Assembly (NCBI GenBank): GCA_902518985.1
Contig: CABYIF010000013.1
Location: 1-41,607, forward strand
Source of the DNA: an uncultured Alphaproteobacteria bacterium
GTDB lineage: Bacteria > Pseudomonadota > Alphaproteobacteria > HIMB59 > GCA-002718135
Direction: 5' to 3'
DNA length: 41,607 nucleotides
Shown: positions 1 to 41,607 of the stretch, in pieces
Layout: each line of letters starts with the position of its first letter
Numbering within the stretch: position 1 is the first letter of the stretch
Made by a program: the position numbers and the translations under genes
The notes under the pieces: model-generated
Seen by the model: the letters and a program-made list of their open reading frames with translations, nothing else
Told to the model about the DNA's origin: nothing
The model's database searches: none

Positions 1-1076
1 ATGCCCTTGTTCCTGTTGGAAGAGGTCAACGTGAACTTATTATTGGTGATAGACAGACTGGTAAAACAGCTGTTGCAATTGATACCATATTAAACCAAAA
101 ATCTGTTAACCAATCTAACAATGAAAAAGAAAAACTTTATTGTATCTACGTTGCAATTGGACAAAAAAGATCAACTGTTGCTCAAATTGTTAAAACTTTA
201 GAGGATAATGGCGCAATGGAATACACTATTGTTGTATCTGCAACAGCATCTGAACCTGCTCCTCTGCAATTTTTATCAGCTTATACAGGTTGTACAATGG
301 GTGAGTATTTTAGAGATAATGGAATGCACGCTCTAATAGTTTATGATGATTTATCTAAACAAGCAGTTGCTTACAGACAAATGTCCCTATTGTTAAGAAG
401 ACCGCCAGGGCGTGAAGCATATCCTGGAGACGTATTTTACATCCACAGCCGTCTTCTTGAAAGAGCTGCTAAAATGAGTGATGAACATGGTGGTGGAAGT
501 TTAACTGCCCTGCCAATTATTGAAACTCAAGCTGGTGACTTGTCTGCTTATATTCCAACGAATGTTATATCTATTACAGATGGACAAATATTCTTGGAAA
601 CTAACCTATTCTTTGCTGGTATTCGACCTGCCATTAACGTTGGTTTGTCGGTTAGTCGTGTTGGTTCAGCTGCACAAACAAAAGCAATGAAAAAAATTGC
701 TGGTCCAGTAAAACTTGAACTTGCACAGTATCGTGAGATGGCTGCGTTTGCTCAGTTTGCATCAGATCTTGATGCATCAACAAAACAACTACTTGATAGA
801 GGTGCAAGACTTGTTGAAATCTTAAAACAAGGTCAGTATTCACCACTAACAGTATCAGAGCAAGTTGTATCTATTTATGCCGGTGTTCGAGGATATTTAG
901 ATAAAGTAGCTGTAGGTGATGTTGTGCGTTTTGAAACTGAGGCCCTAAATGAAGTTAGAACTAATCATTCTGACTTATTAGACGCTATCTCTAATGAAAA
1001 AGAATTATCGCAAGAGAATGATGATAAATTAAAATCAATCTTGGATAATCTTGTAGAAAAATTTACGAGCAACTAA
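1..1076 (+). CDS. atpA: ATP synthase F1 subunit alpha (5' truncated by window edge)
   Basis: Nucleotide-binding, mostly regulatory subunit of the F1 sector of ATP synthase, which makes ATP at the cytoplasmic face of the inner membrane. The reading frame is open from base 3, and the first visible residues contain the alpha-type Walker A motif GDRQTGKT (bases 45-68). The protein therefore continues upstream of the window; about 357 residues are visible of an expected ~510. Also visible are the alpha-family stretch GEYFRDNG, the conserved PGREAYPGD segment and the [10 protein letters not shown] arginine-finger region. The first in-frame ATG at base 216 is internal, not a start. atpG begins 3 bases after the stop, so the two are co-transcribed in the standard A-G-D-C order. 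Confidence 0.98.
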
Positions 1077-1079
1077 TTA

Positions 1080-3408
<2,329 letters not shown>

Positions 3409-3409
<1 letters not shown>

Positions 3410-3807
3410 TGGCAACAATCTCTTTTGATTTAGTTTCACCTGAAAATCTCATATTTAATGATAAGGCTGGAATGATTATTGTTCCAGGAAAGGATGGCGA
3501 TCTTGGTGTTCTTCCTGGACACAGCAAAGTGATGTCTTCATTAAGACCTGGAAGAGTTATGGTTTATGGTGAAGATAAAAACTTACTCAAGGCATTTTTT
3601 GTATCTGGTGGTTTTGCAGAAATAAATCCAGAAAAATGTATTGTTCTTGCAGAAAGTGTTGTTGAATTAAATACACTTGAAAAATCCTTAATTGAAAAAG
3701 AAATACAAGACTTGGAAAATGAAGAGAATAAAAAATCTAAAGAAAAACTTTTAGTTGCTAATGCCAAACTTGAGGCTATTGACGCCAAGTTTTATGATAA
3801 GATTTAA
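3409..3807 (+). CDS. atpC: ATP synthase F1 subunit epsilon
   Basis: Epsilon subunit of the F1 central stalk, which links gamma to the c-ring and can inhibit ATP hydrolysis. The 132-residue protein has the N-terminal beta-sandwich pattern (SFDLVSPENLIF, GDLGVLPGHSKVMSSLRPG) and a C-terminal helical hairpin rich in Glu and Lys. It starts inside the atpD stop (TAATG) and is the last gene of the operon. Its TAA stop overlaps the stop codon of the convergent rppH within a shared TTAA, leaving no room for an intrinsic terminator. Confidence 0.96.
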
Positions 3808-4268
3808 TTAAACAATTCTTTAAACTCTATTAATATCTTTTCATAAACAACCCTTTTAAAAGGAACGATGTTTTCAACTAGTAAATTATGATCGGACCAC
3901 TTCCACTCACTAAATTCTGGATTTTCAGTACTTACATCAATCTCTTCTTCTCTGCCTTTAAATCTGAAAGCAAACCATTTTTGTGTTTGACCTATATAAA
4001 TATTACCCCAAGGTAGAGTTGCTAGAGTTTCAGAAGGAATTTCATAATTAATCCATTGTTTGGACCGCTTAATCATATCTGCATTATCTGTACCAATCTC
4101 CTCCTTCATTTCGCGCCATACCGCTTCCTCTGGATTTTCATTCTCGTCAATACCTCCTTGAGGCATTTGCCAATGACCACTTGGATGATCTAATCTTCTA
4201 CCAACCAAAATTTTATTATCTGAGTTGATGATCATCATTCCGACACATCTTCTGTATTTAGATTCCAT
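3804..4268 (-). CDS. rppH: RNA pyrophosphohydrolase (Nudix family, RppH/IalA type)
   Basis: Removes pyrophosphate from the 5' triphosphate end of RNA, starting 5'-end-dependent mRNA decay in the cytoplasm. The 154-residue protein has a complete Nudix box at residues 38-60 (G38, E44, R52-E53, E56-E57, G59). It also carries the RppH-type lead-in HWQMPQGGI and the downstream IYIGQTQKWFAF, matching the IGQKQKWF of the E. coli enzyme; these separate it from other Nudix hydrolases. It is the last gene of the minus-strand run, 2 bases after ctpA. The ctpA-rppH adjacency is common in Alphaproteobacteria. It converges on atpC with a 4-base overlap. Confidence 0.93.
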   Translation of the reverse strand: MESKYRRCVGMMIINSDNKILVGRRLDHPSGHWQMPQGGIDENENPEEAVWREMKEEIGTDNADMIKRSKQWINYEIPSETLATLPWGNIYIGQTQKWFAFRFKGREEEIDVSTENPEFSEWKWSDHNLLVENIVPFKRVVYEKILIEFKELFN

Positions 4269-4270
4269 AT

Positions 4271-5575
4271 TTATTGAATTGTTTCTTTATAAAGACTAAC
4301 TCCCCGAATTAAATCTATTGCTCTTTGCAGCTGGTAATCAACTGCAAGTCTTTTTTCAAATAAAGTCAGTTCTTCTTCAATATCTTGTTCATTGTTTTCA
4401 TTTTCGTCATTACCATTGTCTAAAGAATCTTTAAGATCAGCTTCTGAAAACCTTTTATACTCAAATGACTCAAACTCACCCTGTTCAATTATAATGTCAG
4501 GTGTAATACCTTTTCCCTGAATAGACTCTCCAGAAGGAGTATAGTATCTTGCAGTCGTAAGTCTAATTCCAGTTAAATCGTCAGTGTTTGAAACTTGGAA
4601 TGGCATAATTGTTTGTACTGAACCTTTCCCAAAAGATTGTGTTCCAATAATTATTGCTCTTCTATGATCTTGAAGAGCACCTGCTACAATCTCTGAAGCT
4701 GAAGCAGATCCTCCATCTATTATTACCACAAGAGGTTTACCATTAGTCCTATCACTTTTTTTTGCTCTGTATCTTCTAATGTCTTTTTTATCTCTACCTC
4801 TAGTTGAGACAATTTCTCCTCTCTCAAGAAAAATATCTGTTACTTTAACTGCTTGCGTAAGTAAACCCCCAGGATTAGATCGGACATCTAGAACATATCC
4901 ACTTATCTTTGAATCAGAATTTGAATCGATTTTTTTAATAGCATCAATTAACCCTTTTTCAGTTTGTTCATTAAAAGAAGTTATTCTTAAATATCCTACG
5001 TCATCAACTATCTCACTTTTAACTGATCGAATTTTTATAAAATCTCTAATGATTTCTAATTCAAATGGCTCTGTATTTTCTCGTGATATTGTAACCATTA
5101 TTGGCTCACCTTTATCACCTCGCATCAGCTCAACTGCTTCATTTAGTGTTAATCCAAAAACTGGAGTATCATCAATTTGAATAATATAATCTCCTGCTAA
5201 AATTCCAGCATCATATGCGGGTGTATCTTCTATTGGTGCAATTACCTTTACAAAACCTTCCTCCATAGTAATCTCAATACCAAGACCTCCGAATTTACCC
5301 TTTGTATCCATCTGCATTTCCTGCCAAACTTCTTCGTTCATATAGCCAGAGTGTGGATCTAATCCAGAAAGCATACCGTCAATTGCTTTCTCTATTAATT
5401 CTTGATCAGAGACTTCTTCAACGTAAGAAGACCTAACACGATCGAATACTTGTCCAAATAAATCTAAATATTTATATTTTTCCTCATCAGTTGAAGCCTC
5501 TAATTTTAATGGATACAGAAAGAGTGTTAAAAGTAATATATACACAAAGCTAAAGAAATTATTTTTTATATTCAT
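4271..5575 (-). CDS. ctpA: Carboxy-terminal processing peptidase (S41 family, PDZ domain)
   Basis: Exported serine peptidase that trims C termini of envelope proteins. The 434-residue protein starts with a hydrophobic signal segment (about residues 8-27), followed by an N-terminal helical region, a PDZ domain (about residues 90-175; FGGLGIEI, AGDYIIQIDD) and the S41 catalytic domain. The Ser/Lys site is intact: the central Ser of SASASE and the Lys of SFGKGSVQ have the same spacing as S430 and K455 of E. coli Prc, and the intervening Asp (ALQD) is also present. The acidic, Asn-rich linker near the C terminus (about residues 385-405) is variable. It begins 4 bases after rsfS. The rlmH and M23-peptidase genes often found between rsfS and ctpA in relatives are absent. 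Confidence 0.93.
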   Translation of the reverse strand: MNIKNNFFSFVYILLLTLFLYPLKLEASTDEEKYKYLDLFGQVFDRVRSSYVEEVSDQELIEKAIDGMLSGLDPHSGYMNEEVWQEMQMDTKGKFGGLGIEITMEEGFVKVIAPIEDTPAYDAGILAGDYIIQIDDTPVFGLTLNEAVELMRGDKGEPIMVTISRENTEPFELEIIRDFIKIRSVKSEIVDDVGYLRITSFNEQTEKGLIDAIKKIDSNSDSKISGYVLDVRSNPGGLLTQAVKVTDIFLERGEIVSTRGRDKKDIRRYRAKKSDRTNGKPLVVIIDGGSASASEIVAGALQDHRRAIIIGTQSFGKGSVQTIMPFQVSNTDDLTGIRLTTARYYTPSGESIQGKGITPDIIIEQGEFESFEYKRFSEADLKDSLDNGNDENENNEQDIEEELTLFEKRLAVDYQLQRAIDLIRGVSLYKETIQ

Positions 5576-5579
5576 ATTA

Positions 5580-5930
5580 TTAAGCTAGTTTAGTTTCTGA
5601 TGAATCAAAGCTTACTTCCCACAATTTTTCTAAACTATATAGGTCTCTTATTTCTTGTCTAAATAAATGTACGATTATTGATCCTGCATCTACAATTATC
5701 CAGTCGCATTGAGGTCTTCCTTCAGGATTTGGGCAGCTTATTCCAAGCTTCTTTAATTTCTTTGTTAGATCATCTGCTATTGCATCAGCATGTCTAGTTG
5801 ATCTACAGGTTGCAATAATGAAATTATCTGCAATTGAGGACTTGTTAGACAAATCAATTAGCTTAAGATTTTCTGCCTTAGCGTCATCTAATATAGATAA
5901 AATATAATCTGATAAAGAAATTTTACTAAT
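5580..5930 (-). CDS. rsfS: Ribosomal silencing factor RsfS (probable AUU start)
   Basis: Binds ribosomal protein L14 (uL14) and blocks subunit joining when nutrients are scarce. The domain is clear: LDDAKAENLKLIDL, then KSSIADNFIIATCRSTRHA, then CDWIIVDAGSIIVHLF. The only ordinary start codon in frame is a TTG at 5850-5852, which would delete the conserved first ~26 residues of the fold. The open frame continues upstream to a TAA at 5940-5942 with no ATG, GTG or other TTG. The best start is ATT at 5928-5930, with AGAGGT at 5935-5940 four bases before it. This gives 116 residues, the usual family size, and a 5-base overlap with the nadD stop. The domain call is secure; the start codon is inferred. 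Confidence 0.9.
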   Translation of the reverse strand: MSKISLSDYILSILDDAKAENLKLIDLSNKSSIADNFIIATCRSTRHADAIADDLTKKLKKLGISCPNPEGRPQCDWIIVDAGSIIVHLFRQEIRDLYSLEKLWEVSFDSSETKLA

Positions 5931-6507
5931 TTTTACCTCTTAATTTTTCTCTTTGATTTCTAATTTCTGTTGATGATATCTTAATTTCTTTATTTTCAAC
6001 AATTGTCCAAGATGGCAATTTATTGAAATTTTCTAAAATAATATCAGATCCTAATATTTTACTTTGGATATATTTTTTTGAAGCAATACTTTTCAATGCT
6101 CTTGTATTATATCCATGTCTTTTAAAAATAACAATAGACATATTATCAAATATTTTTTGCCATTTTTGCCATTTATGAAAACTTATAAGATTATCAGCAC
6201 CCATTAACCAAAAAAATTTGATATTTTTATAATAATTTAAAATATAGTTTAATGTTTTATAAGAATAACTTGATCCAATTTTTTTCTCAATTTCTTTTAC
6301 AATTATTGGATAGTTTCTTGTTAAATTTCTGCAATTCATAACTCGCTCATGGTAGGTAGCTGGTTTTGAAATCTTAAGAGGATTCTGTGGAGTAACTATC
6401 CACCAAACTTCATCAAGTTTAAGAATTTTTATTGCCTCTAAAGAAATAAACAAATGCCCTTTATGTGGGGGGTCAAAAGATCCGCCAAGCAAACCTATTT
6501 TTTTCAA
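5926..6507 (-). CDS. nadD: Nicotinate-nucleotide adenylyltransferase
   Basis: Converts nicotinate mononucleotide and ATP to deamido-NAD in the cytoplasm (NAD biosynthesis). The 193-residue protein begins with the nucleotidyltransferase signature GLLGGSFDPPHKGH (HxGH-type motif) and ends with the second signature ISSTEIR, both required for ATP binding. FWLMGADNLISFHKW is also typical. The start is a TTG at 6505-6507, preceded by AGGA about 10 bases upstream in the end of proA. No better ATG exists between the proA stop and the conserved N terminus. The proA-nadD-rsfS order is conserved in Alphaproteobacteria. Confidence 0.94.
   Translation of the reverse strand: MKKIGLLGGSFDPPHKGHLFISLEAIKILKLDEVWWIVTPQNPLKISKPATYHERVMNCRNLTRNYPIIVKEIEKKIGSSYSYKTLNYILNYYKNIKFFWLMGADNLISFHKWQKWQKIFDNMSIVIFKRHGYNTRALKSIASKKYIQSKILGSDIILENFNKLPSWTIVENKEIKISSTEIRNQREKLRGKN
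5935..5940 (-). promoter_or_regulatory. Ribosome-binding site for rsfS
   Basis: AGAGGT on the minus strand, separated by AAAA from an ATT codon at 5928-5930. GAGG sits at the optimal 5-base distance from that codon and about 80 bases from the only TTG in frame. This is the main reason for preferring the AUU start. It lies within the last codons of nadD, so translation may be coupled. Confidence 0.65.
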
Positions 6508-7757
6508 TTAAGGTCTTTCCTGACCATTTCCATCAACAACATATTTAAATGTTGTAAGATGTTTTGTTCCAACAGGCCCACGTACATGTATTTTATCAGT
6601 AGAAATTCCAATTTCTGCACCAAATCCAAACTCTCCACCATCAGCAAATTGAGTCGATGCGTTTTTTAAAATTATTGCACTATCGATTTTATTGTAAAAA
6701 TTTTTAAATGTTTCATTGTTATTTGTAATTATTGACTCTGTATGGCCAGAAGAATAATTATTTATATGATTTATTGCTTCTTCAACACCAGAAACAATTT
6801 TAACTGATAAAATTTTATCTAAGTATTCAAGTGACCAATCATTTTCATCAGCAATTTTAAAATTTTTATCTAAAGATTTTATAAATTCATCACCTCTTAT
6901 TTCACAATTTGCTTCTTTCAAAGGACTTAATATTCTCATAGACTTATCTTTAATACTACTATCTATTAAAAGTGTTTCAGCTGCGCCACAAATTTCAGGC
7001 CTTCTCATTTTACTATTAAAGACAACTTTTTCTGCAATATTTAAATCAGCATCTTTATCTATAAATACATGACAAATTCCGTCCAGATGTTTAATGACAG
7101 GAATTTTGCTTAAAGAATTAATTTTTTCAATAAGCCCTTTTCCTCCTCGTGGAATAACTACATCGATATAATTCTGCATACCAAGTAAATAATCTACTGC
7201 TTCTCTATCTGGAGTATCTATCATTTGAACACAATGATTTGGAAGTCCTGCTTCGTTAAAAGATTGAATTATATTTTTAACAAGTTCTTTAGAACTATGA
7301 AAGCTATCACTTCCTCCACGTAAAATAATACAGTTTCCAGACTTTATAGATAAACATGAAGCATCAATTGTTACATTTGGTCTGGACTCATAAATTACCC
7401 CTAATACCCCCAAAGGTGTAGATATTTTTCTAAATTTTAAACCATTAGGCCTTTCCCACTCTTCAAGTGTTAATCCAATTGGATCAGGTATACCAATTAT
7501 ATCTTCAATACTTACAATTAATCCTTCTATAGATTTATCAGTAAGAGTTAATCTGTTCATAAGAGGATTTGATAATGATTTTTTTTTACCATTTTCAAGA
7601 TCAACATTATTTGCCGCCAAAATTTTATCTTTGTTTTTTGAAATATTTTTGATTAAAAAAGAGAGAGCTGAATTTTTTTGATCATTACTACATAACTTCA
7701 TCTCAAAAGAGGCTTTCTTAGCTTTTTTACCCAGTTCTAAAATATTTTGTTTTATAC

Positions 7758-7761
<4 letters not shown>
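6508..7761 (-). CDS. proA: Glutamate-5-semialdehyde dehydrogenase (gamma-glutamyl phosphate reductase)
   Basis: NADPH-dependent reduction of gamma-glutamyl phosphate to glutamate semialdehyde, the second step of proline synthesis. The 417-residue length is normal. Family features include PLGVLGVIYESRPNVTIDA, the glycine-rich LRGGSDS, and the active-site region in which MRRPEICGAAETLL supplies the catalytic Cys (of EICGAAE). GGEFGFGAEIGIST near the C terminus is also typical. The start overlaps the proB stop as ATGA, so both proline enzymes are translationally coupled. The coding is notably rich in Lys, Asn and Ile, as expected from composition. Confidence 0.97.
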
Positions 7762-9861
<2,100 letters not shown>

Positions 9862-9870
9862 TTAAAGTTT

Positions 9871-10128
9871 TTATTGTTGTGTGGGAACAACAGAAACAAA
9901 AGTTCTAACTCTTGTTTTTTTAAAAGTAACTTTTCCATTTTTGGTTGCAAAAATTGTATGATCTTTCCCGATACCTACGTTGTCACCTGGATGAAATTTA
10001 GTTCCGCGTTGTCTAACAATAATATTACCTGCAATAACATTTTCCCCACCAAATTTTTTTACTCCAAGTCTACGTCCAGCAGAATCTCTTCCATTTCTTG
10101 AACTACCACCTGCTTTTTTAGTTGCCAT
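9871..10128 (-). CDS. rpmA: 50S ribosomal protein L27
   Basis: bL27, whose N-terminal tail reaches the peptidyl-transferase centre. The 85-residue protein opens with the invariant [18 protein letters not shown], immediately after the initiator, and continues with [11 protein letters not shown] and [13 protein letters not shown]. There is no cleavable N-terminal extension of the Firmicute type. The start codon overlaps the rplU stop by one base (TAATG), giving tightly coupled synthesis of L21 and L27. Confidence 0.98.
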
Positions 10129-10646
10129 TACTTATCTTCTTTATTTTTGTTTGTTTTTTTAGCAACTTTCTTTACAGATTTTTTCTTAACCGGTGAAGCT
10201 TTATTTATAGTTTTTTTTGTTACAACTTTCTTTTTTGTTACTTTGGTATCTTTGGTTTCAGTCTTTTTTTGAGTTTCTTTGGTATCAGTTTTTTGTGATT
10301 TTTTTGTTTCAGGCGGTGCAGTTGATTTTTTTCCATCAAATGAAATTGTTTCAATTCTCAAAACGGTCAAATACTGTCTGTGTCCTTGAGTAAGTCTATA
10401 ATTCTGTCTTTTTCTTTTTTTAAAAACAATTATTTTTTTATCTCTAATTTGATCAATAATTTTTGCTTCAACAGAAGCATCTTTTAATAATGGTTCACCA
10501 ATGCTATTAGTTTTAGAGTCAGAAATTGCTAGCACATCTGTAAATGATACTTTATCACCTTTAGAACCACTAAGTTTTTCAACCTTTAGTATTTCCCCAG
10601 CTTTTGCTGAGTATTGTTTTCCACCTGTTTTAAATATAGCTAGCAT
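10128..10646 (-). CDS. rplU: 50S ribosomal protein L21 with long basic C-terminal tail
   Basis: bL21, a 23S rRNA-binding protein. Residues 1 to about 103 are the standard domain ([20 protein letters not shown], then [17 protein letters not shown] near the C-terminal end). Residues from about 105 to 172 form an extra low-complexity tail made mostly of Lys, Thr, Glu and Val. L21 is normally ~103 residues; alphaproteobacterial versions are often longer, but the tails differ. The tail could bind rRNA or simply be disordered. A plausible promoter lies just upstream, and rpmA follows with a 1-base overlap. Confidence 0.96.
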
Positions 10647-10662
10647 TGTATTTTTTTCGGGG

Positions 10663-10689
10663 TTTATAGTGAAGCCTATAAATAGTCAA
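10663..10689 (-). promoter_or_regulatory. Candidate sigma-70-type promoter for rplU-rpmA
   Basis: On the minus strand TTGACT (10684-10689) is followed after 15 bases by TATAAA (10663-10668). This is the only such pair in the 80-base gloB-rplU gap. Transcription would start about 10 bases before the rplU ATG, giving an almost leaderless mRNA; no ribosome-binding site is visible before that ATG. The spacing is shorter than the ideal 17, so confidence is moderate. Confidence 0.4.
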
Positions 10690-10726
10690 ACTAAAAATTT
10701 GGCAATTTTGCTTAAAAATTTAGTAT

Positions 10727-11488
10727 TTAGAAACAATCCTTTTTTTCTCTTAGATATTTAAATAATTCAAAATTTTTTAACATTAATTCTCTTTTAATTA
10801 ACTCTCCTATTTGGGAGTCTTGATTTAAAAACAAATTATGTGACTTTTCATCTAATAAATTAAATGGAACAGATTTATTTGAAATAGCAAGGTCGCTTTC
10901 AATTTTATGGCGAATATCTGAATATAATTTTTTTTTATCCAGAATGTTCTCAAGAAAATTTAGATTATTTAAAGTATACTCATGCCCACAATAAACAATA
11001 ACATTATCATCAAGTTCATTAATTTTTTTTAGACTTGAATACATTTGATTCAAAGTTCCTTCAAATACTCTACCACAACCTAGTCTAAATAATGTATCTC
11101 CACAAAATAAAATTTTATTGTGATCATCATAATAAATTATATGATCTAATGTATGTCCTGGCGTGGAAATAATTTTGAAAGAATTAATGTGTGTATCCAC
11201 TTCATCATTGTGATTTAAAACATATCTTGTATTTTCTATAAATGCATTTGGAGAGTGAATGTTTACTTTTGGAAAATTTTTAATAATATCTCCAATTCCA
11301 CTAGTATGATCTTTATGATGGTGTGTAATAAATACATCTTTTATTTTCAAACTATTTTTATTAATATATTTTAAGATTGGCAGGCTCTCAGCTGGGTCAA
11401 TTAAAGAGGCATCTCCGTTATTATTATACAATATGTAAGAATAATTATCTTTTAGTTGATTAATGATTTTAACATTGATTTTGTCCAT
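10727..11488 (-). CDS. gloB: Hydroxyacylglutathione hydrolase (glyoxalase II)
   Basis: Metallo-beta-lactamase-fold enzyme that hydrolyses S-lactoylglutathione to D-lactate and glutathione, completing methylglyoxal detoxification. The binuclear metal site is complete: THHHKDHTSG (HxHxDH), the His of TPGHTLDH, the Asp of FCGDTLF, and CGHEYT. RLGCGRVFEG is diagnostic for glyoxalase II. The start chosen is ATG at 11486-11488, which overlaps the metW stop as TGATG; a TTG one codon upstream is the alternative. Length is about 253 residues, normal for the family. It commonly follows metX-metW in Alphaproteobacteria. Confidence 0.93.
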   Translation of the reverse strand: MDKINVKIINQLKDNYSYILYNNNGDASLIDPAESLPILKYINKNSLKIKDVFITHHHKDHTSGIGDIIKNFPKVNIHSPNAFIENTRYVLNHNDEVDTHINSFKIISTPGHTLDHIIYYDDHNKILFCGDTLFRLGCGRVFEGTLNQMYSSLKKINELDDNVIVYCGHEYTLNNLNFLENILDKKKLYSDIRHKIESDLAISNKSVPFNLLDEKSHNLFLNQDSQIGELIKRELMLKNFELFKYLREKKDCF

Positions 11489-12171
11489 CAACTAACAATT
11501 ACTGAATTTTTATTAAAAATTTCTTTGGTTGATTTTATCTTTATTGGCTCAAAATTTTTATAACTAAGTAAAAAAATTGCTTCATGAGTAAAAAAATTAA
11601 CTCCTGCAAAAGATTCACTTATGTCAAATTGCTTTCCTCTAGAAGTTAAGCCGATACTTTTTTCAACTATTATATTCATATCACTACAGAGTTTTAAAAA
11701 ATCCTTAATTGTAAAGAAATGAATATTAGGTGTATCATACCAAGTATATGGTAGACTTTCAGTAACAGGCATTCTTCCGGAAACTAATAGTTGAAATCGA
11801 ATTTTCCAATGGCCAAAATTAGGAAATGAGACAATTGCTTTTGAACCAATTCTTAATAGTTCAGATAATATTTCTTTAGGTTTCATCATTGCCTGTAATG
11901 TTTGGCTCAAAATCACATAATCAAAACTATTATTAGAATATTGTGAGAGATCAAGCTCTGCATCACCATGGATAACATTAAATCCCTTAGCAATGGCTTT
12001 AGATGCTAAATCTCTATCTAGCTCTATGCCGTGAGTTGTTGCATTTAAATTTTTTTCAAGTTGCTCCATCAGCATACCATCACCACAGCCAATATCTAAA
12101 ATACTTCTATTTTCATCTATTAAGGTTTCTATCAGTTTCCAATCTTTTCTAATGCTTGAAATTCTATTCAT
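11488..12171 (-). CDS. metW: Methionine biosynthesis protein MetW
   Basis: SAM-dependent methyltransferase-fold protein that partners MetX. The 227-residue protein has motif I ILDIGCGDGMLMEQL, the acidic post-motif GIELD, and the MetW-specific YVILSQTLQAMMKP and SFPNFGHWKIRFQLLVSGRMPVT-type region, which is split here by ordinary variation. Recent family knowledge holds that MetW forms a complex with MetX and stimulates it. The 8-base overlap with metX and the 1-base overlap with gloB support one transcript under the upstream riboswitch. Confidence 0.92.
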   Translation of the reverse strand: MNRISSIRKDWKLIETLIDENRSILDIGCGDGMLMEQLEKNLNATTHGIELDRDLASKAIAKGFNVIHGDAELDLSQYSNNSFDYVILSQTLQAMMKPKEILSELLRIGSKAIVSFPNFGHWKIRFQLLVSGRMPVTESLPYTWYDTPNIHFFTIKDFLKLCSDMNIIVEKSIGLTSRGKQFDISESFAGVNFFTHEAIFLLSYKNFEPIKIKSTKEIFNKNSVIVS

Positions 12172-13315
12172 TTATTTCCTCAAAGTTACTTAATAGGAAA
12201 CCATTTATCAGATTATCTAATTGTGGCTCATCTAACAAAAAACTATCATGACCCTTATCAGTTTCAATTTCTAAAAAACTCACTTTTCTCGAAAGATTAT
12301 TTAAATCATTAACAATAATTTTACTCTCTTGAGTAGGAAACAACCAATCAGAACTAAAAGAAACAATTAGATACTTGATATGATTATTAGGATTTTGACT
12401 AAATTCTATTTTTCTTTTAAATTTTTCATCATAATCAAAGTAATCCATGGCTCTTGTTAAATAAAGATAGGAATTTGCATCAAATCTATCCACAAATGAT
12501 TTGCCTTGATATCTCAAATAGCTCTCAACTTGAAAATCGGCATCGAAACCAAATGAAATAATATCACGAGATTGTAATTTTCTTCCAAATTTTCTATGCA
12601 TCGCATCTTCTGAAAGGTATGTTATGTGAGCTATCATTCTAGCAACAGATAAACCGCGCTCAGGTCTTTCATTATAATTAAAATATCTGCCTTTTTTCCA
12701 GACTGGGTCGCTCATAATTGCTTGTCTGCCTACTTCATGAAAGGCTATGTTTTGTGCTGAGTGTTTTAAAGCACCTGCTATATGAATAATATTTGATATT
12801 TTTTCAGGAAAATCAATTGACCATTGTAGTGCTTGCATAGCCCCCATTGATCCACCAACAACTGAAAATAATTTTGTTATATTCAAACCATCAATAAGAA
12901 TTGATTGGGCTTTAACCATATCTTTAATAGTTACTGAAGGAAAGTCTCCACCATAAATAGATTTATTTTCTTCATTTATTTCTTTTGGCCCAGTTGATCC
13001 TGCACATCCCCCTATTACATTCGAACAAATTACGAAAAATTTATTTGTATCTATAGGTTTGTTTGGTCCAACCATTCTTGACCACCATCCATCTTTTCCA
13101 GTAATTGGATTATGTCCAGTGACATACTGGTCTCCTGTAAGTGCATGACAAACCAAAATCGCATTAGTTTTTTTACTATTTAGCTTTCCAAATGTTTTAA
13201 ATGCAATTTTTAAATTTTTAATTTTTTCACCAGACTCTAAACTAAAATTAGCATTATTTATAATTGCAACAGAACATTCTAGCGTATTATCAGTTTTAAT
13301 TTTTATATCACTCAT
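12164..13315 (-). CDS. metX: Homoserine O-acetyltransferase
   Basis: Transfers an acetyl group from acetyl-CoA to homoserine, the entry step into methionine synthesis by sulfhydrylation. It is an alpha/beta-hydrolase-fold enzyme of 383 residues. The catalytic Ser is in VVGGSMGAMQALQW; the Asp/His pair is supplied by the FSSDWLFP and DKGHDSFLLD segments. Other MetX features are CHALTGDQYV, the GKDGWWSRMVGP segment and NVIGGCAGSTGP. Since some MetX-family members use succinyl-CoA, the acyl donor is inferred. It is preceded by a SAM-II-type riboswitch and pairs functionally with metY at 23782. Confidence 0.96.
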   Translation of the reverse strand: MSDIKIKTDNTLECSVAIINNANFSLESGEKIKNLKIAFKTFGKLNSKKTNAILVCHALTGDQYVTGHNPITGKDGWWSRMVGPNKPIDTNKFFVICSNVIGGCAGSTGPKEINEENKSIYGGDFPSVTIKDMVKAQSILIDGLNITKLFSVVGGSMGAMQALQWSIDFPEKISNIIHIAGALKHSAQNIAFHEVGRQAIMSDPVWKKGRYFNYNERPERGLSVARMIAHITYLSEDAMHRKFGRKLQSRDIISFGFDADFQVESYLRYQGKSFVDRFDANSYLYLTRAMDYFDYDEKFKRKIEFSQNPNNHIKYLIVSFSSDWLFPTQESKIIVNDLNNLSRKVSFLEIETDKGHDSFLLDEPQLDNLINGFLLSNFEEINE

Positions 13316-13345
13316 AGTTTGTGACCTATTGAGTAGATTGTAATG

Positions 13346-13404
13346 GAGTTAAAGCGCTTTAGCTGATTTATGCTCCACCCGCAAGCTGTCTCAAATCGGT
13401 GAAG
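13346..13404 (-). ncRNA. SAM-II-type riboswitch upstream of metX
   Basis: On the minus strand UUCACC and GGUGGA form a 6-bp P1 stem enclosing an 18-base loop that starts GAUUU. Downstream is AUAAAU, then CAGCUAAAGC. These are the conserved blocks of SAM-II aptamers (GAUUU, AUAAAU, AGCUAAA) in the right order. The loop GCUU can pair with AAGC at the 3' end to give the H-type pseudoknot. SAM-II elements in Alphaproteobacteria typically precede metX or metA, as here, and bind S-adenosylmethionine to shut expression off. The related SAM-V class of marine bacteria shares this core and cannot be excluded. The 3' boundary is approximate. Confidence 0.82.
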
Positions 13405-13409
13405 AAATG

Positions 13410-13437
13410 CTTATATTTATATATTCGTCTAAGTCAA
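13410..13437 (-). promoter_or_regulatory. Probable promoter of metX-metW-gloB
   Basis: TTGACT (13432-13437) and TATAAG (13410-13415) on the minus strand are 16 bases apart. The predicted start, about 7 bases past the -10, falls at 13403-13404, exactly the 5' edge of the riboswitch P1 stem. This agreement between two independently identified elements raises confidence. Confidence 0.6.
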
Positions 13438-13515
13438 TAATTGCTCAAAATTTAAAATAAATAACACTTTATTTTGATTTATTCTTCATAAATTTGTAAA
13501 GGAACCTGCCAAATT

Positions 13516-14865
13516 ATGAAAAATGAAGATCTAGAAAATTTAAGAGACAAAATTAATTTAATTGATGATGAAATATTGGAATTGTTATCAAATCGATCAG
13601 AAATTGTATTACAAATTGGTAAACACAAAAATAAAGAAAAAGTTGTTGATCCAGACAGGGAGCAAAAAATTCTTGATAGATTATTAAATAAATCTCAAGG
13701 ATCTTATTCAAAAGATACAATTGTTAGACTATGGAGAGAGATTTTTCAATCATCTGAAAAATTACAGAAATTTTCTGAGTCAAATATTCAACCAAAACGT
13801 TCTATTGAAAATATTAGAATTTACAAAGGCGGTAAGTCAACATTAGATACAGAAAAAAAAATTATTAAATTATCTTCTAATGAAAATCCATATGGACCAT
13901 CTCCAAAAATATTAGAAATATTAAAAAATAAGAATCTAATTAATCATTTGAATAGATACCCAGAGATTGATGGATCAACTCTTAGAAATGCAATTTCTAA
14001 AAAATTTTTATTAAATGAAAATAGAATTATATTAGGCTCAGGATCTGACGAAGTTTTATTATTTGCTGCTTTAGGATTTTGTCAAGATGGTGATGAAATT
14101 CTTCATTCAACTCATGGTTTTGAGATGTATTCAATTGTGAGTAAAGTAGTAGGAGCTGTTCCAAAAAAAATAAAAGAAGATAACAATTATAATTTAAAAA
14201 TCGAGTCTATTATAGATAGTATAAATGACTCAACAAAAGTAATTTATATTGCATCTCCCAATAATCCAACAGGTACATATTTATCACGAGATCAAATAGT
14301 TAAATTATTGCAAAATATTTCTAAAAACATAATAGTAGTAATCGATGGTGCTTATGTTGAATATGTACAAAAAAAAGATTACGATAAAGGATTTAGTCTT
14401 TCAGACGAGTTTGATAATATAATTTTGACCAGAACGTTCTCAAAAGCTTATGGGCTTGCGGCGTTAAGAATTGGCTGGTGTTATACTAGTGAAAAAGTTG
14501 CAGAAATTATAAATAAAATAAAACCACCTTTTAATACAACATCAATATCGCAATCTATGGCAATAAAAGCATTAGAAGACAGCCAATACATAGATAAAAT
14601 TGTAAAATTAAACAATGATGTTAAAATATGGTTTGAAAATGAGCTTAAAGATATAAAAATAAAAACAAAACCAACGGAGGGCAATTTTTCTTTAATTGAG
14701 TCTTCCGTTGATGGAGCAGACAAAATGTCAAATCATTTAGCAAATGATGGAATCATAATAAGGCGACTAAATAGTTACAATTTACCAAATTTACTTAGAA
14801 TTAGTATTGGAACTAAAGCTGAAATGGAACAAGCGATAAATAGTTTAAAAAATTTTAATGATTAA
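13516..14865 (+). CDS. Chorismate mutase-histidinol-phosphate/aromatic aminotransferase fusion
   Basis: A 449-residue fusion. Residues 1-85 are an AroQ-type chorismate mutase with the expected charged active-site residues (R10, R27, K36, R48, E49). Residues from about 95 onward are a full HisC-type class I/II aminotransferase: LSSNENPYGPSPKI, ASPNNPTGTYLS and the PLP-lysine region TRTFSKAYGLAALRIGW. Chorismate would go to prephenate, and the aminotransferase half would transaminate phenylpyruvate, hydroxyphenylpyruvate or imidazoleacetol phosphate. tyrA overlaps the 3' end by 8 bases, so tyrosine/phenylalanine synthesis is the likely main role. Histidine synthesis may also depend on it if no other HisC exists. 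The ribosome-binding site AAAGGAA is about 12 bases from the ATG, a long spacing. Confidence 0.93.
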   Translation: MKNEDLENLRDKINLIDDEILELLSNRSEIVLQIGKHKNKEKVVDPDREQKILDRLLNKSQGSYSKDTIVRLWREIFQSSEKLQKFSESNIQPKRSIENIRIYKGGKSTLDTEKKIIKLSSNENPYGPSPKILEILKNKNLINHLNRYPEIDGSTLRNAISKKFLLNENRIILGSGSDEVLLFAALGFCQDGDEILHSTHGFEMYSIVSKVVGAVPKKIKEDNNYNLKIESIIDSINDSTKVIYIASPNNPTGTYLSRDQIVKLLQNISKNIIVVIDGAYVEYVQKKDYDKGFSLSDEFDNIILTRTFSKAYGLAALRIGWCYTSEKVAEIINKIKPPFNTTSISQSMAIKALEDSQYIDKIVKLNNDVKIWFENELKDIKIKTKPTEGNFSLIESSVDGADKMSNHLANDGIIIRRLNSYNLPNLLRISIGTKAEMEQAINSLKNFND

Positions 14866-15769
14866 TAAACCTTACAATTCAGCCCTAGTAATTGGTTTGG
14901 GATTAATTGGCTCATCTATTGCTAGAGCCATTAAAGAGAAAAAAATTGCACAGAATATTTCTGCAATTGATAATAATGAAAAAACAATTAATAAAACCAA
15001 AGAATTAAAAATAGTTAATCATATATATGATAGCTTTGAAAATATTTCTGATCAATTTGATTTGATTTTTATATGCACTCCTCTTAGTTCTTACCAAAGT
15101 TTATTTAAAAAATTAAATAGTTTTGTTAAAAAACCTACCTTAATTACTGATGTTGGGTCTACAAAAGTCAGTGTAATAAATGATTTTAAATCATTTGTTA
15201 ATAATGACAAATTATTATTCTTGCCAGCTCACCCTATAGCTGGCCTAGAGAAAAGTGGTCCAGAGCATGGTTTTGCTAAGCTGTTTGATGATAGATATTG
15301 TATAATAACACCCATAAATTCCAATGATAAGTTTGTAGAGTCGTTATCCAATATCTGGCGAGCCATTGGTATGACTGTAGAGATAATGGACGCGGAGCGA
15401 CATGATAGAGTATTAGCTATGACTTCACATATTCCTCAACTTATTGCATACTCTGTAGTAGGAACAGCAACAGAACTTGAAAATCAAATGAAAGATGAGG
15501 TTATTAAATATTCAGCAGCTGGGTTTAGAGACTTTACTAGACTAGCTGGAAGTGATCCAGTAATGTGGAGAGATGTCTATGAAAAAAATAAAGAAGCTGT
15601 TTTAGAGATGCTTGGTCGCTTTAGTGAGGATTTATTAACTTATCAAAAAGCTATTAGAAATAATGATCTAAAATTTTTAGAAGATAAATTCTCTAGATCT
15701 AGAGAAATTAGAAAAATTATTGAGGAAATAGGGCAAGCCGGAACTTTTGATCCAACTGAAAAAAATTAA
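14858..15769 (+). CDS. tyrA: Prephenate/arogenate dehydrogenase
   Basis: NAD(P)-dependent oxidative decarboxylation of prephenate (or arogenate) towards tyrosine. The 303-residue protein has an N-terminal Rossmann motif (VIGLGLIGSSIARAI), the FICTPLSSY strand, ITDVGSTKVSV, and LPAHPIAGLEKSGPEHG with the catalytic His. The helical C-terminal domain carries HDRVLAMTSHIPQLIAY and a GFRDFTRLAGSDPVMW segment. No ACT domain is present, so feedback control, if any, is not through one. It overlaps the chorismate mutase fusion by 8 bases, giving consecutive steps from one mRNA. Its TAA shares a TTAA with the convergent plsC. Confidence 0.94.
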   Translation: MINKPYNSALVIGLGLIGSSIARAIKEKKIAQNISAIDNNEKTINKTKELKIVNHIYDSFENISDQFDLIFICTPLSSYQSLFKKLNSFVKKPTLITDVGSTKVSVINDFKSFVNNDKLLFLPAHPIAGLEKSGPEHGFAKLFDDRYCIITPINSNDKFVESLSNIWRAIGMTVEIMDAERHDRVLAMTSHIPQLIAYSVVGTATELENQMKDEVIKYSAAGFRDFTRLAGSDPVMWRDVYEKNKEAVLEMLGRFSEDLLTYQKAIRNNDLKFLEDKFSRSREIRKIIEEIGQAGTFDPTEKN

Positions 15770-16473
15770 AGGGTTAGCAGTTTGTTACTTGCTAATTCTA
15801 TGTTTTCTTGAACTTTATTTAACAAAGTTTTCTTATCAATGTTTTCTTTGATTAATGGTAATATTTGAATTGTTATTAACCCACTTTTTAATATCCAAGA
15901 GTGTTTTGGCCAACATAAACCTGAATTGACAGCAATAGGTAAAATTTTCTTTCTTGTATGATTATAAATTCCTATAAAACCTGTTTTATAATCAGGTTCA
16001 CTTCCCGGAACTTTTCTCGTACCTTCTGGGAATATAATTATGGAACTTCCTGACTTCAATTTTGATGAAACCTTTTCTAACATCACTCTCATCGTTTTTG
16101 TTCCTCCTTTTCTGTCAATAGCAACCATGTTTGATTTATATAAATATTGACCAAATATAGGTATTAAAAATAGTTCCTTTTTATGAACAAAAAAACAATC
16201 TTTTAAATAATAATATAAAGCAAGTGTTTCGAAAGCAGACTGATGTTTAGCAGTAATAAGGACTGCTTCTTTAGGGATATTTTCTTCGCCTTTAATTTTA
16301 TGCCGTATGTTACAAATTCTTTCTAAAAAAATAAAAATTACTTTAATCCAAATTTTCGTTGGGTATTTTAGGAGTTTATTTGGTAGTAAAAGAAAAGGTA
16401 TACAAATCAATCCCATGAACAAAGTCCAAATTACTAGGCAAATATAAAATATTATACTTTTAAAAATCATCAT
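15766..16473 (-). CDS. plsC: 1-acyl-sn-glycerol-3-phosphate acyltransferase
   Basis: Membrane enzyme that acylates lysophosphatidic acid to phosphatidic acid in phospholipid synthesis. The 235-residue protein has an N-terminal hydrophobic segment (about residues 5-30), the acyltransferase block I KHQSAFET, and block III FPEGTRKVPGS. Block I has Glu where the textbook motif is HX4D; the KHQS-x-x-ET form is common in alphaproteobacterial PlsC. It ends inside the tyrA stop (TTAA). The promoter must lie in the 50 bases shared with the divergent gene at 16524. Confidence 0.9.
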   Translation of the reverse strand: MMIFKSIIFYICLVIWTLFMGLICIPFLLLPNKLLKYPTKIWIKVIFIFLERICNIRHKIKGEENIPKEAVLITAKHQSAFETLALYYYLKDCFFVHKKELFLIPIFGQYLYKSNMVAIDRKGGTKTMRVMLEKVSSKLKSGSSIIIFPEGTRKVPGSEPDYKTGFIGIYNHTRKKILPIAVNSGLCWPKHSWILKSGLITIQILPLIKENIDKKTLLNKVQENIELASNKLLTL

Positions 16474-16523
16474 AAGATATATTATTGTTTTATATACTAG
16501 GCTGAGTAATCTATATATAATTT

Positions 16524-16964
16524 ATGTTCATTGAGTGTACTAATTGTGAATTTAAATATCTAGTAAATTCTGCAGACTTAAAACCAAATGGTAGAATGGT
16601 AGAATGTGCAAATTGTGGTTATCAATGGTATCAAGACTTAGATGATATAAATACGCGTTCTTCAATTATTGCAGAGAAAAAAGAAAATATTGAAAACACT
16701 GAAACAAACTATCAAAAGACTCATCATAAAAATCAAGTTGTTAAAAATTTACCAAGCACTATTGTTCGGAATGAAAAACCAAGTATATTAAATTCAATTA
16801 TTGTAGTTGCTTTAATAATAATTATTATTTTTGGATTTTGGATGTTTAGATCTATTGATATCAACACTTTCGTATTGATAGATTTTTATATCAAAGAGTT
16901 CTTCTTTAATTTAAATTTAATTATTTCAGATTTAGCAAAAATTTTTTATGATATTCTTAATTAA
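16524..16964 (+). CDS. MJ0042-type zinc-ribbon, single-pass membrane protein
   Basis: Function unknown. The 146-residue protein begins with a zinc ribbon of the MJ0042 family: CTNC at residues 5-8 and CANC at about 29-32, ending in GYQWY. A variable Asn/Lys/Glu-rich linker follows, then one transmembrane helix (about residues 90-108, rich in Ile/Val) and a short hydrophobic tail. Such proteins are common in Alphaproteobacteria, often near ftsE-ftsX-plsC; here plsC is the divergent neighbour and ftsEX are absent. The cytoplasmic ribbon could sense metal or redox state or bind nucleic acid, but nothing proves this. Its stop abuts the lysA stop (TAATTA). Confidence 0.82.
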   Translation: MFIECTNCEFKYLVNSADLKPNGRMVECANCGYQWYQDLDDINTRSSIIAEKKENIENTETNYQKTHHKNQVVKNLPSTIVRNEKPSILNSIIVVALIIIIIFGFWMFRSIDINTFVLIDFYIKEFFFNLNLIISDLAKIFYDILN

Positions 16965-18206
16965 TTATAACCAGCTTGGAATTATATCTTCTTCAATATT
17001 TTTTTCTATCTTATCAGGCGCATAAATTATTGCAAAATTTTCTCCATTAATAAGAACCTCAGTAGGAAGTGCACGGGTGTTATATGTTGAAGACATAACT
17101 TTTCCATAAGCCCCGGTATTTTTTATAATTAATATATCACCAATACTTTGTTTAGTAAGATGTATATTTTTGACAAAGATATCGGAACTCTCGCAAATAG
17201 GTCCAGCTACTGTATAATTCATAGTTTCATCTGTTTTTTTTGTTATCTCCTCTATTTCATGATAAGCATTATACATAGCAGGACGAACTAAAGTATTCAT
17301 GCCTGCATCAACTATTAAATAATTTATTCCCCCATTTTGTTTAGTATTTATAATTGAGGTAACCAATATTCCTGCCTCTGCAATTAAATATCTACCAGGT
17401 TCAAATGATAATTCATAATTTGATTTACTAAAGCAATCATCTAATTCTTTTTTTATATTTTCAATTTTGAATTCAGGATCATTTTTGTTATATCTAACAT
17501 GAAATCCACCACCTAAGTCAACATGTTTGATATTAATTCCTGATAATGAAAATTTATCTGCAGATTTTTTCATTTCAATGAAAGTATTTTTATAAGCATT
17601 AATATTACTAATTTGACTTCCTATATGACAGCTAATACCAATTAGGTTTAAATTTTTACAATCAGACATTAAATTAATAATATTTTCAATTTCATTAATT
17701 TCTATTCCAAACTTGTCAGTTTTTTTTCCAGTAGAAATTTTATTTATTGTTCCTCCATCAATATTTGGGTTCAGTCTCACACCAATATCAACATATTTAT
17801 TTTGTTCTAATGCTAAACTTTGAAGCAATTTAATTTCTTCAAGTGACTCTGTGTTTATCAAACGTATGTTTTTCTGAATTGCAAAAGTTAAATCATCTTT
17901 TGATTTTCCTACTCCCTCAAAAATAATTTTACTAGGGTCAAATCCAGCACTTAGTGATCTTTTAAGTTCACCCAAAGATACAACATCTGCACCAATATTT
18001 AATGATTGCATCAATTTGAGAATTGCTTGATTTGAATTAGATTTTACTGAAAAAAAAATATTTTCTCCCAAAACTTTTTTCGTCATTTCAACTTTTTGAA
18101 TTATTTTATCTTGAGAATACAAATAAAAAGGAGTTTCACATACTTTAATTACTTCTTGTAATGATGTATTCTCAATAAATGGAAGTTGATTTTTAAATTC
18201 TAACAT
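16965..18206 (-). CDS. lysA: Diaminopimelate decarboxylase
   Basis: PLP enzyme that converts meso-diaminopimelate to L-lysine, the final step of lysine synthesis. The 413-residue protein is a fold-type III decarboxylase. The PLP-lysine is in FFSVKSNSNQAIL. Other features are GCHIGSQ-like ISCHIGSQ, the glycine loop HVDLGGGFHV, SFEPGRYLIAEAG and the substrate-binding GPICESSDIF. It begins directly after the lptM stop. The argH-lptM-lysA order matches other Alphaproteobacteria. Confidence 0.96.
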   Translation of the reverse strand: MLEFKNQLPFIENTSLQEVIKVCETPFYLYSQDKIIQKVEMTKKVLGENIFFSVKSNSNQAILKLMQSLNIGADVVSLGELKRSLSAGFDPSKIIFEGVGKSKDDLTFAIQKNIRLINTESLEEIKLLQSLALEQNKYVDIGVRLNPNIDGGTINKISTGKKTDKFGIEINEIENIINLMSDCKNLNLIGISCHIGSQISNINAYKNTFIEMKKSADKFSLSGINIKHVDLGGGFHVRYNKNDPEFKIENIKKELDDCFSKSNYELSFEPGRYLIAEAGILVTSIINTKQNGGINYLIVDAGMNTLVRPAMYNAYHEIEEITKKTDETMNYTVAGPICESSDIFVKNIHLTKQSIGDILIIKNTGAYGKVMSSTYNTRALPTEVLINGENFAIIYAPDKIEKNIEEDIIPSWL

Positions 18207-18395
18207 TTATTCAGTTTCTAAAACTACTGATTGCTGACGTTTCTTTTCATCTTCTATTTTTTTTAAACAGGCTTCATCACAGGGATATGTGATAACCGAT
18301 TTATCTATTTGGTCTTCAGGAAGACTTAAAGGACCAACTTTGCCACAACCAAAAAGATATAGTAAAAATATAAACAAAAAAAATTTAGTCATCAT
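18207..18395 (-). CDS. lptM: LptM-like small lipoprotein
   Basis: A 62-residue lipoprotein with a short hydrophobic signal and lipobox (LYLFGC, lipidated Cys near residue 17). The mature protein starts CGKVGPLSLPED, the signature of the LptM/YifL (LPAM) family. In E. coli LptM binds and assists the LptD/LptE lipopolysaccharide translocon. The position between argH and lysA is the conserved alphaproteobacterial locus. Two ATGs in tandem (18393-18395 and 18390-18392) make the first residue uncertain; the first overlaps the argH stop as ATGA. The C-terminal charged part has CDEACLKK, with two more cysteines. Family assignment is firm, the exact role inferred. Confidence 0.82.
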   Translation of the reverse strand: MMTKFFLFIFLLYLFGCGKVGPLSLPEDQIDKSVITYPCDEACLKKIEDEKKRQQSVVLETE

Positions 18396-19777
18396 TTTAA
18401 ATATTTTTTTATAGCAAAATTTATCATTTTCTTAGTATTTTTAGGAGAAGTTCCTCCAAAACTAGACTTAATAACTATACTATTGGTCGCTGAAAGTAAT
18501 TTTTTTGCACTATTATCAATATTTTTATCAAATATTTGTAATTCTTTCAGTGTTAATTTTTCTAAACTTAATTTTTTCTTGTTACAATAAGCAACAACAT
18601 TACCTGTAGTTTTATAAGCATCTCTAAATGTATAATTTAGATTTTGTACAAGCCAGTTAGCCAAATCTGTAGCAGTTGAATCTGAATTTTCTATTACCTC
18701 TCTCATTCTGGGCTTATTAAATTTTGATTTTGATAAAGTTTCATTCATTACCTTAAGGCAAAGTAATAAATTATCATATGAATTAAAAATAAGACTTTTA
18801 TCATCTTGTAGATCTTTGCTGTATGATAAGGGGAGTCCTTTTAATATATTTAAAATAGATGTTAAATTACCAATCATTAAACTTGCTTTTGCTCTAACAA
18901 GTTCTGCACCATCAGGGTTCTTTTTTTGAGGCATTATTGAGCTTCCTGTTGAAAGCTCATCTGGTAAAAAAATAAAGTTGAAGTTTTGATTAGACCATAA
19001 GATAATTTCTTCAGCAAGTCGTGACAAATGAACACCAACTAATGAGAGAACAAAAATAAATTCAATTACAAAGTCTCTATCCGAAACACTATCCATTGCA
19101 TTCCTAGTCGGTTCCCTAAAACCAAGTTCTTTTGTAGTATATGATCTGTCAATTGGAAAAGAGGTTCCAGCAAGGGCAGCCGCACCCAAAGGGTTTTCAT
19201 CTAAATTATACAAACAACCTTTTAATCTTGATCTATCTCTTCCTATCATTTCAACATATGCTAATAAATGATGTGCAAGGGTAATTGGTTGAGCAATTTG
19301 AAGATGCGTGTATCCAGGCATGATTGTATTAATATTATTTTTTGAAATATTAATTAATGTTTTTTGAAATATCTTTAATTCTTTATCTATTTCATTTGAG
19401 TTATTCTTAATCCATAATTTAAGATCAGTAACTACTTGATCATTTCTTGATCTTGCTGTGTGTAATTTTTCTGCTACTTTTCCAACTTTCCCTAATAGTA
19501 AACTTTCTATATTCATATGAATATCTTCAAGTTCTCTTGAAAACTTAACTTTATTTTTTTCAATATCGGATTTAATCGATTTAAGACCAGATACTAATTT
19601 GTCTTTGTCTTTTTTTGAAATAATTTTTTGTTTACCAAGCATCTTTGCATGAGCAATTGACCCCGCGATGTCTTCTTTAAATAAGCGCTTATCTACATCA
19701 ATAGATGCATTTATCTGATCTAACAGATTACTTGGTCTTTTTGAAAAATGGACATTTCTAGATGGATTTTTTTTCAT
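18392..19777 (-). CDS. argH: Argininosuccinate lyase
   Basis: Cleaves argininosuccinate to arginine and fumarate in the cytoplasm. The 461-residue protein has the fumarase/aspartase-superfamily signature GSSIMPQKKNPDG with the catalytic Ser loop, the ArgH-type TARSRNDQVVTDL and MPGYTHLQIAQPITLAHH segments, and DPLGAAA-like ENPLGAAALAGT. It is the first gene of argH-lptM-lysA. The 103-base gap to the divergent gene at 19881 must hold both promoters. Confidence 0.97.
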   Translation of the reverse strand: MKKNPSRNVHFSKRPSNLLDQINASIDVDKRLFKEDIAGSIAHAKMLGKQKIISKKDKDKLVSGLKSIKSDIEKNKVKFSRELEDIHMNIESLLLGKVGKVAEKLHTARSRNDQVVTDLKLWIKNNSNEIDKELKIFQKTLINISKNNINTIMPGYTHLQIAQPITLAHHLLAYVEMIGRDRSRLKGCLYNLDENPLGAAALAGTSFPIDRSYTTKELGFREPTRNAMDSVSDRDFVIEFIFVLSLVGVHLSRLAEEIILWSNQNFNFIFLPDELSTGSSIMPQKKNPDGAELVRAKASLMIGNLTSILNILKGLPLSYSKDLQDDKSLIFNSYDNLLLCLKVMNETLSKSKFNKPRMREVIENSDSTATDLANWLVQNLNYTFRDAYKTTGNVVAYCNKKKLSLEKLTLKELQIFDKNIDNSAKKLLSATNSIVIKSSFGGTSPKNTKKMINFAIKKYLK

Positions 19778-19880
19778 TTTTTCGGCCTATAAGAGATATT
19801 TATATTAATTTCCACACTTATGCTTAAATTATTTTCATACTTCAAATTTTTCTTATATAAGCTCTGTTTTATACAATCAA

Positions 19881-22115
19881 ATGAATATCAAAAAAGTAGT
19901 TGTAATTGGGTCGGGTACAATGGGAAGCGGAATTGCTGCTCAAGTTGCCAATGCTGGTATCAAAGTCACTTTGCTAGATCTGCCATCTAAAGAAGGATCA
20001 AGAAATCAAATAACTGAAAATGCTAAAGAGAAGATTTTAAAGTCTAGACCACCACTTTTGGTTGATAAAGATAAAGCTAATTTGATTACAACTGGAAATA
20101 TTGATGATGATTTTAAAGAGGTTGAACATGCTGATTGGATTGTTGAAGCTGTAGTTGAGAGAATTGACATAAAACATAATATCTATTCTAAAATTCAAGC
20201 AGCAAGAAAAGCAGAGTCGATTATTTCTTCAAATACCTCAACTATACCTCTCAAAATATTATCAGCAAATATGTCTGATGATATGAAAAAAAACTTTTGT
20301 ATAACACACTTTTTTAATCCTGTGCGATACATGTCTTTACTTGAGATTGTAACTGAGCCGATTAATGATATTGAAAAAATAAATTCTCTTAGAACTTTTT
20401 GTGATCAACAACTAGGTAAGGGAGTGATCATTTGTAATGATACTCCTGGTTTTATTGGAAATAGAATTGGTGTCTATGCAATGCAGGTTGCAATGACAGA
20501 AGCATTCAAAATGAAAATATCTATAGAGGAAGCAGACGCTGTATTTGGACGACCTATGGGAATTCCTAAAACAGGAATATTTGGTTTATATGATTTAATT
20601 GGTATTGATTTAATGTCTGATGTATTAAAAAGTTTTATTAAAGAATTGCCTGAAAGTGATCCTTTTCATGAAGTTGCACAAGAAATCCCATTAGTAAAAA
20701 AATTAATTGATACTGGATATACAGGTAGAAAAGGAAAAGGTGGTTTTTACAGAATGAATAAAGCTAATGGAAAAAAAATACTTGAAGCTATAAATTTAGA
20801 AACAGGCGAGTATCACACTAGTAAAAAAATTAATTTAGGATTAAGTGATAAAATAGATATCAAAAAATTAATTAACAGGGACGATATCTATGGCAAATAT
20901 GCTAGACAAATATTAACAAAAGTTATTCGCTATGCTGCATTCTTGATACCTGATGTATCTTCTAAATATATAGATATAGATGACGCCTTGAGACTTGGTT
21001 TTAATTGGACCATCGGTCCTTTTGAAATGCTATCAAATATTGATACTAATAACTTTATAAAAGATAATTTAGACATAAATTATTTTAAAAATCTAAAAAA
21101 TAATTTTATTTTTGAGAAAAGACCTGGTTATCTTGATCCAAATATTGAAAATTTACGTTCCTTACAGTCAGAAAAAGTATTCAGTAATTCATCTGCAAAT
21201 GTAAAAAATGCAGGACCTTATCAAATTGTAGAATTTACTACAAAAGCTAATGCTCTTGATACAGACTCAATGCTTGCATTAAAGGAAGCAGCTCAAAATA
21301 ATAAAAGTACTGTTGTCATAAATGAAGCTATGCAATTTTCTGCTGGTGTAAACTTAAATTATGTAATGAATTTTGCAAAAAATAAAGAGTGGTCAAAAAT
21401 CGAAAAATTCATAATTAATTTTCAACAAACTTGTAAAACAATTAAATATGCAGAAAAACCTTTTATAGCAGCTCCTTCAGGCTTAGCAATAGGAGGAGGT
21501 TTTGAAGTAATTCTTCATTGTGATTACTCTGTTTCTCATGCAAATGTTGTTTTAGGTCTTGTTGAATCTTTGGTAGGTTTAATTCCTGCTGGCGGAGGTT
21601 GTAAGGAGATGTTATGGCGCTGGCTTCAAACACCAGAAGGTAAAGAAAACTCTGAGTTTGCATCTATGAAAGTTTTTGACCTTATAGGTTATGCAGTTAC
21701 ATCGAGCTCACCTAATGAAGCTAAGCCTAACCAATTCTTTTTAAATACCGACAAAGTAGTTATTAACAGAGATAGACAGCTTAATACTGCTATTAGTTTA
21801 ATAAATGATATTGAAAATGATTATGTAAAACCAAACGAACCCTTTTTTAGGCTGGGTGGAAACTCTGTTAAAGATAAAATGTTTGAAAAACTAGAAAAAT
21901 TATACAGTGAAAAGAAGATTATGGATCACAGCCTTGAGGTTGGAAAACAAATAGCTTTTGTTTTAAGTGGTGGTGATACAAATTTAAAATCAGATTTAAG
22001 TGAAGATGATCTTTACAATTTAGAACTAGAAGCTTTCATGAGACTTATCCAGATGCCTAAGACACAAGAAAGAATAAAACATACTCTTGAGACTGGAAAA
22101 CCATTAGTAAATTAA
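19881..22115 (+). CDS. 3-hydroxyacyl-CoA dehydrogenase/enoyl-CoA hydratase fusion (FadN-like)
   Basis: Bifunctional beta-oxidation-type enzyme of 744 residues, with domains in the order dehydrogenase then hydratase, the reverse of FadB/FadJ and like FadN. The N-terminal Rossmann motif is VIGSGTMGSGIAAQVANAG. HFFNPVRYMSLLEIV carries the catalytic His-Asn-Pro region, and NDTPGFIGNRIG follows. Two C-terminal dehydrogenase domains span roughly residues 190-400. The crotonase domain (about 440-620) has IAAPSGLAIGGGFEVILHCD for the oxyanion hole and GLVESLVGLIPAGGG for catalytic Glu. It should oxidise 3-hydroxyacyl-CoA and hydrate enoyl-CoA; chain length is not evident. It heads an operon with an acyl-CoA synthetase; no acyl-CoA dehydrogenase or thiolase is nearby. 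Confidence 0.9.
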   Translation: MNIKKVVVIGSGTMGSGIAAQVANAGIKVTLLDLPSKEGSRNQITENAKEKILKSRPPLLVDKDKANLITTGNIDDDFKEVEHADWIVEAVVERIDIKHNIYSKIQAARKAESIISSNTSTIPLKILSANMSDDMKKNFCITHFFNPVRYMSLLEIVTEPINDIEKINSLRTFCDQQLGKGVIICNDTPGFIGNRIGVYAMQVAMTEAFKMKISIEEADAVFGRPMGIPKTGIFGLYDLIGIDLMSDVLKSFIKELPESDPFHEVAQEIPLVKKLIDTGYTGRKGKGGFYRMNKANGKKILEAINLETGEYHTSKKINLGLSDKIDIKKLINRDDIYGKYARQILTKVIRYAAFLIPDVSSKYIDIDDALRLGFNWTIGPFEMLSNIDTNNFIKDNLDINYFKNLKNNFIFEKRPGYLDPNIENLRSLQSEKVFSNSSANVKNAGPYQIVEFTTKANALDTDSMLALKEAAQNNKSTVVINEAMQFSAGVNLNYVMNFAKNKEWSKIEKFIINFQQTCKTIKYAEKPFIAAPSGLAIGGGFEVILHCDYSVSHANVVLGLVESLVGLIPAGGGCKEMLWRWLQTPEGKENSEFASMKVFDLIGYAVTSSSPNEAKPNQFFLNTDKVVINRDRQLNTAISLINDIENDYVKPNEPFFRLGGNSVKDKMFEKLEKLYSEKKIMDHSLEVGKQIAFVLSGGDTNLKSDLSEDDLYNLELEAFMRLIQMPKTQERIKHTLETGKPLVN

Positions 22116-22148
22116 ATTAATATCTTGTAAGTAAATGTGAGGTAATAA

Positions 22149-23780
22149 ATGAATAGTTTTGATACTAATTTAGACAAAAATTCAGCAAATTTTGTTCCAT
22201 TATCTCCACTAAGTTTTATCTCTCGGGTTAAAGATATATATCCAAATTATGAGTCACTCATCTATGGAAATAGAAATTATACTTGGATTGAAACCTATAA
22301 TCGTTGCACAAAGTTTGCTAGTGCACTAACTAAACAAGGGATAAAAAAAGGTAGCACGGTATCTATACTTGCCGCTAATACACCTGAATTATTTGAAGCT
22401 CATTATTCAATTCCAATGACAGGTGGTGTTATTAATACAATTAATACAAGACTTGATGCTGAAACAATTGCATATATTTTAGATCACAGTGACGCACAGC
22501 TATTGATTACAGATACTCAATTTTCACCGACGATAAAAAAAGCACTTGATATATATGGTAAAAAAATACCAATAATTGATATTCATGATGATCAAGCAAT
22601 ATTTAAAGAAGGTGAGGGAGAAAGAATTGGTAATTGGAGCTACGAAGAATTTCTTGAATTAGGAGATGACAATTTTAATTGGTCTTTACCAGAAGATGAG
22701 TGGCAGGCTATTTCATTAAGTTACACATCAGGAACAACAGGAAAGCCCAAGGGTGTTGTATACCATCATCGCGGTTCTTATTTGATGTCAACAGGTAGTG
22801 TTACTGCCTGGAATATGCCAAATAAACTAACTTTTTTATACACAGTACCTATGTTTCATTGCAATGGATGGGGGTATCCATGGACTGCAGCATTGATACA
22901 TGCAAAAATTATTTGTTGTCGTTATATTGTTGCAAGAGATATTTATAATCTAATTGATCAACACAAAGTTACTCATTTTGGAGGAGCTCCTATAGTACTA
23001 AGTTTGATTGCTAACGCAGATGAAAAAGATAAAAGAGATATTAAACATAGAGTTTTTGTTCTGACTGCCGGAGCCCCCCCAACCAGTGCTATTTTAGAAA
23101 AGATGGATAGTCTTGGTTTTGAAGTAATGCATGTTTACGGATTAACTGAAACATATGGACATATACTTCAGTGTGCATGGAATGAAGAGTGGAATAATCA
23201 TCAAAATTCTGAAAAAGCTGATATTAAAGCTAGGCAAGGAGTTCGTTATCCTAACACTGAAGAAGTATGTGTGGCCGACCCTGAAACTTATAAACCTGTT
23301 CCCATGGATGGAGAGACCATGGGTGAAATTCTTATAAGAGGAAATGTTGTGATGAAAGGTTACTATAAAAATAAACAAGCAACAGAAACATCAATGAGAG
23401 AAGGCTGGTTCCACTCTGGTGATCTAGCAGTTGTCTATCCAAATGGATACATACAAATCAAAGATCGCTCAAAAGATATTATAATTTCTGGTGGTGAAAA
23501 TATTTCATCTGTTGAAGTTGAAAATGTAGTAGCAAAACATCCAGCAGTATCATTAGTTGCTGTAGTAGCTAAACCAGATGAAAAATGGGGTGAAACACCA
23601 TGTGCCTTCGTAGAATTGGCCCCAGGCAAAAATACCACAGAAGAAGAAGTTATTCAGTTCTGTAAAGAAAATATGGCTGGATTTAAGAGACCAAAAAATG
23701 TAATCTTTGGTGAATTACCTAAAACATCAACAGGTAAGATACAAAAATTTGAATTAAGAAAAAAAGCAAAGGAGATTTAA
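22149..23780 (+). CDS. AMP-forming acyl-CoA synthetase
   Basis: Activates a carboxylic acid as its CoA thioester with ATP. The 543-residue protein has the P-loop SYTSGTTGKPKGV, the adenylate-binding VYGLTETYG, the GWFHSGDLAV hinge region, and the C-terminal DRSKDIIISGGENISS with catalytic Lys in KTSTGKIQK. PMFHCNGWGYPW resembles the medium/short-chain and plant AAE-type subgroup more than long-chain FadD, so the substrate could be a short, medium or substituted acid. A good ribosome-binding site (GTGAGGT) precedes the ATG. It ends 1 base before metY. Exact substrate unknown. Confidence 0.9.
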   Translation: MNSFDTNLDKNSANFVPLSPLSFISRVKDIYPNYESLIYGNRNYTWIETYNRCTKFASALTKQGIKKGSTVSILAANTPELFEAHYSIPMTGGVINTINTRLDAETIAYILDHSDAQLLITDTQFSPTIKKALDIYGKKIPIIDIHDDQAIFKEGEGERIGNWSYEEFLELGDDNFNWSLPEDEWQAISLSYTSGTTGKPKGVVYHHRGSYLMSTGSVTAWNMPNKLTFLYTVPMFHCNGWGYPWTAALIHAKIICCRYIVARDIYNLIDQHKVTHFGGAPIVLSLIANADEKDKRDIKHRVFVLTAGAPPTSAILEKMDSLGFEVMHVYGLTETYGHILQCAWNEEWNNHQNSEKADIKARQGVRYPNTEEVCVADPETYKPVPMDGETMGEILIRGNVVMKGYYKNKQATETSMREGWFHSGDLAVVYPNGYIQIKDRSKDIIISGGENISSVEVENVVAKHPAVSLVAVVAKPDEKWGETPCAFVELAPGKNTTEEEVIQFCKENMAGFKRPKNVIFGELPKTSTGKIQKFELRKKAKEI

Positions 23781-23781
23781 T

Positions 23782-25092
23782 ATGGACCCAAAAACATACA
23801 AATTTGATACTTTAAGTTTGCATGCTGGATATATGCCTAGTAAAAATGCAGGCTCAAGACAAGTGCCTATATATCAGACAACTTCTTATATGTTTGATGA
23901 TGTAGACCATGCAGCAGCATTATTTAATCTGGAGCGCGGTGGTCATATATATAGTCGAATTTCTAATCCGACTGTTCAGGTTTTAGAGGAGCGTGTTGCG
24001 GCTTTAGAAGGTGGCACAGCGGCATTAGCTACAGCCTCAGGTATGAGTGCAATCTTTTTAACAATAATGACACTGTGTAATGCTGGTGATCATGTTGTTG
24101 TATCTTCTCAATTATATGGTGGAACAGTAAATTTATTTCGTCTAACTCTTCCAAAGTTTGGCATTAAAGCAACTTTTGTAAAGCCGAGAGATACGGAAGG
24201 ATTTAAAAAAGCAATTAAAGAAAATACTAAATGTATATATGGTGAGTTAGTCGGCAACCCTGGAAATGAATTAATGAACTTACCAGAGATATCAAACATA
24301 GCTCATGATGCTGGTATTCCAGTTATTATTGATAGTACTTATCAAACACCATATTTATTTAAACCATTAGAGCATGGTGCCGATTTTGTTGTTCACTCTC
24401 TAACTAAATGGATGGCAGGTCATGGATCATCAATGGCTGGAATTTTGGTTGAGGGCGGAAAATTTGATTTTTTAAAGACTAATAAGTTTCCAACAATGAC
24501 TGAACCTTATGAAGGTTACCATGGTTTATCTTTTGCAGAGGAATTTGGTCCAGTAGCTTTTACAATGAAGGCAAGAGCAGAAGGTATGAGAGATATGGGT
24601 CCTTGTTTAAGTCCGCAAAATGCCTGGAATGTTTTACAAGGAATTGAAACTCTCTCAGTACGAATGGAAAAACATTGCTCAAATGCATCAAAGATGGTTG
24701 AATATTTAAGTAAACACGACAGTGTAGCATGGGTTTCTCATGCAAGCTTAAAAGATAATCCTGATTATGAACTTGCAAAGAAATTATTACCAAAAGGTAC
24801 TGGCTCAATGATTGCCTTTGGAATTAAAGGTGGAAAAGAAGCTGGAGCAGCATTTATTGATAATGTTAAATTAGCTTCTCATCTAGCAAATGTAGGCGAT
24901 ACAAGAACGCTAGTTATACATCCTGCCTCAGCAACTCATTCTCAAATGGATGAAGCTACTTTAAAATTAGCAAATATGTCTCATGACATGATAAGATTAT
25001 CTGTAGGAATTGAAGATATCGAAGATATTAAAAATGATTTTGAAGATGGTTTTAGAGCAGCTAGCAAACCAAGGCTAGTAGCTAATAAATGA
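23782..25092 (+). CDS. metY: O-acetylhomoserine sulfhydrylase family enzyme
   Basis: PLP-dependent enzyme that replaces the acetyl group of O-acetylhomoserine with sulfide (giving homocysteine), or in some members with methanethiol (giving methionine). The 436-residue length fits MetY rather than the ~400-residue gamma-lyases. Motifs are FDTLSLHAGY, YSRISNPTVQVLEERVAALEG in two blocks, the PLP-lysine region VVHSLTKWMAGHG, and the MetY insertion around FPTMTEPYEGYHG. It would use the product of metX at 12164. Unusually it sits in an acyl-CoA operon, 1 base after the synthetase, and is followed by a hydrolase with an ATGA overlap. Confidence 0.9.
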   Translation: MDPKTYKFDTLSLHAGYMPSKNAGSRQVPIYQTTSYMFDDVDHAAALFNLERGGHIYSRISNPTVQVLEERVAALEGGTAALATASGMSAIFLTIMTLCNAGDHVVVSSQLYGGTVNLFRLTLPKFGIKATFVKPRDTEGFKKAIKENTKCIYGELVGNPGNELMNLPEISNIAHDAGIPVIIDSTYQTPYLFKPLEHGADFVVHSLTKWMAGHGSSMAGILVEGGKFDFLKTNKFPTMTEPYEGYHGLSFAEEFGPVAFTMKARAEGMRDMGPCLSPQNAWNVLQGIETLSVRMEKHCSNASKMVEYLSKHDSVAWVSHASLKDNPDYELAKKLLPKGTGSMIAFGIKGGKEAGAAFIDNVKLASHLANVGDTRTLVIHPASATHSQMDEATLKLANMSHDMIRLSVGIEDIEDIKNDFEDGFRAASKPRLVANK

Positions 25093-25898
25093 AGTTTAAG
25101 GTAAATAATAAAGAGGTTTTTGCATCAACTGGTGGAAGACCATTTGATAAAGAAAAACCTCTTATTATCTTTATTCATGGAAGTGGATTAAGTCATATAA
25201 CGTGGGTTTTGCAAACTCGGTATTTTGCTTTTCATGGTTATAGTGTTCTTGCAATCGATCTCCCAGGACATGGTTATTCTGAGGGCCCAGCATTAGAGTC
25301 CATTGAAGAGCAAGGAAAATGGATCTCTGATGTTATTGATTCAGTAGAAATGAAAGAAGCATCTTTAGTAGGACACTCTCAAGGATGTTTGATTGTTTTA
25401 GAGTGTGCCTCACAATTTCCAGAAAAAGTTAAATCTATTGGCTTAATGGGTGGAGCTGGAGCAATTCCAATGAACCCAGAGCTTTTAGAATTAGCAGAAA
25501 ACGGAGATCCTAAAGCTGTAGAGTTAATGATGGATTGGGCCCATGGTCCTGCAGGGCATTTTGGTGGCCATCCTGTGCCAGGCTTACATCATATGAATTT
25601 AGGAGGATCAATTGTAATTAATGGTTCTGTTAAAAATGCCCTTGGCGTAGATTTCAGAGCATGTGATAATTATAAAAACGGTTTTGAAGCTGCAAAAAAA
25701 ATAAAATGCCCCGCAATAAATATTCTAGGCGATCGAGATAGAATGTGTCCGATAAAAGCTGGTAAAAAACTTGCAGAAAATCTTCAAAATTCAGAGGTTG
25801 AAATAATTAAGAATTGTGGTCACATGATATTACTAGAGGAAGCAGGTCAATCTCTTGAAATATTAAAAAAGTTTATAAGAAAAAATCATCCAGTATAA
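25089..25898 (+). CDS. Alpha/beta-hydrolase-fold protein, substrate unknown
   Basis: A 269-residue cytoplasmic hydrolase. Seen in the sequence: oxyanion-loop IFIHGSGLSHITW, the DLPGHGYSEG turn, nucleophile elbow VGHSQGCLIV (catalytic Ser), acid LGDRDRMCP (catalytic Asp), and NCGHMILLE (catalytic His). A Gly/His/Pro-rich cap segment (GPAGHFGGHPVPGLHHMN, about residues 155-175) is unusual and may line the active site. No signal peptide is present. It overlaps metY by 4 bases (ATGA), so it may hydrolyse an ester or thioester linked to the operon. Family certain, substrate not. Confidence 0.85.
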   Translation: MKFKVNNKEVFASTGGRPFDKEKPLIIFIHGSGLSHITWVLQTRYFAFHGYSVLAIDLPGHGYSEGPALESIEEQGKWISDVIDSVEMKEASLVGHSQGCLIVLECASQFPEKVKSIGLMGGAGAIPMNPELLELAENGDPKAVELMMDWAHGPAGHFGGHPVPGLHHMNLGGSIVINGSVKNALGVDFRACDNYKNGFEAAKKIKCPAINILGDRDRMCPIKAGKKLAENLQNSEVEIIKNCGHMILLEEAGQSLEILKKFIRKNHPV

Positions 25899-25920
25899 AG
25901 CTTAGTAAAATTATTTAAAT

Positions 25921-26100
25921 TTAATCAGAGGACTTATCAGGTCTTGTAAGCTCTTCTAATTTTTTCATTTCTTCTTCTTGTTTTAAACGTTCTTGTTCTT
26001 CACGCTTCTTTTTACGTTCTTCAGCTTTCATTTTCAGCTTTAATTCTTTTTGCATTTTGCGGTCACCCGCTTTAGATTTATGATTGAAATGAATTCCCAT
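25921..26100 (-). CDS. Small highly charged coiled-coil protein (59 residues)
   Basis: Function unknown. The frame runs from ATG at 26098-26100 to TAA at 25921-25923. It starts MGIHFNHKSKAGDRKMQKEL and is then almost entirely Lys/Glu/Arg/Gln with Leu/Met at heptad-like spacing (about residues 15-51), ending in a short RPDKSSD tail. It has no Cys, no membrane segment and no signal. It occupies nearly all of the space between two genes, has the same orientation as the HIG1-domain gene upstream (51 bases away), and no competing frame explains the region. Such coils can bind nucleic acid or ribosomes, but that is only a possibility. Confidence 0.6.
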   Translation of the reverse strand: MGIHFNHKSKAGDRKMQKELKLKMKAEERKKKREEQERLKQEEEMKKLEELTRPDKSSD

Positions 26101-26151
26101 ATATTACACTTATACTAAATATTAATCTTATTTTCTAGTCTCTAAATTGGC

Positions 26152-26346
26152 TTAATTTCTAGCTAACCAGACAATAATAACAAAAACTAATATAGCTATC
26201 GCCTGAAATAACACCCTTAAGCGCATTAATTTGTTGCTATGATTTTTATTGAGTTTACCATTAACTGCCATTGCTATTACACCAATAACTACAACAGCAA
26301 GTGTTGCAGCCATAAATAAAACAAGTATTATCTGCATGGTACTCAT
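26152..26346 (-). CDS. Small twin-transmembrane protein, HIG1-domain-like
   Basis: A 64-residue inner-membrane protein with two hydrophobic helices (about residues 5-28 and 42-61) joined by a basic loop. The loop ends SNKLMRLRVLFQ, close to the (N)KxMRxRVxxQ motif of HIG1-domain and 'twin transmembrane' proteins. In Alphaproteobacteria and mitochondria relatives associate with cytochrome oxidase or respiratory supercomplexes; that role is inferred. The gene is divergent from the esterase at 26376, with only 29 bases between annotated starts. Confidence 0.7.
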   Translation of the reverse strand: MSTMQIILVLFMAATLAVVVIGVIAMAVNGKLNKNHSNKLMRLRVLFQAIAILVFVIIVWLARN

Positions 26347-26375
26347 TAATATATATTATATAAAACTTTTCTTGA

Positions 26376-27080
26376 ATGAAGCAAGAATTCATACATATAG
26401 ATTTTATGGATAATATCTTAAAAGGACCCTCTATTTCTAAACATGACAAACCTTCAAAATTAATGGTTATGCTCCATGGATATGGAGATAATGCAGCAAA
26501 CTTTATGCATTTGGCCCAACCAATTGATATAGACAATTGGAAAATGCATTATATCTCTTTGAATGCACCCAGTGTTATTCCTGGAAATATGATGGGTTAT
26601 CAATGGTTTGATTTATATCCAGGTGGCGTTTACATTTCTGATGCTGGACCAAAAGAATATGAAGTAGTTAACCAAGAGATTGAAGAAGCTATTTCAAAAC
26701 TAAAGAGTACAATTGATTTCTATTTAGAACAACTTCAATTAGAAATTAATGATTGTTTTGTAATGGGATTTTCACAGGGCGGTATCATTACTTTTGAATT
26801 AGCTAGAAGTTTAAATAAAACTCTAGCTGGCATTGCGATCTTATCGGGAAGAATTATTAATAAAGAAGAACTATCAAATAAATACTTACAAAAAACTCCA
26901 ATATTTATATCACATGGAACACATGATGATGTTTTGCCAATTTCTAATTTTGACAAGTCAGTTGAATATTTAAAAAATAAAAATTATTTATTTGAGCCTC
27001 ATTTAATTGAGGGTGATACACACACAATTTCCCCTAATACAATAAGTTTATTTCAAAAATTTGTAAAAAAAAATATTTAA
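26376..27080 (+). CDS. Phospholipase/carboxylesterase family hydrolase
   Basis: A 234-residue cytoplasmic serine esterase of the alpha/beta-hydrolase phospholipase/carboxylesterase family (acyl-protein-thioesterase-like fold). The catalytic triad is visible: nucleophile VMGFSQGGIITFELA, Asp in SHGTHDDVLPIS, and His in EGDTHTISPN. MLHGYGDNAANF forms the oxyanion region and YQWFDLYPG is also typical. The natural substrate is not predictable. Two starts are possible: ATG 26376 (used here) and ATG 26406, which would leave a more comfortable 59-base gap to the divergent gene. Confidence 0.87.
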   Translation: MKQEFIHIDFMDNILKGPSISKHDKPSKLMVMLHGYGDNAANFMHLAQPIDIDNWKMHYISLNAPSVIPGNMMGYQWFDLYPGGVYISDAGPKEYEVVNQEIEEAISKLKSTIDFYLEQLQLEINDCFVMGFSQGGIITFELARSLNKTLAGIAILSGRIINKEELSNKYLQKTPIFISHGTHDDVLPISNFDKSVEYLKNKNYLFEPHLIEGDTHTISPNTISLFQKFVKKNI

Positions 27081-27145
27081 ATCAATAGAATCATAATATT
27101 ATAATATTATTTATATTAATATGACATGGATAAATAAAAATTAAA

Positions 27146-27700
27146 ATGAGTACTGTTGCAAATCCAGCTCTTGTTTTAAACGCAGATTTTCGGCCTCTGT
27201 CATATTATCCTCTCTCCCTTTGTTCTTGGCAAGATGCAATAAAGGCTGTTTTCCTTGAGAGAGTATCTGTTATAGAGAATTACGATCACGAAGTTCATTC
27301 ACCCAATATAACATTCAAACTTCCAAGTGTAATTGCACTAAAGGACTATGTAACTCCACAAAGAAAACCTGCATTTACAAGATTTAATGTTTTTTTGAGA
27401 GATAATTTTACATGCCAATATTGCACAAATCGATTTCCAGCTAATGAGTTAACTTTTGATCATTTAGTCCCAAAGTGTCTAAATGGAAAAACAACTTGGG
27501 AAAATGTTGTTTCTGCTTGTACTAGCTGTAATCTCAAAAAAGGAAGAAAATTAATTCAAAATACAGAAATGAAACTATTTAAAAGACCACTTAGACCAAC
27601 ATCAATCCATTTGCAAAATAACGGTAGAAATTTTCCACCTAACTATCTTCACGAGACTTGGAGAGATTATTTATATTGGGATACAGAATTAGAAAATTAA
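27146..27700 (+). CDS. HNH endonuclease family protein
   Basis: A 184-residue protein widely conserved as a chromosomal single copy in Alphaproteobacteria. The N-terminal half (ALVLNADFRPLSYYPLS, then WQDAIKAVFLERVSV) is diagnostic. The HNH module follows: the zinc pairs CQYC and CTSC, the TFDHLVPKCLNGKTTWENV core with catalytic His and the Asn, then CNLKKGRK. Its biological target is unknown; the lack of a neighbouring methylase or mobile-element gene argues against restriction or homing. Its stop shares TTAA with convergent coq7. Confidence 0.85.
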   Translation: MSTVANPALVLNADFRPLSYYPLSLCSWQDAIKAVFLERVSVIENYDHEVHSPNITFKLPSVIALKDYVTPQRKPAFTRFNVFLRDNFTCQYCTNRFPANELTFDHLVPKCLNGKTTWENVVSACTSCNLKKGRKLIQNTEMKLFKRPLRPTSIHLQNNGRNFPPNYLHETWRDYLYWDTELEN

Positions 27701-28266
27701 ATTTTTTTTGAAATTGCAATTGCGGTTTTACAACCCAGTTCTATAACTTTTGACATTATTTTGTAACCTGGTGTACTTTCAGCATCATGGTCTATTCCGA
27801 TATCGTGATGCTCAAGCTCATCATCTCTAAATTTAGAAATAGTTTTCTTCAAATCTTTATGGTCGTCTTCTAGAAGATTAAGTTGTTCTTCATAATGTTC
27901 GCCAATTACTTTTTCTACAGCCACAGTACAGGCCATTGCAGCCTTTTCACCAAGCATAGCTGTAGAAGCACCAAGAGCGAAGCCTGCTATATTCCAAACA
28001 GGTAATAGTGCAGTTGGTCTAATACGATGTTCTATTATTAAATCATTGAATTTATCAATATGCTCTTTTTCTTGATCAGCCATATGTTGAATAGTTTTAC
28101 CAATTTTTGAGTTTTTTCCAAAAATTGAAATTTGGCCATCGTAAATACGTGTAGCTCCATACTCACCAGCGTGATCAACTCTAATTATCTGTTCTAAAAT
28201 TTCACGATTTGTTTTTTTTGTATTTTTAGAAGTTTTTTTTTGAGTATTTTTTTTATTTTTTGGCAT
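27697..28266 (-). CDS. coq7: 2-polyprenyl-3-methyl-6-methoxy-1,4-benzoquinone monooxygenase (Coq7)
   Basis: Di-iron hydroxylase of ubiquinone synthesis, which converts demethoxyubiquinone to the hydroxylated precursor at the membrane surface. The 189-residue protein has the ferritin-like ligand pattern: the Glu of RVDHAGEYGA, EKEHIDKF, the second-half Glu of GEHYEEQL, and ELEHHDIG. The first ~18 residues are a Lys/Thr/Asn-rich extension of low complexity. It overlaps dsbB by 14 bases. Presence of coq7 implies aerobic respiration with ubiquinone. Confidence 0.92.
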   Translation of the reverse strand: MPKNKKNTQKKTSKNTKKTNREILEQIIRVDHAGEYGATRIYDGQISIFGKNSKIGKTIQHMADQEKEHIDKFNDLIIEHRIRPTALLPVWNIAGFALGASTAMLGEKAAMACTVAVEKVIGEHYEEQLNLLEDDHKDLKKTISKFRDDELEHHDIGIDHDAESTPGYKIMSKVIELGCKTAIAISKKI

Positions 28267-28732
28267 AATTTAAATAAATATATAGTGCGTTAATTATAAA
28301 AATAAACAATAAAACTATAGAATTTAAAGAAGCAGCAGAAATACCAAAAAAACTCCAAATTACCTCATCACAACTAATTACTTGCTTACTAAAAATTTGT
28401 TGTTTTAGTTCAGCTGTATCAGAGGTTATTGAAAGACCAGAGGAACAACCACTAGGTCCTTTTAGTAATTGATTTTCAACTCCTACATGCCATAAAGAAT
28501 AAAAAATCCCATATATCGCTCCTAATTGAACCAATAGATATATAAAAAATTTATAAAAATTAGGAATATAAAAAATTAAAACTGATAAAATTATGAAAAC
28601 ATAATATGGGTGTCTCTGCTTTAAACATAAATCACAAGGTTGGAGGCCATAAAAATATTCTGCAACCAAGGCCGATGTAATTGTAACTATACTAATTAAA
28701 AGTAATATTAAATTCCAATTGCGCATAATCAT
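28253..28732 (-). CDS. dsbB: Disulfide bond formation protein DsbB
   Basis: Inner-membrane quinone reductase that reoxidises DsbA. The 159-residue protein has four transmembrane helices, the first periplasmic pair CDLC (residues 33-36) followed by the quinone-proximal Arg (KQRHPYY), and a second pair in the later periplasmic loop (GPSGCSSG and VISCDEV). Start ATG at 28730-28732 overlaps the upstream gene's TGA; an in-frame ATG two codons later (MRNW) is the alternative. It sits between yqaA and coq7, linking disulfide formation to the ubiquinone pathway by position. Confidence 0.9.
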   Translation of the reverse strand: MIMRNWNLILLLISIVTITSALVAEYFYGLQPCDLCLKQRHPYYVFIILSVLIFYIPNFYKFFIYLLVQLGAIYGIFYSLWHVGVENQLLKGPSGCSSGLSITSDTAELKQQIFSKQVISCDEVIWSFFGISAASLNSIVLLFIFIINALYIYLNYAKK

Positions 28733-29313
28733 AATATTTTAATTATTAATATACTTCCAATTAATACAACAAAAAATAATATTGTTAGAATATTAAAATA
28801 TTTATCAATAAAAATTTTAATTTTATCTCCATAAAAATACAATAAAGCAGTAACAATATAAAATCTTGCTCCTCTTGATAACAAAGAACATATAATAAAA
28901 ATAATAAAATTTAATTGGAATAATCCACTAGTAATTGTAATTACTTTAAAAGGAAATGGTGTGAAACCCGCAATGATTACTATCCAAGAACCATATAAAT
29001 TATAATAATTTTTGAATTCATTAACAGACTCATTTAAATTATAAAAATTAATTAGTATTAACCCAATACTATTAAATAAAAATAGACCAATAAAATAACC
29101 AAACATTCCACCAAATACTGAAGATAAAGTACATATAAAGGCAAAGAAAAAAGCTCGAGTTCTTTTAGCTAAAACCATTGGAATTAAAATTATGTCAGGA
29201 GGTATAGGGAAAAAGGAACTTTCAGAAAAAGAAATTAAACCCAAAAACCATGGCGCCCCTCTTCCAGTAGATTTCGTCATTGTCCATTTATAAAGTTTAC
29301 GAAATAATTTCAT
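28729..29313 (-). CDS. yqaA: YqaA/DedA-family (SNARE-associated/VTT) membrane protein
   Basis: A polytopic inner-membrane protein of 194 residues, of the VTT/DedA-like superfamily thought to act in lipid or ion transport. The conserved reentrant signature is SESSFFPIPPDIILIPM, with GFTPFPFKVITITSG as the second half-motif. There are about five hydrophobic segments. The start is ATG 29311-29313 (MKLFRKLYKW), which matches family N termini; ATG 29320-29322 is an alternative. The frame remains open to 29406, but that extension is the reverse reading of tRNA-Leu and not protein. It overlaps dsbB by 4 bases. Confidence 0.88.
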   Translation of the reverse strand: MKLFRKLYKWTMTKSTGRGAPWFLGLISFSESSFFPIPPDIILIPMVLAKRTRAFFFAFICTLSSVFGGMFGYFIGLFLFNSIGLILINFYNLNESVNEFKNYYNLYGSWIVIIAGFTPFPFKVITITSGLFQLNFIIFIICSLLSRGARFYIVTALLYFYGDKIKIFIDKYFNILTILFFVVLIGSILIIKIL

Positions 29314-29327
29314 TATATACATTGATT

Positions 29328-29412
29328 TGGTAGGAGTAGAGGGAATTGAACCCACACCACCGAAGTGACCGGATTTTGAATCCGGCGCGTCTACCAGTTC
29401 CGCCATACTCCC
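29328..29412 (-). tRNA. tRNA-Leu (anticodon CAA)
   Basis: An 85-base gene with encoded CCA (29328-29330). Acceptor arms GGGAGTA and TACTCCT pair (G1-U72 wobble). The D arm contains the AACTGGTAGAC box, the anticodon stem CCGGA/TCCGG encloses TTCAAAA (anticodon CAA, reading UUG codons), and there is a long class II variable arm ending in CACTTCGGTG. The T arm is GTGGG-TTCAATT-CCCTC, with one U-U mismatch at the second stem pair. yqaA lies 14 bases downstream. Confidence 0.97.
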
Positions 29413-29653
29413 ATATTATTTTTTTTAGTATTACTTGGTTTTTAAAGTTAAGTCTATGCACTTGTTTTAAAAAAACAATTACCAAAAGTGTCGTGAGAGT
29501 GTCGGTTAATTATCGCCTAAAACAGGGAATGTTGAGATATTATTTTAATTTCTTAATTCCCTTTTCAATAAATTCATTTCTTTTATTTTTTTGAGATTTA
29601 CTTCTTGTAAGTTCATCTTCAAAATTAGATTTTCAACCACTTTGTTACTTGTT
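29413..29653. other. 241-base intergenic stretch, possible gene remnant
   Basis: Lies between tRNA-Leu and the MORN gene. The tRNA promoter should be here on the minus strand, but no clear -35/-10 pair stands out. A minus-strand open frame at 29540-29632 reads FEDELTRSKSQKNKRNEF and onward to a TAA, looking like the charged C terminus of a protein. It has no start and is closed by TGA at 29633-29635. It could be the tail of a decayed gene or chance. No convincing direct repeat of the tRNA end was seen. Confidence 0.25.
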
Positions 29654-31093
29654 TTATTCACATACTACAGGATAAAAATTAAAATTCTGTTTATCCAAAT
29701 AATTAAAACGATTGGGTAAACGTTTTATAACTTTATCATAATTTTTTTTAGATATAGTGCTAGGCTTGCATCTAGCTGCAAACCACCATAGTGTAGTCTC
29801 AGCTGAATCTTCTTGATAAAATAGATCCCAGGCATATTCTGAAATATAGTATTTATCTTTTCCAATTGCTTTTTCCCACTCACCTTCATTTATCAATCCA
29901 CTATTCCAACGGAAATCAAGTGTAGCATGTGTTAATTCATGAAACATATTTTCCTCATTAAAATTGGATTTAGCACTATTAATATGAATGACAATTTGAC
30001 CATTACCACCAGCCCAGCCAACGTTACCTTTATGGACTATAATATATTTAAAATTTTCTTTTAAAAAATATGGCATTTGTCCATACATTTTTGCCCATTT
30101 TAATGCTTGTTTTTCAGCTTTTTCTTTTGTTTTGAATTCAGCATTTACTTTAATCAAAATATCCTGACTTTTTTCAAAAGAGGCATTAAAAATAAAAGCA
30201 TTAAAAACTTTCATTTCTATTCCATCCCCATATTGATTTTTATTTTTTGAAGTTCGTTTATCGTATTCCATAACTTCTTTTTCTTCTACAAATTCTAATG
30301 TCTTGAAAGTACTTACATCATTCTTTGTAATAATATCTTTATTAATCCAACTACTACCACCTTTAAAAATAAAATTTTTTATTTGTTTAATTAATTTTGC
30401 ACATTTATACCCATCAAACTCACACACTCTAATTGAGCCGTCCCAAGCTATAATTTCACCTTTACCCTGCAGTTTATTTTTTTTCCATGTGCCAAGCCAT
30501 ATTTCACCATCCTCAGCAAAAGTTAGCTCACCTTCTCCATGTAGTGAACCGTCTTTAAAATTACCTATATACTTATCTCCATCATTCCAAACGACTGTAC
30601 CATAACCATTTTCACAATTTCCTTCAATGCAACCTATTCCTTCTGCATACATTTCACCATTTTTCCACTCACCTTCATATGTGTCTCCATTCGTCCAAAC
30701 CATTGTTCCTTGTCCATGTTCTTCTCCATTTTCCCACTCACCTTCATATGTGTCTCCATTCGTCCAAACCATTGTTCCTTGTCCATTTTGACAATTTCCT
30801 TCAATGCAAGGGGTTTTTTCTTTCCAGACAATTTCTTTTCCAATTGCAAAGGACTGACATGTACCACTGATATTATTTACTGTTTGCCACTTTACACATT
30901 CATTTAAAGCACTTTCTTCATTATCGCCTGTTCCATATTCACATCTTCCATCGTTACCGATTACAACGTAGAAAAAATTATTTGGGTAATCTATTAAAAT
31001 TTCAGGATACGCCTCATCTGTTATCCATGAACATACTTCTTTCGAAACAGCATTATTAATTAAGTAAAAAAAATAATAAATAAAAAGATACAA
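29654..31093 (-). CDS. Secreted MORN-repeat protein with HExxH metallopeptidase-like C terminus
   Basis: Not a described family that I recognise. The 479-residue reading starts at TTG 31091-31093, giving a hydrophobic leader without basic residues. An alternative frame gives a better signal peptide (see findings). Residues ~20-95 form a Cys-containing domain with NNFFYVVIGNDGRCEYGTG, reminiscent of small secreted DUF4189-like domains. Residues ~98-225 hold about five MORN repeats (GTMVWTNGDTYEGEW type) with repeated CIEGNC spacers. The C-terminal domain has HELTH at residues 385-389 and EDSAE at 428-432, a zincin-like HExxH plus downstream Glu. It may be an envelope or extracellular zinc peptidase; activity and substrate are inferred. 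Neighbours give no clue. Confidence 0.65.
   Translation of the reverse strand: MYLFIYYFFYLINNAVSKEVCSWITDEAYPEILIDYPNNFFYVVIGNDGRCEYGTGDNEESALNECVKWQTVNNISGTCQSFAIGKEIVWKEKTPCIEGNCQNGQGTMVWTNGDTYEGEWENGEEHGQGTMVWTNGDTYEGEWKNGEMYAEGIGCIEGNCENGYGTVVWNDGDKYIGNFKDGSLHGEGELTFAEDGEIWLGTWKKNKLQGKGEIIAWDGSIRVCEFDGYKCAKLIKQIKNFIFKGGSSWINKDIITKNDVSTFKTLEFVEEKEVMEYDKRTSKNKNQYGDGIEMKVFNAFIFNASFEKSQDILIKVNAEFKTKEKAEKQALKWAKMYGQMPYFLKENFKYIIVHKGNVGWAGGNGQIVIHINSAKSNFNEENMFHELTHATLDFRWNSGLINEGEWEKAIGKDKYYISEYAWDLFYQEDSAETTLWWFAARCKPSTISKKNYDKVIKRLPNRFNYLDKQNFNFYPVVCE
30665..30786 (-). repeat. Tandem 69-base MORN repeat unit
   Basis: Bases 30665-30717 and 30734-30786 are identical over 53 bases at a 69-base offset (23 codons), encoding two copies of TMVWTNGDTYEGEW. 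A second, looser pair encoding CIEGNC spacers flanks them (around 30620 and 30795). Identity at the DNA level, including third positions, indicates recent duplication or gene conversion. Confidence 0.9.
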
Positions 31094-31315
31094 TTTTTTA
31101 ATTTTAGCATTTAAAATATATTTTACAAATTTATATAATTAAATAAATTCTACATAGAATTAATTTTTTTTCAATATCCTCTTCGTTTCTAGTAAATCAT
31201 CTTAATAATTTAAAGTCTTCTATTTTTAATATGTGTAATTTGCATAGCTGAAATACATTAATTATTCTTTATTTGCATATTAATTTAACTATGTAGAGAA
31301 TCGAAAGGCAAAAAA
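31094..31315. other. AT-rich intergenic stretch between divergent genes
   Basis: About 220 bases separating the MORN gene (-) from the small gene at 31316 (+). It contains ATG 31108-31110, which opens the alternative N-terminal frame of the MORN protein. Otherwise I see only AT-rich sequence; promoters for both directions must be here, but none matches the consensus well enough to name. Confidence 0.35.
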
Positions 31316-31495
31316 ATGTTAAATATATTCAAAATATTAAATCAAACTTATCAAGATTCGTTCTATAACAATTTTGATAATGTTGATCCTCAAATAGTAA
31401 GATATTTTAGGAACGAATTCGGAGCATCGTGGAAAGAAGCTCTTAACAATTACATAGAAGAAAGCAGATCAAATAATGATAAAAAAGCTGCTTAA
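31316..31495 (+). CDS. Small protein of unknown function (59 residues)
   Basis: Runs from ATG 31316-31318 to TAA 31493-31495, with a good ribosome-binding site (GAAAGG, 7 bases before the ATG). It starts MLNIFKILNQTYQDSFYNNF and continues with DPQIVRYFRNEFGASWKEAL, then a hydrophilic tail ending DKKAA. The middle is aromatic and predicted helical; there is no membrane segment or Cys. I do not recognise the family. The next small gene starts inside it in another frame (20-base overlap), implying translational coupling and a shared role. Confidence 0.62.
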   Translation: MLNIFKILNQTYQDSFYNNFDNVDPQIVRYFRNEFGASWKEALNNYIEESRSNNDKKAA

Positions 31496-31631
31496 AAACT
31501 TTTTAGATAATTATTTTAAATCACAAGTGAGAATTGAAGAGGATTACTTAAGTAAATCCGCTAATTTATATGATCTAGATTTTCGTCTTAAAAATATTGA
31601 TAAATTAAAAAATAATAAGATATTTCATTAA
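31476..31631 (+). CDS. Small DUF3563-like protein (51 residues)
   Basis: Runs from ATG 31476-31478 to TAA 31629-31631. It begins MIKKLLKNFLDNYF and contains EEDYLSKSANLYDLDFRLKN, which matches the YL..A.DL.DLE.R motif of the short DUF3563-type proteins of Proteobacteria, whose function is not established. It overlaps the preceding small gene by 20 bases in a different frame. Its stop is 19 bases from the convergent transporter gene. Amphipathic helices are likely. Assignment rests on one motif, so confidence is moderate. Confidence 0.55.
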   Translation: MIKKLLKNFLDNYFKSQVRIEEDYLSKSANLYDLDFRLKNIDKLKNNKIFH

Positions 31632-31650
31632 AATTATTATAAATTTTAAA

Positions 31651-32523
31651 TTACTTTTTATTCCTATTATTAATCGCAATTGATCCAGAGGAAATTATTA
31701 CAAATATTCCTACAATAGATAAAGCGCTGATTTTTTCAGAAAAGAAAATAATACCATATAAGGAGCCCCATAATATTTGTAAAAAAAGAAAGGGGCTTAT
31801 TATACTGCTATATTTGCCCGCAATGTAGTATGCGGTAGTTAAAGCCCAGCCTGAAATCATTACTATAATTCCTGAGCTGGCAAATAGTAAAAACTCTTTT
31901 CCTGAGGGAATCATTGGATCTGTTAAGAAAAATATATAAGAAAAAAGAGCAGCAGGAAGAAATCCGTAAAAAGTAAAACCATAAGTTGTGGCCATATATG
32001 AGTATTTGCTGACAACTGTAAAACTTAGAGCATTGGTTATTGCAACCAGTAAAACAAGAAATATATAAACATTAATACTATCGTTAGTAGGTCTTAAGAC
32101 CATTATAACCCCGACAAAACCTATTAATATAGAAACCCAACTTATAAGATTAAGTTTTTCATTCAAAATTAACTTTGCAAAAATTAACATAAAAAAAGGT
32201 GTTGTCATTAATAATGTTGTAAAAATATTTATAGGAACATACTTGAGTGAATAAAAGATTATTAGTGTAATAAAAGTAAATTGCAAACCTCTGATTAATG
32301 GTAAAATATAATATTGTTTCTTTTCTAATAAAATGTGTTTTTTAATTCCACCATTAAACTTTAAAAATATAAGTAAAATTATAAGAGCTATGGTTAAGCC
32401 TATAGAATAATAATGATACCATTTATAATCATTAATAGTTAAAAATTTAGTGATTGTATCAAAAGTAGATCCTGTAAATCCATTGAGACAAATAAAAAAA
32501 ATGCCTATTAATATTATTCTCAT
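31651..32523 (-). CDS. EamA-family (DMT superfamily) transporter
   Basis: A 290-residue inner-membrane protein with about ten hydrophobic helices in two EamA repeats, typical of drug/metabolite exporters and uptake systems. Family-like pieces are the first repeat's FTLIIFYSLKYVPINIFTTL and the second repeat's GSLYGIIFFSEKISALSIVG. It is the last gene of galE-galT-sufE-AKR-EamA and overlaps the reductase by 4 bases (ATGA). It might move a sugar, sugar acid or related metabolite, but DMT proteins have diverse substrates and none is proven. Confidence 0.85.
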   Translation of the reverse strand: MRIILIGIFFICLNGFTGSTFDTITKFLTINDYKWYHYYSIGLTIALIILLIFLKFNGGIKKHILLEKKQYYILPLIRGLQFTFITLIIFYSLKYVPINIFTTLLMTTPFFMLIFAKLILNEKLNLISWVSILIGFVGVIMVLRPTNDSINVYIFLVLLVAITNALSFTVVSKYSYMATTYGFTFYGFLPAALFSYIFFLTDPMIPSGKEFLLFASSGIIVMISGWALTTAYYIAGKYSSIISPFLFLQILWGSLYGIIFFSEKISALSIVGIFVIISSGSIAINNRNKK

Positions 32524-33503
32524 TTTTGGATATTTTTTAAATTGTTCCAGAATTCTCTATCAATTTTTATATTTAAATATTTTAAATTTTCTTTTATCTG
32601 ACTTATTTCATCCATGCCTAATATAATTGAAGATACATGCTTATTTTTCAATGGAAATTGAATAGATGCCGCTTGAATAGGTATGTTAAATTTCCTACAT
32701 AATTTGTCAATTTCAATAAATTTTTTTTTAGTTTTTGCAGGTATCGCCTTATAAAAGTATGTTGATTGTTTTAACCCTTTTGCAAGAATTCCAGAATTGA
32801 ATATACCAGCTAAAATAATACCAACATTTTTTTTTATTGCAGTTGAAAAAAATTTATCTTCTGCACTTGTGTCTAATAAAGTATATCTTCCTGCTAAGAG
32901 AACACAGTCAAATTGTTCGTTAGTTATAAATTTATTTGCCACCTCAGCATCATTTAATCCTAAACCTATAGCTTTAATTAGTTTTTCTTCCTTCAATTTT
33001 TGTAATGCAATATAAGCTCCTTTAAGTGATTGCTGAAAATAAAAATCAAATTTATTTTTATGTGTGAAATAGTCAACATCGTGTATTAGGCACAAATCAA
33101 TACGGCTAACACCTAATCTTTTTAATGATTGTTCAAAAGATCTCATTACACCATCATATGTGTAATCTATTACAGGTTTAAAATTTAAGCCTCCTTTAAA
33201 AATACCTCTGTCAATTTTATCTTTATCTTCTTTAACTAAGTATCTTCCTACTTTAGTTGATATTAAATATTCATTTCTCTTTAGAGACTTAAAAAAGACA
33301 CCCATTCTTTTTTCACTTAATCCATAACCGTATAGTGGAGAGGTGTCGTAAAAATTTATTTTATTTTTTTGTGACTCTTTAAGAATTTCTTGAGCCTGAT
33401 AATTATTTAATTTTTTGAATAGGTTTCCTATTGGAGCTCCACCAAAACCAATAACAGGAAGCTTTATGTTTGTTTTTCCCAATAATTTTTTTTTAATTTC
33501 CAA
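32520..33503 (-). CDS. Aldo/keto reductase, probable L-fucose (D-threo-aldose) 1-dehydrogenase
   Basis: A 327-residue NAD(P)-linked oxidoreductase of the aldo/keto reductase fold. The catalytic tetrad is visible: Asp and Tyr in NFYDTSPLYGYGLSEKR, Lys in STKVGR, His in CLIHDVD. FKGGLNFKPVIDYTYDGV and the overall pattern resemble D-threo-aldose/L-fucose dehydrogenases. It would oxidise L-fucose to the lactone, the first step of the pathway whose later enzymes lie on the plus strand from 36011. It overlaps EamA by 4 bases and follows sufE by 2. Related enzymes also act on D-arabinose, L-galactose or pyridoxal, so the substrate is inferred from context. Confidence 0.8.
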   Translation of the reverse strand: MEIKKKLLGKTNIKLPVIGFGGAPIGNLFKKLNNYQAQEILKESQKNKINFYDTSPLYGYGLSEKRMGVFFKSLKRNEYLISTKVGRYLVKEDKDKIDRGIFKGGLNFKPVIDYTYDGVMRSFEQSLKRLGVSRIDLCLIHDVDYFTHKNKFDFYFQQSLKGAYIALQKLKEEKLIKAIGLGLNDAEVANKFITNEQFDCVLLAGRYTLLDTSAEDKFFSTAIKKNVGIILAGIFNSGILAKGLKQSTYFYKAIPAKTKKKFIEIDKLCRKFNIPIQAASIQFPLKNKHVSSIILGMDEISQIKENLKYLNIKIDREFWNNLKNIQK

Positions 33504-33505
33504 GA

Positions 33506-33922
33506 CTATTTACTATAAGCAATAGCATACTCCTTAATTTTACTTAGCATTGAATTAACTCCATTTCTTCTACCTGGAGTTAACAATATATCCAAATCAA
33601 GTATTTTAAGCATCTCAAATTCTGAATTTTTAATTTCTTTTGGATTTCTGTTACCATAAATATCACACAAAATTGTTACCATTCCTTTGGAAATAAAAGC
33701 ATCTGAGTCATAATAAAAAGACAAAATATTTTCTTTATGTATTGGCACTAACCACACTTGAGCCTGACAACCAGATACCTTGAAAGTTTCATTTCTGTAC
33801 TCTTCTGGAAATTCTTTTGCATTTTTAGCTTGATCAATTAGAAATTTATATTTTTCCATTCCATCATCAAAAAGATCAAGTGAGTCTTTATAGTATTGAA
33901 TTTTTTCTTTTATCGTCATCAT
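33506..33922 (-). CDS. sufE: SufE-like cysteine desulfurase activator/sulfur acceptor
   Basis: Accepts persulfide sulfur from the desulfurase SufS for Fe-S cluster assembly. The 138-residue protein is a typical SufE: KYKFLIDQAKNAKEFP-like N-terminal helices, the active-site Cys in FKVSGCQAQVWLVP, and DILLTPGRRNGVNSML near the C terminus. It overlaps galT by 4 bases and precedes the aldo/keto reductase, so it is embedded in a sugar operon instead of next to sufS. L-fuconate dehydratase here is an enolase-superfamily Mg enzyme and does not need an Fe-S cluster, so the placement may be incidental. Confidence 0.92.
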   Translation of the reverse strand: MMTIKEKIQYYKDSLDLFDDGMEKYKFLIDQAKNAKEFPEEYRNETFKVSGCQAQVWLVPIHKENILSFYYDSDAFISKGMVTILCDIYGNRNPKEIKNSEFEMLKILDLDILLTPGRRNGVNSMLSKIKEYAIAYSK

Positions 33923-34968
33923 TGCATATATTCTCTTAAGATTTTGGATGACTCCTCTGGCAGAACATCCATTATAAATACTCCAGCCATTGATTCTGAT
34001 CCAGCTAAAATTTTTGGTTTGTCATTATGACGTAACGGAGGATAAAATTCTACATGAAAATGAAAATTATTATCATCTAGATTAGGAGATGCGTGCAGTC
34101 CCATTATATAAGGACATCTTTTATTTAAAAATCTGTCGTATCCACTAACTACTTTTTTTATTGCTTTTGCGAAAGACTCAATTTCTTCATCATTAAATTT
34201 CCAAGGACCAGGAACTTGTTTTCTAGGAATAATCCATACTTCATAAGCGTACCTAGCAAAAGGAGGTACGGCTACAATAAAATGATCATTTTGATAGACA
34301 TAGTATTTTTTTTCTAGGTCAGACATTATTTTTAATAAGAAATTTTCTTGATTAAATGCCTGAGCCTCAATTTTTATTGCTGGAGGTATAAAAGGATAAG
34401 CATATATTTGTCCATGAGGATGATGTAAGGTTACTCCACATTCTTGACCTCTATTTTCAAAAGGCATAATATATTTTACATTATCAATATTTTTTAGTTC
34501 ATTATATCTATCTATCCAAACATATATTAACAATTTAATTCTATCTAAATCCATCTCTGCAATAGTACTAGAGTGATCGGATGAATATACAACTACCTCA
34601 CACTCACCTTTTGATGGCTCTGTTTTTATATTTTCTAAATCAACACCTTCTCCATTTTGATTGAAGCTTGCCCATCTATTTGGAAAAACAGCTACTTCAA
34701 AATCTTTAAATGGTATTTCAGTTGGAAAATTTAAATTAGCGCCAGGACAAAGAGGACAATATTCCTTAGGAGGAAAAGAAGTTCTATCTTTTCTTTCGGC
34801 AGAATAAGTTACCCATTCTTGCCTTGATGGATTCCACCTCATATGTGGCTTGGGACCTTTTGTTATTTTAAGTTCTGTTCCAGATTCTTCAATATGTTCT
34901 TTGTAGCCAAATATTATTAACTGCTTATTATCATTACGTAAAAAATTTCTTTTAAATATTTTTTTCAT
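33919..34968 (-). CDS. galT: Galactose-1-phosphate uridylyltransferase
   Basis: Exchanges UMP between UDP-glucose and galactose-1-phosphate (Leloir pathway). The 349-residue HIT-superfamily protein has the metal-binding CPLC pair near residue 72, the HxH nucleophile region LHHPHGQIYAYPFIP, and a C-terminal FHFHVEFYPP. It overlaps galE by 17 bases and sufE by 4. galK and galM are not in the window, so either a kinase lies elsewhere or GalT/GalE mainly serve UDP-sugar interconversion. Confidence 0.94.
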   Translation of the reverse strand: MKKIFKRNFLRNDNKQLIIFGYKEHIEESGTELKITKGPKPHMRWNPSRQEWVTYSAERKDRTSFPPKEYCPLCPGANLNFPTEIPFKDFEVAVFPNRWASFNQNGEGVDLENIKTEPSKGECEVVVYSSDHSSTIAEMDLDRIKLLIYVWIDRYNELKNIDNVKYIMPFENRGQECGVTLHHPHGQIYAYPFIPPAIKIEAQAFNQENFLLKIMSDLEKKYYVYQNDHFIVAVPPFARYAYEVWIIPRKQVPGPWKFNDEEIESFAKAIKKVVSGYDRFLNKRCPYIMGLHASPNLDDNNFHFHVEFYPPLRHNDKPKILAGSESMAGVFIMDVLPEESSKILREYMQ

Positions 34969-35932
34969 TTAGTTTCTTTTCCCATTCAATGGATGAGCTA
35001 ATTATTTCTTCTAAATTATTATATTTAGGTTCCCAATTAATATATTTTTTTATTTTTGATATATCTGAAACAAGTTTTTCAACATCTCCATCACGTCTCT
35101 TGGAAAATTTGTGATGAATGGCTCCATTACATAATTTATTTGCGGCATTAACAACATCTAAAACTGAAAAACCAATTCCATAACCACAATTAAATATATT
35201 TGATTCATTATTTTTTACTAAATGTTTAGCAACCTCTACATGTATTTCTGCTAAGTCACTAACATGTATATAGTCTCTAACCGCAGTTCCATCAGGCGTG
35301 TTATAATCATTACCGAAAATTTCAATTTTATTTCTTTTTCCAACTGCAACTTCACTAAGAATTTTTATCAAATGAGTTGATGTCTTTGATATTTGACCAG
35401 CTCTCAAAAGTTTATCTGCTCCAGCTACATTAAAATATCTCAAGATGATACTCTTAATTTCTTTATAATTTTCAATTAGATATTGCTCAGTTTTAACTTT
35501 TGATTCTGCATATGGGTTTTGAGGATTTAAATTATCTTTTTCTGATATTAAATCATTATTTGAGGACCCGTAGCCTGAGGCTGTTGACGAAAATATAATT
35601 TTATTTAAATTATTTTTTTTACAAGTTTCAAAAAGTTTAATTGCATTTTCAGTATTGTTTTCAAAATATTTTGCCGGCAATCTAACTGACTCTTCGACTT
35701 GAATAAAACCAGCAAAATGCATTAGTACATCAAATTTTTCATTATTAATAATTTTCTCTATTTTATGTACATCGTTAATATTGCATTTTGTAAAATTAAC
35801 TTCTGGAGGAATTAGTTCTGAGTTACCAGTTGAAAGGTTATCAATTATATGAATATTATGGCCTTTTTCAATTAACGATAATACTACATTGCTTCCAATG
35901 TAACCGGCACCACCTGTAAGAAGGATATTCAC
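34952..35932 (-). CDS. galE: UDP-glucose 4-epimerase
   Basis: Interconverts UDP-glucose and UDP-galactose with bound NAD. The 326-residue extended short-chain dehydrogenase has the N-terminal Rossmann motif LLTGGAGYIGSN, catalytic Ser/Thr region FSSTASGYG, the YxxxK motif NPYAESK, and the substrate region LRYFNVAGAD. It is the first gene of the minus-strand sugar transcript and is divergent from the fucose-acid genes, with 78 bases between them. It could supply UDP-galactose for surface polysaccharide as well as galactose catabolism. Confidence 0.95.
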   Translation of the reverse strand: MNILLTGGAGYIGSNVVLSLIEKGHNIHIIDNLSTGNSELIPPEVNFTKCNINDVHKIEKIINNEKFDVLMHFAGFIQVEESVRLPAKYFENNTENAIKLFETCKKNNLNKIIFSSTASGYGSSNNDLISEKDNLNPQNPYAESKVKTEQYLIENYKEIKSIILRYFNVAGADKLLRAGQISKTSTHLIKILSEVAVGKRNKIEIFGNDYNTPDGTAVRDYIHVSDLAEIHVEVAKHLVKNNESNIFNCGYGIGFSVLDVVNAANKLCNGAIHHKFSKRRDGDVEKLVSDISKIKKYINWEPKYNNLEEIISSSIEWEKKLNEKNI

Positions 35933-36010
35933 AATTATAATTTAAATTATATTACAAATAATTACTAAGAAAAAATTGATACATTCATCTTTCAAGTTTA
36001 AAAGAACTTA

Positions 36011-36871
36011 ATGTCTCAAAAAGTAATCGACAGTCACTTTCATATCTGGGATTTAAAAAATGATTATCCCTGGTTAAAAAATTTAAAGTCATTTTCTCTC
36101 AATTCTAACTATCAAATAAGTGACTATATTGCTGACTTCAGTGAGATTAATGTAATAAAAACGGTTCATATTCAGGCAGAGATAACAAAGGAAAAACGTG
36201 TTTATGAAACTCAATGGTTACAAGATATTGCTGATCAAAATGATCAGGGCTTCCCAAATGCCATAATTGGTTATGTTGATTTTAGTGATGATAAGATCGA
36301 AGAAGACTTGGAAAGACATTGCCAATATAAAAATTTTAGAGGAATAAGACAAATATTAAAAACAAAAATAAATGATAATACAGATTTGTTAATAAATTCT
36401 AAATGGTTTAAAAATCTAGAACTATTAAACAAATTCAATCTAAGTTTTGATTTATTGATAATGTTTCACCAATTTGATAAAGCATTTAACGTTATAAAAA
36501 AATATCCAAATACACTTTTTATAATAAATCACTGTTTATGGCCTGAGGGAACTGAAAAGAGTCTCCATGATTGGAAAAAAGCACTAAAAAAAATATCTAC
36601 ATTAGATAACGTCGTTATTAAGATTTCAGGATTTGGAGAATGGTTGGTACCTTGTAATGTTGAAAATATAAAAGGTTATGTATTAGAAGCAATTGATAAT
36701 TTTGGTATCAATAGATGTATGTTTGGAAGTAATTTTCCAGTTGATAAACATTTTTCAAAAAAATCGTTCAAATTTTTTTGGAATTCATATTTTGAAATAA
36801 CAAAAAAACTTTCACAAAATGAAAAAAATAAAATTTTTTTTCTTAATGCTGAAAAATATTACAATATTTAA
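36011..36871 (+). CDS. Amidohydrolase-family lactonase, probable L-fuconolactonase
   Basis: A 286-residue cytoplasmic hydrolase of the amidohydrolase_2 family. The N terminus has VIDSHFHIWDL (metal-type HxH), with the sugar-lactonase-type YPWL following; later segments are VHIQAEI, RGIRQIL, FIINHCLWP and MFGSNFPVD with the catalytic Asp. Family members open L-fucono- and L-rhamnono-lactones. It starts the fucose-acid operon, 3 bases before L-fuconate dehydratase, so it most likely hydrolyses L-fucono-lactone to L-fuconate. Confidence 0.86.
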   Translation: MSQKVIDSHFHIWDLKNDYPWLKNLKSFSLNSNYQISDYIADFSEINVIKTVHIQAEITKEKRVYETQWLQDIADQNDQGFPNAIIGYVDFSDDKIEEDLERHCQYKNFRGIRQILKTKINDNTDLLINSKWFKNLELLNKFNLSFDLLIMFHQFDKAFNVIKKYPNTLFIINHCLWPEGTEKSLHDWKKALKKISTLDNVVIKISGFGEWLVPCNVENIKGYVLEAIDNFGINRCMFGSNFPVDKHFSKKSFKFFWNSYFEITKKLSQNEKNKIFFLNAEKYYNI

Positions 36872-36873
36872 CT

Positions 36874-38169
36874 ATGACAAAAATAATTAGTATAAGCGTC
36901 TCAGATATTAGATTTCCAACTTCAAAAGATTTAACCGGATCTGATGCAATTCACACCGATCCTGATTACTCTGCTCCATATGTAGTGATTGAGACAGATG
37001 ATCCTTCTTTAGTTGGATATGGAATTAATTTTACATTGGGTAAAGGTAATGAGATTGTAACAAAATGCATTCAATGTTTTTTTCCGATTATTAAAAATCT
37101 ATCTCTTGATGAAGTGGAAAACAATATAGGTGGTTTGTGGAGTGAATGTGTTGATCACAGTCAACTTAGATGGCTAGGTCCTGAAAAAGGTGTTGTTCAT
37201 CTTGCTGTTTCTGCTTTATTTAATGCATTATGGGACTTAATTTCAAAAAAAAATAAAAAACCACTATGGCGATATGTTGTTGATACAAACCCTAAAAAAA
37301 TAATTGATTGGCTACCATTTAAACATGTTGATGATGCTCTAAGTAAAAACGAAGCTTTAGAGATTTTGACCAAAAGCCAAGAATACAAAAATGATAGAAT
37401 AAAAAAATTAGAAAGTGAGGGCTACCCCTCTTATACTACAGCAGCAGGTTGGTTAGGTTATTCTGATGATAAGATTGTTGATTTATGTAAAGAATATATG
37501 GCTAATGGTTGGAAATATTTTAAAATAAAAGTAGGTAAAAATTTTGAGAGAGACTCGCATCGACTTGATATTATAAGAAAAACAATTGGTAACAATAATT
37601 ATTTAATGATTGATGCTAATCAACAATGGAGTGTCGATGAGTCTATAAAATATATTAATGCTTTTAATAAGTATGATGTTTTTTTTGTAGAGGAACCAAC
37701 TCATGCAGATGATATATTGGGATTTATTAAAATTAAGAAAAATGTTGGTGAAGTTAAACTTGCAACAGGAGAAGCTTGCTCGAACAGAGTAATGTTTAAA
37801 CAATTTTTACAATCTGGGGCCATGAATATATGTCAAATTGATAGTTGTAGATTAGCTAGTATTAATGAAATTTTAATAGTCATGCTTATGGCACATAAAT
37901 TCAATGTTCCAGTTTTTCCACATGCTGGTGGAGTTGGGCTATGCGAGTATGTACAACATTTATGTATGATAGATTATGCACTAATAAATGGAGAAAAAGA
38001 TAATAAAGTGGTTGAGTATCAAGATAGCTTACATAATCATTTTAAATTTCCATGCAGAATTGTAAAAGGTAATTATATACCTCCTAAAGATCATGGATAT
38101 TCTATTGAAATGAAAGAAAAGTCTGTTATTGAGTTCTCTTACCCCAACGGAAACTATTGGAAAAGTTAA
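36874..38169 (+). CDS. L-fuconate dehydratase
   Basis: Removes water from L-fuconate to give 2-keto-3-deoxy-L-fuconate. It is an enolase-superfamily enzyme of 431 residues. Near-family-specific blocks are SDIRFPTSKDLTGSDA, DPDYSAPYVVIETD, DSQLRWLGPEKG-like HSQLRWLGPEKG, and TTAAGWLGYSDDK. The catalytic KxK is in YFKIKVGKN, metal ligands are in MIDANQQW, FVEEPTHADD and ATGEACSNR, and the catalytic His is in FPHAGGVGLCEYVQHL. The C terminus IEFSYPNGNYW is also typical. This is the most secure assignment of the pathway and fixes the substrate as fuconate and not rhamnonate. Confidence 0.93.
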   Translation: MTKIISISVSDIRFPTSKDLTGSDAIHTDPDYSAPYVVIETDDPSLVGYGINFTLGKGNEIVTKCIQCFFPIIKNLSLDEVENNIGGLWSECVDHSQLRWLGPEKGVVHLAVSALFNALWDLISKKNKKPLWRYVVDTNPKKIIDWLPFKHVDDALSKNEALEILTKSQEYKNDRIKKLESEGYPSYTTAAGWLGYSDDKIVDLCKEYMANGWKYFKIKVGKNFERDSHRLDIIRKTIGNNNYLMIDANQQWSVDESIKYINAFNKYDVFFVEEPTHADDILGFIKIKKNVGEVKLATGEACSNRVMFKQFLQSGAMNICQIDSCRLASINEILIVMLMAHKFNVPVFPHAGGVGLCEYVQHLCMIDYALINGEKDNKVVEYQDSLHNHFKFPCRIVKGNYIPPKDHGYSIEMKEKSVIEFSYPNGNYWKS

Positions 38170-38170
38170 A

Positions 38171-38908
38171 ATGAGATTAAAAGATAAAAAAATAATTGTA
38201 ACAGCAGCAGCACAAGGAATTGGTAGAGCAACTGCTATAAAGTTTGCAAATGAAGGAGCCTCAATTATTGCTACAGATATTAATGAAGAAAAGCTATTAG
38301 ACTTAGAAAAAGAACATCCAAATATCAAGACTCAAAAACTTGATGCTTCTGATAAAAATGCAGTTGAAAAATTTTGTGCATCTATAAATAACGTTGATGT
38401 ACTTTTTCACGCAGTTGGATTTGTGCATCATGGGACTCTCATGGACTGTGATGATAAAGAATTTTATAGATCGATTAATGTTAATGTATATTCAGCTTAT
38501 TTGATGAGTTACAACTTAGTGCCAAAAATGTTAGATAATGGCAAAGGAAACATAATAATTGTCTCTTCGGCTGCTTCAAATGTCAAAGGAGCTCCTAATC
38601 GATTAATATATGGAACAACAAAAGCAGCTCTTAATGGTTTTGTAAAAGCACTTGCTATAGATTATGTCAAAAAAGGAATACGATGTAATGCTATACTTCC
38701 TGGAACGGTAGAAACCCCTTCTTGGGAAGGTAGAGTTAATGTGGCTGATGATCCAAAGAAAGCTAGAGAAGATTTTATTGCTCGACAAGCTATGGGAAGG
38801 CTTGGGCAACCTGAAGAAATTGCTTCTCTTGCTACTTACCTAGCTAGTGACGAATCAGATTTTGTTACAGGAACGCTAAACCTAATTGATGGAGGGTGGA
38901 CTTTATAA
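38171..38908 (+). CDS. SDR dehydrogenase, probable 2-keto-3-deoxy-L-fuconate dehydrogenase
   Basis: A 245-residue classical short-chain dehydrogenase. Features are the cofactor motif VTAAAQGIGRATA, a Ser in IVSSAASNVKG, YGTTKAAL (YxxxK), and a C-terminal VTGTLNLIDGGWTL. By position between L-fuconate dehydratase and the FAH hydrolase it should oxidise 2-keto-3-deoxy-L-fuconate to the 2,4-diketo acid. The start used is ATG 38171, one base after the dehydratase stop, placing the cofactor loop at the usual distance. An in-frame TTG at 38129 would add 14 residues encoded inside the dehydratase and is unlikely. Confidence 0.88.
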   Translation: MRLKDKKIIVTAAAQGIGRATAIKFANEGASIIATDINEEKLLDLEKEHPNIKTQKLDASDKNAVEKFCASINNVDVLFHAVGFVHHGTLMDCDDKEFYRSINVNVYSAYLMSYNLVPKMLDNGKGNIIIVSSAASNVKGAPNRLIYGTTKAALNGFVKALAIDYVKKGIRCNAILPGTVETPSWEGRVNVADDPKKAREDFIARQAMGRLGQPEEIASLATYLASDESDFVTGTLNLIDGGWTL

Positions 38909-39756
38909 TGAAAATATTAAGATATAGAATTGGTGACAAAGTAAAACCGGGAATTCTAGATCAAGAAAATAAAATTCGTGATGCATCTAGTTTGGTAAAT
39001 GATTGGGATAGTGAAAATGTCACAATAGAAAAATTAAATTCTGTTAAACAAATTGAAGTTAACTCACTGCCTATCGTCGAAGATAATAATGGAATTGCTC
39101 CGTGTGTATGCAAAAAAAGTGTAGGTAAGTTTATTTGCATTGGCTTAAATTATTCTGATCATGCTGAAGAAACAGGACTAAAAGTTCCTTCAGAGCCAAT
39201 AATATTTTCAAAAGCAACTAGTGCAATCATTGGTCCTAATGATAATGTAGAAATCCCTAGAAAATCAGTAAAATCTGATTGGGAAGTAGAACTTGGAGTG
39301 GTTATAGGAAAAGAAGCAAAATATATTTCTGAAGATCAATCCCAATCTCATATTGCTGGATATTGTGTTGTAAATGATCTTAGTGAAAGAGAGTTTCAAA
39401 TTGAACATTCAGGTCAATGGGTGAAAGGTAAATCTTGTGATACTTTTGGACCAATTGGACCATATTTAGTAACAACTGATGAAATAGTAGATCCACAAAA
39501 CTTAAAAATGTGGCTTGATGTTAATGGCAAAAGAATGCAAGATGGCTCAACTAGTACTATGGTTTATGGAGTAAACTTTTTGATAAGTTATTTGAGTCAA
39601 TTTATGTCTTTACAGCCTGGCGATATTATTTCTACTGGTACGCCCCCTGGTGTAGGAATGGGAATGAACCCACAAGTATTTTTAAAACCTGGCGATGAAA
39701 TACAACTTGGTATTGATGGTTTAGGACAACAAAAACAAAATGTAATTTCAGGATAA
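38908..39756 (+). CDS. FAH-family hydrolase, probable 2,4-diketo-3-deoxy-L-fuconate hydrolase
   Basis: Fumarylacetoacetate-hydrolase-fold metalloenzyme of 282 residues. The metal and catalytic region is conserved: FICIGLNYSDHAEE, DWEVELGVVIG with paired Glu, VNDLSEREFQ with Asp, GKSCDTFGPIGP, and TGTPPGVGMG. Context predicts cleavage of the 2,4-diketo-3-deoxy acid to pyruvate and L-lactate, as in the non-phosphorylative L-fucose pathway. The start is the ATG in TAATG overlapping the SDR stop, with GGAGGG about 12 bases upstream; an earlier in-frame GTG at 38896 is rejected. Its own stop overlaps the lactate dehydrogenase start in the same way. Confidence 0.9.
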   Translation: MKILRYRIGDKVKPGILDQENKIRDASSLVNDWDSENVTIEKLNSVKQIEVNSLPIVEDNNGIAPCVCKKSVGKFICIGLNYSDHAEETGLKVPSEPIIFSKATSAIIGPNDNVEIPRKSVKSDWEVELGVVIGKEAKYISEDQSQSHIAGYCVVNDLSEREFQIEHSGQWVKGKSCDTFGPIGPYLVTTDEIVDPQNLKMWLDVNGKRMQDGSTSTMVYGVNFLISYLSQFMSLQPGDIISTGTPPGVGMGMNPQVFLKPGDEIQLGIDGLGQQKQNVISG

Positions 39757-40910
39757 TGTTTAATTCAATTAGTAAATGTAGAAATACTGAAGACTTTCGA
39801 AAACTTGCAAAAAAAAGATTACCAGGTCCAATCTTTCACTATATCGATGGAGCAGCAGATGATGAAGTAACATACAGAAGAAACACAGAGTCATTTGAGC
39901 AATGTGATTTAGTTCCAAATGTTTTAGCCGGTGTAGAAGATATAGACATGTCTACAACAGTTATGGGTAAAAAAATTGATATGCCTCTATATTTTGCTCC
40001 GACTGCTTTACAAAGATTATTTCATCACGATGGTGAATTAGCAGTTGGTAAAACAGCGCAAAAGTTTGGAACAATGTTTGGAATTTCTTCACTAGGAACA
40101 ACAAGTATTGAGGATATTGCAAAGCATGTATCAACTCCTAAATTATTTCAACTTTATGTTCATCGTGACAAAGGGTTAACAAATAGTATGTTGGACAGAT
40201 GCAAGGATGCAAAATTTGATGGATTAGCTTTAACCGTAGACACGATTGTTGGAGGAAACAGAGAAAGAGATTTATTAACTGGTTTTACCTCACCACCAAA
40301 ACTAACTTTAAATAGTTTAATAAGTTTTGCAATGCACCCTAATTGGGCTTTTAATCACTTTACGCATTCAAGATTTGAGCTTCATCAAATAAAACACTGG
40401 ATTAGAGAAGGAAATAAAATATCACTTTCTATTCATGATTATTTTACGAAGATGCTTGACCAATCTATGGATTGGAAAGCGGCAGAAGAAATTCGTAAAT
40501 ATTGGGGGGGCGAATTTGCCCTTAAAGGGATAATGTCAGTAGAAGATGCAAAGAGAGCAATAGACATAGGAGCTTCAACAATAATGATATCAAATCATGG
40601 AGGAAGACAGTTAGATGGATCAAGATCTCCATTTGACCAACTTGCTGAAATAGTTGATGCTGTGGGCGATAAAATTGATGTAATTTGTGAAGGTGGTATT
40701 AGACGAGGAACGCATGTTCTAAAAGCACTATCTTTAGGCGCAAAAGCTTGTTCAGGGGGGAGAATGTATCTTTATGCCCTTGCTGCTGGGGGTCAAAAAG
40801 GTGTTGAAAAAGCCATGAGTAATATGAAAAATGAAATTGAAAGAGATATGAAGCTTATGGGAGTAAAAAATATAAGTGAATTATCAAGAAAAAATCTTAG
40901 ATTCAGATAA
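39756..40910 (+). CDS. lldD: FMN-dependent L-lactate dehydrogenase
   Basis: Membrane-associated alpha-hydroxyacid oxidoreductase that oxidises L-lactate to pyruvate and passes electrons to quinone. The 384-residue TIM-barrel protein has the N-terminal LPGPIFHYIDGAADDEVTY, the FMN-binding APTALQRL region, the LYVHRD strand, the Lys of FALKGI, the catalytic-base region SNHGGRQLDGSRSPFDQL, and the phosphate-binding EGGIRRGTHVLKAL. Related family members oxidise glycolate or mandelate. As last enzyme after a hydrolase that yields L-lactate, lactate is the logical substrate. It starts in a TAATG overlap with the FAH gene. Confidence 0.9.
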   Translation: MFNSISKCRNTEDFRKLAKKRLPGPIFHYIDGAADDEVTYRRNTESFEQCDLVPNVLAGVEDIDMSTTVMGKKIDMPLYFAPTALQRLFHHDGELAVGKTAQKFGTMFGISSLGTTSIEDIAKHVSTPKLFQLYVHRDKGLTNSMLDRCKDAKFDGLALTVDTIVGGNRERDLLTGFTSPPKLTLNSLISFAMHPNWAFNHFTHSRFELHQIKHWIREGNKISLSIHDYFTKMLDQSMDWKAAEEIRKYWGGEFALKGIMSVEDAKRAIDIGASTIMISNHGGRQLDGSRSPFDQLAEIVDAVGDKIDVICEGGIRRGTHVLKALSLGAKACSGGRMYLYALAAGGQKGVEKAMSNMKNEIERDMKLMGVKNISELSRKNLRFR

Positions 40911-40970
40911 ATTCACAAATTTTTAAAAAAAATTATTTATTCTCACTTAATTTTATTCTAAAAATTTTTT

Positions 40971-41291
40971 ATGAATGATGAAATTGAACCTATTTTAGTT
41001 GGTGACACTGATGACATTGAAATAGGCAGTGTTGAAAATTTTGAATATGAAGATAATAATTTTGCAATATTCAGGTTAGAGTCAGGTTTTTTTTCAACAC
41101 AAGGAAATTGTAATTGTGAAGAAAGAGCTCCTTTGAGTGAGGCTGAGATAGAAGATGAAGAACTTGAATGTGTTAGTTGTGGAAATACATATAGTATTGT
41201 ATCAGGTGATTGTATAAGTGAGCCAGAGCTAGATGGATTAAAAATTTTTGATATCTCTGAAGAAGATGGAAGTATTTACCTTAGCCTTTAA
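40971..41291 (+). CDS. Rieske-ferredoxin-like protein with all-cysteine ligand set
   Basis: A 106-residue, strongly acidic cytoplasmic protein. The fold pattern is that of small Rieske ferredoxins (FAIFRLESGFFST before the first ligands, APLSEAEI after them, YSIVSGDCISEP after the second pair). Instead of CxH and CxxH it has C47-x-C49 and C67-x2-C70 with the Rieske spacing of 17 residues between pairs; a fifth Cys is at 81. It could hold a Cys4-ligated [2Fe-2S] cluster, a single iron or zinc. It follows lldD by 60 bases and may carry electrons for the operon, but that is speculation. Its stop shares TTAA with the convergent gene. Confidence 0.75.
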   Translation: MNDEIEPILVGDTDDIEIGSVENFEYEDNNFAIFRLESGFFSTQGNCNCEERAPLSEAEIEDEELECVSCGNTYSIVSGDCISEPELDGLKIFDISEEDGSIYLSL

Positions 41292-41607
41292 AATTTTAAT
41301 TCATTGATATTAATAATATTACTTTTATTTAAATCGCTTTTATTTTTTAAAAAAAAAGCAACATTTTTACATGACTCGATAGACATTCTTTTTCTACACT
41401 CAATTGTTAAAGCGGAATTGTGTGGTGTTAGCAAAATATTATTTAGAGTAAAAAATTTGCTATTTTCTGAAGGCGGTTCTTTCTCAAAAACATCCAATCC
41501 AGCTGCAAAAATGTTCTTATTAAACAAAGCTTCATAGAGTGCATTTTCATTAACAATACCTCCCCTTGCTGTGTTTATTAAAATCAAATTTTTTTTAAAC
41601 ATACTGA
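41288..41607 (-). CDS. D-isomer-specific 2-hydroxyacid dehydrogenase (C-terminal part, cut by window edge)
   Basis: The frame stays open to the window edge, so only the last ~106 residues are visible. They contain the end of the NAD-binding domain, LINTARGGIVNENALYEAL, then GLDVFEKEPP and the catalytic-His region LLTPHNSAL, which are diagnostic for the D-2-hydroxyacid dehydrogenase family (phosphoglycerate, lactate, hydroxypyruvate and related enzymes). The subfamily cannot be set from this part. The visible end lacks any ACT domain, arguing against a long-form SerA. Confidence 0.88.
   Translation of the reverse strand, partial: SMFKKNLILINTARGGIVNENALYEALFNKNIFAAGLDVFEKEPPSENSKFFTLNNILLTPHNSALTIECRKRMSIESCKNVAFFLKNKSDLNKSNIININELKF

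Follow-up and report, generated by a model that had tools for sequence, protein, structure and literature searches.

A short gene at the end of a sugar-acid operon raises the question of whether a Rieske-type ferredoxin can exchange both of its histidine ligands for cysteine and, if it can, what the resulting site would bind and what it would be for. The gene occupies positions 40971-41291 on the forward strand of the window, the 41,607-nt stretch of alphaproteobacterial DNA analysed here, and is an open frame of 106 codons running from ATG to TAA. Its product, which we call RSK4, is a Cys4 Rieske-fold protein of 106 residues with a pI of 4.05, and the window copy contains no histidine. The Pfam Rieske profile PF00355 matches it at E=3.7e-6 with 27.2 bits, above the curated cut-off of 20.3, and is found at E<=0.1 in 25/25 aligned orthologues (best 1.7e-7). 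By sequence, the closest solved chains are the Rieske ferredoxins CarAc (E=1e-8 when searched with the RSK4 family profile) and BphF. The NCBIfam models for HcaC, NirD and MocE score 35-37 bits, each far under its own cut-off; for NirD (TIGR02378) the values are 36.7 versus 74.65 bits, and for MocE (TIGR02377) 35.6 versus 136.15 bits, which places RSK4 outside both families.

Aligned to the solved Rieske ferredoxins, the two cysteine pairs of RSK4 fall over the CxH and CxxH ligand motifs: C47-x-C49 (codons at 41109-41117, forward strand) stands in the place of CxH, and C67-x2-C70 (41169-41180, forward strand) in that of CxxH. The register of C49 leans on C47 and C67/C70 as anchors, the printed alignments putting a gap within or beside loop 1 (one residue in the alignment with CarAc). 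Seventeen residues separate the two pairs, the same number as in BphF (1fqt), with 16 in CarAc and in the canonical paralogue described below; the spacing is thus within the family range, in agreement with the original prediction. In 50/50 distinct RSK4 proteins the motifs read CxC ... CxxC, neither the CxH ... CxxH of a two-cysteine, two-histidine Rieske site nor, given the CxC of loop 1, the CxxC ... CxxC knuckles of a rubredoxin. Because the Rieske ligand set is lacking, we file RSK4 as a Rieske-fold variant and not as a Rieske [2Fe-2S] protein.

An AlphaFold2 model of RSK4, with an alignment of 25 orthologues as input, reached a mean pLDDT of 89 and a pTM of 0.76. The best Foldseek rows for this model were Rieske ferredoxins (E of 6e-8 and weaker, TM about 0.86). 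VIA-align superposed it on the naphthalene dioxygenase ferredoxin 2qpz with a Z of 17.7 and an rmsd of 1.7 over 101 residues, and on other Rieske ferredoxins with rmsd values of 1.3-1.9 A. A model of the canonical paralogue made from a single sequence had a pLDDT of 69 and was left out of the structure comparison. Together with the alignment, the predicted fold places the four cysteines of RSK4 in the two cluster loops. It had been proposed from the DNA letters that the protein follows the Rieske ferredoxin pattern with both histidine ligands replaced, and structure prediction had been named as a check; PF00355, the alignment and the predicted fold all agree with that proposal, the model being a Rieske ferredoxin in which the four cysteines are predicted to lie within the ligand loops.

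Cysteine occupies all four places in 87/87 orthologous loci (several of which are one genome in two collections), and the four columns are invariant in the 50 distinct proteins obtained from 94 copies. The four ligand codons are TGT or TGC in 61/61 distinct coding sequences, which excludes an assembly or sequencing error, and the earlier argument that no single sequencing error could be responsible holds for the same codons, since a change from histidine (CAY) to cysteine (TGY) takes two base changes. The dN/dS ratio has a median of 0.06 and a range of 0 to 0.35 (328 pairs, dS 0.1-1.0): RSK4 has been kept under purifying selection since its origin. The window does come from a fragmented assembly, of 54 contigs and 69.6% completeness, and one could picture an assembly artefact or a decaying pseudogene that is losing its ligands, but given the recurring codons, the low dN/dS and a conserved gene order and 5' element, we regard this as extremely improbable.

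No histidine column is invariant in RSK4, the richest reaching 28/50 distinct proteins, and the other two cysteine columns, 42 and 81, carry cysteine in only 20/50 and 23/50. In one rival reading, working RSK4 would be free of metal and act as a dithiol/disulfide couple, or as a structural or regulatory subunit like the NirD-type Rieske folds. The NirD-type proteins 3c0d, 4aiv and 2jo6 are indeed among the close folds of the RSK4 model (Z 14.9-16.3), and the Rieske-type ferredoxin ThnA3 can regulate gene expression, according to the part of the report available to us (PMC3771892). We nevertheless consider a metal-free protein unlikely, as loss of the metal would normally allow the ligand positions to drift, and it is precisely these four cysteines that are invariant while the other two columns vary. 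The protein is also strongly acidic, with a median charge of -25.3 over 94 copies. In the 25-sequence alignment, ten acidic positions never vary, and seven of them (D15, E22, E25, E63, E64, E66 and D80) are constant in 50/50 distinct proteins. Conserved acidic residues fit electrostatic docking, and acidity of this strength suits an electron carrier or a docking protein; the canonical paralogues are acidic too.

How widespread is the Cys4 form? RSK4 orthologues were found in 86 of the 110 genomes of the window's family and in 0/52 of the sister family (162 genomes of the order searched, many of them, like the window's own, incomplete), and those found share 57-100% identity. Every relative read outside the window's family has CxH/CxxH (43/43; 24 loci from the phylum, 14 from the class and five from the sister family); L159, for example, reads CTH...CPMH and L121 CTH...CPLH, and the five sister-family proteins are 21-26% identical to RSK4. 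The homologue search that had been suggested as a second check found cysteine at all four places in every orthologue read, and histidine in the more distant canonical relatives. The broader searches ran as follows. A class-wide search with a single sequence (385 genomes, E<=1e-12) gave matches in four genomes, two of the window's own family and two others. A class-wide profile search (372 genomes, E<=1e-7) gave matches in 16, G000 and G078 from the family of the window among them, and the 14 loci read from it were all CxH/CxxH, none of them Cys4. A phylum-wide profile search (398 genomes, E<=1e-6) gave matches in 23, including the window's own genome, with no Cys4 in the 24 loci read. Viral contigs scanned with the RSK4 family alignment held 38 stretches with the pattern, of which 0 encode a relative. 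Cys4 proteins may still occur elsewhere, in unsampled genomes or among matches under these thresholds.

A tree built from 66 sequences groups the Cys4 proteins in one clade (support 100/100) on a stem of 2.05 changes per column; with few columns and so long a stem, the point at which this clade attaches among the canonical ferredoxins is not fixed. A single Cys4 clade with canonical relatives outside it implies that both histidine-to-cysteine changes apparently happened once, before the family radiated, and the all-cysteine metal site of this Rieske fold thus appears, from these sequences, to have a single origin at the base of the window's family. A second relative, 31-35% identical to RSK4, is frequent in the genomes that carry RSK4. 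The five copies read (L088, L089, L096, L097 and L099) are canonical, with CTH...CPMH, and the L088 copy (6634-6951 of its locus) scores 137.8 bits against the MocE model TIGR02377, just over the cut-off of 136.15. In L088 (4360-6951) this MocE-type ferredoxin follows a desaturase-like and a ferredoxin-reductase-like gene, both of which score below their own cut-offs.

In the window, RSK4 is the last of six genes on the forward strand, in the order fuconolactonase-like, sugar-acid dehydratase, SDR, FAH, lldD, RSK4. The first (36011-36871) encodes an amidohydrolase-2 protein, a probable L-fuconolactonase (NF052480, 94 bits, below the cut-off of 400), and the second (36874-38169) a sugar-acid dehydratase of the enolase superfamily, which we infer to be probably L-fuconate dehydratase (PF13378, E=7e-49). 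The SDR (38171-38908, its start taken as the first inner ATG) is by position and family a probable 2-keto-3-deoxy-L-fuconate 4-dehydrogenase, and the FAH-family hydrolase (38908-39756) is of the diketo-deoxy-sugar-acid type (NF053535, 386 bits, below the cut-off of 500). An LldD-type FMN-dependent alpha-hydroxyacid dehydrogenase (39756-40910; PF01070, E=1e-129) follows, its gene overlapping that of FAH by one base. A D-2-hydroxyacid dehydrogenase gene, truncated by the end of the window, converges on RSK4 from downstream. The end products of the non-phosphorylating L-fucose route are pyruvate and L-lactate, and the operon reads as this route, in line with the earlier claim that the Cys4 protein sits in a fucose/lactate gene cluster. 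The SDR step of the route has been described (PMC11199699, seen in part), as has a fucose operon in the AEGEAN169 group 'Ca. Indicimonas' (PMC11366302); the words Rieske and ferredoxin are absent from the portion of the latter text available to us. The available portion of PMC10308909 has 'rhamnose' once and none of 'fuco', lactate, Rieske, inositol or rhizopine. A SufE-domain gene (33506-33922, reverse strand) lies between an aldo/keto reductase gene and galT/galE, and SufE, galT and galE stay beside the SDR-FAH-lldD-RSK4 genes in many relatives.

Which of these enzymes could be the partner of RSK4? By Pfam, the window operon holds no oxygenase and no ferredoxin reductase, and LldD, the sole non-NAD redox enzyme recognised in it, is the first candidate. 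The original prediction asked whether the Cys4 protein is tied to lldD. As far as gene order goes it is, with lldD directly 5' of RSK4 in 84/86 genomes and FAH within 3 kb in 84/86. In G008 RSK4 lies at a contig end with the upstream gene out of view, and in G003 the contig stops inside lldD, leaving FAH out of view. The tie is, however, not exclusive. In G103 (L090, 1247-2493) the order is SDR-FAH-RSK4, with RSK4 and its 5' element kept directly after FAH and no lldD at the locus (0 matches in the genome at E<=1e-40), so LldD cannot be the sole partner. Conversely, RSK4 is missing from 31 sister-family genomes that do carry an lldD orthologue, and the sister-family genome G118 has SDR, FAH and lldD and no RSK4. 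G010 and G107 also show FAH without RSK4, in each case at the end of a contig. In G109 (L107), a member of the window's family that is 93% complete, the locus consists of galE, lldD and the hydroxyacid dehydrogenase gene; SDR, FAH and RSK4 are missing from it, and the genome has no RSK4 match at E<=0.01. This locus is a natural deletion counterpart. G103, G109 and the 31 sister-family genomes rule out LldD as an exclusive partner, and with few exceptions the pattern of co-occurrence indicates that RSK4 goes with the lower fucose pathway as a whole and not with LldD alone.

The history of lldD also seems to be partly its own. The window and G092 share 93% identity in LldD but 68% in RSK4; with the LldD of most relatives, the window LldD shares about 73%, so that the same FAH gene is followed by either of two LldD types. 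This mismatch, out of step with the RSK4 tree, suggests that lldD was exchanged between lineages independently of RSK4. Two further ideas about LldD were tried and rejected. A replacement by Lut enzymes for L-lactate oxidation in G103 found no support, with PF02589 in 0/8 genomes searched, G103 included; and LldD does not stand out as a basic docking partner, its median pI being 8.68 in the presence of RSK4 (n=92) and 8.31-8.97 in its absence (n=6), with no clear difference.

A conserved 60-nt element (40911-40970, forward strand) fills the space between lldD and RSK4. The gap is exactly 60 nt in 52/62 loci, and the core of the element consists of an A-run, the box ATTTATTCT, about 8 nt, the box TTATTYTA and then about 10 nt before the ATG. 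It is recognisable in diverged RSK4 members and at the locus that lacks lldD. Over 45 nt its identity to the window is 0.69-0.91 (16 comparisons), exceeding that of the coding DNA in 13/16, values that the high AT content of the element inflates; at the lldD-less locus L090 the element reaches 0.87 against 0.68 for coding DNA, and the whole stretch matches there too. The window has a single occurrence of the two-box pattern, against 0.08 expected from Markov simulations, and 57 loci together have 58. Fifty of these occurrences are before RSK4 (50/57 loci), and the remaining eight, in a looser form, lie ahead of the SDR in the galE-SDR intergenic stretch of eight loci, so RSK4 is not the only gene that the pattern precedes. 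We rejected the idea of a general promoter or regulon signal, given the single occurrence in the window and the 50/58 before RSK4. Weaker matches to the whole 60-nt stretch number 33-45 per genome at E<=10 in these AT-rich genomes, and of seven that were inspected by eye none was clearly the start of a gene preceded by the two boxes. A search for sigma-70-type promoters gave none within the element, and Rfam had no match in 30000-41607. The element is possibly a promoter or control site.

What, then, do the four cysteines bind? In the reading that we consider the most likely, although we would put it a little short of an even chance, RSK4 is a low-potential [2Fe-2S](Cys)4 electron carrier with a Rieske fold and a single origin. 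A Rieske-type ferredoxin would have exchanged both histidine ligands for cysteine a single time, at the base of the window's family; the four thiolates would bind a [2Fe-2S] cluster arranged as in other Rieske proteins, with two cysteines per iron; and the potential would be well below that of a Rieske centre, without proton-coupled chemistry. Every copy read has retained, with the CxC of loop 1, the spacing of a Rieske site. We take this as mild evidence for this reading, as we do the Rieske asymmetry of the ligands (+2 in loop 1, +3 in loop 2) kept in 50/50 distinct proteins. The solved relatives nearest to RSK4 are electron-transfer ferredoxins, and the relatives read outside the family keep canonical CxH/CxxH, both of which favour a carrier. 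Work on an archaeal Rieske ferredoxin from Sulfolobus (ARF), seen by us in part, cuts both ways (PMC2946596). Its H64C variant has a low-potential [2Fe-2S] cluster with three cysteines and one histidine, in support of a low potential for RSK4; Rieske [2Fe-2S] potentials range from about -150 to +400 mV (PMC11138216, seen in part). Against a [2Fe-2S] cluster, H44C prevented cluster insertion or assembly in ARF, and the double variant H44C/H64C, with the same CxC/CxxC arrangement as RSK4, was largely impaired in assembly (PMC2946596, same portion).

The poor assembly of that double variant also speaks for a site with one metal, zinc or iron, held by the four cysteines as in a rubredoxin or zinc ribbon, which we judge possible and nearly as likely as the [2Fe-2S] cluster; the original prediction had named zinc or iron alone as an alternative. 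RSK4 would then have abandoned [2Fe-2S] electron transfer and could serve as an acidic adaptor stabilised by zinc, as a rubredoxin-like carrier or as a redox switch that uses zinc. Profiles for zinc ribbons do match the family weakly, Trm112p in 13/25 and the LysW-like ribbon in 11/25 members (best E 0.004-0.005), and gave zero matches at E<=0.01 to the one canonical paralogue tested. These matches count to some degree against [2Fe-2S]; they are weak and probably rest on the common ECxxCG knuckle. The window RSK4 scores 13.5 bits against the Trm112p cut-off of 22, and the LysW-like profile does not list it at E up to 0.1. Apart from LldD, we recognised no redox partner in the operon, which speaks for a mononuclear site. 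An analogy with Hsp33 is weakened by its fold, which differs from the Rieske fold. Conserved CxC and CxxC motifs are present in Hsp33, which binds zinc (PMC7423844, seen in part). Rieske cluster loops resemble those of rubredoxins and zinc ribbons, and a mononuclear Fe(Cys)4 site has been built into ARF in the variant H44I/K45C/H64C (PMC2946596, as above). That design, however, required CxxC in loop 1, whereas RSK4 keeps CxC in 50/50 distinct proteins. The ribbon matches, the ARF failure and the Hsp33 motifs together leave a mononuclear site close behind.

Returning to the [2Fe-2S](Cys)4 carrier, its role would be that of a small acidic one-electron carrier in lower L-fucose catabolism, where pyruvate and L-lactate arise. 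The absence of an oxygenase or ferredoxin reductase from the window operon argues against a carrier, the more so as the canonical paralogue of L088 follows a reductase-like gene; so do the retention of RSK4 without LldD in G103 and the existence of lldD without RSK4. We state with slightly more reserve the full proposal, that an all-cysteine Rieske ferredoxin under selection was recruited to L-fucose/lactate catabolism, where it would carry electrons at low potential and without proton coupling. Open surface waters are often poor in iron. Should the site hold zinc or a single iron, RSK4 would represent a natural transition, in bacteria of such waters, in which an iron-sulfur protein came to have a rubredoxin- or ribbon-like site. 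With either outcome, a fucose operon that is conserved in this uncultured marine group gains a part.

Among known systems, RSK4 is most like the dioxygenase ferredoxins CarAc (1vck), BphF (1fqt) and 2qpz in fold (Z about 17, rmsd 1.4-1.9), length and ligand-loop spacing, and differs from them in having cysteine for both histidine ligands and in that the window operon has neither an oxygenase nor a ferredoxin reductase. Members of the MocE family (TIGR02377), including the L088 paralogue, are of similar length, also acidic and about 31-35% identical to RSK4, but have CTH/CPMH where it has CxC/CxxC. With the NirD-type small subunits RSK4 has the Rieske fold in common, its score being under the NirD cut-off. 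Rubredoxins and zinc ribbons (LysW, Trm112) likewise have four thiolates on two knuckles, with an ECxxCG in loop 2 as in RSK4, which in contrast has CxC and not CxxC in loop 1, a Rieske fold and weak matches to their profiles. Our literature searches, to which the claim is limited, found no natural Cys4 Rieske protein. The closest counterpart is thus man-made: ARF H44C/H64C has the same ligand replacements in a Rieske scaffold, while those of RSK4 are natural and conserved. The ARF mutagenesis asked whether a Rieske scaffold can hold a four-thiolate cluster, and for the double change the answer, in the portion of the report available to us, was largely no (PMC2946596); that failure makes a conserved natural case worth testing. 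A natural Cys4 clade permits a direct comparison of the second-shell and loop changes that allow four cysteines, and of the potential that results.
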